From the IMG/VR virus record IMGVR_UViG_3300022745_000006, positions 1-45,332 of that record: DNA of 45,332 nt; one strand, written 5' to 3'. Under the pieces are notes generated by a model. The model made no database searches, was not told the origin of the DNA, and worked only from the letters and a program-made list of their open reading frames with translations. A program made the position numbers and the translations under genes. The DNA is from a virus. Positions 1 through 45,332 of the stretch are shown in pieces. Positions within the stretch are counted from its first letter, which is position 1. Each line of letters opens with the position of its first letter.

Positions 1-127
1 ATCCCGGCCCGATTGACTGAGGATTGCGTGCCCGAGTGGACGGTGCCGGCGGGCAAGCTCACGGTCGACGATGTGGTGATGCGCTTGGCTTCGGTCGAGG
101 TGGCGCTCGCGAAGTGCCGCGCGCAGT
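1..127. repeat. Terminal direct repeat, left copy (circular-assembly overlap)
   Basis: These 127 bases are identical to 45206-45332. A perfect repeat of exactly 127 bp at contig ends is the usual mark of a circular assembly made with a k-mer of 127. It is more likely an assembly overlap than a biological terminal repeat. The Rz1-like reading frame runs uninterrupted across the junction, which supports true circularity or circular permutation. Confidence 0.93.
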
Positions 128-159
128 TGAGCGAACTGCGCGCGGCCGACAGCCACTAG
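1..159 (+). CDS. Rz1: Rz1-like outer-membrane spanin, 3' part (gene wraps the contig ends)
   Basis: This is the C-terminal half of the o-spanin whose start lies at 45080. Position 1 equals position 45206, and the frame continues as Ile-Pro-Ala-Arg-Leu-Thr-Glu-Asp-Cys. It ends with TAG at 157-159, giving 94 aa in total. The segment ends in a charged helical stretch (VEVALAKCRAQLSELRAA). Its stop overlaps, in the tetramer CTAG, the stop of the leftward gene 156-566. The function is inferred from the lipobox and proline-rich region at the other contig end and from overlap with the Rz-like gene. Confidence 0.85.
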   Translation: MPARLTEDCVPEWTVPAGKLTVDDVVMRLASVEVALAKCRAQLSELRAADSH

Positions 160-566
160 CGGGCCGCGAGGTATTCGACTTCGGTGGTGACGTTCTCACC
201 CACGCCCTTGCATGAGCGCAGCCAGCGCAGCCGGAAGTCGGGCGAGTCGGCGGTGTACATCGTGCCGTTGTCGAGCACCGCGCTGTCGGTGACGGTGCCG
301 CCGTACCCGTTGGTCGAGTGGTACGCGTAGCAGACCACGCCGGTCGGTGTCAGGTGCACATGGTCGAGCCCGAACGCTGCGGGGTTGCGCATGTGGGCGC
401 GAAGCTCGCGCGCCCCGGCCGCGCTGTCGACGAGGCGCTTGTCGTGCACCGGGTCGGATTTTACCTCGGCCACGTCGGCCGTGGCCGGACGCCCGGCGAG
501 GTCGATGACTAGATTGGCGCCGGCTATCAGGCACAGCGCGACAATGGCGAGTCTCAGGTATTTCAT
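156..566 (-). CDS. Putative exported protein of unknown function (136 aa)
   Basis: I do not recognise a family. The N-terminus (MKYLRLAIVALCLIAGANLV) is a basic residue followed by a hydrophobic stretch, typical of a signal peptide or membrane anchor. The rest (about residues 25-136) is polar and has two cysteines (in VCYAYHS and RSCKG), so the product is probably periplasmic or membrane-tethered. It is the last gene of the leftmost leftward mini-operon. Its ATG overlaps the stop of the HTH gene 563-769 as ATGA, implying translational coupling. Its stop converges tail-to-tail with Rz1 inside CTAG. An effect on the envelope or superinfection would suit its place, but that is only a guess. Confidence 0.7.
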   Translation of the reverse strand: MKYLRLAIVALCLIAGANLVIDLAGRPATADVAEVKSDPVHDKRLVDSAAGARELRAHMRNPAAFGLDHVHLTPTGVVCYAYHSTNGYGGTVTDSAVLDNGTMYTADSPDFRLRWLRSCKGVGENVTTEVEYLAAR

Positions 567-769
567 GGCTTCACCTCGTTCGGATGCTCGGCTAGGTACT
601 TGAGGGCGAGCACCACCGGGTACGGTGGCGCGAATTCGCCCAACGCATAGCCCCGCACGGTGCGTGGCGCGAGCTTGAGGGCTCGCGCTGCGCTCGCTTG
701 CGTGAGCTTGGCACGGTCGAGCAACTTGCCGAAATCCTCGGCCGTGCGTTTCGTTCCGGGCGGCCTCAC
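563..769 (-). CDS. Small helix-turn-helix protein (68 aa)
   Basis: The protein reads as a compact helical domain: DFGKLLDRAKLTQASAARAL, then KLAPRTVRGYALGEFAPPYP. This has the layout of an XRE/Cro-type helix-turn-helix, with LTQASAARAL as helices 2-3 and APRTVRGY as recognition helix. The GTG start at 769 is chosen because it overlaps the upstream stop as GTGA, like most junctions in this operon. The in-frame ATG at 832 would add 21 arginine-rich residues overlapping the neighbour. It is probably DNA-binding and could be a local repressor. Whether it acts on the duplicated TTGCC operators at 1937-1969 and 3038-3054 cannot be told from sequence. Confidence 0.7.
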   Translation of the reverse strand: MRPPGTKRTAEDFGKLLDRAKLTQASAARALKLAPRTVRGYALGEFAPPYPVVLALKYLAEHPNEVKP

Positions 770-1020
770 GGTTGCACCCCCGTGGCCTTGGCGATTGCGG
801 CGCGGGCGATGTCTACCGGATGCGCGCCCCAATCATCGCCGACAATGGCACGCAGCGCGGCCAGCATGTCCGGGGCCGCGGCCATTAGCACCGCATCCTC
901 GCCCGGGACTATCTGCAAGCTCGGCTGCGGGTGCCGCGTTTCCGGGCCACCGCGCAGCAAAAGGCGGCCGCCGTGCGAGCACGGCACCGACGACCACGAT
1001 CCGGGCGTGTACGTGCTCAT
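766..1020 (-). CDS. Unknown phage protein, TPGxW/AAAPDML family, paralogue 1 (84 aa)
   Basis: This is one of three related small proteins in this phage. It shares the opening YTPGSW and the core AVLMAAAPDMLAAL, followed by a C-terminal AIAKATG-type end. Similar small proteins are common in phages of Gram-negative bacteria, but I know of no demonstrated function. The ATG at 1020 overlaps the stop of the upstream paralogue (ATGA, 1017-1020), and its stop overlaps the next GTG. The in-frame extension upstream to 1272 is the antisense-like shadow of the neighbour and was rejected as the start. Confidence 0.75.
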   Translation of the reverse strand: MSTYTPGSWSSVPCSHGGRLLLRGGPETRHPQPSLQIVPGEDAVLMAAAPDMLAALRAIVGDDWGAHPVDIARAAIAKATGVQP

Positions 1021-1298
1021 GGCGCACCCGCGGTTGCTTTCGCGACGGCAGCGCGCAGCGCCGGCAGAATATCCGGCATGTCGCTGTCGCTGTAATTCGC
1101 GCCGAGGAACACGAGCGCCTTGTGCGCGGCCGTGAGTAGATCCGGCGACGCCACAATCAACGTCGCGTTTGCTGTTTGCTCGGGGCCCGTGGCCGATGTG
1201 CGTTCGATGCGCGCGACACTGACACCGCGGCCGATGATTGAATACCCTGAATCCTTGGCGCGGACTTTCCACGGGCCGGGCGTGTGTTTTGCTTTCAT
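1017..1298 (-). CDS. Unknown phage protein, TPGxW/AAAPDML family, paralogue 2 (93 aa)
   Basis: The N-terminus MKAKHTPGPWKV and the core ANATLIVASPDLLTAA match the other two copies, and it ends with the same AVAKATAG-like tail. A good ribosome-binding site (GAGGTG) lies just upstream of the ATG at 1298. It sits between 1311-1721 and paralogue 1 in the mini-operon driven from about 1931. Its function is unknown. The three copies differ widely in sequence, suggesting old duplications or separate acquisition rather than a recent tandem duplication. Confidence 0.8.
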   Translation of the reverse strand: MKAKHTPGPWKVRAKDSGYSIIGRGVSVARIERTSATGPEQTANATLIVASPDLLTAAHKALVFLGANYSDSDMPDILPALRAAVAKATAGAP

Positions 1299-1310
1299 AA
1301 CTTCACCTCA

Positions 1311-1721
1311 CTATTGACCGGACGGGCCGCGCCACGCGCGGACAAGGTCCGCATGTGACTCGGCGATGATGGGGCGCAGCGTGTCGCATAGGCGGCACGC
1401 GGCGCGATACTGTTTGTCATTGCCGCCCTCGTCGGTGCGGTCAATCTGGAACGTGCCCGAGGCCGCGGCGTAGTAGATTTCGGCCACCTCGTCGGCGTCG
1501 CGCATTTCAATCACGGCCTTGTGGCGGCCGAGGATGTCGTACGCGTGCACGGTGCCGTACCGCGCGGTGTCGCCTTCGGTCGGCTCGCTGACACCCTCAA
1601 AAGTCTCGTTGCCCTGTTGGTGATCCTCCCATGAGCCGAGTTCGCACTCGCGGAGTTCCTCGATGTGGTGCGCGGCCATCCGCACGCGCACCGGGTACAC
1701 GGTGGGGTTGATGAGCTTCAC
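1311..1721 (-). CDS. Conserved-looking hypothetical protein (136 aa)
   Basis: A soluble acidic protein of mixed alpha/beta character with no signal peptide or membrane segment. Notable stretches are YPVRVRMAAHHIEELRECELGS near the start, and YGTVHAYDILGRHKAVIEM followed by AEIYYAAASGTFQ in the middle. No family is recognised. It starts with GTG at 1721 in a GTGA overlap with the stop of the gene 1718-1885, so it is probably translated by coupling. It is the second gene after the promoter at 1931-1959. Confidence 0.7.
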   Translation of the reverse strand: MKLINPTVYPVRVRMAAHHIEELRECELGSWEDHQQGNETFEGVSEPTEGDTARYGTVHAYDILGRHKAVIEMRDADEVAEIYYAAASGTFQIDRTDEGGNDKQYRAACRLCDTLRPIIAESHADLVRAWRGPSGQ

Positions 1722-1885
1722 AGCGCACCCCCGGCGGCCTGCGCCGCACGCTTTTCAATCAGGCGGCGGCACTTCTGGCAAGTGACGAGCGCCGGGTTGG
1801 CCGTGACCTTGTAACGGTTCATGCTCGACCCGTTGCAAATCGGGACTCGGGTTGTCGGTGAGCTTGCGAGGTGAAGGGCTGTCAT
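1718..1885 (-). CDS. Small CxxC protein, first gene of the left mini-operon (55 aa)
   Basis: Short basic protein with a single CxxC pair near the C-terminus (VTCQKCRRLIEKR), resembling half of a treble-clef or zinc-ribbon site. The ATG at 1885 is preferred over the in-frame ATG at 1963, because the latter lies inside the promoter and would put the protein start upstream of the transcript. It follows the 33-bp leader (1894-1926), whose GGAG can serve as ribosome-binding site. Similar tiny CxxC proteins are common in phage early regions, with no assigned role. Confidence 0.65.
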   Translation of the reverse strand: MTALHLASSPTTRVPICNGSSMNRYKVTANPALVTCQKCRRLIEKRAAQAAGGAL

Positions 1886-1893
1886 GTTCGTTC

Positions 1894-1926
1894 GCTCCGG
1901 TCGGTTCGGTCGTGCTTCGACCTTGG
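1894..1926 (-). repeat. 33-bp leader repeat, copy A
   Basis: This 33-bp block is identical to 2997-3029. On the minus strand it lies between the -10 box and the first gene of each mini-operon. It contains a short stem (GGTCG-AAGCA-CGACC), and its downstream end carries a GGAG Shine-Dalgarno-like sequence. It is therefore part of the 5' untranslated leader of both transcripts. Confidence 0.85.
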
Positions 1927-1930
1927 GGAT

Positions 1931-1969
1931 AGTATATAGGCAACCATTGCCCAAGGCAAGCATTGCCTA
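1931..1969 (-). promoter_or_regulatory. Sigma70-type promoter with two embedded TTGCC operators (left mini-operon)
   Basis: On the minus strand, TTGCCT (1954-1959) and TATACT (1931-1936) are separated by 17 bp. Two dyads of the form GGCAA-N3-TTGCC are centred at about 1945 and 1961, 16 bp apart. One lies in the spacer and the other over and upstream of the -35 box. A dimeric repressor bound there would block RNA polymerase. The stop of the upstream gene (1967) lies within this element, so the left mini-operon can be transcribed independently of the right one. Confidence 0.75.
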
Positions 1970-2155
1970 GATGTGACTTGTACCTATTCGCGCCGCACGC
2001 TTGGCTTCCCGGGCGGGCACCCGGAAGCGAACGGTGTACCCGCGGGCGCGCGACTCAAAGTAGTCTGTGAAATAGGCCGCCCCGCAGCGCGTGCACACGT
2101 TGTACAGAGGTGCGACGCAGTGCAGGGCATGGCCGAACAGGCACCGAAGGCTCAC
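1967..2155 (-). CDS. Small cysteine-containing protein (62 aa)
   Basis: Short basic protein with cysteines in SLRCLFGH, LHCVAP and NVCTRCGAAYF. The CxxC is followed by GAAYF, as in a zinc knuckle, and the C-terminus is arginine-rich (RVPAREAKRAARIG). It is probably a zinc-binding nucleic-acid or protein contact module, but no family is recognised. It starts with GTG at 2155 in a GTGA overlap with paralogue 3. It is the last gene of the right mini-operon, and its 3' end abuts the next promoter. Confidence 0.65.
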   Translation of the reverse strand: MSLRCLFGHALHCVAPLYNVCTRCGAAYFTDYFESRARGYTVRFRVPAREAKRAARIGTSHI

Positions 2156-2472
2156 GGCGACACACCGCGCGCCTTGGCAAGCGCAGCGCGGGCGCGCTGC
2201 ACCGATTCACGCACCGCGTTGCCGCGGTGCTGTGCAGCCAGCATAACGAGGTCGTCGAGGGCGCCGAGTAAGTCTGGCGCGGCGGCAATCAACGCCGCGT
2301 TGGCGTACTCGACATCAACCGAACGGGGGCGCCCGACCGTCCCGGCATAGACGCACCCGATGGCGGTGCCTTCCCCGGACAAGGGGATAGCGTGCACGGT
2401 GTACCCGCCCACGGCGACGGCGATTTTAGTCTCGCCAAGGCTCCAAGGGCTCGGGGTGTGCGGGGCGCTCAT
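2152..2472 (-). CDS. Unknown phage protein, TPGxW/AAAPDML family, paralogue 3 (106 aa)
   Basis: Third member of the family seen at 766-1020 and 1017-1298. It opens with APHTPSPWSLGE and has the core ANAALIAAAPDLLGALDDL. It ends ARAALAKARGVSP, nearly the ending of paralogue 1. The middle (about residues 20-45) is a variable beta-like segment. The ATG at 2472 overlaps the stop of the upstream gene as ATGA. Its function is unknown. Confidence 0.78.
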   Translation of the reverse strand: MSAPHTPSPWSLGETKIAVAVGGYTVHAIPLSGEGTAIGCVYAGTVGRPRSVDVEYANAALIAAAPDLLGALDDLVMLAAQHRGNAVRESVQRARAALAKARGVSP

Positions 2473-2711
2473 GCTGCACCCCCGGCCACGTGCTCGACCT
2501 CGGCCCGGGCGTACCGGGTTTCGATCACACCCTCAAGGCCGAACTCTTTGGCGACGAAATAGGGGAACTGGCCACACTGCCAGTCCGTGAGGTTGTCGAG
2601 GAACGCCGCACCCTGCGCCTTGAGGCCGCAGCGGGCGTGAGCGTAGTGCCTCACGCCGTACTTGATGAGGTGGTCGGTGGTCTGTTCTTTGCAAAAGCGG
2701 CAAGTGTTCAT
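2469..2711 (-). CDS. Putative zinc-binding small phage protein (80 aa)
   Basis: The protein starts MNTCRFCKEQTTDHLIKYG and continues RHYAHARCGLK. The CxxC pair, histidines and a further cysteine suggest a single treble-clef-like zinc site in the first 35 residues. The remainder (LTDWQCGQFPYFVAKEFGLEG) is a compact helical end. Comparable proteins occur in many phages of proteobacteria without known function. It is preceded by the hairpin at 2730-2752 and by a GGAGC that resembles the end of the 33-bp leader. Confidence 0.72.
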   Translation of the reverse strand: MNTCRFCKEQTTDHLIKYGVRHYAHARCGLKAQGAAFLDNLTDWQCGQFPYFVAKEFGLEGVIETRYARAEVEHVAGGAA

Positions 2712-2729
2712 GTGTGTTTGCTCCGATTG

Positions 2730-2752
2730 GGCCCCGGGGTTCGCCCGGGGCC
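2730..2752 (-). other. Intergenic hairpin in right mini-operon
   Basis: A perfect 9-bp GC stem (GGCCCCGGG pairing with CCCGGGGCC around a 5-nt loop) lies between the stop of 2760-2990 and the start of 2469-2711. No T-tract follows on the minus strand, so it is not a classical terminator. It may shape mRNA stability or partly attenuate distal genes. Confidence 0.55.
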
Positions 2753-2759
2753 GTAAGTG

Positions 2760-2990
2760 TTAGGCCCGGATGATTCCGACCCGGGAGAGGTAGGCCACGA
2801 GTTCAAAGTAGCCGCCTTCGCGGTACTTGCCCCCGGCCGGGAACACGTAGTAAACCGTCTCGCCGTTCCGGCAGAGTTCGCCGATAAAGGGCTTCGCACG
2901 CTCGGCGAGCTTTTCCTGCCGGGCAAGGGCCTTATCCTCGGCGCGGAGCCGGCGGGCCATCCGGGTGTTGAGTTCGCGGTCGATGTCCAT
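2760..2990 (-). CDS. Hypothetical basic/helical protein, first gene of the right mini-operon (76 aa)
   Basis: The first 40 residues are highly charged and helical (ELNTRMARRLRAEDKALARQ, then EKLAERAKPFIGEL). They are followed by a beta-rich end (ETVYYVFPAGGKY, GGYFELVAYLSRVGI). The ATG at 2990 follows the leader repeat copy B directly. The in-frame ATG at 3062 lies upstream of the promoter -10 and was rejected. No family is recognised. As the promoter-proximal gene it should be the most strongly expressed of this cluster when the TTGCC operator is free. Confidence 0.68.
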   Translation of the reverse strand: MDIDRELNTRMARRLRAEDKALARQEKLAERAKPFIGELCRNGETVYYVFPAGGKYREGGYFELVAYLSRVGIIRA

Positions 2991-2996
2991 TTGCTT

Positions 2997-3029
2997 GCTC
3001 CGGTCGGTTCGGTCGTGCTTCGACCTTGG
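2997..3029 (-). repeat. 33-bp leader repeat, copy B
   Basis: Identical to 1894-1926 over 33 bp. It occupies the 5' untranslated region between the -10 at 3034-3039 and the ATG at 2990. It has the same small GGTCG/CGACC stem and terminal GGAG. Confidence 0.85.
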
Positions 3030-3033
3030 AGCT

Positions 3034-3072
3034 AGTATAGGCAACGCTTGCCTAATATGCAAGCCCTGCCTA
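3034..3072 (-). promoter_or_regulatory. Sigma70-type promoter with TTGCC operator (right mini-operon)
   Basis: On the minus strand, TTGCAT (3057-3062) and TATACT (3034-3039) are spaced by 17 bp. A perfect dyad TAGGCAA-CGC-TTGCCTA fills the spacer (3038-3054). A weaker copy (GCAA-N3-CTGCCTA) is centred at about 3064, 18 bp away. The architecture matches the promoter at 1931-1969, so both should answer to the same repressor. The element starts just past the integrase stop (3087-3089). Confidence 0.75.
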
Positions 3073-3086
3073 TATGGGGATAATAC

Positions 3087-4625
3087 CTATGCCCGGAGCC
3101 TCACGGGCGGTACGTCCACCCATAGCAGGCCCCCGCTACCACCGAGCGTACACGGGCCGAAATGGGCCACGAGGGCACCGCCCTCGTCGGCCAGCCGGAT
3201 GCGGCCCACAAGCGCCCGGATGGCCTCGCGCGCCGTGCCGATGTCCGCATCGGTCAAACGCTCGCGCAGGCTGGCCACGGTCAGCCGGTAGGCCCTTTCA
3301 AGCTGCCCCCGCGGCCCTAGCACTGCCACGGCCCGCGTCCGGCCGGCGGCATCCTGCGCGGCCGTGATGCGTTCCAGCATGGGCGCGGCGAGGGCCTCGT
3401 CGAGTTCCCCGGCGGCCACCATCGCCCGCAGCCGGGCGGCCTGCGCCGCCAGCCGGGCGACCTCGGCCGATGCCTCGGGGGCGACCTTGGGCGCGGCGAG
3501 GGCCCGGCGCATGAGCCCGAGGCCCCGCTCGACGGCCTCGTCGGATAGCAGCGCCCCGTACAGGGTCGGCAGCACGAGCCGTTCGGTGGGCTCCCGGCGG
3601 GCCCCGAGGGCCACCCCGCACAGGTCCGGAGCCGTCCGGTGCCGGGCGCAGTAGTAGGTGCCGCCCCGGCTCCCGGCGACCGTGAACGCGCCCCCGCAGG
3701 CGGCGCACTCCAACAGCCCCGAAAGGAGGTACTTGGGCCGGGCCTTGCCCTTGCCGGCGGTGCCCGACCGGGCGGCAAGCCGGGCCGCGACCCGGTCCCA
3801 CGTCGCCCGGTCGACGACGGCCAACTCGGGCCGCTCGTGCACCACCCACTCGGCCCGGGGCCGTTCGCGCCGCTGGCGCTTGCCGGTGTCCGGGTCTTTC
3901 ACCCACTGCGACCGGTTCCAGATGAGCCGCCCGACGTAGCCCTCATTGGTGAGCAACTCGTGCAGGGTGGTCGAAAGCCAGCGCCCATCGGTGCGGCGGC
4001 TCGTGCGGGCCCACTTCGCGCCCGGGCTCGGGACGCCGCGCACGTTCAAGCTCGCGCACACCGCGGCGTACGTCTCGCCGCCTGCGATGCGCGCGAAAAT
4101 TTCGCGCACGACGGCGACCTCGGCGTCGATGGGTTCGCGCTTGGACGTGAACCCGTAGAGGCGCGACCCGGTGGGTTCGGCGCGCTTCGCCCGCGACTCA
4201 AGCGCGAGGTGCACCCGGTCGCGGATGCCGGCGCGCAACTCGTCGCTCATCAAACCGGACAACCCGGCCTGCATTCGCGCCGACCGGCTCGTGCTGTCGA
4301 ACCCGTCGAGCACGCCCACGGTGCGCACACCGCGGAAGCGCCACCGTTCGATGATGCGAGGCAAGTCCGATTGTGAACGGGAGAGGCGCGACAGGTCGGC
4401 CACGAGCACGACCTCGACGCGCCGGTCGAGCACGGCCCGCTCTAACGCGGCGAGGGCTGGCCGATTGCCGACGGCCGCGCCGCTGATTCCCTCGTCGACG
4501 TGGTGCTCGACGATGGTGAGCCCGTGCCGCTCGGCGTACTCGGTGCACGCCCGCTGCTGATCGGTGATGCTCGACTCGGTTTGTCGGTCGGTGCTGAAAC
4601 GGGAGTAGGTCGCGGCGTTACGCAT
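3087..4625 (-). CDS. int: Large serine recombinase (phage integrase), 512 aa
   Basis: Site-specific recombinase of the large serine family, which joins attP and attB during lysogeny through a 5'-phosphoserine link. The N-terminal resolvase domain has ATYSRFSTDRQ with the likely nucleophile Ser11, and DLSRLSR at 77-83. A recombinase domain follows (about 150-300, including GYVGRLIWNR). Then comes the zinc ribbon with Cys307, Cys310, Cys326 and Cys336 (CAACGG, YYCARH, DLCG), and a helical alanine-rich C-terminal region. The ATG at 4625 is chosen because the family starts just before the Y-R-S motif. The open frame continues upstream to 4832 only by antisense bias. Leftward transcription reaches it through the terminator at 4653-4685. 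No separate excision factor is recognised. Confidence 0.95.
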   Translation of the reverse strand: MRNAATYSRFSTDRQTESSITDQQRACTEYAERHGLTIVEHHVDEGISGAAVGNRPALAALERAVLDRRVEVVLVADLSRLSRSQSDLPRIIERWRFRGVRTVGVLDGFDSTSRSARMQAGLSGLMSDELRAGIRDRVHLALESRAKRAEPTGSRLYGFTSKREPIDAEVAVVREIFARIAGGETYAAVCASLNVRGVPSPGAKWARTSRRTDGRWLSTTLHELLTNEGYVGRLIWNRSQWVKDPDTGKRQRRERPRAEWVVHERPELAVVDRATWDRVAARLAARSGTAGKGKARPKYLLSGLLECAACGGAFTVAGSRGGTYYCARHRTAPDLCGVALGARREPTERLVLPTLYGALLSDEAVERGLGLMRRALAAPKVAPEASAEVARLAAQAARLRAMVAAGELDEALAAPMLERITAAQDAAGRTRAVAVLGPRGQLERAYRLTVASLRERLTDADIGTAREAIRALVGRIRLADEGGALVAHFGPCTLGGSGGLLWVDVPPVRLRA

Positions 4626-4652
4626 TTGCGCACTGTACTCGGAAGCCCGGAC

Positions 4653-4685
4653 AAAAGAAAAGGCGCCCCCGTTGCCGGGAGCGCC
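4653..4685 (-). terminator. Rho-independent terminator ahead of the integrase
   Basis: On the minus strand, a 10-bp stem (GGCGCTCCCG/CGGGGGCGCC with one G-T pair, 4-nt loop GCAA) is followed by CTTTTCTTTT. It lies after the 63-aa gene and before the integrase start. Integrase expression from the upstream promoter would therefore need read-through. Confidence 0.85.
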
Positions 4686-4695
4686 CGTTAGGCCA

Positions 4696-4887
4696 CTAAC
4701 CGAGGCCGTCGTACTTTTCGCGCATGTTCGCGAGGACCAAGTACATATCCTCCAACTTGCTGGCTTGAACCTCATCCGGTTCGGCTTCCATTGCGTCCAT
4801 GACGGCGCACGCTGCCCGGTCATAGAAGTCATACATAGCCGCGCGGGTGTAGGCTTGCGCGCTGCGGCGCTTTGCTTTAGCGTTCAT
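4696..4887 (-). CDS. Small helical protein in the lysogeny block (63 aa)
   Basis: A short, mostly alpha-helical protein: a basic start (MNAKAKRRSAQAYTRAAM), a central YDFYDRAACAVMDAMEAEP, and an acidic second helix (SKLEDMYLVLANMREKYDG). It has a strong ribosome-binding site (GAGGAA) and is the first gene after the TATAAT promoter and boxA leader, so it should be well expressed in at least one state. No family is recognised. Its place just before the integrase is where recombination directionality factors or regulators often sit, but that role is only a guess. Confidence 0.72.
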   Translation of the reverse strand: MNAKAKRRSAQAYTRAAMYDFYDRAACAVMDAMEAEPDEVQASKLEDMYLVLANMREKYDGLG

Positions 4888-5116
4888 ATCGTTCCTCGTT
4901 TGTTAAAGAGCAAGGCCCGGAGGGTTGGCAGACCCCCCGGGCTTTTCCATTATAGCACAAACGAGAAATTTTCGCAACCTGCAAATTTTCGCGATGTTCG
5001 CGCGGGCCTAGTTTTTCCGGCATTTCCGCGCACGCATCAAACTCGCCGCGCGCAAGCGCCTCAAGCGCCAAGCGCACGACGACATCAATGAGCGCGTCGA
5101 GTGCCGGCTCGTTCAC
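4877..5116 (-). CDS. Small hypothetical protein at the distal end of the replication operon (79 aa)
   Basis: The N-terminal half is a regular helix (PALDALIDVVVRLALEALA) followed by a polar region. The GTG start at 5116 overlaps the stop of 5113-5235 as GTGA. The frame runs through the promoter, hairpin and boxA of the next unit before its TAA at 4877, overlapping the next ATG. The last 35 residues are therefore shaped by regulatory DNA, and the C-terminus may not be conserved. No function is known. Confidence 0.55.
   Translation of the reverse strand: MNEPALDALIDVVVRLALEALARGEFDACAEMPEKLGPREHRENLQVAKISRLCYNGKARGVCQPSGPCSLTNEERYER
4901..4942 (-). promoter_or_regulatory. Leader with 5' hairpin and rrn-type boxA antitermination site
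   Basis: On the minus strand the leader starts with a stem (GCCCGGGGGG/CCCTCCGGGC, one G-T pair, 4915-4942). It is followed at once by TGCTCTTTAACA (4901-4912), the canonical ribosomal-RNA boxA that binds NusB/S10. The order hairpin then boxA matches the bacterial rrn leader. The predicted start of transcription (about 7 nt past the -10 at 4949) is at the foot of the hairpin. The Shine-Dalgarno GAGGAA follows boxA. Confidence 0.75.
4949..4992 (-). promoter_or_regulatory. Strong promoter of the lysogeny block, with direct repeats
   Basis: On the minus strand, TTGCGA (4972-4977) and a consensus TATAAT (4949-4954) are separated by 17 bp. Two direct repeats (AAATTTTCGC on the plus strand, 4966-4975 and 4983-4992) are 17 bp apart, one over the -35 and one just upstream. 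They could be operator half-sites or an AT-rich upstream element. This is the most consensus-like -10 box I found in the genome. Confidence 0.8.
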
Positions 5117-5235
5117 GCGAGCAACCGGCGCGCAATCAGGTACGCGAACAACAGCACGAGCGCGAGCGCCAGCCACGGCGCGGCCTCGTCGGCACGACGC
5201 ACACCGCGCTCGCGCTTTTCGTAATCGCCGCTCAA
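5113..5235 (-). CDS. Tiny single-span membrane protein (40 aa)
   Basis: The protein has a charged N-terminus (SGDYEKRERGVRRADEAAP) and one hydrophobic segment (WLALALVLLFAYLIA) ending in RRLLA, so it is probably an inner-membrane protein with cytoplasmic basic ends. No ATG or GTG is available. The TTG at 5235 overlaps the stop of 5232-5510 as TTGA, in the pattern of coupling used through this operon. Its function is unknown. Confidence 0.5.
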   Translation of the reverse strand: MSGDYEKRERGVRRADEAAPWLALALVLLFAYLIARRLLA

Positions 5236-5510
5236 CGCTGCAACCACCACAGCACGAGCACGACCGGCACCGCGCCGAGGAACGTGGCCACGGCATCGAG
5301 CAACTCGACGCCGTGCATTCCGGGCACGGCTTTGTTGTCGAGCCAATCGGCGTATTCCTTGACGCACCCGGCCACGCCCGTGGCGAGGAACGCCGCAGCG
5401 ATGGGCGCGGGGATGCCAGCCCAACGCCCGCCCCACCAAATGAGCGAGGCAACGAGGGCCACGACGAGGCCACCGACAAAGTGCCCGACCTTATCCTTGG
5501 GGATGTTCAT
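5232..5510 (-). CDS. Inner-membrane protein with 2-3 spans, KDKxGH motif (92 aa)
   Basis: The start MNIPKDKVGHFVGGLVVALV has the DKxxHF signature seen in small phage and bacterial membrane proteins related to the YfiM/DUF2279 group. It continues IPAPIAAAFLATGVAGCVKE and EYADWLDN, and ends in a hydrophobic segment (ATFLGAVPVVLVLWWLQR). The conserved-looking DK-H and KE-D-D residues suggest more than a passive anchor, but no activity is known. It is coupled to its neighbours by overlapping start and stop codons. Confidence 0.68.
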   Translation of the reverse strand: MNIPKDKVGHFVGGLVVALVASLIWWGGRWAGIPAPIAAAFLATGVAGCVKEYADWLDNKAVPGMHGVELLDAVATFLGAVPVVLVLWWLQR

Positions 5511-5833
5511 TCGGACACCTCGCCGCCCCGACTTGCTACTGGCTGGACAAGTGGTCTTGTGGCGTCAATGAACTTCTGCACCGCGGCGACATCTCCAGCG
5601 TCCATGCTGTCACGCCTACGGCCTAGCGCAGCCAGTGCCCAGTATTGCCAAGGCGGTTGAGCCTCGCGCTCGGTGTCGGTCACACGTTTCTCGGCGTCGG
5701 CAAGTTCGGCAAGCTCGGCCAGTAGCGCGCCGCGATCCTCGTGAGCCTGTCGGCCCATGTGGCGCGGGTCGAGTGCGGACATGGGTAGCTCGTCGGCCCG
5801 ATGACGGGCGCGGATTGAATCAACGTCGAGCAC
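5507..5833 (-). CDS. Hypothetical helical protein (108 aa)
   Basis: Soluble, charged protein with a long helix-forming middle (EDRGALLAELAELADAEKRV, then TDTEREAQ) and no cysteines or membrane segment. The GTG start at 5833 lies 14 bp inside the end of the helicase gene, with GGAGG about 10 nt upstream, so it is probably coupled to helicase translation. No family is recognised. Confidence 0.62.
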   Translation of the reverse strand: MLDVDSIRARHRADELPMSALDPRHMGRQAHEDRGALLAELAELADAEKRVTDTEREAQPPWQYWALAALGRRRDSMDAGDVAAVQKFIDATRPLVQPVASRGGEVSE

Positions 5834-7223
5834 GTTTCATTCCCTCCATTAGAAGCGCCTGCACCGTGGCCTTGGTTTCACGTCGGCGCATGACTAGCTC
5901 GTCGACCGTTCCCCGGGCGACGATGTGGTGCACGTAGACCGTGCGCGGGTGGCCGGATTGCGCCTGCCGCGTCGGCCCAATGCGTTCGATGATTTGCTGG
6001 TAAGGCTCAAGCGCCCACCAATGCGAGAAAAACGCGAGGTGTCGGCCGCCGTCCTGCAAGTTGAGGCCGTGGCCAGCGCTTTCGGGGTGCGCGAACAACA
6101 CCGGGATTTTGCCGGCGTTCCAATCGCGTATGGTCTGCGGGTCGTGGCCGAGGTGCACACCCTTCGGAAAAGCCTTGCGCAGTCGCGTGAGGTCGCTGCG
6201 GAAGTGATACGCGACGAGCACAGGCTCGCCCGCGGCCTCGTTAATGATCGACTGTAGTGCCTGCAACTTGAGGTCGTGCACCTCGATCCACTTGCGGCTG
6301 TCGTCTGTCGTGCCGTCGTCGGTGTACAGTGCGCCGCTCGCGAATTGCAGGCACTTGAGCGTGCGGGTGGCCGCGTTGAACGCTTCGACCTCGTGCCCGC
6401 TGTCGAGTTGCGTGTACATGTCGCGCTCAAGCTCCCGGTACTTGACGCGGCAATGCCCGGGCATGTCGACATACACAGTATTGTTGACGAGTTGCGGCAA
6501 GTCGAAATAGTCGCCGGCCTCAAGCGACAGACACACATCACGAAGTTTCGCCGTGATGCTCGCCTGCGCGCTCGGCAGTGGCACCCACGTCATGCGGCCC
6601 GTATCGTCGGCAAACAACGGCCGGAACCAACGCTGCCGGAAATCGTCAATCGTCACGCCGAGGCGCTGGCCCCAATCAATAAACCACTGTTGACCCCACA
6701 GGTCGATGAGGCCGTTGGGGCTCGGCGTTCCGGTGAGGTTTAGCCAACGCTTTACCTTTTTGTGAGCCACGCGGCCGAGCGCGCGAGCGCGCACGCCACC
6801 ACCGGAGAGGCGGAAATTTTTGAGCCGCGTGGACTCGTCGGCCACCACCGTGGTGAAAGGCCAGCGGTCGCCGAGTTCCGCGATGAGCCACTCAATGTTT
6901 TCGTAATTGGTGGTGTAGACCGTGCCCGGACGCGCGAGCGCGGCGCGGCGCTCGCGGGGCGTGCCGACCACCGGCACGACTTCGGTGGCCTTGAGGTGAT
7001 CCCACTTGGCAGCCTCGTCGGGCCACGTCGATTGAGCGACGCGCAGCGGGGCGAGCACGAGCGTGGGCTCGCCGTAGACCAATTGCAGGGCGTCGAGCAT
7101 CGTGAGCGCCGACACCGTTTTGCCGAGCCCCATGCCTGCCCACAGCGCGCCACGGTCCACCATGTACGCGTGGGAAATCATGGCGCGCTGATAGTCGCGG
7201 GGCTTGAACGGCTGGCGTGTCAC
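5820..7223 (-). CDS. SNF2-type superfamily 2 helicase (467 aa)
   Basis: ATP-dependent DNA translocase or helicase of the phage replication module. Visible motifs are Walker A GMGLGKT (30-36), the motif II variant ADEST (128-132) in place of DEAH, and motif III LTGTPSPNG (163-171). In the C-terminal RecA-like domain are SAGHGLNLQ (motif V) and QQIIERIGPTRQAQ (motif VI). The DEST box and short length (under 500 aa) are typical of phage SNF2-like helicases found beside family A polymerases and VRR-NUC nucleases, as here. It starts with GTG at 7223 in a GTGA overlap with the small membrane protein. Its likely job is fork remodelling or recombination-dependent replication. Confidence 0.93.
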   Translation of the reverse strand: MTRQPFKPRDYQRAMISHAYMVDRGALWAGMGLGKTVSALTMLDALQLVYGEPTLVLAPLRVAQSTWPDEAAKWDHLKATEVVPVVGTPRERRAALARPGTVYTTNYENIEWLIAELGDRWPFTTVVADESTRLKNFRLSGGGVRARALGRVAHKKVKRWLNLTGTPSPNGLIDLWGQQWFIDWGQRLGVTIDDFRQRWFRPLFADDTGRMTWVPLPSAQASITAKLRDVCLSLEAGDYFDLPQLVNNTVYVDMPGHCRVKYRELERDMYTQLDSGHEVEAFNAATRTLKCLQFASGALYTDDGTTDDSRKWIEVHDLKLQALQSIINEAAGEPVLVAYHFRSDLTRLRKAFPKGVHLGHDPQTIRDWNAGKIPVLFAHPESAGHGLNLQDGGRHLAFFSHWWALEPYQQIIERIGPTRQAQSGHPRTVYVHHIVARGTVDELVMRRRETKATVQALLMEGMKRARR

Positions 7224-7381
7224 CGGGCGAGGCTCTCGACTTCGCGCACGGCCTCGCGAAACGCGGCGAGTTGCCCGGCCTCAAAGCCGGCGCGGTACGA
7301 CTCGGTGCGCTTGCCGCGCACGTCGAGCACAAAGCCCAACGCAAAGCCGATGGTGAAACATGCGAGCGAGGTGAAAAGCAT
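7220..7381 (-). CDS. Small membrane-anchored protein (53 aa)
   Basis: The N-terminal segment MLFTSLACFTIGFALGFVLD is hydrophobic and followed by a charged helix (KRTESYRAGFEAGQLAAF, REAVREVES), as in a single-span protein with a cytoplasmic coiled tail. A near-perfect Shine-Dalgarno (AGGAGG) precedes the ATG. Its stop overlaps the helicase GTG. The role is unknown. It may be a membrane tether for replication or merely a small accessory protein. Confidence 0.72.
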   Translation of the reverse strand: MLFTSLACFTIGFALGFVLDVRGKRTESYRAGFEAGQLAAFREAVREVESLAR

Positions 7382-7389
7382 GGCGCCTC

Positions 7390-7686
7390 CTAACGTTCAA
7401 AGAATCCGGCGACGATGAGGTCGGTGACGAAATCGACGACGCCCGCAGGCGTGCTCACGACGCCGACCGTGAACCCACGAGCGCGGAGCCGGTTGTGCTC
7501 CCGCAGTTGCGCCGGGGTCGGTTCCTCGCCCGGGCGCTTGCATTCACAGAACGCGACGCGGCCACGCCACGACAGCAAAATCCGGTCGGGCGAATTTTTG
7601 CGCCCGAGCGTTTTGTACTTGTGGCACTCGCCGCCTTGCGACTTCACGAGTTGCACAAGCGACCGCTCGACTGTCGACTCGCGCAT
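7390..7686 (-). CDS. VRR-NUC domain nuclease (98 aa)
   Basis: A minimal PD-(D/E)XK-fold nuclease of the VRR-NUC type, a family that cleaves branched or flap DNA. The core reads KTLGRKNSPDRILLSWRG (catalytic Asp of SPD), then VAFCECKRPGEEPTPAQ (Glu-x-Lys), then REHNRLRARGFTVGVVST. The ATG at 7686 overlaps the stop of the zinc-finger gene by one base (TGATG). Longer in-frame starts to 7779 overlap that gene and add only arginine-rich sequence. The protein is typically found next to the SNF2 helicase, as here, and probably resolves replication or recombination intermediates. Confidence 0.9.
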   Translation of the reverse strand: MRESTVERSLVQLVKSQGGECHKYKTLGRKNSPDRILLSWRGRVAFCECKRPGEEPTPAQLREHNRLRARGFTVGVVSTPAGVVDFVTDLIVAGFFER

Positions 7687-7856
7687 CACTTCCGCCGGCA
7701 GTCTGCGCACACGAACGCGCGCCCGCGGTTGAGCATCGTGCCGCCCTTGACGGGCTTGCGCGTGTGGCAGCGAACACACGTACGGGCAGAGAGTTCAAGT
7801 TTGAAAGCGCGGCCTTTCGACACGTATAGGCAGTGGAAATTCTGCGGGGTTGGCAT
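7686..7856 (-). CDS. Small two-CxxC zinc-finger protein (56 aa)
   Basis: The protein has TCVRCHTRKP and FVCADCRRK, two CxxC pairs 22 residues apart, giving a four-cysteine zinc ribbon. It is basic throughout. It lies 5 bp after the polymerase stop and overlaps the VRR-NUC start, so it belongs to the replication operon. It is probably a nucleic-acid-binding or polymerase/nuclease accessory protein. No named family is recognised. Confidence 0.68.
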   Translation of the reverse strand: MPTPQNFHCLYVSKGRAFKLELSARTCVRCHTRKPVKGGTMLNRGRAFVCADCRRK

Positions 7857-7861
7857 GGCGT

Positions 7862-9958
7862 TCAATCCTTTCGATAGCGCAATGTCTCGAAACCCTTGGA
7901 CGCGAGCGGGAGGTCGGGCGCCCACTCGGGCGGCACCGACATCAAGGCGCCCAACTCGTTGCCGGTGCGGTGCGGGTCCGCCTCGGCAACAATCTCGTCG
8001 TGGATATGCAGCACGGGCGCGAAGCCGTGCGCCTCGGCGCGGAGCAAGCCCTCGGCCAGTACGTCGCGGCTCGACGCTTGCGTCGCGTTTTCGATGAATT
8101 TGCCGCCGTACGACGTGAGCCGATCCCACTTGCGCGTGTACTGATTCACGCCCCAATATGTGATGGTGTTTTTGCGGCCCGAGCCGTCGCAGCGGAAGCA
8201 ATCGGCTTTTTCGAGCCCGATGAGTTCATCGCGCTCGACCATGATGAAGCCGCGGCCCTTGCAGAACTTGCACGGCAGCATGGCCACGGCCGGCTGCGGG
8301 TAGCACAGGAACCGACCGGACGGCAGGCGCATTCGCAGCCACGCACCCTTGCGCTCGACGGTGAGGTGCTCACCGATGGGCAATTCGACGTTGGGCTCCG
8401 CGATGGCGCGGCGCACGGCGTCGTCGGCCGTGTACCACAGTTGCACGATGTTCGGGTTGGCCGCGCGCCAACCCCGGACGATTTCGAGCGCCCGGGCCTC
8501 GTCGATGTCGACGCCGAAGTTTTTAGCCATCGTCGCGAACGCGCCGACGCTGCCCTGATACCCGCACGCCAACTCGGGGACCTTGCCCGACACTTGGCGC
8601 TCGTCGGGTGCGACTTCGGTGTGCGGCTTGCGCAGCACGTTGCCGGCCGTGATGAGGTACAGGTCGGGGCCTAAGCGCGCATAGTCGCCGCGGCCGTCGG
8701 GGATGCGGTTGCCGTGCTCATCGAGTTTAAAAGTGTCGTACGCGCGGAACGCATCGAGTTTCCACGTTTCCACGGCCAGCCAAGCGAGCTTGCGGCCCTC
8801 GATGTTGGACAGGTCCGCCACGCACAGGTGCAGCCCCGGCGGCGCGATGATGGTGCCGCGGAGCGCACTGCTACACATCGCCATCACGTCATCGACTAGG
8901 TCGAGGCACCCGAGCTTGAGCGCCTTGATACCCAACTCGACGGCCGGGGCCTTGTACGTCGGCCGCGGCAGGTTGCCCGGCTGCATCGTGCGGTGTGCCC
9001 ACCGCGCGGTACGCGCCGCGCCGCAATACTGCATCGTGCCGCGCATCCGCCCGTCGCTATTGATGGCGGCACGGATGCGCGGGTACTTCGCCGTGCTCGT
9101 CGTGCTCGCGTCGAGCCGCACGAGTAGCAACTCGCGCACGGGCGCGGGCAGGGATTCATCCTCAAGCCGGCGCTCGATGGTCGAGGCGGTGAGGTCCGGC
9201 AAGTCGAGGTCGTACTCGGCCAACAGGTGCGCGAGCAACGCGTCGCGCTGTGTCGCGGCCTGCACCGCGCCGAGCGTAGCGTCGTCAATCTGATCGGCGA
9301 GCACTTGCTTGTGCGCGTCGACGGCCCTGATGGCGGCGTCGACGAGGGCCGTGTCGATGTAAAGGCCGCGGTCGTTGACGTGTTGGTCGAGCGTCCACAC
9401 GCGCCGCTCGAAAGGGTTGGCCGGGTAGTTCCACCGCGGCATTTTCCGGTAGCACACGCGCATCGCTTCAATGTCGCGGCCCGCGTACGCCTTGAACTTG
9501 GCCCAATCCTCGGGGTGCGTCTCGCGCGTGTATCGCGGGAGTTTGTCGCGCGCCGGGCGGGGCTTGCAGAATAGGTTTATGAGGCGCTTGCCGTCTTTGT
9601 CTTTCGCTTGATCGGTCGGAACCTTGAGCACTTTGCACAGGCTGTCGAGCTTCGCGGGCAGGCTGTGGGCGAGGGCCACGGCCATCGTGTCAACGAGCTT
9701 GGCGAGCGGCACCTCGATGCCGAGCGCGGCGCGCAGCACGATGCGGTCGAACAACCCGAAGTTGTGCCCGACGATGGTGTCGCAGTGGAGCACATGCCGT
9801 GGGAAGCCCTCGCCGGCCGTGAGGTCGGCCACCTCGATGGGGCCGTCGTCGATGGCCCACGCCACGAGCATCACCTCGGCTCGCTCGGCGTAGCGGTACG
9901 ACCCGGCGCTTATCGGCGTCGGGCTGTACGTCTCAAGGTCGAGGTAGCCCGTGCTCAT
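7862..9958 (-). CDS. Family A DNA polymerase with 3'-5' exonuclease and a zinc-finger-like insertion (698 aa)
   Basis: Replicative polymerase of the phage. The N-terminal DEDD exonuclease has LDLET (Asp7, Glu9), VGHNFGLFD (Asp71) and YAGRD (Tyr158, Asp162). The polymerase domain has motif A ADLSNIEGR (Asp382), motif B RQVSGKVPELACGYQ (Arg454, Lys459, Tyr467) and motif C HIHDE (Asp654, Glu655). All catalytic residues are present. Between motifs B and C is an insertion with four cysteines (CKFC 563-566, CFRC 587-590, then DGSG) that resembles a DnaJ-type zinc knuckle. The polymerase is coupled by ATGA to the upstream HNH gene. It works with DUF2815, the SNF2 helicase and VRR-NUC encoded around it. 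Confidence 0.96.
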   Translation of the reverse strand: MSTGYLDLETYSPTPISAGSYRYAERAEVMLVAWAIDDGPIEVADLTAGEGFPRHVLHCDTIVGHNFGLFDRIVLRAALGIEVPLAKLVDTMAVALAHSLPAKLDSLCKVLKVPTDQAKDKDGKRLINLFCKPRPARDKLPRYTRETHPEDWAKFKAYAGRDIEAMRVCYRKMPRWNYPANPFERRVWTLDQHVNDRGLYIDTALVDAAIRAVDAHKQVLADQIDDATLGAVQAATQRDALLAHLLAEYDLDLPDLTASTIERRLEDESLPAPVRELLLVRLDASTTSTAKYPRIRAAINSDGRMRGTMQYCGAARTARWAHRTMQPGNLPRPTYKAPAVELGIKALKLGCLDLVDDVMAMCSSALRGTIIAPPGLHLCVADLSNIEGRKLAWLAVETWKLDAFRAYDTFKLDEHGNRIPDGRGDYARLGPDLYLITAGNVLRKPHTEVAPDERQVSGKVPELACGYQGSVGAFATMAKNFGVDIDEARALEIVRGWRAANPNIVQLWYTADDAVRRAIAEPNVELPIGEHLTVERKGAWLRMRLPSGRFLCYPQPAVAMLPCKFCKGRGFIMVERDELIGLEKADCFRCDGSGRKNTITYWGVNQYTRKWDRLTSYGGKFIENATQASSRDVLAEGLLRAEAHGFAPVLHIHDEIVAEADPHRTGNELGALMSVPPEWAPDLPLASKGFETLRYRKD

Positions 9959-10275
9959 GTGCGCCGCCTCGACTGACGCAGCCGCGCGTTTTCCACGTTA
10001 GTCACGAGCGCCATGTGCTCGGGGTTCACGCAGTAGGTTTCCCGACAGGTGTGGTCGACGGTCATGCCGTCGGGTATGGCGCCGCGGAAAGCCTCATATG
10101 CAACGCGGTGCGCCCACTTCGACGCGGGTGTGCGCCGGCCCTTCACGCGCACGGCAATGCGCCCGTAACGGTTGGCCTTGCACCCCACCCATATCCAACA
10201 GCCGGAGCCCTCGGGGTCGAGCACCGAGTTGGCCAATATCCGAGCTTCAAGGTTGGGGTACTTGGCCACGGTCAC
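9955..10275 (-). CDS. HNH endonuclease (106 aa)
   Basis: A homing-type HNH nuclease. The signature is CWIWVG, then KWAHRVAYEAFRG, then GMTVDHTCRETYCVNPEHMA, with the paired histidines and asparagine of the HNH_3 fold and two cysteines likely binding a structural metal. It has a GTG start overlapping the previous stop (GTGA), and its own stop overlaps the polymerase ATG, so it is fully integrated in the operon. It may be a free-standing homing endonuclease that has become fixed, or a nicking enzyme used in replication. Confidence 0.92.
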   Translation of the reverse strand: MTVAKYPNLEARILANSVLDPEGSGCWIWVGCKANRYGRIAVRVKGRRTPASKWAHRVAYEAFRGAIPDGMTVDHTCRETYCVNPEHMALVTNVENARLRQSRRRT

Positions 10276-10580
10276 GCGTTCGGAGCGATGATGCGAGGGC
10301 CGGACGATTTCAATTCCTCAATTTTCTGGCGCACCGTCGCCGCGACGTGGGCCTTGAACTCGGTGAGGTCGATGCCGCCGCGCACCGCGAGCAACGCCAC
10401 GAGCGTTTCGAGGTGCATTTGCATGAGGTGGCGCGTGACTTCCACGTCGACCGGGTTGACGCCCGTTTGCACCGACACGAAGGCTTGCGCCTGCGCGAAG
10501 CCCGCGCACGCGTGGGCGTATTCGGCTTGTATCTGCTCGGCGTCGTTGGCCGAGTTGAAGCCGTTCACTGTTTCGGTCAT
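10272..10580 (-). CDS. Hypothetical helical protein of the replication operon (102 aa)
   Basis: All-helical prediction: NDAEQIQAEYAHACAGFAQ, then VDVEVTRHLMQMHLETLVAL and EFKAHVAATVRQKIEELKSS. It has no metal motif or membrane segment. It is the first gene after the terminator at 10591-10620 and is coupled to the HNH gene. No family is recognised. It could be a small polymerase or SSB partner because of its place. Confidence 0.65.
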   Translation of the reverse strand: MTETVNGFNSANDAEQIQAEYAHACAGFAQAQAFVSVQTGVNPVDVEVTRHLMQMHLETLVALLAVRGGIDLTEFKAHVAATVRQKIEELKSSGPRIIAPNA

Positions 10581-10590
10581 GGGTTGGCCT

Positions 10591-10620
10591 TAATAAAGAG
10601 GGGCGCCACGAGCGCGCCCC
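10591..10620 (-). terminator. Rho-independent terminator between SSB and polymerase genes
   Basis: On the minus strand, GGGGCGC/GCGCCCC (7-bp stem, 7-nt loop) is followed by TCTTTATT. It sits 7 bp after the DUF2815 stop and inside an otherwise tightly overlapping operon. It should reduce transcription into the polymerase genes unless antitermination occurs. Confidence 0.8.
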
Positions 10621-10627
10621 GGATGGA

Positions 10628-11203
10628 TCACACGAGGGCGTCGTTTTCATCCTCGACACCCAAATCCTCAATTTCGCCCTGCGCGATGACAGCCGCGCCG
10701 GGGCCGAAGCGGTCGCCGTCGCGGTACGCCTGCACCCACGCGAGCGCGGCATTGATCCGCTTGCCGTGCTGCTGGTGGTCCTGCGCCCACAGGTCGATGC
10801 CCGCGTTGACGTAACAACCCGAGTAAACGGAACCGCCTTCGACCACGGGCGTGGTGCCGTCGCGCTCAACGACGGTGGGGCGCACCTCGCTGCTCGCGTT
10901 TACAAAGAAATTGCCCGGGTAGCCGGCGAGGTTCGGCTTGGCGTCGCCGTTGTAGAGGCAGAACTTGCCGCCGAGCTTGAGGGCCTTGAAATTGGCCTCG
11001 GCCTTGTCGGCCCACTTTTCGCGCGCCACGAGCATGGCCACGCGTTCGATTTCCTTGATACCCGGGTGTCCCGGCGGCATCAAAAAGGCGGCGGTGAACT
11101 TGGGTTTCCCCTGCCCGTTAATCTGCTCCGCGGTCCAGAGCTTCGGGAACGCGAGGCGCACATTGGAGAGCTTCACGCGGCCAATTGGAAGTTTCGTGCT
11201 CAT
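10628..11203 (-). CDS. DUF2815 single-stranded DNA-binding protein (191 aa)
   Basis: Resembles the DUF2815 family of phage ssDNA-binding proteins with an OB fold like T7 gp2.5. The N-terminus GRVKLSNVRLAFPKLWTAEQ and the middle KFCLYNGDAKPNLAGYPGNF are characteristic. VYSGCYVNAGIDLWAQ lies in the second half. The C-terminus is a short acidic tail (EDLGVEDENDALV), as SSBs use to recruit partners. It overlaps the DUF2800 gene by one base (TAATG). The pairing DUF2800-DUF2815-family A polymerase recurs in many phages and supports the assignment. Confidence 0.88.
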   Translation of the reverse strand: MSTKLPIGRVKLSNVRLAFPKLWTAEQINGQGKPKFTAAFLMPPGHPGIKEIERVAMLVAREKWADKAEANFKALKLGGKFCLYNGDAKPNLAGYPGNFFVNASSEVRPTVVERDGTTPVVEGGSVYSGCYVNAGIDLWAQDHQQHGKRINAALAWVQAYRDGDRFGPGAAVIAQGEIEDLGVEDENDALV

Positions 11204-12423
11204 TAGATCAATTCCTCATCGGTTGAAAGGTCGTCAATGTCATTGGTGCGGGGCGTGACGACGATGGCCTCGCGCTTGTCGGATACGGGTGCAACGCTCT
11301 TGGACGGCTCGCCCTGAGTGATGAGCGGCGCGAGCTTCCCCCACTTGCGGGGCTTGCCCTTGAGCACTTTCTCGACGGCCGGCGGGCTCGCGAGCTTGTA
11401 GGTGTACATCTCGTCGGTTTTGAGCCGCATGGCCTTGAGCACGCGCTCGACCTCGGCCTCGTCGGTCCACGACCGAGCGGGGCGTCGGCCCTGCACGAGC
11501 TTGAAGCCCTCGACGGGCTGGCCAGCGAGTAGCCGGCGCTCGACCTCGGCGCGCACGGCCCTGCACCAATCCTCGATGAGCGGCACCGCGACCATGGCCT
11601 TGCCGAGCACGTCCGCGCCGACGTTGGCGTCGGGCACGCGCGGCTCGTCGGCCACGGGCTCGATGTCGCCGCACGTCTGCGCCTTCACGAACGCCGCAAG
11701 GTCGGGGCAAATGGCCTTGGCACGGCACCACCGGCAGGTGTCGCGGCCGGGGTTGTACGTCGGCTCAACCTTGCCCGCGAGCACGTCGAGCGCGAGTTGC
11801 GCCGCGGCGTTCGCGCGCTCGCCGAACGCGTAGAGGTCCAACGGCGTCACCGTCCACTCGGTCGGGCCCTTGATCCGCGGTTGGTGGATCACGAGCCGCA
11901 CGGTGTCGATGTCGTACGCGAGGTCGAACCGCGCGAGGGACCCGAGGGCGTAGAGCATCAATTGCCCGTTTTCCTCGGCATCGACTTCGACGCCCATGCC
12001 GTATTTGAGGTCGTGCACCTGTAGCTCGGTGCCGCGCACGATAATCACGTCGGCCGTGCCCCAACATCCGGCCACGTAGGGCGTCACGTCGACGCGCTGC
12101 TCGACGTGGAACTCGTCGGCACCGTCCGCGAGCGCCTTGACCGTCGCGACGTAGTTGCGTCCGATCACGTCGACCATGTCGGCCGTGATCGGCCAGCCGT
12201 TCGGCGCGTTGGTGCCGATGAGCCCGTGCCCGTCGTTGCCCGACTCAAACATGTAGGACGCGAGCCAGTGTGCCGCCGTGCCCTCGCGGCTGTACTCGCT
12301 ATCCCCGTCGGGGCGGCCGACTGACAGCGCGAGCGAGCCCGGGCAGTTGCCCCACATTTCGTGACCGCTCGGCGCGATGGTCGCGTGCGCGGCCTCGCCG
12401 ACGGCGATAGGCTCGGCGCTCAT
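11203..12423 (-). CDS. DUF2800 protein, Cas4/RecB-like PD-(D/E)XK nuclease fold (406 aa)
   Basis: DUF2800 members belong to the PD-(D/E)XK superfamily. Seen here are SREGTAAHWLASYMFE near the start (the conserved helix with His), then the catalytic strand region GTADVIIVRGTELQVHDLKY (Asp in TAD, then D-x-K). GVEVDAEENGQLMLYALG follows, with the conserved QLMLYA helix. The cysteine cluster DTCRWCRAKAICP is like the iron-sulfur or zinc cysteines of Cas4/AddB nucleases. It probably acts in end processing or recombination with the ssDNA-binding protein next to it. The ATG at 12423 overlaps the upstream stop. Confidence 0.88.
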   Translation of the reverse strand: MSAEPIAVGEAAHATIAPSGHEMWGNCPGSLALSVGRPDGDSEYSREGTAAHWLASYMFESGNDGHGLIGTNAPNGWPITADMVDVIGRNYVATVKALADGADEFHVEQRVDVTPYVAGCWGTADVIIVRGTELQVHDLKYGMGVEVDAEENGQLMLYALGSLARFDLAYDIDTVRLVIHQPRIKGPTEWTVTPLDLYAFGERANAAAQLALDVLAGKVEPTYNPGRDTCRWCRAKAICPDLAAFVKAQTCGDIEPVADEPRVPDANVGADVLGKAMVAVPLIEDWCRAVRAEVERRLLAGQPVEGFKLVQGRRPARSWTDEAEVERVLKAMRLKTDEMYTYKLASPPAVEKVLKGKPRKWGKLAPLITQGEPSKSVAPVSDKREAIVVTPRTNDIDDLSTDEELI

Positions 12424-12788
12424 GCGGTCAACTTCGCCAGCAGTGCCGGGTACTGCTCGGGCGTGGCCGCACTCGCCTTGGGCAGATTGAATTCCTTGAG
12501 CACGTTGACGACGAACTCGCGGCCCTTGCCTTCGACGGCCGCGTTGACGGCCGCGCGCACGTCATCGAACGTCGGGGCCTTCGCCTCGGGCTTCGGCTCG
12601 GCCTTGGGCGGCGCGGCTTCGACGGCCGCGACCGGCGGCGCCGTCTCCTCGACCGCGCGGGCGGCCGTGGCCTTGCCGACACTCGAAACCTTGCTCGTGC
12701 CCTTGACCGCTTCGGTCAGAAGCGCAACGGCGCTTGTGTTCGCCTGAATGAGCGTAGACAGTTTGGCGATTGATTCCTCAAGGCTCAT
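12420..12788 (-). CDS. Hypothetical linker-rich protein of the replication operon (122 aa)
   Basis: An N-terminal helix (SLEESIAKLSTLIQANTSAVALL), which could form a coiled coil, is followed by an Ala/Pro/Glu-rich linker (about residues 45-72). A compact C-terminal domain completes it: TFDDVRAAVNAAVEGKG, then EFVVNVLKEFNLPKAS. Similar three-part proteins sit beside SSB and DUF2800 genes in other phages, where they sometimes carry unconvincing automatic names. The layout suits an adaptor bridging two proteins. The ATG at 12788 overlaps the upstream stop (ATGA). Confidence 0.72.
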   Translation of the reverse strand: MSLEESIAKLSTLIQANTSAVALLTEAVKGTSKVSSVGKATAARAVEETAPPVAAVEAAPPKAEPKPEAKAPTFDDVRAAVNAAVEGKGREFVVNVLKEFNLPKASAATPEQYPALLAKLTA

Positions 12789-13123
12789 GGTTCGTATTCC
12801 TCGTGAAAAGCTGCGGCGAATGCCGCGGCAAGGTCGTGGGCCTCGCTCGCGAGTTGTGCGAGCGCGGCGTGCATTTCGGTGGCGTTGTTGCGCATGTCGT
12901 CGGCCTGACGCGCGAGCGCCGTGAGGCGCGCGGGCAAGCCTTCCGCGGCGACGTGGACGGCCGCGAGGTCGACGATGTTGGCCTCGCCCACGTCGATGCA
13001 GTCGCGCAGTCGGCGGGCGAGGTCGTGAATGAGGGCCGAGGTGAAAAGGTCCGCTTGCGTGTTGGTCGCGTCGACGAGGCGCAAAACCTCCTCGTCTGTG
13101 AACGCGCGAAGGTAGGCACTCAC
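12785..13123 (-). CDS. Hypothetical helical protein, second gene of the leftward operon (112 aa)
   Basis: All-helical: AYLRAFTDEEVLRLVDAT, SALIHDLARRLRDCIDVGEA and LPARLTALARQADDMRNNA, ending AFAAAFHEEYEP. The GTG start at 13123 overlaps the stop of the 29-aa gene as GTGA. The upstream ATG at 13174 would overlap that gene completely and was rejected. No family is recognised. As an immediate-early gene next to the leftward promoter, a regulatory or host-takeover role is possible. Confidence 0.65.
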   Translation of the reverse strand: MSAYLRAFTDEEVLRLVDATNTQADLFTSALIHDLARRLRDCIDVGEANIVDLAAVHVAAEGLPARLTALARQADDMRNNATEMHAALAQLASEAHDLAAAFAAAFHEEYEP

Positions 13124-13209
13124 TCGCGCACCCCGCGGGTGGCAAACCACACAAGGGCGAGGATGACGGCCCAAGTGAGGGCCTCAGAGAGCAAGTCCGG
13201 TTCGCACAT
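13120..13209 (-). CDS. 29-aa membrane peptide, first gene after the leftward promoter
   Basis: The peptide MCEPDLLSEALTWAVILALV continues WFATRGVRE. It has one hydrophobic helix (about residues 9-23) with an acidic front and a basic end. The ATG lies about 35 nt after the predicted transcription start, with GGGGA upstream, and its TGA overlaps the next GTG (GTGA). That coupling, and its place as first gene of the leftward transcript, support it as real despite its size. It could be a leader peptide or a small membrane effector. Confidence 0.55.
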   Translation of the reverse strand: MCEPDLLSEALTWAVILALVWFATRGVRE

Positions 13210-13249
13210 TGGTCGTTCCCCGTTCGGTTCGATTCGTGACCGGGGAGCG

Positions 13250-13303
13250 ATGTTACGCAAATGCAAAACAGACTGTCAACAGGGTTACACGTTTGCGTAC
13301 GTC
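13250..13303 (-). promoter_or_regulatory. Early leftward promoter (PL-like) with repressor half-sites
   Basis: On the minus strand, a consensus TTGACA (13274-13279) and TAACAT (13250-13255) are 18 bp apart. TTGCGTAAC overlaps the -10 (13252-13260 region), and a second TTGCGTA-type site (13292-13299) lies upstream of the -35. The same half-site forms the perfect dyad at 14006-14023. It drives the whole replication operon, beginning with the 29-aa gene. The 150 bp from 13210 to 13359 hold only this promoter and the next terminator. Confidence 0.82.
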
Positions 13304-13311
13304 ACAGGCGC

Positions 13312-13339
13312 AAGAAAGCCGGCCCGAGGGCGGCCGGCT
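13312..13339 (-). terminator. Terminator of the immunity transcript
   Basis: On the minus strand, AGCCGGCC/GGCCGGCT (8-bp perfect stem, 7-nt loop) is followed by TTCTTG. It lies 20 bp after the stop of 13360-13527 and just upstream of the PL-like promoter. It thus isolates repressor-operon transcription from the early operon. Confidence 0.75.
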
Positions 13340-13359
13340 TCACGCTCTAGGTCTGCCCG

Positions 13360-13527
13360 CTATACGTGGGCGAGGTACACGTACAGGTGCGCAGCGGTGA
13401 GTGCCACGAGCATCGCGCCGAGGCCGCAGAGCAAGCCCACGCGCAAGGCTTGCTTTCTGCGGCATTCCCGCAACGGCGCACTGTTTTCGATTATCGCCCT
13501 GACACGCTGCTCAATTAACTTTTCCAT
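13360..13527 (-). CDS. Small membrane protein in the immunity operon (55 aa)
   Basis: A basic N-terminal half (MEKLIEQRVRAIIENSAPLR, then ECRRKQALRV) is followed by a single hydrophobic span (GLLCGLGAMLVALTAAHLYV). It is the last gene of the unit repressor, 13537-13761, this gene, terminator, so it should be made in lysogens. A membrane protein expressed from the immunity operon suggests superinfection exclusion, but there is no homology to prove it. Confidence 0.62.
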   Translation of the reverse strand: MEKLIEQRVRAIIENSAPLRECRRKQALRVGLLCGLGAMLVALTAAHLYVYLAHV

Positions 13528-13536
13528 GTTCGCGGC

Positions 13537-13761
13537 CTAGTGGGGTTGGGCTAATCTTACCAAAAACGCAATTTGAGCCGCGTCAATATGCCCCAACTCG
13601 GTCGCGCGTGCGTACGCATTTGCGGCGATGTCCGACAGTTTTTCTGTGTTCACCGCGCCGACCTTGTCGGCGTCCGCGATTGCGTCGAGCACTTCGGCCA
13701 GCAGCCCCGCGTTAATGGCCACTGGCGCCGGCGGGTCCGGCAGCAATCGCGCGTTGTCCAT
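13537..13761 (-). CDS. Hypothetical protein downstream of the repressor (74 aa; start uncertain)
   Basis: The core AINAGLLAEVLDAIADADKV, with SDIAANAYARATELGHIDAA and QIAFLVRLAQ, is helical with no recognised motif. The ATG at 13761 overlaps the repressor gene by 50 bp. A GTG at 13722 (61 aa, 11-bp overlap) fits the common overlap pattern better, but neither has a clear ribosome-binding site. It is part of the putative lysogenic transcript. Its function is unknown. Confidence 0.55.
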   Translation of the reverse strand: MDNARLLPDPPAPVAINAGLLAEVLDAIADADKVGAVNTEKLSDIAANAYARATELGHIDAAQIAFLVRLAQPH

Positions 13762-13957
13762 CCATCCATCCCGGCGGGAGCTTGAGCGTGGACTCGATGC
13801 GCCGCGCAGTTTTCTCGGTAATTGCGCGGTTGCCGCTATTCATCTGCGACAGGAACGGCGCTTGCAAGTACCCCAATTTGCGCGCCAAGGCGCGCAGGCC
13901 ACCCCATTGCTCGATGAGGGCCCGCAGGTTCGCACGCCGAACGGCCTGCATATCCAT
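13712..13957 (-). CDS. Repressor-like helix-turn-helix protein (81 aa)
   Basis: A short XRE/Cro-fold protein: QAVRRANLRALIEQWGGLRA, then LARKLGYLQAPFLSQMNSGN (the helix-turn-helix, with APFLSQMNSG as recognition region), then RAITEKTARRIESTLKLPPG. This HTH plus the ending LPPGWMD is typical of one-domain phage repressor-like regulators. It lacks a C-terminal LexA-like peptidase, so SOS self-cleavage is not expected. The ATG at 13957 is chosen because the domain begins just after it. The open frame up to 14215 runs through the operator and promoter region. It is divergent from the HTH gene 14139-14402. Confidence 0.78.
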   Translation of the reverse strand: MDMQAVRRANLRALIEQWGGLRALARKLGYLQAPFLSQMNSGNRAITEKTARRIESTLKLPPGWMDGQRAIAAGPAGASGH

Positions 13958-14005
13958 TGGTGTCACCCGTCTAGTTGTATGAGGTTCAAGTCTAACGTCC
14001 CGGAT

Positions 14006-14023
14006 ATTACGCCTTTGCGTAAT
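14006..14023. promoter_or_regulatory. Perfect 18-bp operator dyad in the divergent control region
   Basis: ATTACGC-CTTT-GCGTAAT is a perfect inverted repeat with 7-bp arms in the 181-bp region between the two divergent HTH genes (13958-14138). It overlaps a TAATAT (minus strand, 14004-14009) that could be the -10 of the repressor gene. Related half-sites occur at 13253, 13292, 14061 and 14107. It is the best candidate for the main repressor site. No clear -35 is seen for the repressor promoter. Confidence 0.75.
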
Positions 14024-14049
14024 TTCATTCCGTGCGGTTCCGCACGCAG

Positions 14050-14078
14050 TTGCGCACAACGTTTCGCAAATGTATAAC
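14050..14078 (+). promoter_or_regulatory. Rightward early promoter (PR-like)
   Basis: TTGCGC (14050-14055) and TATAAC (14073-14078) are separated by 17 bp, and TTTCGCAAA in the spacer (14062-14070) resembles the operator half-site. The promoter is followed by a leader of about 55 nt before the Cro/YdaS-like gene. The TTGACA at 14117-14122 has no matching -10 and was not used. Confidence 0.65.
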
Positions 14079-14138
14079 AGCGAGGTTTCCTCCCTCGGGC
14101 ACCCCCGTGCGTAAACCCCACTTGACAGGTTCCGAAAA

Positions 14139-14402
14139 ATGAGTGCAGCCCTCAAAAAATTCATGGACTTAGCAACGCCCGCCCAACAGGCGCGGCTTGC
14201 GGAACTGGCCGACACGTCCCGGTCGTACCTGTATCAACTCGCGTCCGGCCACCGGGTCGCGAGCGCGGAAATGGCCATCGCCATCGAGCAAGCCACAAAG
14301 ACCATCCGCCGCGGCGCGCTCAAGCTGCCGCTCGTGCTGCGCACCGACCTCGCGCGGGCTTGTAGCACTTGCGTTTACGCAAAGCGGGCTCAACGCGCGT
14401 GA
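14139..14402 (+). CDS. Cro/YdaS-like helix-turn-helix protein (87 aa)
   Basis: The segment LKKFMDLATPAQQARLAELA, followed by DTSRSYLYQLASGHRVASAE and MAIAIEQATK, has the layout of YdaS/Cro proteins. These are phage regulators that sit opposite the repressor. It is the first gene of the rightward early operon, so it probably antagonises the repressor by binding the same TTGCGTA sites. The last 25 residues carry two cysteines (ACSTCVYAKR). The gene's 3' end contains another dyad (TTGCGT-TT-ACGCAA, 14369-14382). Confidence 0.78.
   Translation: MSAALKKFMDLATPAQQARLAELADTSRSYLYQLASGHRVASAEMAIAIEQATKTIRRGALKLPLVLRTDLARACSTCVYAKRAQRA
14369..14382. promoter_or_regulatory. TTGCGT-TT-ACGCAA dyad inside the Cro-like gene
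   Basis: A perfect inverted repeat with 6-bp arms and a 2-bp centre lies 38 bp before the nuclease start. It shares the TTGCGT half-site with the sites around both early promoters but has different spacing and partly encodes protein. It may be a secondary operator or a roadblock site. Confidence 0.45.
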
Positions 14403-14419
14403 GCGCAAGCGGGGGTTTT

Positions 14420-14944
14420 ATGGCAATCAAAGCAATCGAAACGGTGTATCGAGGCTATCGGTTCCGGTCGAGGCTTGAAGCACGGTGGGCCGTGTACTTC
14501 GACGGGCTCGGCTTGCGCTGGCGTTACGAATCGACCGGGTGGGACTTGCCGAGCGGGCCGTACTTGCCCGACTTCGCGCTGCTACTGCCCGACATGGCCC
14601 GCCGGCCCAAGGGCGCACAGTATTGGGTTGAGGTGAAAGGGTGCGAACCCACGGCCGAGGAAAAAAGGCTGTGTCGTGAACTGACGGCGGCCACCAACCA
14701 CCGCACGTTTTTGGTCGTGGGCGATCCGATTGAGACGTTTGAGCGCGGGTATTGGGTGGTGCGCGGCGGCTACGCCGTCAACACGGGTGAGCCCACACCG
14801 TTTCAGTTTACCGGCGCCCCCGGCGAGGATATGGCGCACCTGCGGAACGCTCGCCACTTCTGGCATTCGGACAGGGCCCCGCAGGCCGCGACCGCGGCCC
14901 GACAAGCGAGGTTTGAGCACGGCGAAAATGGGGCGCCAGCGTGA
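14420..14944 (+). CDS. PD-(D/E)XK-like nuclease (174 aa)
   Basis: The start MAIKAIETVYRGYRFRSRLE, then ARWAVYFDGLGLRWRYE, is a widely distributed phage nuclease family. The PD-(D/E)XK core follows: YLPDFALL (Asp) and QYWVEVKG (Glu-x-Lys). Its similarity to the N-terminal helix and core of phage-encoded restriction-like endonucleases suggests DNA end processing or branched-DNA cleavage. The ATG at 14420 is chosen over 14369 since the family begins there and 14369 overlaps the Cro-like gene. Its TGA overlaps the primase start. Confidence 0.82.
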   Translation: MAIKAIETVYRGYRFRSRLEARWAVYFDGLGLRWRYESTGWDLPSGPYLPDFALLLPDMARRPKGAQYWVEVKGCEPTAEEKRLCRELTAATNHRTFLVVGDPIETFERGYWVVRGGYAVNTGEPTPFQFTGAPGEDMAHLRNARHFWHSDRAPQAATAARQARFEHGENGAPA

Positions 14945-16881
14945 TGGCCGCGGCAAACGCCGACAGCGTGCTCACCGTCGCACACGCTGCCGTGCAATAC
15001 GTTGCGAGCGGATGGGCCCTCGTTCCGATCCCGGCGGGAACCAAGGGACCGACCTCAAAAGGCTGGAATACCCGGGAGAATTGCATCACGAGCGCCGAGG
15101 ATGCGCGCCGGCTCCGCGGCAACATCGGGCTCGCCCACGCTTACAGCGGCACCTGTGCGCTCGACATCGACCGGCTCGATGAGGCCCGGGCATGGTTCAC
15201 GCTCAACGGCCTCGACATCGACCGTTACCTCGCCGCGCCCGACCGCGTCGGCATCAAGTCGGGCCGCCCCAATCGGGCCAAGCTACTTTTCCGCCTGCCA
15301 ACGCCGCGCGTGAGTGCATCGGTGCGGGTGGGCAAGGTCGAGGTCGTGCAGTTTCGGTGCGCCTCGGCCACCGGTCGCACGTTGCAGGACGTGCTGCCGC
15401 CAAGCGTGCACCCCGAGACGCGCGACGCGTATGAATGGGATTACGACGACCTTGTCACCGACTGGCGCGAACCTCCGCCTATGCCGGCGGAACTGCTCGC
15501 GTTGTGGGACATCGCGGCCGAGGGCGATACGCTGCCCGCAAGCACAGAGCCCCGCGACCCGGTCGACAACATCCGCACGCCCACGGGCGTAAGCCTCGCC
15601 GCGGCCCGCACGCTGCTCGCGACCCTCGACCCCGATGCCGATTATCTGGAATGGTTGCGGCACGGCATGGCGCTCCACCACGAGTTTGGTGACGAGGGTT
15701 TCGAGCTTTGGGATGAATGGAGCCGCACCGATAATTACGGCGGGCACGAGTTGCTTGAGCGCAAATGGGAGAGCTTCGGCCGATCAGGCGGCACGCCGAT
15801 CACGTTGCGTTACACCATCAAAAAGGCCGCGGAAAAAGGCGTCACGGTGCCCAAGGCCGAGCCCGCGCCGCTGCCCGCGGGGCGGTTCGCTTTCGAGCGC
15901 GCCCACCTATTCGCCGAGCGAGCGCCACCCGATTGGCTCGTGCGTAACCTCATTCCCGAGCGCGGGCTCGTGATGGTGTTCGGGGCCTCGGGCAGCGGTA
16001 AGACTTTCGCCGTACTCGACATCCTTGGAGCGGCAGCACGGGGCGAGCCATGGCGACAGCGGGACACCCGCAAGTGTCGCATAGCCTACGTGTGCGCCGA
16101 GGGCGCCGGGGGCTTCCGGTCGCGCCTCAAGGCGTGGGCGATAGGGGCGGGCGTAAACCTCGCCGACGTGCACATCATCGTGCTCGGCGACGCCCCGAAC
16201 TTTCGCGACGCCGCCCACGCCAAGGCCGTCATCGAGGGTATTGAGACGGCCGGGGGCGCGGACATCGTTGCCGTCGACACACTCGCACAGGTGAGCCCGG
16301 GCGCCAACGAGAACAGCAGCGAGGATATGGGCCCGGTGGTCGCGAACTGTCAGGCCGTCATTGCGCGGACAGGGGCGGCCGTGGTGCTCGTGCACCACAG
16401 CGGGAAAGACGCGAGCCGCGGGGCCCGCGGTTGGTCCGGAATCCGCGGCGCCCTTGACGCCGAAATCGAAATCACGCGGGAGGGGCAGACCCGGGAAATC
16501 CGCATCACCAAGCTCAAGGACGGCAGCGACGACGAGGCCCCCATGCCGTTTATGCTCGTGCCCGTCGAGGTGGGGCACGACGCCGACGGGGTGGTCGTGA
16601 CCTCGTGCAAGGTCAAGCACGACGACCCGAGGCCCCGACCGGTCAAGGCCCGGCAGCCATCGGGCGACAAGCAAAAAATCGTGCTCCGCGTGCTCACGGA
16701 CCTCGTCGGCGCTTCCGTGGTGGGTTCGGTGCTCGTCGAGGATGTCGTCGAGGCATCCGCCCCGGCCATCCCGAGGGAATCCACGAAAGAGGATCGGCGG
16801 AAGCGGGACGCCCGCCGGGCCCTGCTCGGGCTCGCGGCGGCGAACTTCTGCCAGATTTCGGGCGACGAGGTGACGTTGTGA
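14941..16881 (+). CDS. Bifunctional prim-pol primase and RecA-like helicase (646 aa)
   Basis: The N-terminal primase-polymerase domain starts YVASGWALVPIPAGTKGP, and its catalytic pair lies in CALDIDRLD (Asp75, Asp77). DYLEWLRHGMALHHEFGDEG and RTDNYGGHELLERKWESF (about 235-280) form the usual PriCT-like linker. The C-terminal RepA/DnaB-like ATPase has Walker A GASGSGKT (348-355), DIVAVDTLAQ as Walker B and VLVHHSGKD as the sensor motif. It makes primers and opens DNA at the origin. The start is GTG 14941 or ATG 14944, both overlapping the previous stop. The polymerase it serves is encoded in the opposite, leftward operon. Confidence 0.93.
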   Translation: MMAAANADSVLTVAHAAVQYVASGWALVPIPAGTKGPTSKGWNTRENCITSAEDARRLRGNIGLAHAYSGTCALDIDRLDEARAWFTLNGLDIDRYLAAPDRVGIKSGRPNRAKLLFRLPTPRVSASVRVGKVEVVQFRCASATGRTLQDVLPPSVHPETRDAYEWDYDDLVTDWREPPPMPAELLALWDIAAEGDTLPASTEPRDPVDNIRTPTGVSLAAARTLLATLDPDADYLEWLRHGMALHHEFGDEGFELWDEWSRTDNYGGHELLERKWESFGRSGGTPITLRYTIKKAAEKGVTVPKAEPAPLPAGRFAFERAHLFAERAPPDWLVRNLIPERGLVMVFGASGSGKTFAVLDILGAAARGEPWRQRDTRKCRIAYVCAEGAGGFRSRLKAWAIGAGVNLADVHIIVLGDAPNFRDAAHAKAVIEGIETAGGADIVAVDTLAQVSPGANENSSEDMGPVVANCQAVIARTGAAVVLVHHSGKDASRGARGWSGIRGALDAEIEITREGQTREIRITKLKDGSDDEAPMPFMLVPVEVGHDADGVVVTSCKVKHDDPRPRPVKARQPSGDKQKIVLRVLTDLVGASVVGSVLVEDVVEASAPAIPRESTKEDRRKRDARRALLGLAAANFCQISGDEVTL

Positions 16882-16904
16882 ATACGCATAAAATTGCAGA
16901 TTCA

Positions 16905-17035
16905 GCTAACCGCCCAAGCGCCCATCACCGCCCATGGGCGCCCGTGGGCTTTTGGGCCTACGCCCATCCCGCCCACACCCCTATAAGGGGTGGGCGGTGG
17001 GCGGTCGACGGGCGGGCGGTTCGCGCAAATCTTGC
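16905..17035. other. GC-rich inverted/iterated repeat tract, candidate origin
   Basis: The 175 bp between the primase and the next gene (16882-17056) hold many copies of CGCCCA or its complement TGGGCG. They include a 12-bp palindrome CGCCCATGGGCG (16929-16940) and a stem CACCCCT-ATA-AGGGGTG around 16975-16995, flanked by CCGCCCA and GGGCGG. The upstream half carries mostly CGCCCA and the downstream half mostly TGGGCG. A GCCCGTGGGCTTTT in it could also act as a weak terminator. Its place beside the primase-helicase suits an origin, but this is inference. Confidence 0.45.
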
Positions 17036-17056
17036 GCGATCCGCCGGGGGTGGCCG

Positions 17057-17464
17057 ATGAGGGCCCCCGACTGGGTTCGGGGCGCACTCGGGGCGTGGGC
17101 GCGGCAGTGGTGGCGCATCCACACGACCGACGCAAGCATCGCCGGCACGCTCGGCAAGATACGCACCGAGGCCGAGGGCGCGGCGCACAGCCGGGCAGGG
17201 CAGCACTTCGACGAGGTGTACACCGGGGACGCACTGGCCGTACGCCTCGCGCTGGACGGCGCCCCGTGGGCGGTGTGGCAAATCCTCGGGGCGACCTACC
17301 TGCCCCGGGGCGAGTACACGGCCGGCGAGCGCGCGAGGGCGCTCGGCATCAGCCGGGCGGAATACTTCGCCCGGCTCGACGCCGCGCACTGGTATCTGGT
17401 TGGGCGAATCGAGCGCGAAAACCCCGGAAGCACCGCGGAACCGTCTAGACGGCTCGGGGGCTAG
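17057..17464 (+). CDS. Putative late-gene regulator, Q antiterminator-like (135 aa)
   Basis: The segment WVRGALGAWARQWWRI near the start and YLPRGEYTAGERARALGISR, then AEYFARLDAAHWYLVGRI, at the end resemble the layout of phage Q-type antiterminators and related sigma-4-like late regulators. These have a WxxW-type start, a helix-turn-helix over the ALGISRAEYFARL segment and an Ala-His helix. It is the last gene of the rightward early operon. The strong terminator at 17585 follows, and the late genes lie beyond it, just as lambda Q is placed. The ATG at 17057 follows GGGGGTGG. The name is inferred from motif and place and was not proven by alignment. Confidence 0.6.
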   Translation: MRAPDWVRGALGAWARQWWRIHTTDASIAGTLGKIRTEAEGAAHSRAGQHFDEVYTGDALAVRLALDGAPWAVWQILGATYLPRGEYTAGERARALGISRAEYFARLDAAHWYLVGRIERENPGSTAEPSRRLGG

Positions 17465-17584
17465 GTTTCTCGGCGTTACCCTATTGCGTACACCCCCGAA
17501 AGTGTGCTCACATCACGCGCGAGCCTACAGGCTGGCCGTCGCTCCCCCTAAGAGACGACGCAACCACGCCAAAGCTCACCCCCG

Positions 17585-17617
17585 ACGGCCGCGGCAACCC
17601 CGCGGCCGTTTTTATTT
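17585..17617 (+). terminator. Strong terminator before the late genes
   Basis: A perfect 10-bp stem ACGGCCGCGG/CCGCGGCCGT with a 5-nt loop is followed by TTTTTATTT. It ends the early rightward transcript. The 174 bp between 17465 and 17638 also hold an ATTGCGTAC half-site (about 17483) and a small AGCCT-AC-AGGCT hairpin (about 17523). I find no convincing -10/-35 pair there. Confidence 0.9.
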
Positions 17618-17638
17618 GTGCCTCGCGGAGCCGACACC

Positions 17639-17845
17639 ATGCTCGTCGACACGATCTATGGCCCGATGGTTGCGTACGTGCTCGACAAGCGCGTCACCGA
17701 TGAAACCAAGCCGAGCGACACCATGCCCGGGATCATCGAGCGGGTCGAGGCAACCGAGTATTGGCTCGGGGGCGAATGCGTGCACCGTTCGGCGCACGTC
17801 ACCCTCACTCACGCGCCGGCTGGCGCAGACACCGGGAGTTTCTAA
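17639..17845 (+). CDS. Small hypothetical protein, first late gene (68 aa)
   Basis: Beta-rich short protein: MLVDTIYGPMVAYVLDKRVT, then VEATEYWLGGECVHRSAHVT. The ATG at 17639 has GGAG upstream. An in-frame GTG at 17618 lies within the terminator stem region and was rejected. It precedes a run of virion-like genes, so it may be a structural or assembly accessory protein. No family is recognised. Confidence 0.6.
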   Translation: MLVDTIYGPMVAYVLDKRVTDETKPSDTMPGIIERVEATEYWLGGECVHRSAHVTLTHAPAGADTGSF

Positions 17846-17848
17846 GCC

Positions 17849-18316
17849 ATGGCCAACAGCGCAGGCGTGTGCATTTCGTTCAAGGCCGAAGTGATGATGG
17901 GCTACCACCAACTCGGGCAGCCCACGCTCGGCACGGCGCGCAGCACGACGACGCCGACCAATGACACCATCAAGTGCGCGCTGTACCTCGCGTCGGCGTC
18001 CATCACCCCGAGCACGACCGCGTACACCGCGACGGGCGAGGTGTCGGGCGGTTCGTATGCGGCCGGCGGCGTTACCGTCACGAACGCCAACCCGCCGGTC
18101 GTCAACAGCACGGCCGGATGCTGGACCCCAAGTGCGAGCATTGTGTTTCCGTCGGCGACGCTCGCGAGCTTCGATACGGCGTTGCTGTACAACTCGTCGC
18201 AGGGCAATCGCGCGATTGCGGTGTACACGTTCACCGCGCAGACCATCACCGCGGGTGTACTGACGCTCACGATGCCGGCCAACACCATCGGCAACGCACT
18301 GTTGCAGATTTCGTAA
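17849..18316 (+). CDS. Putative virion protein, beta-rich (155 aa)
   Basis: Mature-looking beta-sandwich composition rich in Thr, Ser, Ala and Gly. The segment CISFKAEVMMGYHQLGQ opens it, NDTIKCALYLASASITPST follows, and the C-terminal half reads TLASFDTALLYNSSQGNRAI. The sequence NDTIKxALY is a recurring motif of small phage virion proteins of unknown place. It starts 3 bp after the previous stop. A capsid-decoration or fibre-adaptor role is likely, but no named family was recognised. Confidence 0.65.
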   Translation: MANSAGVCISFKAEVMMGYHQLGQPTLGTARSTTTPTNDTIKCALYLASASITPSTTAYTATGEVSGGSYAAGGVTVTNANPPVVNSTAGCWTPSASIVFPSATLASFDTALLYNSSQGNRAIAVYTFTAQTITAGVLTLTMPANTIGNALLQIS

Positions 18317-18325
18317 GGCGCGGCC

Positions 18326-19720
18326 GTGGCCGACAACACCACACTCAACAGCGGCACGGGCGGCGACACCGTCCGTGACATCGACCGCGCGGGCGTCAAA
18401 ACCCAAGTCGTGCAACTCGACGCGGGTGGCGCGGCTGCGGAATCGTTGGTCAGCAGCACAAACCCGTTGCCGGTGCGGTTGAATGACGGCACCAACCTGC
18501 TCACGTTTGTGCAGGCCACGGTGGACGGTGAGGCCGGTACGGATTGGCAGGTTCCGACCGAGGCATACAACCGCGCGTGGAACGGCAGCGGGTGGGACCG
18601 GCTGCGCATGTTCGCAACCGGTGGCCTACAGATTGCGCCACAGCCCGCGCCAGCCGCGACGACGGGCGCAATCACGACGGCCGCAACGACGGTCGGCCCC
18701 GTCACGATGGCGCAGTACGACGGCGCGACCGTCGTCATCAGCGGCACCCACGCGGGCATCAACCTCACGTTTGAAGGCTCCAACGACAACACGGTGTGGT
18801 ATCCCATCATGGGGGCGCAGACTGACACCGGGCTCGTTGCGGCCGGTGCCACGGGCGTCATCACATCGAACGCCACTCGCGCGTGGAACATCGACCCGGG
18901 CGAGGCGCTGTATATCCGCGTGCGCTCGACCGCGTGGACATCGGGCAGCGGTGCAATCAACATCCTCCTCGGCATGTTCGGCACCGATCCGGTGCCGTCC
19001 GCCATCGTGCACGGCCCGGTCGCGGCAGGCGCCGCGGCGGCCGGCAACCCGGTGCAGTTGGCCGGCCAATTCAACACGGCCCCGGCCACGGTCACGACGG
19101 GACAGGTTGCGCCACTGCTCACCGATGCGAACGGTCGATTGATTGTCGGCGGCGCTGCGGCATCGGCCGCGGCCATCGCGGGTAATCCGGTGCTGATGGG
19201 TGGCACGTTCACGACGACGCCGCCCACGGTTACGACCGGGCAGGCGGTGAACCTCCAGACCACGAACCGCGGCGAGCAACTCGTCGCGATCTCCTCGGGC
19301 GCGACGGCCGTGGCCGTCAAGGCCGCGAGCACGGCCGCAGCCGCAGCCGACCCGGCTCTCACTGTCGCACTGTCGCCGAACATGGCGCCGACGTTGAGTG
19401 CAGTGAACTCGGCCGCGACGACCAACGCCACGAGCGTCAAGGCGTCGGCCGGTACGGTGTTCTCGGTGTGTTGCAGCAACACGGGCGGCGCCGCGGCATT
19501 CGTGAAGCTGTACAACCTCGCGACGGCGCCGACCGTGGGCACGAGCGTGCCGGTGCTCACGATTTCGGTGCCCGCGAGCGGAACCGTTACTATTGATTTC
19601 GGCACGTTCGGCTCGCGCTTCGGCACGGGCATCGCGCTCGCCATCACCAACCTCGCGGCCGATACCGACACGACGGCCGTGGCCGCGGCGCAAGTCAAGG
19701 TGTTGACCAACTACGTGTAA
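18326..19720 (+). CDS. Putative fibre/structural protein with two imperfect repeats (464 aa)
   Basis: The N-terminal region begins TTLNSGTGGDTVRDIDR. A beta-rich domain follows (VVISGTHAGINLTFEGSNDN, the discoidin-like layout of many fibre proteins). Two imperfect repeats of GNPVxxxGxFxTxPxTVTTG (about 235-305), with NGRLIVGG between them, resemble the AGxY/TxxDGQ repeats of phage structural proteins. The C-terminal part is another beta domain (FVKLYNLATAPTVGTSVPVL). The start is GTG at 18326. Its place ahead of the repeat protein suggests a tail-fibre or appendage role. Confidence 0.65.
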   Translation: MADNTTLNSGTGGDTVRDIDRAGVKTQVVQLDAGGAAAESLVSSTNPLPVRLNDGTNLLTFVQATVDGEAGTDWQVPTEAYNRAWNGSGWDRLRMFATGGLQIAPQPAPAATTGAITTAATTVGPVTMAQYDGATVVISGTHAGINLTFEGSNDNTVWYPIMGAQTDTGLVAAGATGVITSNATRAWNIDPGEALYIRVRSTAWTSGSGAINILLGMFGTDPVPSAIVHGPVAAGAAAAGNPVQLAGQFNTAPATVTTGQVAPLLTDANGRLIVGGAAASAAAIAGNPVLMGGTFTTTPPTVTTGQAVNLQTTNRGEQLVAISSGATAVAVKAASTAAAAADPALTVALSPNMAPTLSAVNSAATTNATSVKASAGTVFSVCCSNTGGAAAFVKLYNLATAPTVGTSVPVLTISVPASGTVTIDFGTFGSRFGTGIALAITNLAADTDTTAVAAAQVKVLTNYV

Positions 19721-19732
19721 AGGGCGGGCGCT

Positions 19733-21103
19733 GTGCTTCTAGCCCTTCAAAACCTCATCAACCTACGGGCCGCAGGTGGCGGCCCGGTTTCGATTGCTCT
19801 GACCGGCCGCTCGGCGGCGGCGACGGCTGGCACACTCACCACATCCAGCACCAGCGCAGTCGCACTCACCGGGCGGGCAGCGGCGGCCACTGGCGGCGTT
19901 GTCACGTCGTCGGTGGCCGCTACGGTCGCCCTTACCGGGCAGGCCGCAACATCGGCTGCGGGCCTCGTCACTACGTCGAGCACGTCGGCGATATTGCTGA
20001 CAGGCGTGGCCGCGACGGCAGCCGCGGGCCTCGCCACAACGGCGAGCACAAGCACGCAGGCGCTCACAGGGCAGGCTGCGACCGCATCCGCGGGCCTCGT
20101 GACGCCGACGCAGGGCACCACAGTCGCCCTGACGGGACAGGCCGCCACAGCGTCGCAGGGCGCTGTAACGACATCGAGCACGAGCACACAGGCGCTTGCG
20201 GGGCAGGCTGCAACCGCAGCCGCGGGCCTCGTCACTACATCGAGCGCGGTGTCGTTGCTGCTCACCGGCCAAGCGGCCACGGCAGCCGCGGGCGCACTCA
20301 CGCCGACGCAGGGCGCCACCGTGGCGCTCACGGGGCAGGCTGCGACAGCAGCCGCGGGCCTCGTTACCACGTCGAGCACAGGCACGCAGGCCCTCACGGG
20401 CCAAGCCGCAACCGCAAGCGTCGGCACGATTACGCCGACGCAGGGCACCACCATCGCGCTCACCGGGCAGGCCGCAACGGCCTCGGTGGGCGCTGTCGGC
20501 ATTTCAGCGACGATGACGTTGGCCCTGACGGGCCAAGCCGCGATTGCGGCAGCCAATGCGCTCACGACAGCGAGCACAAGCTCGATTGCAGTGACAGGGC
20601 GCTCGGCAACGGCGAGCGTAGGCGTACTGACGCCGACGCAAGGCAATGTCGTCGCACTCACAGGCCAAGCGGCCACGGCGAGCACGGGAACGCTCGGCAC
20701 GACGAGCACGGTGTCGCTTGCCCTCACCGGACAGGCTGCGGCAGCCGCAGCGGGGGCCGTAGCAACATCGAGCGCGATTTCGGTTGCGCTCACGGGCAAA
20801 TCCGCAACGGCCTCGGTCGGTGCGGTCACACCAACGGTCGGAATCACCATCGCACTCACCGGGCAGGCTGCAAGCGCAGCGGTCGGTGCAATGGCTACGT
20901 CTCAAACGAGTTTTGTGGCGTTGCTCGGTGCTGCCGCAGCGGCATCGGGCGGCATCATCGTGCCTACGGGCGCGGACGTATCGGCGCATCCCGCGGCGCT
21001 TGCTCGCACGCTCACAGTGGCCGAGCAAAGCCGAATGATGCGCGCCGCAGGCGAACTGCGCGCGTTAGTGGCAAGCGAAAATAATAGGACGCTCACCCAA
21101 TGA
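19733..21103 (+). CDS. Repeat protein with eighteen 22-residue units, putative fibre (456 aa)
   Basis: After 19 residues the protein is eighteen consecutive 22-residue units (residues 20-415) of the form xVALTGQAATAxxGxxTxxx. It then has a 41-residue charged tail (ALARTLTVAEQSRMMRAAGE, then LRALVASENNRTLTQ). The Leu, Gly and Val or Leu columns are fixed, while the last 4-6 residues alternate between SSTS-like and TPTQGT-like endings. Such LTGQ repeats occur in phage appendage proteins and suggest an elongated beta structure. The start is GTG at 19733, and the stop overlaps the next ATG (ATGA). Unit number could vary between relatives. Confidence 0.72.
   Translation: MLLALQNLINLRAAGGGPVSIALTGRSAAATAGTLTTSSTSAVALTGRAAAATGGVVTSSVAATVALTGQAATSAAGLVTTSSTSAILLTGVAATAAAGLATTASTSTQALTGQAATASAGLVTPTQGTTVALTGQAATASQGAVTTSSTSTQALAGQAATAAAGLVTTSSAVSLLLTGQAATAAAGALTPTQGATVALTGQAATAAAGLVTTSSTGTQALTGQAATASVGTITPTQGTTIALTGQAATASVGAVGISATMTLALTGQAAIAAANALTTASTSSIAVTGRSATASVGVLTPTQGNVVALTGQAATASTGTLGTTSTVSLALTGQAAAAAAGAVATSSAISVALTGKSATASVGAVTPTVGITIALTGQAASAAVGAMATSQTSFVALLGAAAAASGGIIVPTGADVSAHPAALARTLTVAEQSRMMRAAGELRALVASENNRTLTQ
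19790..20977 (+). repeat. 66-bp tandem repeat, 18 units
   Basis: The eighteen 22-codon units occupy exactly 18 x 66 bp with no indel. Nucleotide identity between units is uneven, and recurring blocks such as ACGCCGACGCAGGGC alternate with GTCACTACGTCGAGC-like endings. This suggests expansion by unequal exchange of one- or two-unit blocks. Confidence 0.88.
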
Positions 21104-21609
21104 CGCAGGAACTACTGCGCGACTCGTCGTTGCCGTATTTTGAATTTTTCATGCGGCCGGGCGACAAGCTCGACTATGCGTTTGAGTGGGCCAATTGGCT
21201 CGCATCACGCTGGCTGCCCTCATACGGCTTTGCAATCAATGCGACGATTCGCCCGCGCAAGTCTACGGGCTATCAGTACACAGTGACGACGCCCGGCCTT
21301 TCGGGAAACGTTGAGCCCACATGGCCCACGACGCTCGGCGCGACCGTCACCGATGGCTCGGTTGTGTGGACGTGCGAGGCCGTTGACACGCAAAGCCTCG
21401 CGACGACGATTTCGACGGCCCTATGGTCGGCCGATTCGCCGTTGACGATTGCATCGAGCATTCTCACGGGCACGAATTCGACCGCGTACGTGAATGTGCC
21501 GAGCAATGCGTCGGACGGCGATTACTACGTGCGCAACGACATCACGCTCGCCAATGGCCTCACCAAAGAGGGTGTATTGCTCATCAAGGTGCGCGCCAAG
21601 CAAATTTAA
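21100..21609 (+). CDS. Putative tail-associated protein (169 aa)
   Basis: A hydrophilic N-terminal part (SSLPYFEFFMRPGDKLDYAF, then EWANWLASRWLPSYGF) is followed by the motif TTPGLSGNVEPTWPTTLGAT and VTDGSVVWTCEA. The motif GxxEPTWPTT-G-TVTDGxVxWT is frequent in phage tail and fibre proteins. The rest is beta-rich (TAYVNVPSNASDGDYYVRND). The ATG at 21100 overlaps the repeat protein stop. Phage proteins with this motif usually join or decorate fibres, but the exact role is unknown. Confidence 0.7.
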   Translation: MTQELLRDSSLPYFEFFMRPGDKLDYAFEWANWLASRWLPSYGFAINATIRPRKSTGYQYTVTTPGLSGNVEPTWPTTLGATVTDGSVVWTCEAVDTQSLATTISTALWSADSPLTIASSILTGTNSTAYVNVPSNASDGDYYVRNDITLANGLTKEGVLLIKVRAKQI

Positions 21610-21610
21610 A

Positions 21611-22180
21611 ATGGCATACGTTAGCGTCCATGGCGACATACACAAGGCGCTTTATAAATTGGCCATGACGAAGGCCGAAGCGCGCAAAGCAATCGTGCGA
21701 GCGCTGAATCGCACAGCGGACAGCACAAAGGTCGAAGCCGCTAGGCAGATCAAAGCATCGGGCTTCGGTGTGAAGGTGGCGACAATCAAAAAGTCGCTCA
21801 GTGTACGCAAGGCTGTAGGCGACATACTGCAAGCCGAAGTGCACAGCAGAGGTCGACCGATTCCACTGATTGAGTTCAATGCGAGGCAGACTAAAAAGGG
21901 CGTCACAGCAAACGTCAAAAGAGGGCGCAAGCTGTGGCCGGGTGCGTTTATCGCGACCATGTCCACGGGACATACGGGCGTGTTTACTCACAAGCCCGGA
22001 ATGCAGACAGGCAAGCGTGGAAAGCCGATCCACAACCGCACGATCCGCGAGGAGTTCGGGCCGGGTGTGCCATCGCAGTTTGGCAATACAAAGATCATGG
22101 CAGGGCTCAAAGAGTTTGCACGCGATGAGTTCATCAAGCGTGCAGCGCATGAGTTCAAGCGCCTGCAAGGCATTGCATAG
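21611..22180 (+). CDS. Z: Prophage minor tail protein Z-like (189 aa)
   Basis: Basic protein matching the minor tail protein Z family. It has ALYKLAMTKAEARKAIVRAL followed by NRTADSTKVEAARQIKASG at the start. GRPIPLIEFNARQTKKGVTA lies mid-protein, then KLWPGAFIATMSTGHTGVFT, and HNRTIREEFGPGVPSQFGN near the end. In lambda, Z acts at tail completion and head joining and lies among the tail genes. Here it is far from them, just upstream of the terminase. The ATG at 21611 has only a weak ribosome-binding site. The open frame upstream to 21494 overlaps the previous gene and was rejected. Confidence 0.82.
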   Translation: MAYVSVHGDIHKALYKLAMTKAEARKAIVRALNRTADSTKVEAARQIKASGFGVKVATIKKSLSVRKAVGDILQAEVHSRGRPIPLIEFNARQTKKGVTANVKRGRKLWPGAFIATMSTGHTGVFTHKPGMQTGKRGKPIHNRTIREEFGPGVPSQFGNTKIMAGLKEFARDEFIKRAAHEFKRLQGIA

Positions 22181-22195
22181 TAGTGTGATGAGGTT

Positions 22196-22203
22196 CGCTC
22201 TTA
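22196..22203 (+). promoter_or_regulatory. Possible lambda-type boxA
   Basis: CGCTCTTA matches the first eight bases of the lambda boxA. It lies 15 bp after the stop of the Z-like gene and 72 bp before the terminator at 22275. An 8-base match alone could be chance. Confidence 0.3.
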
Positions 22204-22274
22204 TGCAATTGCGGGCCAGAAAAAATGCACGCATTGCGTGGGCCCTACCTTCGCGGGTCCTTCTACGCGTAGTG

Positions 22275-22306
22275 AAACCGGGAGGCCAAGACCGCCCGGT
22301 TTTCGC
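22275..22306 (+). terminator. Probable terminator before the terminase genes
   Basis: AAACCGGG/CCCGGTTT (8-bp stem, 12-nt loop that can pair further) is followed by TTC and, a little later, AATTTT. The intergenic stretch 22181-22360 contains this hairpin and no gene. The weak T-tract suggests partial termination between the fibre block and the head genes. Confidence 0.6.
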
Positions 22307-22360
22307 TAATTTTCGCGGGGCATAGGCAACGCCCCAATCCGCAAAAACAGGCACTTACGA

Positions 22361-22936
22361 ATGGCCGCAGGCCGCAAAAAGGCGCCGCAAGCGGCTGCCA
22401 AATCGAAAAACGCAAAAGAAACGGATGCGGACGCGCCGCGGCTGCGCACGCATACGCCCGTCACGGGCGCGCACATGTCGGCGGCGACGTTCGCCGATGA
22501 GTTGGGCTTTGACGCCGCGACGGTGCGCGACAGACTGCGCGCCATCAATGCGGAACCGTCCGGCGAGTTCCGCGGCTTCCCGCTCTATCGGTTGCGCGAC
22601 CTCTACCGCGCGGCGGTGTCGACGGCCGACGGCAAGATTGACCCGGAAAAGCTGCGGCCTTTCGAGCGCAATGCGCACTACAAGGCCGAGCGGGAAAAAC
22701 TGGAACTGCAACTAGAGTTGCGCGAAGTCATCCCGCGACTAGAAACAGAAGCGGGCTATGCCCACGCGTTCAAACACGTCGCGCAGTTGTTCGACACGCT
22801 GCCCGACATTTTGGAGCGCGAGTGCGGCGCAAGCCCGGACATGCTTTCACGCGTTGAGCGTGCGCTCGATACGGTGCGCGAGGAACTGTACAAGCGCCTC
22901 GTCGCCGAGCGCGACGACGCTGCCGACTTGATATGA
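22361..22936 (+). CDS. Terminase small subunit, DUF1441/Nu1-like (191 aa)
   Basis: The N-terminal tail is basic (AAGRKKAPQAAAKSKNAKET). A winged helix-turn-helix follows: MSAATFADELGFDAATVRDR and GEFRGFPLYRLRDLYRAAV. A helical region in the middle (FERNAHYKAEREKLELQLEL) and LLDTLPDILE-like segments complete the DUF1441 pattern of phage DNA-packaging small subunits. It binds the packaging site and hands DNA to the large subunit. Its stop overlaps the large-subunit ATG (ATGA), as is normal for the pair. Confidence 0.85.
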   Translation: MAAGRKKAPQAAAKSKNAKETDADAPRLRTHTPVTGAHMSAATFADELGFDAATVRDRLRAINAEPSGEFRGFPLYRLRDLYRAAVSTADGKIDPEKLRPFERNAHYKAEREKLELQLELREVIPRLETEAGYAHAFKHVAQLFDTLPDILERECGASPDMLSRVERALDTVREELYKRLVAERDDAADLI

Positions 22937-24984
22937 CGTTCGCCCGCGACATCGACGTGCGGCGACAGGTCGCCGAGCTTGTGCGCGCGCCTCGCCGGGT
23001 GAGCCCGAGCGTGGCTGCGACGCGGCACTTGCTCACGGAAAAAGGCCCGTGGTCGCCGGACCTCACGCCGATGCTCACCGAGCCGCTCGACGTGCTCGGT
23101 GGCCGGCGCTACACGGGCGTCGTGTTTGTCGGGCCGGCGCGCACCGGTAAGACGATGTCTTTGATTCTCGGCGGTGTCACGTACATCGTGACGTGCGCGC
23201 CGGGCGATACGCTTGTCGTGCAAATGTCTCAGGACGCGGCGCGGGATTTCTCGCGCACCGACCTCGACCGGGCTATCAGGAACTCGCCGGCATTGGCTGA
23301 GCGCCTGAGCCCGCGGGCGCGCGATGACAACACGTACGACAAATTTTTTCGCTCGGGCATCGTGCTCAAGCTCGGTTGGCCGGCGGTGTCGCAGCTATCT
23401 AGCAAAACGCTGCAATACGTTTTTATAACGGATTACGACCGGCCCGAGAATCGCGACAACGTGGACGGTGAGGGCCCCATGTGGGACCTCGCAGCGAAAC
23501 GCACTGAAACGTACATGAGCCGGGGCAAGTGCCTCGCGGAGTCGAGCCCGGGAGAGGATTATCTTGACCCCCGCTGGCGGCCGAGCACGCCGCACGAGGC
23601 GCCGCCCGCCCGCGGCATTCTGAGCCTGTACAACCGGGGCACGCGCGCCCGGTGGTACTGGCCATGCAAGCACTGCGGCGAGTACAGCGAGGCCGCCCCG
23701 GGGCTTGAGCCGTTCGACTTGCCCGGGTTTGACGAGCTTGTCGAGTCGGTGCAGTCGCAGGACATCATGGCGCTCGCCGAGACGTTCGCGCGGGTGGTCT
23801 GCCGCAAGTGCGGCGGCGTGCACGACATGGCCGACCGCGCGGCGATGAATGCCCGCGGCCGGTGGGTGCACGAGGGCCAGCGGGTGAACTCGGCCGGCGT
23901 GGTCGAGGGCGAGCGCCGTCGGTCAAACATCGCGTCGTATTGGCTCGGGGGCTGTGCTGCCGCCTATCAGCGGTGGGACGGCATCGTGCTCAAGTACCTG
24001 CAAGCGGTGGCCACGTACGCCCGCACGGGCGACGAGATGCCGCTCAAGGCCACGACCAACACCGACCAAGGGGCCCCGTACCTGCCCCGTGCGGCGGCCA
24101 AGCGGCGCACGGCCGACGACCTACTGCGGCGCATGGAGCCGTGGCCCAAGGGCACGGTGCCGGCCGGCGTGCGGTTCCTGACGGCCGCGGTCGACGTGCA
24201 GGCCAACCGGTTTGTCGTCGAGGTGTTCGGGTGGGGCGAGGCGCTTGAGTCGTGGCTCGTCGACCGGTTTGTCATCACGTCGAGCCTTCGCCCCGAGGGC
24301 GACCGCACGGCGGCGCTTGATCCCTCGTCGTACGTCGAGGATTGGCTCACGCTCGAAAGCCAAGTCATCGGGCGGCGCTACCCGGTGGACGGCCAGCCCG
24401 GGCGCGAGCTTCGCGTACTCGTGACGATGTGCGACTCGGGCGGCCGGGACGGCGTCACCGACAACGCGTACAAGTTTTGGCGGCACTGTCGGGGCAAGGG
24501 CCTCGGCAAACAATTCATGCTCATCAAGGGCACGGGTGCGAAAGACGCCGCGCGGTGCGTGTTGACGTGGCCGGACAGCCGAGGCCGCAAGGATCGAAGC
24601 GCCGGCAGCAAGGGCGACGTGCCCGTATGGCTCGTGGCCACCAACACGCTCAAAGACGGCGTGAGTGGCGACCTCGGGCGCACTGAGCCCGGGCCGGGAT
24701 ACCACCACATCCCGCAGTGGGTTGACCGGCCGTACTTCGATGAGATGAGCGCCGAGGTGCGCACGCCGAAGGGTTGGGAGCGCAAGCCCGGCGAGCGCAA
24801 CGAGGCATTCGACTTGCACGTTTACAACCGCGCCGCCGTCATCGTGCTCGGCGGCGAGGCAATCGACTGGCGCGCACCGCCCGAGTGGGCCAAAGCGTTC
24901 GACGAGCGGCGCGAGGAACCGACGAGCACGCCCGGGGCGCCGTCGACGGCACGCCGTCGGCGCGTTCTGTCGCCCGGCATCTAA
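22933..24984 (+). CDS. Terminase large subunit, GpA family (683 aa)
   Basis: Packaging motor and nuclease of the lambda GpA type. Walker A is GPARTGKT (67-74), and Walker B is the VFITDYD segment (163-169). A zinc-binding pair lies in the middle (WPCKHCGEYSE and VVCRKCGGVHD). The C-terminal nuclease region has FLTAAVDVQANRFVVEVFGW (Asp of AAVD) and VLVTMCDSGGRDGVTDNAY (Asp pair). YDRPENRDNVDGEG is typical of the family. GpA terminases usually cut at cos sites, so cohesive ends are expected even though the contig is circular. Confidence 0.95.
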   Translation: MTFARDIDVRRQVAELVRAPRRVSPSVAATRHLLTEKGPWSPDLTPMLTEPLDVLGGRRYTGVVFVGPARTGKTMSLILGGVTYIVTCAPGDTLVVQMSQDAARDFSRTDLDRAIRNSPALAERLSPRARDDNTYDKFFRSGIVLKLGWPAVSQLSSKTLQYVFITDYDRPENRDNVDGEGPMWDLAAKRTETYMSRGKCLAESSPGEDYLDPRWRPSTPHEAPPARGILSLYNRGTRARWYWPCKHCGEYSEAAPGLEPFDLPGFDELVESVQSQDIMALAETFARVVCRKCGGVHDMADRAAMNARGRWVHEGQRVNSAGVVEGERRRSNIASYWLGGCAAAYQRWDGIVLKYLQAVATYARTGDEMPLKATTNTDQGAPYLPRAAAKRRTADDLLRRMEPWPKGTVPAGVRFLTAAVDVQANRFVVEVFGWGEALESWLVDRFVITSSLRPEGDRTAALDPSSYVEDWLTLESQVIGRRYPVDGQPGRELRVLVTMCDSGGRDGVTDNAYKFWRHCRGKGLGKQFMLIKGTGAKDAARCVLTWPDSRGRKDRSAGSKGDVPVWLVATNTLKDGVSGDLGRTEPGPGYHHIPQWVDRPYFDEMSAEVRTPKGWERKPGERNEAFDLHVYNRAAVIVLGGEAIDWRAPPEWAKAFDERREEPTSTPGAPSTARRRRVLSPGI

Positions 24985-24999
24985 CTAGCGAGGGCCCAC

Positions 25000-25215
25000 A
25001 TGGCCGGATACACACTAGCGCAGGCGCAGGAACATCTAGCCGCGTGGCTCGCGGCCGACCTCGCTGTGGCAGGCGGCCAGTCGTACACCATCGGGCAGCG
25101 AACGTTGACGCGGGCCAACGCCGCGGAAATCCGCAACAACATCATGCACTGGAATCGCCAAGTTGCGCAGTTGTCGCGCGGTGGCGGCCTGCGCGTCACG
25201 TATCCGACGGTGTAA
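25000..25215 (+). CDS. Head-tail connector, gpW/DUF6148-like (71 aa)
   Basis: The protein MAGYTLAQAQEHLAAWLAAD, with AVAGGQSYTIGQRTLTRANA and AEIRNNIMHWNRQVAQL, matches the small DUF6148/gpW-like family between terminase and portal genes. In lambda, W stabilises packaged DNA and joins the portal to the tail. The gene sits exactly where W does. It is a confident family call, with its function taken from the position. Confidence 0.8.
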   Translation: MAGYTLAQAQEHLAAWLAADLAVAGGQSYTIGQRTLTRANAAEIRNNIMHWNRQVAQLSRGGGLRVTYPTV

Positions 25216-25217
25216 CC

Positions 25218-26876
25218 GTGAAGCCCACACTACTCGACAAGGTCGTTGCCTACGTGAGCCCCGAGGCGGGCGTCGCGCGGCTCAAGGCGCGCACGCAAAT
25301 GGCCATTGCTGGCGCATGGGCGGGCGGCTCGCTTACGCGGCTGCAAACGGCCAATTGGGTGCCGTTCGGCGGTTCGCCTGAAACGGATTCGATGATTGAT
25401 AGGCGCTGGCTGCGCAACCGTAGCCGCGACCTACAGCGCAACAACCCGCTCGCCCGCGGCGCCATCAATACGGTCGTCACGTCGGCCGTCGGCACCGGGC
25501 TCGTGCTGCGCTCGCGCATCGACGCCGAGGCGCTTGGACTGTCGCCCGAGGCGGCACAGAAATGGCAGCGGCACACGGAACGGGAATTTAGTTTGTGGGC
25601 CGACAACCCGCGCGCCTGCGACGCCGAGGCAACGCTCGATTGGTTCGGTCTACAGTCGCTTGCGTTCCGCTCGGCGCTTGAGTCGGGTGACACGTTTGCG
25701 GCGCTGCCGATGGTGCCGCGCGTCGGCTGCCCGTACGACACGAAAGTGCAATTGATCGAGGCCGACAGGCTCGTCAACAACAAGCTCATCGCCGACACCA
25801 TCGACCTTTTCGGTGGCATCAAGCGCGGCAAGTTTGGCGAGCCCATCGAGTACCACATCCTGCGACAGCACCCGGGCGGGATGCTGTCGCCGGGCTCGTT
25901 CACTTGGGACATCGTGCCCGCGTTCGGCCGGCGGACTGGCCGGCGGAACATCATTCACCTCTATGACAAGCTGCGCCCCGGCCAGCCGCGCGGCTTGCCG
26001 TACCTGTCGCCCGTCATCGAGACACTCAAGCAACTCGGCGACTACACCGACGGCGAACTGCGCGCGGCGCTCGTGTCGTCGATGTTTACCGTGTTCGTTA
26101 AGAGTGAGTCGGGCTTTGGCCTCGGCGTGGGCAGCGACGGCAACCAAGCCACGAGCCCCGCGCAGACTGGCGACAACCTGCGCCTCGGCTCCGGTGCCAT
26201 TGTCGACCTCAACCCGGGCGATGATGTGAGCTTTGCGAACCCGGGCCGCCCCAATACGGCGTTCGACCCGTTCGTGCAAGCGTTGCTTCGCCAGATTGGC
26301 AGCGCGCTTGAGTTGCCGTTTGAAATTCTCATCAAGCACTTTTCATCGAGCTACAGCGCGAGCCGCGCGGCGCTGCTCGATGCGTGGCGGTTCTACAAGG
26401 GCCGGCGCGCGTGGCTCGCTGCGATGTTCTGCTCCCCGGTGTACGAGGCGTGGCTCGACGAGGCCGTTGCCAGCGGGCGCATAGACGCCGAGGGATATTT
26501 TGACGACCCGGAGCGCCGCGCGGCCTACCTGCGCGCCGAGTGGATCGGCGACACGCAGGGCCAGATTGACCCGCTGAAAGAGGCCATGGCGGCCGAAAAG
26601 CGGCTCGCGCTCGTGCTCACGAGCTACGCCGACGAAACCACCCAACTCACGGGGCAGGACTGGCGCGACGTGGTCGCGGCCCGCGCGGCCGAGGAAAAGG
26701 AACTCACCGACGCCAAGCTGCGGCCGTTGCTGCCCGACGCCAAAGGCGTGCCGGTGGACCCGAACGGGGAGCCCCCGCAGGGCGTCCCCGGGGCCCCGGG
26801 GCAGCCCACGCAAGGCCCTGCGAAGCCGGCGCAGGGGCCGACCAAGCCGGCGGCCCCGACCGCACCCAACAAGTAA
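25218..26876 (+). CDS. B: Portal protein, lambda gpB family (552 aa)
   Basis: Forms the dodecameric ring at the head vertex. The sequence RNRSRDLQRNNPLARGAINT and VVTSAVGTGLVLRSRID is the family signature. EYHILRQHPGG, then YDKLRPGQPRGLPYLSPVIE, and LELPFEILIKHFSSSYSASR, then AALLDAWRFYKGRRAWL, are strong lambda-portal matches. The last 40 residues are a Gly/Pro/Gln-rich, collagen-like low-complexity tail (PGAPGQPTQGPAKPAQGP). The GTG start at 25218 is 2 bp after the connector stop. The open frame upstream to 24774 is an overlap artefact. Confidence 0.95.
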   Translation: MKPTLLDKVVAYVSPEAGVARLKARTQMAIAGAWAGGSLTRLQTANWVPFGGSPETDSMIDRRWLRNRSRDLQRNNPLARGAINTVVTSAVGTGLVLRSRIDAEALGLSPEAAQKWQRHTEREFSLWADNPRACDAEATLDWFGLQSLAFRSALESGDTFAALPMVPRVGCPYDTKVQLIEADRLVNNKLIADTIDLFGGIKRGKFGEPIEYHILRQHPGGMLSPGSFTWDIVPAFGRRTGRRNIIHLYDKLRPGQPRGLPYLSPVIETLKQLGDYTDGELRAALVSSMFTVFVKSESGFGLGVGSDGNQATSPAQTGDNLRLGSGAIVDLNPGDDVSFANPGRPNTAFDPFVQALLRQIGSALELPFEILIKHFSSSYSASRAALLDAWRFYKGRRAWLAAMFCSPVYEAWLDEAVASGRIDAEGYFDDPERRAAYLRAEWIGDTQGQIDPLKEAMAAEKRLALVLTSYADETTQLTGQDWRDVVAARAAEEKELTDAKLRPLLPDAKGVPVDPNGEPPQGVPGAPGQPTQGPAKPAQGPTKPAAPTAPNK

Positions 26877-26889
26877 CGGAGAAACCGCA

Positions 26890-28266
26890 ATGCAGTTGCG
26901 CGACATCGTGGCCGCACCGTGGGCCATCGAGCCCGCCATGTTCGAGGAGGTGCAGGGAATCTATGCCCGGCACATGCGCGGCGAAAAGATCGACCTACAG
27001 GGCATCGAGGCCCGCATCGGTCGCCCGCTCAACAACACGCGCCAGCCAATGCAGGTCACGCCCGACGGCGTGGCCGTCATCGCGCTCGACGGCGTCATTG
27101 CCAAGCGCGCAAACCTGATGACGCAGATTTCGGGCGGCACGTCGTCGCAGATTGTGGGCCAGCAGTTTGCCGAAGCCCTCGCCGACGACAGCGTCAAGGC
27201 CATCGTGCTCGCGGTGGACTCGCCGGGCGGAACGGTGGACGGCACGCAGGCCCTCGCCGACCAAATCTATGCGGCGCGCGGCACCAAGCCCACCATCGCG
27301 TACGTCGACGGCACTTGTTGCTCGGCGGCGTACTGGATTGCGAGTGCGTGCGACAAGGTCGTCGTCGGGGGTGACACCGCGCAGGTTGGCTCCATCGGCG
27401 TCATTGCCACGCACGTCGACCAATCGTTTGCCGAGGCGCAGCGCGGCGTGCGCGTTACCGAAATCAAGGCCGGCAAGTACAAGGGCACGGGCTCACCGCA
27501 CGCGCCGCTCGGTGCTGGCGAAAGCATCATGCAAGCTCAAGTCGACCACATGTACGCCGTTTTCCTCGGCGCTGTGGCTCGCAATCGCGGCGTGTCGGTC
27601 GACGCTGTCGCGCAGGACATGGCCGAGGGGCGGGTGTTCCTCGGTCGCAAGGCAATTGACGCGGGGCTCGCGGACGGTGTTTCCACGCTCGCCGATGTCA
27701 TTGCTGAACTGTCGGGCGATTCGGAGTCGGATGACGACGAGCGCAACGACACTTTCGAGGCCGTCGGTGCCGGTGTGCCCGTGGTCGCTGTCGATTCAAC
27801 TATCAATCACGAGGTTTCCACCATGCTCACCATTGAACAGGTGCGCGCCGAGGCCCCCGATGTCGCGCAGGCATTCGCGACCGCGGAGCGGGAGCGCATC
27901 GCCGCCATTCAGAAGTTGACGCGGCCGGGCTGCGAGGCCCTTGTCGCCGAACTCATTGCCGACGGAAAGACCACGGCGCCCGAGGCGGCGCTGAGGATTT
28001 TGGCCGCGGTCGACGCGCAGGCAGCGGCAAAGGCCGAGGCCGAGGCCGAGGCCAAGGCGGCCAAGCTCGCGGCGATCAAGGCCGACGCGGCCGAGGTTGT
28101 CGTTGCTGCGGCGCCGGCTGCGGATGCGGCCAAGGGCGACGACGCCATCGACTATCACCACGTTTCCCGCGAGGCCCGTGCCCTCATGGACACCGAGGCA
28201 GTGCGCGGCGTGAAGCTCACCGAGGCCGAGGCCGTCGCGCGAGTGCTCGCGCGGGCCAAGGTCTAA
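26890..28266 (+). CDS. C: Head maturation protease S49 fused to scaffold (458 aa)
   Basis: Lambda C-type prohead protease. The S49/SppA domain has DGVAVIALDGVIAKR, VLAVDSPGGTVDG and VDGTCCSAAYWIASA (likely nucleophile Ser145). QVGSIGVIATHVD follows, and EIKAGKYKG holds the likely catalytic lysine. The C-terminal 147 residues are a charged, alanine-rich coiled region (AAAKAEAEAEAKAAKLAAIK), the scaffold. A second in-frame start at 27823, with GAGG upstream, would make the scaffold alone, as Nu3 inside C. The ATG at 26890 follows GGAG. It cuts the scaffold and portal during maturation. Confidence 0.93.
   Translation: MQLRDIVAAPWAIEPAMFEEVQGIYARHMRGEKIDLQGIEARIGRPLNNTRQPMQVTPDGVAVIALDGVIAKRANLMTQISGGTSSQIVGQQFAEALADDSVKAIVLAVDSPGGTVDGTQALADQIYAARGTKPTIAYVDGTCCSAAYWIASACDKVVVGGDTAQVGSIGVIATHVDQSFAEAQRGVRVTEIKAGKYKGTGSPHAPLGAGESIMQAQVDHMYAVFLGAVARNRGVSVDAVAQDMAEGRVFLGRKAIDAGLADGVSTLADVIAELSGDSESDDDERNDTFEAVGAGVPVVAVDSTINHEVSTMLTIEQVRAEAPDVAQAFATAERERIAAIQKLTRPGCEALVAELIADGKTTAPEAALRILAAVDAQAAAKAEAEAEAKAAKLAAIKADAAEVVVAAAPAADAAKGDDAIDYHHVSREARALMDTEAVRGVKLTEAEAVARVLARAKV
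27823..28266 (+). CDS. Internal-start scaffolding protein, Nu3-like (147 aa)
   Basis: In frame with the protease, MLTIEQVRAEAPDVAQAFAT starts at an ATG preceded by GAGGTTTCCACC (8-nt spacing). The product would be the coiled scaffold region alone, ending VSREARALMDTEAVRGVKLT and RVLARAKV. The organisation copies lambda C/Nu3. It is a prediction from the internal ribosome-binding site and the nested-gene precedent. Confidence 0.78.
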   Translation: MLTIEQVRAEAPDVAQAFATAERERIAAIQKLTRPGCEALVAELIADGKTTAPEAALRILAAVDAQAAAKAEAEAEAKAAKLAAIKADAAEVVVAAAPAADAAKGDDAIDYHHVSREARALMDTEAVRGVKLTEAEAVARVLARAKV

Positions 28267-28293
28267 CCCCATTTCGCATAAGGAACTCAGACC

Positions 28294-28671
28294 ATGTCCA
28301 ACAATGTTTTGCTCGCAAAGAGCTTCAACGCTGGCGGCACGATTGCGGCCAACAGCATCGTCAAGGCGGGATCGAACGATTACGACGTTTTGCAGGCCGG
28401 CGCGGCGACCGACTCGATTGTCGGCGTGACCATGGAAGTGGGCGCGTCGTCGGGTGAGCGCGTCGACGTTGTGCTCCTCGGCGTCGTCGACCTCAAGCTC
28501 GGCGGCACCGTCACGCGCGGCGCGCTCGTCACGTCGGACGCATCGGGCAACGGCGTCGCCGCTGCGCCGTCGGCCGGCACCAACAACCGCATCGTCGGTG
28601 TCGCGATGATTTCCGGCGTGTCCGGCGACATCATCCCCGTTTGGGTCGGCCTCGGCTCGATGCAGGGCTAA
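28294..28671 (+). CDS. Capsid decoration/cement protein, DUF2190-like (125 aa)
   Basis: Beta-rich protein (SFNAGGTIAANSIVKAGSND, then GVTMEVGASSGERVDVVLLG, then GTVTRGALVTSDASG) of the DUF2190 type, which binds the outside of the capsid as trimers. It is placed between protease and major capsid like lambda gpD. RVDVVLLGVVDLKLGGTVTR is the recognisable core. The identity is strong by order and composition. Confidence 0.83.
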   Translation: MSNNVLLAKSFNAGGTIAANSIVKAGSNDYDVLQAGAATDSIVGVTMEVGASSGERVDVVLLGVVDLKLGGTVTRGALVTSDASGNGVAAAPSAGTNNRIVGVAMISGVSGDIIPVWVGLGSMQG

Positions 28672-28703
28672 CCGTCAACCATTTTTCATTGAGGTAATTT
28701 CAA

Positions 28704-29681
28704 ATGTCACAGGCACCGTTTGTTATTCAGCCGCGGTTGACGGCGATTTCGCTGACGTACCGCAATCAGAAGTTCATTGCCGACGACGTGCTCCCGCGCG
28801 TCCCGGTCGAATCGTCCGTGTTCAAGTGGAGCAAGTACACGCTCGCGGACGGCTTCACCATCCCCGACACCCGCGTCGGTCGTCGCAGCGCGCCCGGTCA
28901 GATTGACTGGAGCGCGACCGAAACGTCGGGCATCTGTGTCGACTACGGCCTTGAGGATGCGATCCCCGTTTCGGACATCCTCAACGCCGAGGCGGCGCAG
29001 AAAACGCAGGGCGTCATGCCCATCGACCCGCAGGCCCGCAGCACCATGCTGCTCACGGACCTCGTGGCGCTCGACCGTGAGGCCCGCGCAGCCAACCTGT
29101 TGTTCAACGCCGCGACGTACCCGGCCGCGAACAAGACGACGCTTTCGGGCACGACGCAGTGGTCGGATTACACCAGCTCCAACCCCATCACGACGCTCAT
29201 GGCCGCGCTCGACGTTCCGGTTGTGCGCCCCAACGTGCTCGTGCTCGGTCAGGCGGTGTGGACGGCGATGAGGCAGCATCCGAAGGTGACGGCGGCTGTG
29301 TACCCGCTCGGTGGACAGGCTGGCGGCGCCAGCCCGTCGGGCTCCATCGTGCAGCGTCAGGCGCTCGCGGCGCTGCTCGAAATCGACGAGGTCATCGTCG
29401 GCCCGGCTTGGTACAACAGCGCGAAGCCCGGCCAGTCGGCCGCGCTTTCGCGTCTGTGGGGCAAGCACGCGTTGCTCTACTACCGCGCGCCGAGCGTCAC
29501 GAGCGTCCGTGATGTGACGTTCGGATTTACGGCTCAGTGGGGCGACCGCATCGCCGGCACCATCGAGCGTGACCCCAATGTCGGCCTCCGCGGCGGCACT
29601 CGCGTGCGCGTCGGTGAGTCGGTCAGTGAGGTCATCGCTGCGCCGGACGTGGCGTACTTCTGGCAGAACGCAGTGGCGTAA
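28704..29681 (+). CDS. Major capsid protein (325 aa)
   Basis: HK97-fold coat protein. TAISLTYRNQKFIADDVLPR, then VPVESSVFKWSKY, is the typical N-terminal arm region. IDPQARSTMLLTDLVALDRE follows, then VPVVRPNVLVLGQAVWTAMR and EVIVGPAWYNSAKPG, and the C-terminal GTRVRVGESVSEVIAAPDVA. It has an excellent ribosome-binding site (GAGG, AT-rich spacer), consistent with very high expression. The strong terminator at 29707 follows. Confidence 0.93.
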   Translation: MSQAPFVIQPRLTAISLTYRNQKFIADDVLPRVPVESSVFKWSKYTLADGFTIPDTRVGRRSAPGQIDWSATETSGICVDYGLEDAIPVSDILNAEAAQKTQGVMPIDPQARSTMLLTDLVALDREARAANLLFNAATYPAANKTTLSGTTQWSDYTSSNPITTLMAALDVPVVRPNVLVLGQAVWTAMRQHPKVTAAVYPLGGQAGGASPSGSIVQRQALAALLEIDEVIVGPAWYNSAKPGQSAALSRLWGKHALLYYRAPSVTSVRDVTFGFTAQWGDRIAGTIERDPNVGLRGGTRVRVGESVSEVIAAPDVAYFWQNAVA

Positions 29682-29706
29682 GTACCCCCCTTAATCGCCA
29701 CCACTT

Positions 29707-29735
29707 CGGGGCCCCTCACGGGGCCCCGTCTTTTT
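29707..29735 (+). terminator. Strong terminator after the major capsid gene
   Basis: CGGGGCCCC/GGGGCCCCG is a perfect 9-bp stem with a 4-nt loop, followed by TCTTTTT. It would give a drop in expression between capsid and the tail genes. Confidence 0.9.
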
Positions 29736-29756
29736 GCCTAGCGAGGAAACACGCCA

Positions 29757-29969
29757 ATGCAGACCAAGATTGCAGCGGATGGCCCGTACATCGCGCACAT
29801 GGCCATCGCGCGGGGCGAGGTCGACGCCAAGGGCGTCAACACCGTCACGCTCATCGCGGCCGGGGAGCGGTTCGATATGGACGCCGACGCGGCCGACGCA
29901 CTCATCGCGGTCGGTGCCGCCGATGAGTATGTCGCACCGGAAGCGCCCCCGGCCGACCCGCTCGTTTAA
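29757..29969 (+). CDS. Small head-associated hypothetical protein (70 aa)
   Basis: Short protein with GPYIAHMAIARGEVDAKGV and AAGERFDMDADAADALIAVG, ending in an acidic, proline-rich tail (YVAPEAPPADPLV). Comparable small proteins between capsid and head-tail joining genes occur in other siphophages, without a proven function. Its place suggests a head-completion accessory protein. Confidence 0.65.
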   Translation: MQTKIAADGPYIAHMAIARGEVDAKGVNTVTLIAAGERFDMDADAADALIAVGAADEYVAPEAPPADPLV

Positions 29970-29984
29970 CCCGAGCGCCCCCCG

Positions 29985-30269
29985 ATGACCGAAGATTTGA
30001 CCCTGTATTTTGCCGACTTCGGCGTTGAAGCCGTGGCCGGTGACGCACGGGCGCGCGTGCTTCGGTGGGCGCCCGATTCCGACATCATGGCGCAGCGGGT
30101 GCAGACCACCGGCCACGCCATCACCTACATCACGGCCGACTTTCCCGACCTCGCGCACGGCGACCTCATCGCCGTCGAGGGTGAGGAGTTTGAAGTACAG
30201 ACGGTCAGCAATATCGACGACGGCGCCACGCGCGTCGCCGAGTTGCAGCGTACGCAGGTGCAGCGATGA
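29985..30269 (+). CDS. Head-tail joining protein, gpFII-like (94 aa)
   Basis: The protein LYFADFGVEAVAGDARARVL, with VQTTGHAITYITADFPDLAH and GDLIAVEGEEFEVQTVSNID, is a compact beta-barrel as in lambda gpFII-like proteins that cap the head for tail attachment. Its stop overlaps the next ATG. The order capsid, small gene, joining protein, terminator protein supports this. Confidence 0.78.
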   Translation: MTEDLTLYFADFGVEAVAGDARARVLRWAPDSDIMAQRVQTTGHAITYITADFPDLAHGDLIAVEGEEFEVQTVSNIDDGATRVAELQRTQVQR

Positions 30270-30688
30270 GCAACCGCGAAAACATCCTCGCCGCGCTGCA
30301 AGCGAAATTCGACAAGCTCGGGAGCGGCGTCACGTCATGGCGCTCGCGCGAGGCGGCGCTCGCCCGCGCCGAGGGGCCTGCGATCATCACGCACCCCGAG
30401 GAGGAATCCGCCGAGCTTCTAGCCAACGGCATGGTCCGGCGCGACTTCGGTGTCGTCGTCACGGTCATCGCCCGTGGCCAGATTCCCGACAAGGTTGCCG
30501 ATGGCGTGGTCGAGCGGATGCACAACACGCTCACGGCCGACCAAACGCTCGGCGGCTTGTGCGCGCGAATCGTCGAGGAATCGACCAAATGGGATTTTGA
30601 GAACGCCGACATGTCGGCGTGCATCGTTGAGGTTCGGTATCGGTTTCGATACATCACACCGGCCACGTCGTTGGCCATTCTTTCCTAG
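30266..30688 (+). CDS. Tail terminator protein, gpU-like (140 aa)
   Basis: The protein starts NRENILAALQAKFDKLGSGV and continues VTSWRSREAALAR. EESAELLANGMVRRDFGVVV and EVRYRFRYITPATS form the beta half of the gpU/HK97 gp10-like fold. It stops tail growth at the head end. It lies right before the tail tube gene, as expected for this role. Confidence 0.76.
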   Translation: MSNRENILAALQAKFDKLGSGVTSWRSREAALARAEGPAIITHPEEESAELLANGMVRRDFGVVVTVIARGQIPDKVADGVVERMHNTLTADQTLGGLCARIVEESTKWDFENADMSACIVEVRYRFRYITPATSLAILS

Positions 30689-30700
30689 AGGTAAATAGCC

Positions 30701-31459
30701 ATGCAATTCGCTTTCGGTGCCGGTGTACTCATTGGCACGCCCCTCACGGACTCGACCGGCACCGCCATCGCCAACCCCACCCCGGTGGAGTTCGGCAAGT
30801 TGCAGGAGGTGTCGCTCGACATCAGTTTTGAAAACAAGCCGCTGTATGGCTCCAACCAGTTTCCGGTGGCCGTCGGCCGCGGCAAGGGCAAGGTGTCCGG
30901 CAAGGCCAAGGCCGCGCAGCTAAACGGCGCGCTGCTCAATTCGGTCGTGTTCGGTCAGACGGTGTCGAGCGGCATTCTGTCGGACGTGTACGACACGACG
31001 GGCGCTGCGATCCCGGGCACCCCGTACCAGATCACCCCGAGCGTGCCGGGCTCCGGTACGTGGGCGCGTGACCTCGGTGTCAAGGATTCCAACGGCGTGC
31101 CGATGACGCGCGTGGCCTCGGCGCCTGCGACGGGGCAGTACAGCGTGGCGGCGGGCGTGTATACGTTTGCGTCGGCCGACACCACAAAGACCGTGTTTAT
31201 TTCGTACCAGTACACGGCCACGAGCACGACGGCGAAAAAGTCGACGGTGCAGAACGTGCTTATGGGCTACGCGCCGAGCTTTTCGGCTGACCTCTATTTC
31301 CCGTACAGCGGGAAAACGCTTGCGATTTACCTGCGCAACGCCATCAGCACCAAGCTCACGCTCGCCAGCAAGCTCGACGACTTCCTGCTCCCTGAGTTCG
31401 ATTTCGAGGGCTTCGCCGACTCGTCGGGCAACGTGTTCGACTGGGCCGTGTCCGAATGA
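30701..31459 (+). CDS. Major tail tube protein (252 aa)
   Basis: Beta-sandwich protein: VEFGKLQEVSLDISFENKPL, KVSGKAKAAQLNGALLNSVV, GYAPSFSADLYFPYSGKTLA and KLTLASKLDDFLLPEFDFEG. The C-terminus (ISTKLTLASKLDDF) is typical of phage tail tube proteins. It has a strong GAGG ribosome-binding site (TAGAGGTAAATAGCC). Its stop overlaps the chaperone gene G by 4 bp. Confidence 0.88.
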   Translation: MQFAFGAGVLIGTPLTDSTGTAIANPTPVEFGKLQEVSLDISFENKPLYGSNQFPVAVGRGKGKVSGKAKAAQLNGALLNSVVFGQTVSSGILSDVYDTTGAAIPGTPYQITPSVPGSGTWARDLGVKDSNGVPMTRVASAPATGQYSVAAGVYTFASADTTKTVFISYQYTATSTTAKKSTVQNVLMGYAPSFSADLYFPYSGKTLAIYLRNAISTKLTLASKLDDFLLPEFDFEGFADSSGNVFDWAVSE

Positions 31460-31797
31460 CGCTCAAGGTTCCGGGCACAGCGGTGCAACTCGGTGGGCGC
31501 GAGCGTGTGCTCGCGCCCATCAATGCCGCGACGTTCAAACAGTACCGCAACGAACTCAACACGGTATTTGGAGGCAACTCCATTCCCGACATCGAGTTTG
31601 TGGCGACGCTCGTGTACCACTCGCTGCGGCGCAATTACGACGACGTGACCGTCGAGGATGCGCTTGACTGGGTGGACGCGGGCAACTACGTCGACTTGCT
31701 CGACATCGTCGTCAACGTCTCGGGGCTGGCGGCATCGTTGGGAAAAATGATGCGGCGGATAGCAGCGGCGAGCGATCCGTCGACATCGACGATGTAG
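31456..31797 (+). CDS. G: Tail assembly chaperone G (113 aa)
   Basis: The normal product of the G/GT pair. It is helical and acidic: VLAPINAATFKQYRNELNTV, YDDVTVEDALDWVDAGNYVD and NVSGLAASLGKMMRRIAA. It binds the tape measure protein during tail assembly. The slip site is near its end (31740-31746), after which about 16 more residues are read in the zero frame. Confidence 0.88.
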   Translation: MTLKVPGTAVQLGGRERVLAPINAATFKQYRNELNTVFGGNSIPDIEFVATLVYHSLRRNYDDVTVEDALDWVDAGNYVDLLDIVVNVSGLAASLGKMMRRIAAASDPSTSTM

Positions 31798-32075
31798 TCA
31801 CGCACATCGTTGTCGTTACCGGGTGCACGCCGCTGCAAGCGTGGCACGAGTGGGATATCCCCTCGATGGTCGCACTGGCCCGGTATGAAAAGGAACGGCC
31901 CGCACTTCGCGACATGGTGCAATCGTTCCTCGGCATCAAGCCGCGCACCGAGGCGGCGAACCGCACCGACGAGAATGATACCGGCTCGCTCGCGCTTGTA
32001 CCGGGCGCGGTTGAGGGCACGTTGCGCAAACCAATACCGGAAGGGCTCTGCCCATGGCGAAAGACGACGACGTAA
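31456..32075 (+). CDS. Tail assembly chaperone GT, made by -1 frameshift (206 aa)
   Basis: The heptamer G-GGA-AAA (31740-31746) is in the correct phase for simultaneous -1 slippage and is almost the lambda site GGGAAAG. After the slip the frame reads NDAADSSGERSVDIDDVV, then LQAWHEWDIPSMVALARYEK and LRDMVQSFLGIKPRTEAA, to the TAA at 32073-32075. The join is 31456-31746 with 31746-32075. The T part has no credible start of its own. Its stop lies 22 bp inside the tape measure gene. Confidence 0.9.
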
Positions 32076-34435
32076 AACTTGGCATTGGTGCCGATGAGTC
32101 GGGCCTAGTCGCGGGTATGCAGCGCGCCGAGGCATCGGTGCGCGGCTCGGTCAACGAAATCAAAACGCACATCGAGTCCATCGGATCGACGCTCGGCAAG
32201 ATTTCGGGGATGTTCGCCGCCTTCGCCGGCATGGCGATGGGCGGCGAGGCCATCAAAAAAATCGTCAAGTCGGCCGGCGACTGGCAAACCGAATCGCTCA
32301 AACTCGCCAAGGCCCTCGGTGTGTCGACCGAGCAAGCGAGCGTATGGCAGGTGGCTCTGCACCGCATCGGTGTTGAAAACGACACCGTGCTCAGTGCGTC
32401 GGTCAAGATGTCTAAACAGATATCGACGCACGCCGAGACATTCCGCAAGCTCGGCGTCGACGTGCTCGACTCGGCGGGGAAGCATCGGCCACTCGCCGAT
32501 GTGATGACCGACCTTAATGCCAAGCTAGTCGCGATCCACGACCCCATTGAGCAAAACCGCCTTGGCCTTGCGACCTACGGCAAGGCGTGGGCGGAAGTCA
32601 AGCCGCTGATGAAGCTAACGGCCGAGCAAATGGCCGAGGCCGAAGCGCGCGCCACACAACTCGGGCTCAAGGTCGGGCCCGAGGGCGCGGCCATGGCGAA
32701 AAAGTACAAAGAGTCGATGGCCGACGTGGAACTCGTCGGCAAGTCGCTCACGCTGCAACTCGGCAATGCGCTGCTCCCGGTGATGACGAGCGTGGGCACC
32801 GCGTTCGCTTCGGTTGCTCCGCAGATCGGCGAGGTATTCGGCACGGCGCTCAAGTATGTCGCCGTCGTGGCCATCAATCTCGGCTCGGGGCTCGCCGCCC
32901 TCGGAACGCACATCGGCGGCCTCATGGCCGCAGCGGGTGCGGCGTTGCACGGCGACTTTTCCGGCGCTCGTCAGATTCTCTCGGACATGGACGCCGATAT
33001 CGGGTCCATCGAGAAGAAAGCGCAGGGCATGATTGACAAGTTGTTCGCCAAGCCGGCGGGCGACTCTAAGCCGATGTTTGAGGCGCAGGCCCCTAGCGAG
33101 GACCCGAACAAGTCGCGCATGTCCGAGTGGTCCGAGCGGCTCGCTATTGAGAAAGCGGGCTATCAGGAATCCGAGCGCCTGCGCGGCGAGGATCACCAAT
33201 ACAGTCTGCAAATGGAGTTGCAATTTTGGCAGCGGTTGCGCGCAGCCAAGGGTAACAGCGTCGAGGAGAACAAAGCCCTCGACACGAAGGTCGCCGAAAC
33301 CAAGCTCGCCATCGACCGGCAGACGTGGGCCGAGGAAATTGCGAGCTATAAGGTTCGGGAAGCGGCCTTCAAAAACAACACCGACGCGCGCCTCGCCGTC
33401 GAGCGCGACCTCGCCAACCGCCTCAAGGGGATCTATGGCGAGAACTCGACGCAGTACAAAGAGGCCCTCAAGGCCGTCGTCGACACCGAGCGGCAGGCCG
33501 CGGCCACCGTGCTCGCGCTCAAGGAACAGACTGCCGCCGCGCAGCGCAACGTGGCGCTCGCGGATGTCAACGCCCGGGTGGCCGACGCGCGGCTGCTCGT
33601 TGACCTCGGACGCGCCACCGAAACGCAAATGCTTGAAGTCGAGCGGCAGGCCGAGGCCGAGCGGTTCAACATCAAGCGCGCCGCGCTCGTCGACAAGCTC
33701 ACGCTAGAGGCCAACGACCCCGACCGCGACCCCAAAAAGCTCGCGGCCATCAATGCGGAAATTCTGGCGCTAGAGACAGAGCACGCCGCGAAGCTGTCGG
33801 AACTCGACCGCGCGACAATCAAAGAGCGCCAAAAATACTACACCCAGTTTTACCAAGGGTTGCAGTCGGGATTCGCGAACGTGCTGGCCGGGTTCCTCAA
33901 GGGCACGCAGTCGCTCGGCCAAACCATTCGCGGGCTTTTCTCCGCGATCCTTGACACCGTTTCGCAGATCCTCGCGCAGATTGCCGCCAAGTGGCTCGCA
34001 CAGCGCATTATGAATATGATCGGCGTCAAGTCCGAGGCCGCCAGCAACATCGGCGCACGCGCAGCCGAGGCGGGCGCTGCGGGCGTCGCGTCATTCGCCG
34101 CGGCTCCTTGGCCCATCGACATCGGTGCGCCGGCCTTCGGTGCCGCGATGTCGGCGTCGGCCCTCGCGTTCGGTGCGGGCCTCGCGGCCTCCGGTGGCTT
34201 TGACATCCCGTCCGGCGTCAACCCGCTCGTGCAGACGCACGCGCGAGAAATGATCCTACCCGCACACATTGCCGACCCGCTGCGCGAATCGCTGGCGAGC
34301 GGTGGCGGCATGGGTAGCTCGCCGATTCATGTGCACCTGTCGGCCGTGGACGGCGCGAGCGTGAGGTCGATGGTGAACTCGCACGCGTTCCAAAAGGAAC
34401 TACGCGCGGCCGTGCGCCGTAGTTGGGGGCAGTAA
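32054..34435 (+). CDS. H: Tail tape measure protein (793 aa)
   Basis: Long helical protein that sets tail length. The N-terminus is VKLGIGADESGLVAGMQRAE followed by ASVRGSVNEIKTHIESIG. A hydrophobic stretch (GMFAAFAGMAMGG) follows. A long charged coiled region (about 330-600) and a C-terminal membrane-active segment (LGQTIRGLFSAILDTVSQIL) complete it. At roughly 0.15 nm per residue the tail would be about 120 nm, an estimate from the helix rise. Its TAA overlaps the next ATG by one base. Confidence 0.93.
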   Translation: MAKDDDVKLGIGADESGLVAGMQRAEASVRGSVNEIKTHIESIGSTLGKISGMFAAFAGMAMGGEAIKKIVKSAGDWQTESLKLAKALGVSTEQASVWQVALHRIGVENDTVLSASVKMSKQISTHAETFRKLGVDVLDSAGKHRPLADVMTDLNAKLVAIHDPIEQNRLGLATYGKAWAEVKPLMKLTAEQMAEAEARATQLGLKVGPEGAAMAKKYKESMADVELVGKSLTLQLGNALLPVMTSVGTAFASVAPQIGEVFGTALKYVAVVAINLGSGLAALGTHIGGLMAAAGAALHGDFSGARQILSDMDADIGSIEKKAQGMIDKLFAKPAGDSKPMFEAQAPSEDPNKSRMSEWSERLAIEKAGYQESERLRGEDHQYSLQMELQFWQRLRAAKGNSVEENKALDTKVAETKLAIDRQTWAEEIASYKVREAAFKNNTDARLAVERDLANRLKGIYGENSTQYKEALKAVVDTERQAAATVLALKEQTAAAQRNVALADVNARVADARLLVDLGRATETQMLEVERQAEAERFNIKRAALVDKLTLEANDPDRDPKKLAAINAEILALETEHAAKLSELDRATIKERQKYYTQFYQGLQSGFANVLAGFLKGTQSLGQTIRGLFSAILDTVSQILAQIAAKWLAQRIMNMIGVKSEAASNIGARAAEAGAAGVASFAAAPWPIDIGAPAFGAAMSASALAFGAGLAASGGFDIPSGVNPLVQTHAREMILPAHIADPLRESLASGGGMGSSPIHVHLSAVDGASVRSMVNSHAFQKELRAAVRRSWGQ

Positions 34436-35643
34436 TGTCGAATCTCGTTTTCCCCACCGGCCTCAAGGGAATCCAACTCATCGCCAACCGTTCGCCGCAG
34501 TGGCGCACGCAGGTACAGGAGGCCATGTCCGGAAAGGAGACGGCCATCGCTAAGCGCGCTTACCCGCGCATCGTGTGGGAACTGAGTTACGAAGTGCTGC
34601 GCGACGACCTCGCCACCTCGGACCTCAAAATCATCGTCGGCTTTTTCAACGCCCTCAACGGCGGGTTCGACACGTTCCTTTACACCGACCCGTATTTCAA
34701 CAGCGTCACGGCGCAGAACTTCGGCACGGGCGACGGCGCAACGCGGGCGTTTCAACTTAGCGCGACTTACAAAGACGCGACCGGGCAAGGCTGGCCGGAA
34801 GCCGTTCAAAACTTGAACGGCACTCCCGCGGTGTACGTGACCTTCGGCGACTACCGCGGCACGGCATTGCAATATCAGGGCCCGCGCACAAACTTGGCGT
34901 TGCAGAGTCAGACCCTCGACAACGCGACGTGGACCAAATTTCAAACCACTGTCACGGCGAATGCTGCGACGGCGCCGGACGGAACCGCTACCGCCGACAA
35001 AATCGTCGAAAGCACCGCCAACAATCAGCACTTTATTAGTCAGTCGTGGGGCAAAGCGGCCTCGCCGATCACGTACACCGGCAGCCTCTACCTTCAGCCG
35101 TCCGGGCGCAGCAAGGCGCAGGTTTGGGTGCATGACGGGTCCGGCAACGGCTACGTCGCGATTTTCGACCTTTCCGCCGGCACCGTCACGTTGTCAACGT
35201 TGACCGGGGTGGGTTGGACGGCGGGGTCTGCCGCGATCACGGCCGCAGGTGGCGGGGCGTATCGGTGTTCGGTCACGGTGACGAGCGCCTCGACGACCAC
35301 CCTTGAATTGCGCGTCAACGTTTGCAACGTAGGCACGACGCAGGAAATTTACACGGGTGACGGCACGAGCGGCCTTTACGCTTGGGGCGCGCAAATGGAG
35401 ACGGCTGCCGCTGCCACAACGTACATCCCCACCACGACGGCCACCGTCAGTGTGACCGACTACGCCCTGTCGAGTACCGGCTTGGTGACGTTCACGACGG
35501 CGCCCCCGGCCGCGGCCCCGATCATTTGGACGGGCGCCTTTTACTACCGGTGCCGGTTTCAGGATGACGAGTTAAACCTCACGGAAATCCTGTCCCGATT
35601 CTGGCAACTCAAAAAACTCAAATTCCGCTCGGTGAAGCTGTGA
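34435..35643 (+). CDS. Distal tail protein DUF2460 with inserted putative carbohydrate-binding domain (402 aa)
   Basis: The N-terminus (LKGIQLIANRSPQWRTQVQE, then YPRIVWELSYEVLRDD and FNALNGGFDTFLYTDPY) and the C-terminus (GAFYYRCRFQDDELNLTEIL, then WQLKKLKFRSVKL) belong to DUF2460, the tail-tip hub of lambda-like phages. Between them, about residues 155-345 form a complete beta domain (NLALQSQTLDNATWTKFQTT, GRSKAQVWVHDGSGNGYVA, GLYAWGAQMETAAAATTYIP). Its layout of opening NLALQSQ and closing GAQxExxxxATxYIPT is common to phage carbohydrate-binding-like modules. It resembles an evolved Dit. The ATG at 34435 overlaps the previous TAA. Confidence 0.85.
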   Translation: MSNLVFPTGLKGIQLIANRSPQWRTQVQEAMSGKETAIAKRAYPRIVWELSYEVLRDDLATSDLKIIVGFFNALNGGFDTFLYTDPYFNSVTAQNFGTGDGATRAFQLSATYKDATGQGWPEAVQNLNGTPAVYVTFGDYRGTALQYQGPRTNLALQSQTLDNATWTKFQTTVTANAATAPDGTATADKIVESTANNQHFISQSWGKAASPITYTGSLYLQPSGRSKAQVWVHDGSGNGYVAIFDLSAGTVTLSTLTGVGWTAGSAAITAAGGGAYRCSVTVTSASTTTLELRVNVCNVGTTQEIYTGDGTSGLYAWGAQMETAAAATTYIPTTTATVSVTDYALSSTGLVTFTTAPPAAAPIIWTGAFYYRCRFQDDELNLTEILSRFWQLKKLKFRSVKL

Positions 35644-36629
35644 AAGCCGCAGGACCCAACACGCTCGCCGCGCTCGCGTCGAGTCAGTACGTCAAGGCCG
35701 AACTGTACGACATCGCGCTCACGAGCGGCACGACGATACGGTTGACCGACTACGACCTCCCGCTCACGGTCGGCGCAAACACCTATGGCGCCAACGTCAT
35801 CATCAGTCGCGGGACCGTGTCGCAGAAACTCGGCCTTGAGGTGCAGACGCTCGACTTGACCCTCGCGCCGCAGGCCGACGCGCCGACCCCGCTCACGGTG
35901 GGCGGCGTCGGGCTATTGCAGGCCGTGCGCGCGGGATACCTCGACGGTGCGCGCGTCACCATGTCCAAGGTGTTCATGCAGAAGCCCGCGAGCGGGCTGG
36001 CCGTGAACACAAACAACGAATCCGTGCCGTGGTTCACCGGGCGAGTTTCCGAAGCTACGGCGGGCAGGCAGTCGGCCAAAATTTCGGTCGAGTCGGACCT
36101 TGCGTTGCTCAACGTTCAAATGCCGCGCAACCTATTGCAGTCCGGCTGCACCCACTCCCTATTTGACGCAGGCTGTGGGCTCGTCAAGGCCACGTACACG
36201 ACGGCGGGCGCCGTCACGGCGACCGGGCCGAACTCACAAGCCACGTTCACCACGAACCTCGCCGCCGCGGCGAACTACTACGCCCTCGGCGTTATCACGT
36301 TCACGAGCGGCGCCAACAACGGGCTTTCGGCCACGGTCAAAGCCCACAGCAACACCAACGGCACGCTCACGCTCGTCGCGCCCCTGCTATCGACCCCGGC
36401 CACCGGGGACACGTTTACGATTGTCCCGGGCTGCGACAAGGTGCAGGCAACGTGCTCGTCGAAATTTAGCAACCTCGCGCACTTCGGCGGGTTCCCGTAC
36501 GTGCCGGTGCCTGAAACGATTTACGACGGTGGCACCATCAAGGCCCCGGCGCCGACCATCGCAGGGCAGGGCGTGCCCGGTGGCGGCTCGCGCGTGCCCG
36601 GCAGCCTGCCGGGAGCCTACCGCGCATGA
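35640..36629 (+). CDS. Tail-tip hub protein DUF2163/BR0599-like (329 aa)
   Basis: DUF2163 family: YVKAELYDIALTSGTTIRLT, then LEVQTLDLTLAPQADAPT and VPWFTGRVSEATAGRQSAKI. The four-cysteine centre (Cys in LQSGCTHSLFDAGCGL, then PGCDKVQATCSSKFSN) is equivalent to the iron-sulfur cysteines of lambda gpL. The C-terminus has FGGFPYVPVPETIYDGG. It starts with GTG in a GTGA overlap with the distal tail gene. Confidence 0.87.
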   Translation: MKAAGPNTLAALASSQYVKAELYDIALTSGTTIRLTDYDLPLTVGANTYGANVIISRGTVSQKLGLEVQTLDLTLAPQADAPTPLTVGGVGLLQAVRAGYLDGARVTMSKVFMQKPASGLAVNTNNESVPWFTGRVSEATAGRQSAKISVESDLALLNVQMPRNLLQSGCTHSLFDAGCGLVKATYTTAGAVTATGPNSQATFTTNLAAAANYYALGVITFTSGANNGLSATVKAHSNTNGTLTLVAPLLSTPATGDTFTIVPGCDKVQATCSSKFSNLAHFGGFPYVPVPETIYDGGTIKAPAPTIAGQGVPGGGSRVPGSLPGAYRA

Positions 36630-37054
36630 CGCCCGCACAAGTCGATGCCGTGGTCGCAGAGGCCCGGGAATGGCTGCGCACCCCGTACGTGCACATGGGC
36701 CGCCTCAAGGGCATTGGTGTCGACTGCGGGATGCTGCTTATCGAGGTGTACGGCAACGCCCTCGGCATTGAAAAGCCGAACGTCGGCAACTACACGTCCG
36801 ATTGGTACATGCACCGAGATGAGCCGTTGTACCTCGGGTGGCTTGGCAAGTACGCCGAGCGAATGCCCAAGGGCGTGGCCGGTGAGCCCGGCGATATCGC
36901 CGTATTCAATTTCGGCAGGCACCCGGCGCACGGCGGCATCGTCGTCGAGCCGGGCCTGATGATTCACGCATACAAACCCCACGGCAACGTTGAACTCGCC
37001 GAGGTACGGATGCTCGACCACAGATTAGACAGCTATTGGCGGGTGACGACATGA
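36626..37054 (+). CDS. NlpC/P60 tail peptidase, gpK-like (142 aa)
   Basis: Peptidoglycan endopeptidase on the tail tip. VVAEAREWLRTPYVHMGRL is followed by the catalytic cysteine in GIGVDCGMLLIEVYG and the histidine in FGRHPAHGGIVVEPGLMI. The Asp/His triad residues look complete, so it should be active in crossing the cell wall. Its stop overlaps the tip protein ATG. Confidence 0.9.
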   Translation: MTPAQVDAVVAEAREWLRTPYVHMGRLKGIGVDCGMLLIEVYGNALGIEKPNVGNYTSDWYMHRDEPLYLGWLGKYAERMPKGVAGEPGDIAVFNFGRHPAHGGIVVEPGLMIHAYKPHGNVELAEVRMLDHRLDSYWRVTT

Positions 37055-40000
37055 GTGGCGGCGGCGGTGGTGGACAGTCGACGACCGAAAAGCGCCTCAA
37101 CGCCATCCAGATCAATTCGGCCGCCTATGGCTCGCCCGTGCCGCTCGTGTACGGGCAGACGCGCATCCCGGCCGTGCTCGTGTGGTATGGCGACTTTAAG
37201 GCCACGCCGCACACGCAGTCGCAGGGCGGCAAGGGTGGCGGTGGCGGCTCGTCAACGTCGTACACCTACAGCGCGGCCATCATTATGGCGCTGTGCGAGG
37301 GTCCGATTGCGAGCGTGGTGTCGGTATTCATCGACAAGGGCACCGACGCGAGCATCGCCAACCAGAACCTAACGCTATTCACGGGCGCCATTGCGCAATC
37401 GACTTGGTCGTACATGACGACCAACCACTCGGCGCAGGCCATCGGCTACTCGGGCACCGCGTACGTGTGTTCGGGCGGCTGGCAAATGGGGAACAGTGCC
37501 GCGCTTCAAAACATGACGTTTGAAGTGTCCGCGCTGTACAACGGCACCGCGGGCGCGACGCCCACCAATATCCTCGTCGACTACCTCACGCACGCGACGC
37601 ACGGCGCGAGCTTCCCCTACCTTGACACGTACTGGCAGGGTGCGAGCGCGGACTCGTTCGCGACGTACTGCACCGCGCTCGGCATCAAGCTGTCGCCGGC
37701 CGAATTGACGCAGAGAGCCGCGGCCGATTTCGTGACCGAAATTTTGCGGATCACCAACAGCGCGGCCGTGTGGTCGGCCGGCTTGCTGCACATCATCCCG
37801 TACGGCGACACGTCCATCACGGCCAACAGCGTCACGTACACGCCAACGAACGGCAACGGCGCGAGCATAAACACGCCCATTTACACGTTCACCGATGATG
37901 ACTATTTGGCCGACGACGATGAGCCGGTAAAAGTTTCCCGCAAGCCCGCATCGGACACGTTCAACAAGGTCCGCATCGAGTACCTCGACAGCGCAAACCA
38001 GTACAACGTGGCCATTGCCGAGGCCAGTGACGCGCAGAACATCGCGCTATACGGCGAGCGTGTCGCGCCGACGGAATCCTTTCACAGCATCACGTCGACG
38101 ACCGTGGCGCGTCTGGTAGCGCAGCTACTTTTGCAGCGCGGCCTTTACTACCGCAACCAATACACTTTCAAGGTTCGCGCCGACTATTCGCTGCTTGAGC
38201 CCGGCGACGTGGTCGCGCTGTACGAAAGCGCGCTTGGCCTGTCCAATGCGTTGTGCCGCGTCACCGAAGTACGCGACACGGCAGACGACGAGCTTGAGCT
38301 TGTGGTCGAGGAGCTGCCCCTCGGACCCGGCCACGCGCCGCAATACAGTTGGGATTCTGCCGCGGGATACGCGGCCAACACGCTCGCGAGCCCCGGCAGC
38401 GTCTCGGCCCCTGTCATGTTCGTTATGCCGCCCGCGCTCGTGTCGGGTTCGGGCGGCTATCAGGTTGGCGTGGCCGTGGGCGGCACGTCCGCACTGTGGG
38501 GCGGCTGCGACGTTTACATGTCGACCGACAATGTGACGTACGTGCAGGTCGGCTCCATGACATCGGGCGGCTCGCGCTACGGCACGCTGCGCTCGACGTT
38601 CGCATCGAACTCGGCCGACCCCGACACCACAAGCTCGCTGCAACTCCAACTCGTCAACACGAGTCAGACCATGTCGGCCGGGTCGCAGGCCGACGTGGAC
38701 ACGCTCAACACGCTCGTGTACGTCGACGGGGAAATCGTCGCTTATCGCGACTGCACCCTCGCCGGCGCCGGCCAATACAACCTCGGCTATTTCCACCGCG
38801 GCCAGTACGGGTCAACGATTGCCGCGCACTCGGCCGGCACGAATTGGGCGCGCATCGACGCGGGCCTTTTCCGCGTGCCGCTCGATCCGGGCCTCGCCGG
38901 CACGACGATCTATTTTAAGTTTGTCTCGTTCAACATCTACGGCAAGGCATACGAATCCCTCGCGAGCGTGACGGCCTACAGCAAGGCCCTTCCCGCGGCC
39001 ACGACCTCGACGGCCGGCACGCATCAGTTTGTGCCGCGCACCTATTGCGTCGTCAATGGCTCGACGATTTCCAAGGCTGCGGGCAGCACGTTGGCGTGGG
39101 ATTCGGATTGCTACTCGACCGACAGCTACAGTGCCGGGTGCACGCTTTCGTTTAGGGCGGGGCAGACCACGGCCGACGTGGCCGTTGGACTCAGCACCAA
39201 CCCGACGGCAAGTCAGAGCATATCGGGAATTGATTTTGCGATTTACATGCAGCCGGGCGGCGCTCTCAACATCTATGAAAGCAATGCCAACGTCGGCGCA
39301 TTCGGAACCTACTCGACCAACGACGCCTTTTCGATCCATTACGACGGCAACGCCGTCACGTACTTTAAGAATGGCACGCTACTGCGCAGTGTGGTCGCGC
39401 CCGGTAAGACGCTGTACATGGACAGCAGCATTTACACGCGCGGCGCGAGCGTCGTGGGCGTCACGTTCACAGGCACGGTTTCGGTTAGCAAAGCGCCGAT
39501 TAATTTCCTGAATTCACGCGCGTGGGTGCTCGGTGCGATGTCGAGCAACCTCGGCAACTACGCGCCGAATGGCCCCATCGGACTCAACACTATCGTGCTC
39601 GGGGGCACCGGCTCCGAACCGCTCGGCCCCTACGGCACATCCGAACCGCTATGGAAAGGCGCAGGCAATGCGACCAACAACGCCGACGGCGGATGGGTGA
39701 ATGGCGACACGGGTGACATTCAAGGGCTCGACCCGACCAAAACCTACCGGTCGCTCGTGTGGATGCGTTACAGCGCCACGGGTGCGGTGTCGGGAAACCT
39801 TTATCACGGGTGCAGCCAGTCGGCGACCAACGACCTTTCGGGGGCATTCAACGGCAACCCGTATTTTAATTCGTTGGGCTTAGGCGCCCTCGTTCCAAAT
39901 CGTTGGTACTTGAGTGTTGGCATTATCCACGGCTCCGGGTACTCGGGCAGCGGCACCAACGTGTCCGGCATTTACGACCCGACCACGGGCGCCAAGGTCA

Positions 40001-42546
40001 ACGTCGGCGTCGAGTTCAAACAGATACCGGGAAAGACATATCAGACCCATCGCGCGTTTCTTTACTACACGACGACCGCGGGCGTTGTGCTGTACCTCGC
40101 GCGCCCGGCTTTCGAGGAGGTGAACGGGCAGGAAAAGACAATCCAACAGCTATTGTCGCCGGCCAACCTCGACGCAATACCGGACGGCACGACCTACGGC
40201 CGCCCGCTGCTCGGTCGGTTGAATGCAGGCCGACCGCTCATCGACTTTAGTGAGTCGATCCACAGTAACAAGGGCGCGTTCGCTACTGTCAACCAAGTCA
40301 CGACGGCGAACTCGTCGACTCTGGTAGCAGCCGCAGCAATAAACAATGCGCACCTAATAGTTGCGCGGCAGGGCGCTCCGCTCAATGACGACCCCGGCTG
40401 TCAAGATCAAAGTGCGTGGTCGGGCTGGTCGAGCAACCCGCCCGCGACCGTCACAGCGATCACGGACGGCACCATGGGCAATTCGTGCCTCCGCACTGGC
40501 GGGGGTGTGAATAGCCGCAGCATCAACGCGAAGCTCATTCCCGCGGACCCGAATAAGAAATATCGAATTTCGGCGTGGGTGCGTAGCAATGGGGCCGATG
40601 GGCGCCTTTATCTACGCACCGTTGTCTACCCGCCGACCGCTACCTCGACGAGTGGCGGCGCTGAGGTGGCATTGGGAATTGAGGCGGTAACAGTGCCGTC
40701 GACGTGGACGCACTACCAAGCTGTATTTTCTGTGTCGTCGAGTTACGCGTTTGTATCGCCGCAAATCCTGTTGAATTGGGGCGGCAGCGTCGGGAGCATG
40801 GACGCGACCGACATTAGAATCGAGGAGTCGGTGCCTCTCGATTCACTCGTGTCCGACGGCCCAACTTACTCGCGCACGCTCGGCACTCGCGTAAACGCGG
40901 GCCGTCCGCTCATCGACTTTAGTGAGTCGATCCACACCAACAAAAACCTCGACAACGTTGCCGACGGAACTGCCGGCCGCGTCGCGCGCACCAATTACAC
41001 CATCACCCTCAGCAGCGGCGTGCCGCAGTGGGTGAACCTCGGAACGTTGACGTTTGCCAATTGGGGCACGGCTTTCTCGTTCACGATCCATGGCGGTTCG
41101 CAGTATTCGTCAGGACAGAACACGCCCGCCACAACGACCATCACGGTGCGATGTGGCGACGGTACGGGTGCACCGAACCTGTCGGGCGTTTTCTTCACCG
41201 AGACGGCGAGCGGCGGCGCGTCGGTCTACGGGGTCAAGCTCGTCGCGCACGGCGGCTCCACGAGCGCCGGAAATACGGCGTGGGACTTGCTCGTCTATCT
41301 CAACGTTTACAATTGCCCGACGCTCGATGTGACTGCGCCGGTTAATGGCACGTTTGTGTACTCGGGCGCGAACACATCGGACCCGGGCGCCGCGTCCACC
41401 ACGGTCGTGGTCGCAAATGGTGGCCGAGTCTTTATCCCGTCCAACGGGGCCGGTGCCGATGCGCTTGTCGACGGCACGACCTACGCGCGCACGCTCGCTT
41501 CACGAGTCAATGCCGGTCGCCCCGTGCTCGATTTTAGCGAGGCGATCCACGCCAACCAGAACGTCGACAACGTCGCGGATGGTTCGACGTACAAGCGGGT
41601 GCTCGGCACTCGCATCAATGCCGGTCGGCCGACCATCGACTTTAGTGAGGCGATCCACACCAACCAGAACGTCGACAACATCGCGGACGGTTCGACGTAC
41701 GCGCGTGTGCTCGGCACGGCACTCACGAGTGGCTCGGTGGACCCGACCAAGGCGGGTGTACTGGCCAAGGGCTCGCTACCCCCGACCATCCCGGCGCAGT
41801 CGTTCACGTACGCGAGCACCACGACGACCGTGGCGATTAGCTGGCCGGCGATTACGGTGTACCGCGCCGACGGCACGACCATCACGATTTCATCTGGCAG
41901 CCAGTCGATATCGAGTCTTTCAGTGGGCACGAGCTACAAGGTATATCCCTACATGGCCGACTCGGGCGGCAGTAGCGGCACGGTTTCGTGGCCGACGGGC
42001 GGCACCGGCAGCCCTGCTATTGCGCAGCCGTTTGCGGGTAGCGCCACGGCAGCGGCGACGATGTACGCCCGCGGCAATATCCCGCTGAACTCTTTCATCA
42101 TCACGACGACGACATCGGGAACGGGCAGCGGTGGCGGGGGTGGAGGCGGGTGCCCTCACCCTGACACGCTCGTCGAACTCGCCGACGGCGTCATCACTCC
42201 CGCGGGCGAACTTCGCATTGGCGACATGCTCCCGACACCGTCGGGCCCGCAGCCCATTACGGCCCTGAGTCGGTGGGTGATGAGCCGGTGGGTGGTGGTC
42301 GAGGTCGACCGGGCCGGCGTGGTTATCGTGAGCCCCGATCACGCGTTCTATTCAGTGCGCGGCGACCTCGTGCGAGCCGACGAGTTGCGCCTCGGGGAAT
42401 TGCTGCGCACCGACGGCAACCATGCCGAAGTGACTGGCCTATTTCTGCGCAACGATCCGGCGAGCGTCGTCTCGCTGGAACTGCCGGAACCTCATTTGTA
42501 CTACCTCGGCCCGAAGCGGCTGCTCTCACACAATCCGAAGCCATGA
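37051..42546 (+). CDS. J: Central tail-tip protein, gpJ-like, with C-terminal Hint domain (1831 aa)
   Basis: Host-recognition tip protein. The N-terminal gpJ-like region begins INSAAYGSPVPLVYGQTRIP and AAIIMALCEGPIASVVSVFI. GRVAPTESFHSI-like and ALYESALGLSNALCRVTEVR segments form the phage-tail hub, followed by fibronectin-like and beta-rich repeats. Between about 1045 and 1570 are five imperfect 36-residue repeats (ADGxTYxRxLGxRxNAGRPx, IDFSExIHxNQNVDN). A glycine linker (SGGGGGGG) leads to residues 1701-1828, a Hint (intein-like) domain with Cys1701 and the terminal SHN. It is followed only by PKP. The ATG at 37051 overlaps the previous stop. A TTG at 37036 in frame was not used. Confidence 0.9.
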   Translation: MSGGGGGGQSTTEKRLNAIQINSAAYGSPVPLVYGQTRIPAVLVWYGDFKATPHTQSQGGKGGGGGSSTSYTYSAAIIMALCEGPIASVVSVFIDKGTDASIANQNLTLFTGAIAQSTWSYMTTNHSAQAIGYSGTAYVCSGGWQMGNSAALQNMTFEVSALYNGTAGATPTNILVDYLTHATHGASFPYLDTYWQGASADSFATYCTALGIKLSPAELTQRAAADFVTEILRITNSAAVWSAGLLHIIPYGDTSITANSVTYTPTNGNGASINTPIYTFTDDDYLADDDEPVKVSRKPASDTFNKVRIEYLDSANQYNVAIAEASDAQNIALYGERVAPTESFHSITSTTVARLVAQLLLQRGLYYRNQYTFKVRADYSLLEPGDVVALYESALGLSNALCRVTEVRDTADDELELVVEELPLGPGHAPQYSWDSAAGYAANTLASPGSVSAPVMFVMPPALVSGSGGYQVGVAVGGTSALWGGCDVYMSTDNVTYVQVGSMTSGGSRYGTLRSTFASNSADPDTTSSLQLQLVNTSQTMSAGSQADVDTLNTLVYVDGEIVAYRDCTLAGAGQYNLGYFHRGQYGSTIAAHSAGTNWARIDAGLFRVPLDPGLAGTTIYFKFVSFNIYGKAYESLASVTAYSKALPAATTSTAGTHQFVPRTYCVVNGSTISKAAGSTLAWDSDCYSTDSYSAGCTLSFRAGQTTADVAVGLSTNPTASQSISGIDFAIYMQPGGALNIYESNANVGAFGTYSTNDAFSIHYDGNAVTYFKNGTLLRSVVAPGKTLYMDSSIYTRGASVVGVTFTGTVSVSKAPINFLNSRAWVLGAMSSNLGNYAPNGPIGLNTIVLGGTGSEPLGPYGTSEPLWKGAGNATNNADGGWVNGDTGDIQGLDPTKTYRSLVWMRYSATGAVSGNLYHGCSQSATNDLSGAFNGNPYFNSLGLGALVPNRWYLSVGIIHGSGYSGSGTNVSGIYDPTTGAKVNVGVEFKQIPGKTYQTHRAFLYYTTTAGVVLYLARPAFEEVNGQEKTIQQLLSPANLDAIPDGTTYGRPLLGRLNAGRPLIDFSESIHSNKGAFATVNQVTTANSSTLVAAAAINNAHLIVARQGAPLNDDPGCQDQSAWSGWSSNPPATVTAITDGTMGNSCLRTGGGVNSRSINAKLIPADPNKKYRISAWVRSNGADGRLYLRTVVYPPTATSTSGGAEVALGIEAVTVPSTWTHYQAVFSVSSSYAFVSPQILLNWGGSVGSMDATDIRIEESVPLDSLVSDGPTYSRTLGTRVNAGRPLIDFSESIHTNKNLDNVADGTAGRVARTNYTITLSSGVPQWVNLGTLTFANWGTAFSFTIHGGSQYSSGQNTPATTTITVRCGDGTGAPNLSGVFFTETASGGASVYGVKLVAHGGSTSAGNTAWDLLVYLNVYNCPTLDVTAPVNGTFVYSGANTSDPGAASTTVVVANGGRVFIPSNGAGADALVDGTTYARTLASRVNAGRPVLDFSEAIHANQNVDNVADGSTYKRVLGTRINAGRPTIDFSEAIHTNQNVDNIADGSTYARVLGTALTSGSVDPTKAGVLAKGSLPPTIPAQSFTYASTTTTVAISWPAITVYRADGTTITISSGSQSISSLSVGTSYKVYPYMADSGGSSGTVSWPTGGTGSPAIAQPFAGSATAAATMYARGNIPLNSFIITTTTSGTGSGGGGGGGCPHPDTLVELADGVITPAGELRIGDMLPTPSGPQPITALSRWVMSRWVVVEVDRAGVVIVSPDHAFYSVRGDLVRADELRLGELLRTDGNHAEVTGLFLRNDPASVVSLELPEPHLYYLGPKRLLSHNPKP
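41470..41741 (+). repeat. Tandem 108-bp repeat in the tip gene (two full units and part of a third)
   Basis: Units start at 41470, 41578 and 41686 and encode DGTTYARTLASRVNAGRPVL and its continuation. The first two are complete (36 codons each) and the third is partial. Degenerate single copies also lie near 40189 and 40855. The block VNAGRPxIDFSExIH is strongly conserved, so function or recent exchange keeps it uniform. Confidence 0.85.
42151..42534 (+). other. Hint (intein-like) domain of the tip protein
   Basis: The 128 codons encode CPHPDTLVELADG (block A, Cys1701), GELRIGDMLPTPSGPQPITA and VVIVSPDHAFYSVRGDL (block B, His). LELPEPHLYYLGPKRLLSHN forms blocks F/G with the terminal His-Asn. 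Its length (about 130 residues, no homing nuclease) is that of bacterial intein-like domains. The residue after Asn is Pro, not Cys/Ser/Thr, so full splicing is unlikely. N- or C-terminal cleavage is more plausible. Confidence 0.83.
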
Positions 42547-42851
42547 AACGCTATTACATCGTGCCGGACGCTCACATGCCGAGTGGCGAGTTGAACGTCG
42601 GCCACTGGCACGGCATCGACCTCGGCAGCCACGGCCCCGCGGGAGCGGGGCACCATGTTGTCGTGTTGCTTGACGACCACGTCGAGCCGCCCGACACATG
42701 GGTGCCACTGCCTCACCTCTATGACGCGCGCACGACGATGGGCAAGCACGCACACCGCGGCAAGCTCACCGACGTGGGAGTCACCGACGGCCACACCGGG
42801 TACGACGTGGCCAATGCCCTCCACAAAATCCACCCCATGTTTAGGCCATAA
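42543..42851 (+). CDS. Hypothetical protein downstream of the Hint domain (102 aa)
   Basis: Histidine-rich small protein: MKRYYIVPDAHMPSGELNVG, then HWHGIDLGSHGPAGAGHHVV, then GKHAHRGKLTDVGVTDGHTG. It has no membrane segment or known domain, and the many histidines suggest metal binding. Its ATG overlaps the tip protein stop (ATGA), so the two are translated together, and a role at the tail tip is likely. It cannot be assigned further. Confidence 0.65.
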   Translation: MKRYYIVPDAHMPSGELNVGHWHGIDLGSHGPAGAGHHVVVLLDDHVEPPDTWVPLPHLYDARTTMGKHAHRGKLTDVGVTDGHTGYDVANALHKIHPMFRP

Positions 42852-42853
42852 CA

Positions 42854-43237
42854 ATGCCCAACACCTACCGCCACACGATCCACGATTTGCACGTACTGCC
42901 GGCCGCGGGCCCTCTAGCCGAGGTCGTCACGCGCGTCAATTACTCCATCGTCGGCAGCGACGGCGAGCGCACTGCCGTTTTCAGCGGCTACGCCGACCTC
43001 ACGACGCCCGACCCGGCCACGTTCACGCCGTTCGCGGAACTGACCGAGGCCGATGTCGTCGCATGGCTCGGCCCGATCCCGCCCCACGTCATCGAAGCCC
43101 TCGACGCGTCGCTCGCGATCCAGCAGCGCGCGGCCGTGGCGACGACGATGGCGCCGCCGTGGGTGCCGCCCCCGTCGATGCCGCCGGCCATGCCGGCGCC
43201 CGAAGTCTCCACCCCTGCACAGGAAAACACCCCATGA
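42854..43237 (+). CDS. Hypothetical tail-tip or lysis-adjacent protein, DUF7936-like (127 aa)
   Basis: The N-terminal beta domain (YRHTIHDLHVLPAAGPLAEV, then VTRVNYSIVGSDGERTAVFS) resembles a small family found next to tail or lysis genes in many phages. A helix (TEADVVAWLGPIPPHVIEAL) and a proline/methionine-rich tail (PPWVPPPSMPPAMPAPEV) follow. Its function is unknown. Its stop overlaps the next ATG. Confidence 0.62.
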   Translation: MPNTYRHTIHDLHVLPAAGPLAEVVTRVNYSIVGSDGERTAVFSGYADLTTPDPATFTPFAELTEADVVAWLGPIPPHVIEALDASLAIQQRAAVATTMAPPWVPPPSMPPAMPAPEVSTPAQENTP

Positions 43238-43377
43238 CGACTAGTTTGGTGCTCACGCTGCTCGGCTTGCTCGCCGCGGTCGGGCTCATTCTCTGGCTCG
43301 CCAACCGCAACACGGGCTCGGCCAATTCCGGCCCGGGTGGCGGGAAGGGCCCTCCGGCGTCCGGCAAGCCGCTGTAG
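43234..43377 (+). CDS. Small single-span membrane protein at the start of the lysis region (47 aa)
   Basis: The protein MTTSLVLTLLGLLAAVGLIL continues with one transmembrane span ending WLANRN and a short Gly/Ser-rich tail (SANSGPGGGKGPPASGKPL). The start overlaps the previous stop (ATGA). It could be a pinholin-like or spacer protein, but no homology was recognised. It is followed by the perfect hairpin at 43386. Confidence 0.6.
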   Translation: MTTSLVLTLLGLLAAVGLILWLANRNTGSANSGPGGGKGPPASGKPL

Positions 43378-43385
43378 CTCAACCC

Positions 43386-43415
43386 CTCGCCGTCACCACC
43401 CCCGGTGACGGCGAG
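43386..43415 (+). other. Perfect 12-bp hairpin without a T-tract
   Basis: CTCGCCGTCACC/GGTGACGGCGAG is a perfect 12-bp stem with a 6-nt loop between two lysis genes. There is no run of T afterwards, so simple intrinsic termination is not supported. It may protect mRNA or be a protein-binding site. Confidence 0.7.
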
Positions 43416-43447
43416 GCCGCCTAGGCCCACGGCGCGAGGGATGAATA

Positions 43448-43786
43448 GTGCGCGGCAACAAGTTCCCAAGTTTCGAGGATACGCAGGAAATCGTGCGGCG
43501 CGTCGTCGCGCCCGTTCCCGTGTCCAAGCTGCTCGTCGTGGTACTGACTGGCATGTTTGGTATGTGGGCCGGCGTCGTCAAGATGATGGGCGACAGCGTC
43601 ATCGGCGAAGTTCACGAACTCAAAAACGTTTGGACAAAGCACAACGACGAGCACGCCGCGAGCGAGGCGCGCATCGAGGCCGAACTCGCGCGCATTGCGA
43701 CCATGCAGTCGGAAATCAGCAAGCGCCTAGACCGCGACGAGGCCGCACTCGACCGGCTCGACGCCTACGCCAAGAAGGTCAATTAA
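43448..43786 (+). CDS. Membrane protein with coiled coil, possible holin-type (112 aa)
   Basis: A transmembrane segment near the N-terminus (VSKLLVVVLTGMFGMWAGVV) is followed by a long charged coiled coil: HNDEHAASEARIEAELARIA, then MQSEISKRLDRDEAALDRLD. It begins at GTG 43448 with GAGGG upstream. The gene lies directly before the endolysin, so a membrane role in lysis is plausible. A structural protein is the alternative. Confidence 0.6.
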   Translation: MRGNKFPSFEDTQEIVRRVVAPVPVSKLLVVVLTGMFGMWAGVVKMMGDSVIGEVHELKNVWTKHNDEHAASEARIEAELARIATMQSEISKRLDRDEAALDRLDAYAKKVN

Positions 43787-43787
43787 T

Positions 43788-44219
43788 ATGGCTTCGCGAC
43801 TCGTCACCGATTGCCACCCGATCCTGCAACCGATGCTGCGCGCCTGCATTGTCGGGTGGGCCAACGAGCACCTCGACGTGCTCGTCACTTGCACATGGCG
43901 CAGCGGGCAGGAACAAAATCTGCTCTACGCGCAGGGCCGCACCGCGCCGGGAAACATCGTCACGAACGCGAAGGCGGGCCAGTCGGCGCACAATTTCACG
44001 ATTGAAGGGCGCCCCGCGTCGCTGGCGTTCGACTTCGTGCCGATGTTGAACGGCAAGCCGGATTGGAACGGCACAGGCGCGGATTTTGTGCTGTGGTCGC
44101 GTGCGGCTGCCGTGGCCAAGCGCGCGGGCCTCAAGTGGTACGGCGAGCCCGGTGCACCCTTCCACGAGTTGCCGCACTGCGAACACCCGGACGCCGTGGC
44201 GATGCGGTCGCGTCTGTGA
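43788..44219 (+). CDS. Endolysin, M15-type peptidase (143 aa)
   Basis: Peptidoglycan endopeptidase of the M15 (VanY/L-Ala-D-Glu) type. The zinc motif is SAHNFTIEGRPASLAFDFVP (His and Asp ligands), and the last ligand is in ELPHCEHP. LVTCTWRSGQEQNLLYAQGR is the usual substrate-binding part. The cytosolic enzyme needs a holin. It is followed at once by a DUF6527 gene and a holin. Confidence 0.9.
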   Translation: MASRLVTDCHPILQPMLRACIVGWANEHLDVLVTCTWRSGQEQNLLYAQGRTAPGNIVTNAKAGQSAHNFTIEGRPASLAFDFVPMLNGKPDWNGTGADFVLWSRAAAVAKRAGLKWYGEPGAPFHELPHCEHPDAVAMRSRL

Positions 44220-44518
44220 AAGGGACGCGGATATTTCCAGACGCCGACGGCTGGCTCACCTCGCCACCATTCGATGAGTGGCCGCCGGGTGCGTATGGCC
44301 GCGTAACGGCGCCCGACGCGGAGCCGCGCATTCGCGGCTTGTGGTTCGTGCGCACGCCCAACGGGCTATTCGGCACGCTCCGACATCACAGCGTCGTCGA
44401 GCACGACGACGGGACGATAACGGTTAAGCCGCAGGTATTCGCCACGGAAATGGAAAAGGGCAAGGTCGTAAGCGCGTGGCACGGGTGGCTGCGCGCGGGC
44501 GAGTGGACCGAAGGTTGA
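44216..44518 (+). CDS. DUF6527-like protein in the lysis cassette (100 aa)
   Basis: The core GLWFVRTPNGLFGTLRHHSV, then EHDDGTITVKPQVFATEMEK, matches a small family associated with phage lysis or tail genes. The GTG start at 44216 overlaps the endolysin stop as GTGA. Its role is unknown. The location between endolysin and holin suggests an accessory of the lysis module. Confidence 0.7.
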   Translation: MKGTRIFPDADGWLTSPPFDEWPPGAYGRVTAPDAEPRIRGLWFVRTPNGLFGTLRHHSVVEHDDGTITVKPQVFATEMEKGKVVSAWHGWLRAGEWTEG

Positions 44519-44540
44519 CACGCAACAGAGAGGGCGCGAC

Positions 44541-44732
44541 GTGAAAGAGAAAACCCGGAAAATTTTGCAGTACATCGTCGACCGAATGAAAGAACCAAGC
44601 TCGTGGGCCGGGTTCGGCATTGCGCTCGTCGGGCTCGCCCCAAGGCTCGGCACCGCGCTGTCGGAAATCATCGCCGTGGTTGGGCCGCTCGCGGCGGGCG
44701 TGCTCGCCATCGTGCTCGCCGAGGGCGGCTAA
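44541..44732 (+). CDS. Holin-like protein (63 aa)
   Basis: A short cytoplasmic part (KEKTRKILQYIVDRMKEPSS) is followed by two hydrophobic segments (WAGFGIALVGLAPRLGTA and IIAVVGPLAAGVLAIVLA). The KEPSSWAG-plus-GPLAAGVLAIVL pattern is common in small phage holins. It has GTG start 44541. It times lysis by permeabilising the inner membrane. The stop is one base from the Rz start. Confidence 0.75.
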   Translation: MKEKTRKILQYIVDRMKEPSSWAGFGIALVGLAPRLGTALSEIIAVVGPLAAGVLAIVLAEGG

Positions 44733-44733
44733 C

Positions 44734-45225
44734 GTGTTCGGGCTGTCCATCCCGGGAGTGCCCAAGTTGAGCGCCATTTTGTTCGGCTGCATCCTCGTGC
44801 TCGCGCTCGTGGCCGGCGTGCAATCGTGGCGGCTCAATCGCGCCTTGCTCGACCTCGACGACGCGCACACGGAACTCAACACCGCGCACACGGCGGTGCG
44901 GCTCTCACAGGCGCATGTGGTGATGCTAGAGGAGGCGGTGCAGCGGTGGCAGGCGTTGGCCACGCCACAGGCCCCTGCGCTCGCTGCGGCGTCGCGCGCC
45001 GCAGCGCGGGCCAAGCTCATCGAGGAACGCGCCGACCAAATCAAACGGAACGAGGTGACCGACCTTGAACGTACAGACTGTGACAAGCTACTCAATACGG
45101 ACATTGGCAGCGTGTGCCCTGCTATCGCTGACGGCGTGCGCGCACGGGCCGGGGACGGTCTATCTAGACCGACCGGTGCAGGTGCCGGTGCCGGTGGTGA
45201 AACCCATCCCGGCCCGATTGACTGA
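44734..45225 (+). CDS. Rz: Rz-like inner-membrane spanin (163 aa)
   Basis: An N-terminal membrane anchor (LSAILFGCILVLALVAGVQS) is followed by a long periplasmic coiled coil (RALLDLDDAHTELNTAHTAV, then AQSHVVM-like and ARAKLIEERADQIKR segments). The start is GTG 44734, 1 nt after the holin stop. The upstream open frame to 44620 overlaps the holin and was rejected. The Rz1 frame overlaps its last 146 bp. It fuses the two membranes with Rz1 in the last lysis step. Confidence 0.85.
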   Translation: MFGLSIPGVPKLSAILFGCILVLALVAGVQSWRLNRALLDLDDAHTELNTAHTAVRLSQAHVVMLEEAVQRWQALATPQAPALAAASRAAARAKLIEERADQIKRNEVTDLERTDCDKLLNTDIGSVCPAIADGVRARAGDGLSRPTGAGAGAGGETHPGPID

Positions 45226-45332
45226 GGATTGCGTGCCCGAGTGGACGGTGCCGGCGGGCAAGCTCACGGTCGACGATGTGGTGATGCGCTTGGCTTCGGT
45301 CGAGGTGGCGCTCGCGAAGTGCCGCGCGCAGT
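45080..45332 (+). CDS. Rz1: Rz1-like lipoprotein spanin, 5' part (runs off the contig end)
   Basis: A GTG at 45080 begins a frame inside Rz: a 19-residue signal peptide (MTSYSIRTLAACALLSLTA) followed by the lipid-accepting Cys20 (lipobox LTAC). Then comes the proline-rich linker typical of Rz1 (YLDRPVQVPVPVVKPIPARL). The frame leaves the contig at 45332 and continues at 1-159 (position 45206 equals position 1), giving 94 aa. This is the classical nested Rz/Rz1 arrangement. Confidence 0.87.
   Translation, partial: MTSYSIRTLAACALLSLTACAHGPGTVYLDRPVQVPVPVVKPIPARLTEDCVPEWTVPAGKLTVDDVVMRLASVEVALAKCRAQ
45206..45332. repeat. Terminal direct repeat, right copy
   Basis: Identical to 1-127. See the left copy. 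Removing one copy leaves a circle of 45,205 bp. Confidence 0.93.

Follow-up and report, generated by a model that had tools for sequence, protein, structure and literature searches.

Does the protein at the tip of a phage tail end in a domain that removes itself? The question arose at the end of the tail-tip gene of an uncultured phage whose whole record of 45,332 bases (the window) was analyzed, where a first-pass annotation had placed a minimal Hint (intein-like) domain. Given a gene start at the ATG at 37051, its coordinates and residue numbers proved exact (Cys1701 at 42151, Asn1828 ending at 42534). The features it had named, namely Cys1701, SPDH, the terminal SHN, a glycine linker and only PKP behind, are all present in the sequence.

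The carrier gene (37051..42546, + strand) codes for 1831 residues from this ATG and closes with TGA at 42544-42546; its longest open reading frame starts at a TTG at 37036. The protein matches Phage-tail_3 (1.2e-32) and Rcc01698_C (1.8e-12) in Pfam, GTA_megatron (3.8e-44) in NCBIfam and the tail protein family 1101 in PHROG (2.9e-97). Its N-terminal 650 residues, by profile match, and the gene order (DUF2460, DUF2163-type, NlpC/P60) identify it as a tip protein of the GTA-megatron/Rcc01698 type. The tail operon is arranged as in gene-transfer-agent-like siphophages, with a DUF2460 protein (34423-35643), a tail assembly protein (35640-36629, PHROG 778) and an NlpC/P60-like protein (36626-37054) directly upstream of the tip gene, the ATG of which overlaps the NlpC/P60 stop codon (ATGA). 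The DUF2460 protein has an additional C-terminal half (residues 140-355) that resembles parts of other phages' tail proteins. The tip protein itself contains four copies of the repeat DGxxYxRxLxxRxNAGRPxxDFSExIH (40183-41720; residues 1050-1560 when counted from the TTG) and a CBM_4_9-like carbohydrate-binding domain (40414-40743; Pfam, E 3e-6). The region adjoining the linker (41761..42114, + strand) is beta-rich and presumably stalk-like; it has no match above cut-off in Pfam, and segments that resemble it by eye also lie upstream of the Hint domain in L075, L059, L031 and other carriers.

The glycine-rich linker SGTGSGGGGGGG (42115..42150, + strand) ends at Gly1700 (position -1) and is followed by the last 131 residues of the protein, CPHPDTLV...SPDH...LLSHN-PKP. 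The domain spans 128 residues from Cys1701 to Asn1828 (42151..42534, + strand). On the same strand lie the codons for the N-terminal nucleophile Cys1701 (42151..42153), the block-B motif Ser-Pro-Asp-His (SxxH, 42331..42342), the block-G end Ser-His-Asn (42526..42534) and the C-terminal tail Pro-Lys-Pro (+1 to +3, 42535..42543), with the stop codon next. Among PDB sequences, phmmer returned the BIL domain of Clostridium thermocellum (2lwy, E=0.0012) as the best match. The domain reached no curated cut-off in Pfam or NCBIfam, with PT-HINT (PF07591) 0.4 bits short at 27.3 bits (5e-6, cut-off 27.7), and a search of the source record with PF13403 gave no match, the domain lying too far from that model. 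An AlphaFold2 model of the window-type domain, built on a six-sequence alignment (pLDDT 84.7), has the horseshoe-shaped all-beta Hint fold. The top Foldseek matches of this model are all Hint structures of the hedgehog/intein kind (E 4e-7 and up), including BIL2, class 3 DnaB inteins, gp41-1, hedgehog (1at0) and 2lwy. Given these profile, PDB and fold matches, we can eliminate the possibility of a chance set of motifs. By its predicted structure the C-terminal domain of the tip is a Hint domain and, in agreement with the first-pass annotation, a catalytically complete-looking minimal one at the very end of the protein. The N-terminal Cys, the C-terminal His1827-Asn1828 pair and a +1 residue (Pro) that is not Cys, Ser or Thr are the features of an A-type BIL domain. 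We can also exclude an ordinary class 1 intein: the +1 position is Pro, only three residues lie behind the domain, and there is no ligatable C-extein.

A search for the module in other phage tip proteins, which the first-pass annotation had proposed, was carried out by way of the tip N-terminus (viral and bacterial contigs) and then by alignments of the Hint subtypes. It yielded 43 such modules, 33 of them below 70% identity (median identity 23%). Their carriers are tips of the GTA type, tips of the TipJ type and virion proteins of jumbo phages. Among closed tip proteins related by their N-terminus, 14 of 116 have the Hint ending. The tip protein of L075, another phage contig, terminates in a 45%-identical domain. 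Besides the window and L075, the Hint-ended GTA-type tips outside the CS subtype described below are L115, L107/L025/L132/L142 (Sphingomonas-type) and L059; those of this second subtype are L008, L089, L114, L152, L031 (Frateuria) and L032. The module also occurs on TipJ-type tips (L149, L157, L173-L176; a label given by sequence inspection, since Pfam and other profiles matched weakly), on virion proteins of large phages (L150, L158), and in the cultured phages XacN1 (ORF231), LucasX (LUCX_306; both Xanthomonas phages), PhiXhv-12 and DLP6. These proteins are either labeled hypothetical or have no annotation. Used as a tblastn query, the window Hint found nothing in cultured phages, and its peptide pattern found nothing in viral contigs; the A3 modules varied too much to be scanned by pattern. 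Most cultured relatives of the tip are devoid of the module, which is therefore non-essential to such tails.

Several matches were set aside. Those to an L115-type query were for the most part genuine inteins, located in terminases and portal proteins of phages, and matches to an A5 query in gammaproteobacterial genomes were DnaB-like inteins. A further intein lies within a helicase-like gene of L159 (minus strand, near the contig end), a phage that also has a Hint-ended tip.

The 33 modules below 70% identity all start with Cys1 and all end with Asn, and 32 have the penultimate His, which Ser replaces in L131 (SN). Part of the set had first been picked by a filter for HN near the end, so that HN conservation is inflated for that part; modules found by tblastn or profile alone kept HN in all cases but L131. 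In a set of 28 modules, conservation peaks at Cys1, at the last Asn, at the His before it and at structural Gly/Ala positions. No module without Cys1 or Asn was seen among profile matches in 16,016 open reading frames. A Cys, Ser or Thr at +1 occurs once in 33 (Thr), while Lys occupies +2 in 21 of 33 modules (assumed background for Lys: 6%). The tail usually counts 3-11 residues and has at most 12 in 29 of the 33 modules, which makes the terminal place the rule rather than a truncation. Gly makes up 51% of the 12 residues preceding Cys1, compared to 8% within the domains. Block B is SxxH/TxxH-like in the subtype of the window (His subtype) and C-S-x-x-A-P, without His, in the second (CS) subtype, so that thioester formation may differ among members. 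The AlphaFold2 model of the second subtype (pLDDT 94) matches intein, BIL and hedgehog Hint structures. Judged by dN/dS values of 0.12-0.34 (12 domain pairs, those computable), the Hint domain is under purifying selection. The module is C-terminal on tips or virion proteins except in the two proteins with the longest tails, L163 and L171. In L163 (3868-6807) the Hint domain is internal to a phage protein, with Lys at +1 and a 121-residue C-terminal segment behind it. In L171 (5140-7000) it is followed by a proline-/glycine-rich stretch and then, in another frame, by an S74 chaperone segment (frameshift or sequencing error).

On the tree of tip proteins, Hint presence changes at least five times on well-supported branches, and the Hint-ended L075 is sister to L012, which has no Hint. 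From this distribution, the module is gained and lost as a unit. Directly behind the tip gene of the window lies a candidate linked gene (42543..42851, + strand) for 102 amino acids, whose ATG overlaps the tip-gene stop (ATGA). A homologue follows the Hint-ended tip of L075 directly (E 8e-18) and possibly that of L059; for the product in the window, Pfam and PHROG gave no match above cut-off and no toxin or immunity match. The CS subtype has a linked gene of its own (140-170 aa, distinct from the 102-aa gene of the window and L075), which was the same downstream gene in 6 of 6 cases and occurs with both GTA-type and TipJ-type tips. Members of this family, for which Pfam and PHROG again gave nothing above cut-off, stand directly behind the Hint gene in L008, L089, L114, L031, L032, L149, L151, L152, L157 and L179, and not behind the large-phage members L150 and L158; among the loci analyzed, every member sits behind a Hint module of the second subtype. 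The family occurs at 0 of 113 Hint-less tip loci, once the two apparent exceptions in the Fisher table are recognized, by elimination, as duplicates of CS-type Hint loci (duplicate records are L148, L154 and L155, equal to L031, L114 and L089). The module thus travels with a candidate partner gene. This linkage and the conserved Lys-containing tail had been overlooked in the first-pass annotation.

How may this domain work? The conserved residues suggest that the tip protein probably ends in an A-type-BIL-like self-processing Hint domain, which is kept by selection and removes itself from a polyglycine stalk. By analogy to A-type BIL chemistry (PMC4031507; PMC7664689), Cys1701, aided by the histidine of SPDH, would convert the Gly1700-Cys1701 bond, where the flexible polyglycine stalk ends, to a thioester. 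His1827 and Asn1828 would then cut the bond to the tail through Asn cyclization. Water could resolve the thioester and leave Gly1700 as the last stalk residue; attack by the amine set free on Pro-Lys-Pro would give a spliced stalk ...GGGPKP; and attack by an amine or thiol from elsewhere would result in ligation. In each event the Hint domain would cap the C-terminus of the host-contacting protein for a time. That Asn and a short Lys tail are kept with almost nothing behind them argues that C-terminal chemistry would be in use, beyond a hedgehog-like N-terminal cleavage. If the domain is active, we give cleavage alone about even odds, ligation to another molecule somewhat less than one chance in three, and splicing to the short tail about one in five. 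Pro at +1 may slow Asn cyclization, which counts against the self-processing reading of the window domain. The Ser of L131, the His-less block B of the CS subtype and the lack of the module in most cultured relatives of the tip weigh on the same side. The initial judgment, drawn from this Pro, that splicing is improbable goes too far: A-type BIL domains by definition have no nucleophile at +1, and yet splicing can occur in them, with cleavage dominant (PMC4031507).

Other functions have to be weighed against self-removal. A self-cleaving C-terminal chaperone or cap, which would aid folding or trimerization of the stalk before being shed like an S74 chaperone, is conceivable by analogy, if doubtful: C-terminal placement on receptor-end proteins is common to Hint and S74, sporadic gain and loss is what one would expect of a terminal module that can be exchanged, and in L171 the S74 segment sits behind the Hint domain, in the other frame. 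S74 differs from Hint in fold and chemistry, however, and this idea leaves the conserved Lys-containing tail behind Asn unexplained. Alternatively, the Hint domain could be a one-shot ligase that passes the polyglycine thioester to an amine or thiol of a virion partner or of the host surface, comparable to the transfer of hedgehog to cholesterol. The acyl end would be an exposed, flexible Gly stretch. The gene linked to the CS subtype across two tip architectures and the one shared by the window and L075 would be candidate acceptors or helpers. L149 (926-6408), L150 (3161-6426) and L158 (3197-6423) each contain two adjoining virion-protein genes that both end in a second-subtype Hint, which also speaks for ligation. 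Yet the linked genes have no known domain (Pfam, PHROG), and the terminal Asn is invariant in the modules, whereas hedgehog-type ligases are devoid of it; we consider ligation as the main function unlikely. The more far-reaching version, in which a widespread phage module would join the tip through a covalent bond to a partner (the linked-gene product, another tail protein or the host surface) and thereby seal host contact or particle maturation, appears unlikely as well.

A catalytically silent Hint domain used for binding or capping seems improbable. Many Hint folds tolerate loss of activity and the second subtype has no block-B His, but at a median identity of 23% the modules still keep the terminal Cys, His and Asn, and the profile matches included no Cys1- or Asn-less module. 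The last reading to be discussed, the remnant of a pretoxin, has very little probability. HINT domains release C-terminal toxins in polymorphic toxin systems (PMC3482391), and PT-HINT is the best Pfam match to the window domain, so the module might be a PT-HINT whose toxin has since been lost. Against this stand the terminal position of 29 of 33 modules and the bacterial pretoxin-type Hints from the same searches (L187, L189), which have long C-terminal cargo. In the window there is no cargo, the stop codon follows three residues past Asn, and neither a toxin nor an immunity protein matches the downstream gene; we therefore disfavor this origin. Self-removal from the polyglycine stalk remains the reading we favor.

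In phages, Hint domains have been described as inteins of enzymes, terminases among them; in bacteria, Hints process pretoxins. The Hint superfamily and the chemistry of A-type BIL domains are known. For the constant terminal position on virion proteins of the receptor end, the short tail with Lys, the second subtype and the linked genes, we found no description in open-licence papers. The first-pass annotation had regarded the module as unusual and as the strongest candidate for a little-described system; our literature searches, which covered open-licence papers, returned no published description on phage tails, but the module recurs on at least three kinds of virion proteins. The recurrence of a Hint ending on receptor-end proteins of several unrelated phage groups suggests an undescribed trimming or covalent modification of the host-facing part of the particle. 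If this is true, intein chemistry would serve some phages to trim their host-contact apparatus or to modify it covalently, and these minimal Hint domains would be new tools for protein ligation with a natural polyglycine acyl donor. Since cultured phages (XacN1, LucasX, PhiXhv-12, DLP6) have the module, the question is directly testable, partly on existing virion proteomics.

Comparison to known systems helps to place the module. Class 1 and class 3 inteins of phages (gp41-1, MchDnaB1, terminase inteins) share its fold and terminal residues, whereas the tail module has no +1 Cys, Ser or Thr apart from the single Thr, no C-extein of functional size, and no place in a conserved enzyme site. PT-HINT domains of polymorphic toxins (PF07591) have weak profile similarity and a comparable location, towards the C-terminus of a long surface protein; unlike them, the window module has no toxin cargo behind it and no recognized immunity gene. 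The Hog domain of hedgehog is likewise a C-terminal Hint and a structural match (1at0), which parallels the predicted release of an N-terminal partner through a Cys thioester. In contrast to Hog, the tail module keeps the terminal Asn and has no sterol-recognition region, since nothing follows. The endosialidase S74 chaperone is shed from many tail fibers. Such chaperones of phage tail spikes and fibers would resemble the Hint ending, by functional analogy, as C-terminal self-removing modules on receptor-end proteins; in sequence, fold and chemistry the two are unrelated. The A-type BIL domain of C. thermocellum (2lwy) shares with the phage domain the Hint fold, Cys1, the C-terminal His-Asn, a non-nucleophilic +1 residue and a size of about 130 residues. 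The phage domain differs in that it closes a virion protein, with a polyglycine linker before it and a Lys-containing tail of only a few residues behind.
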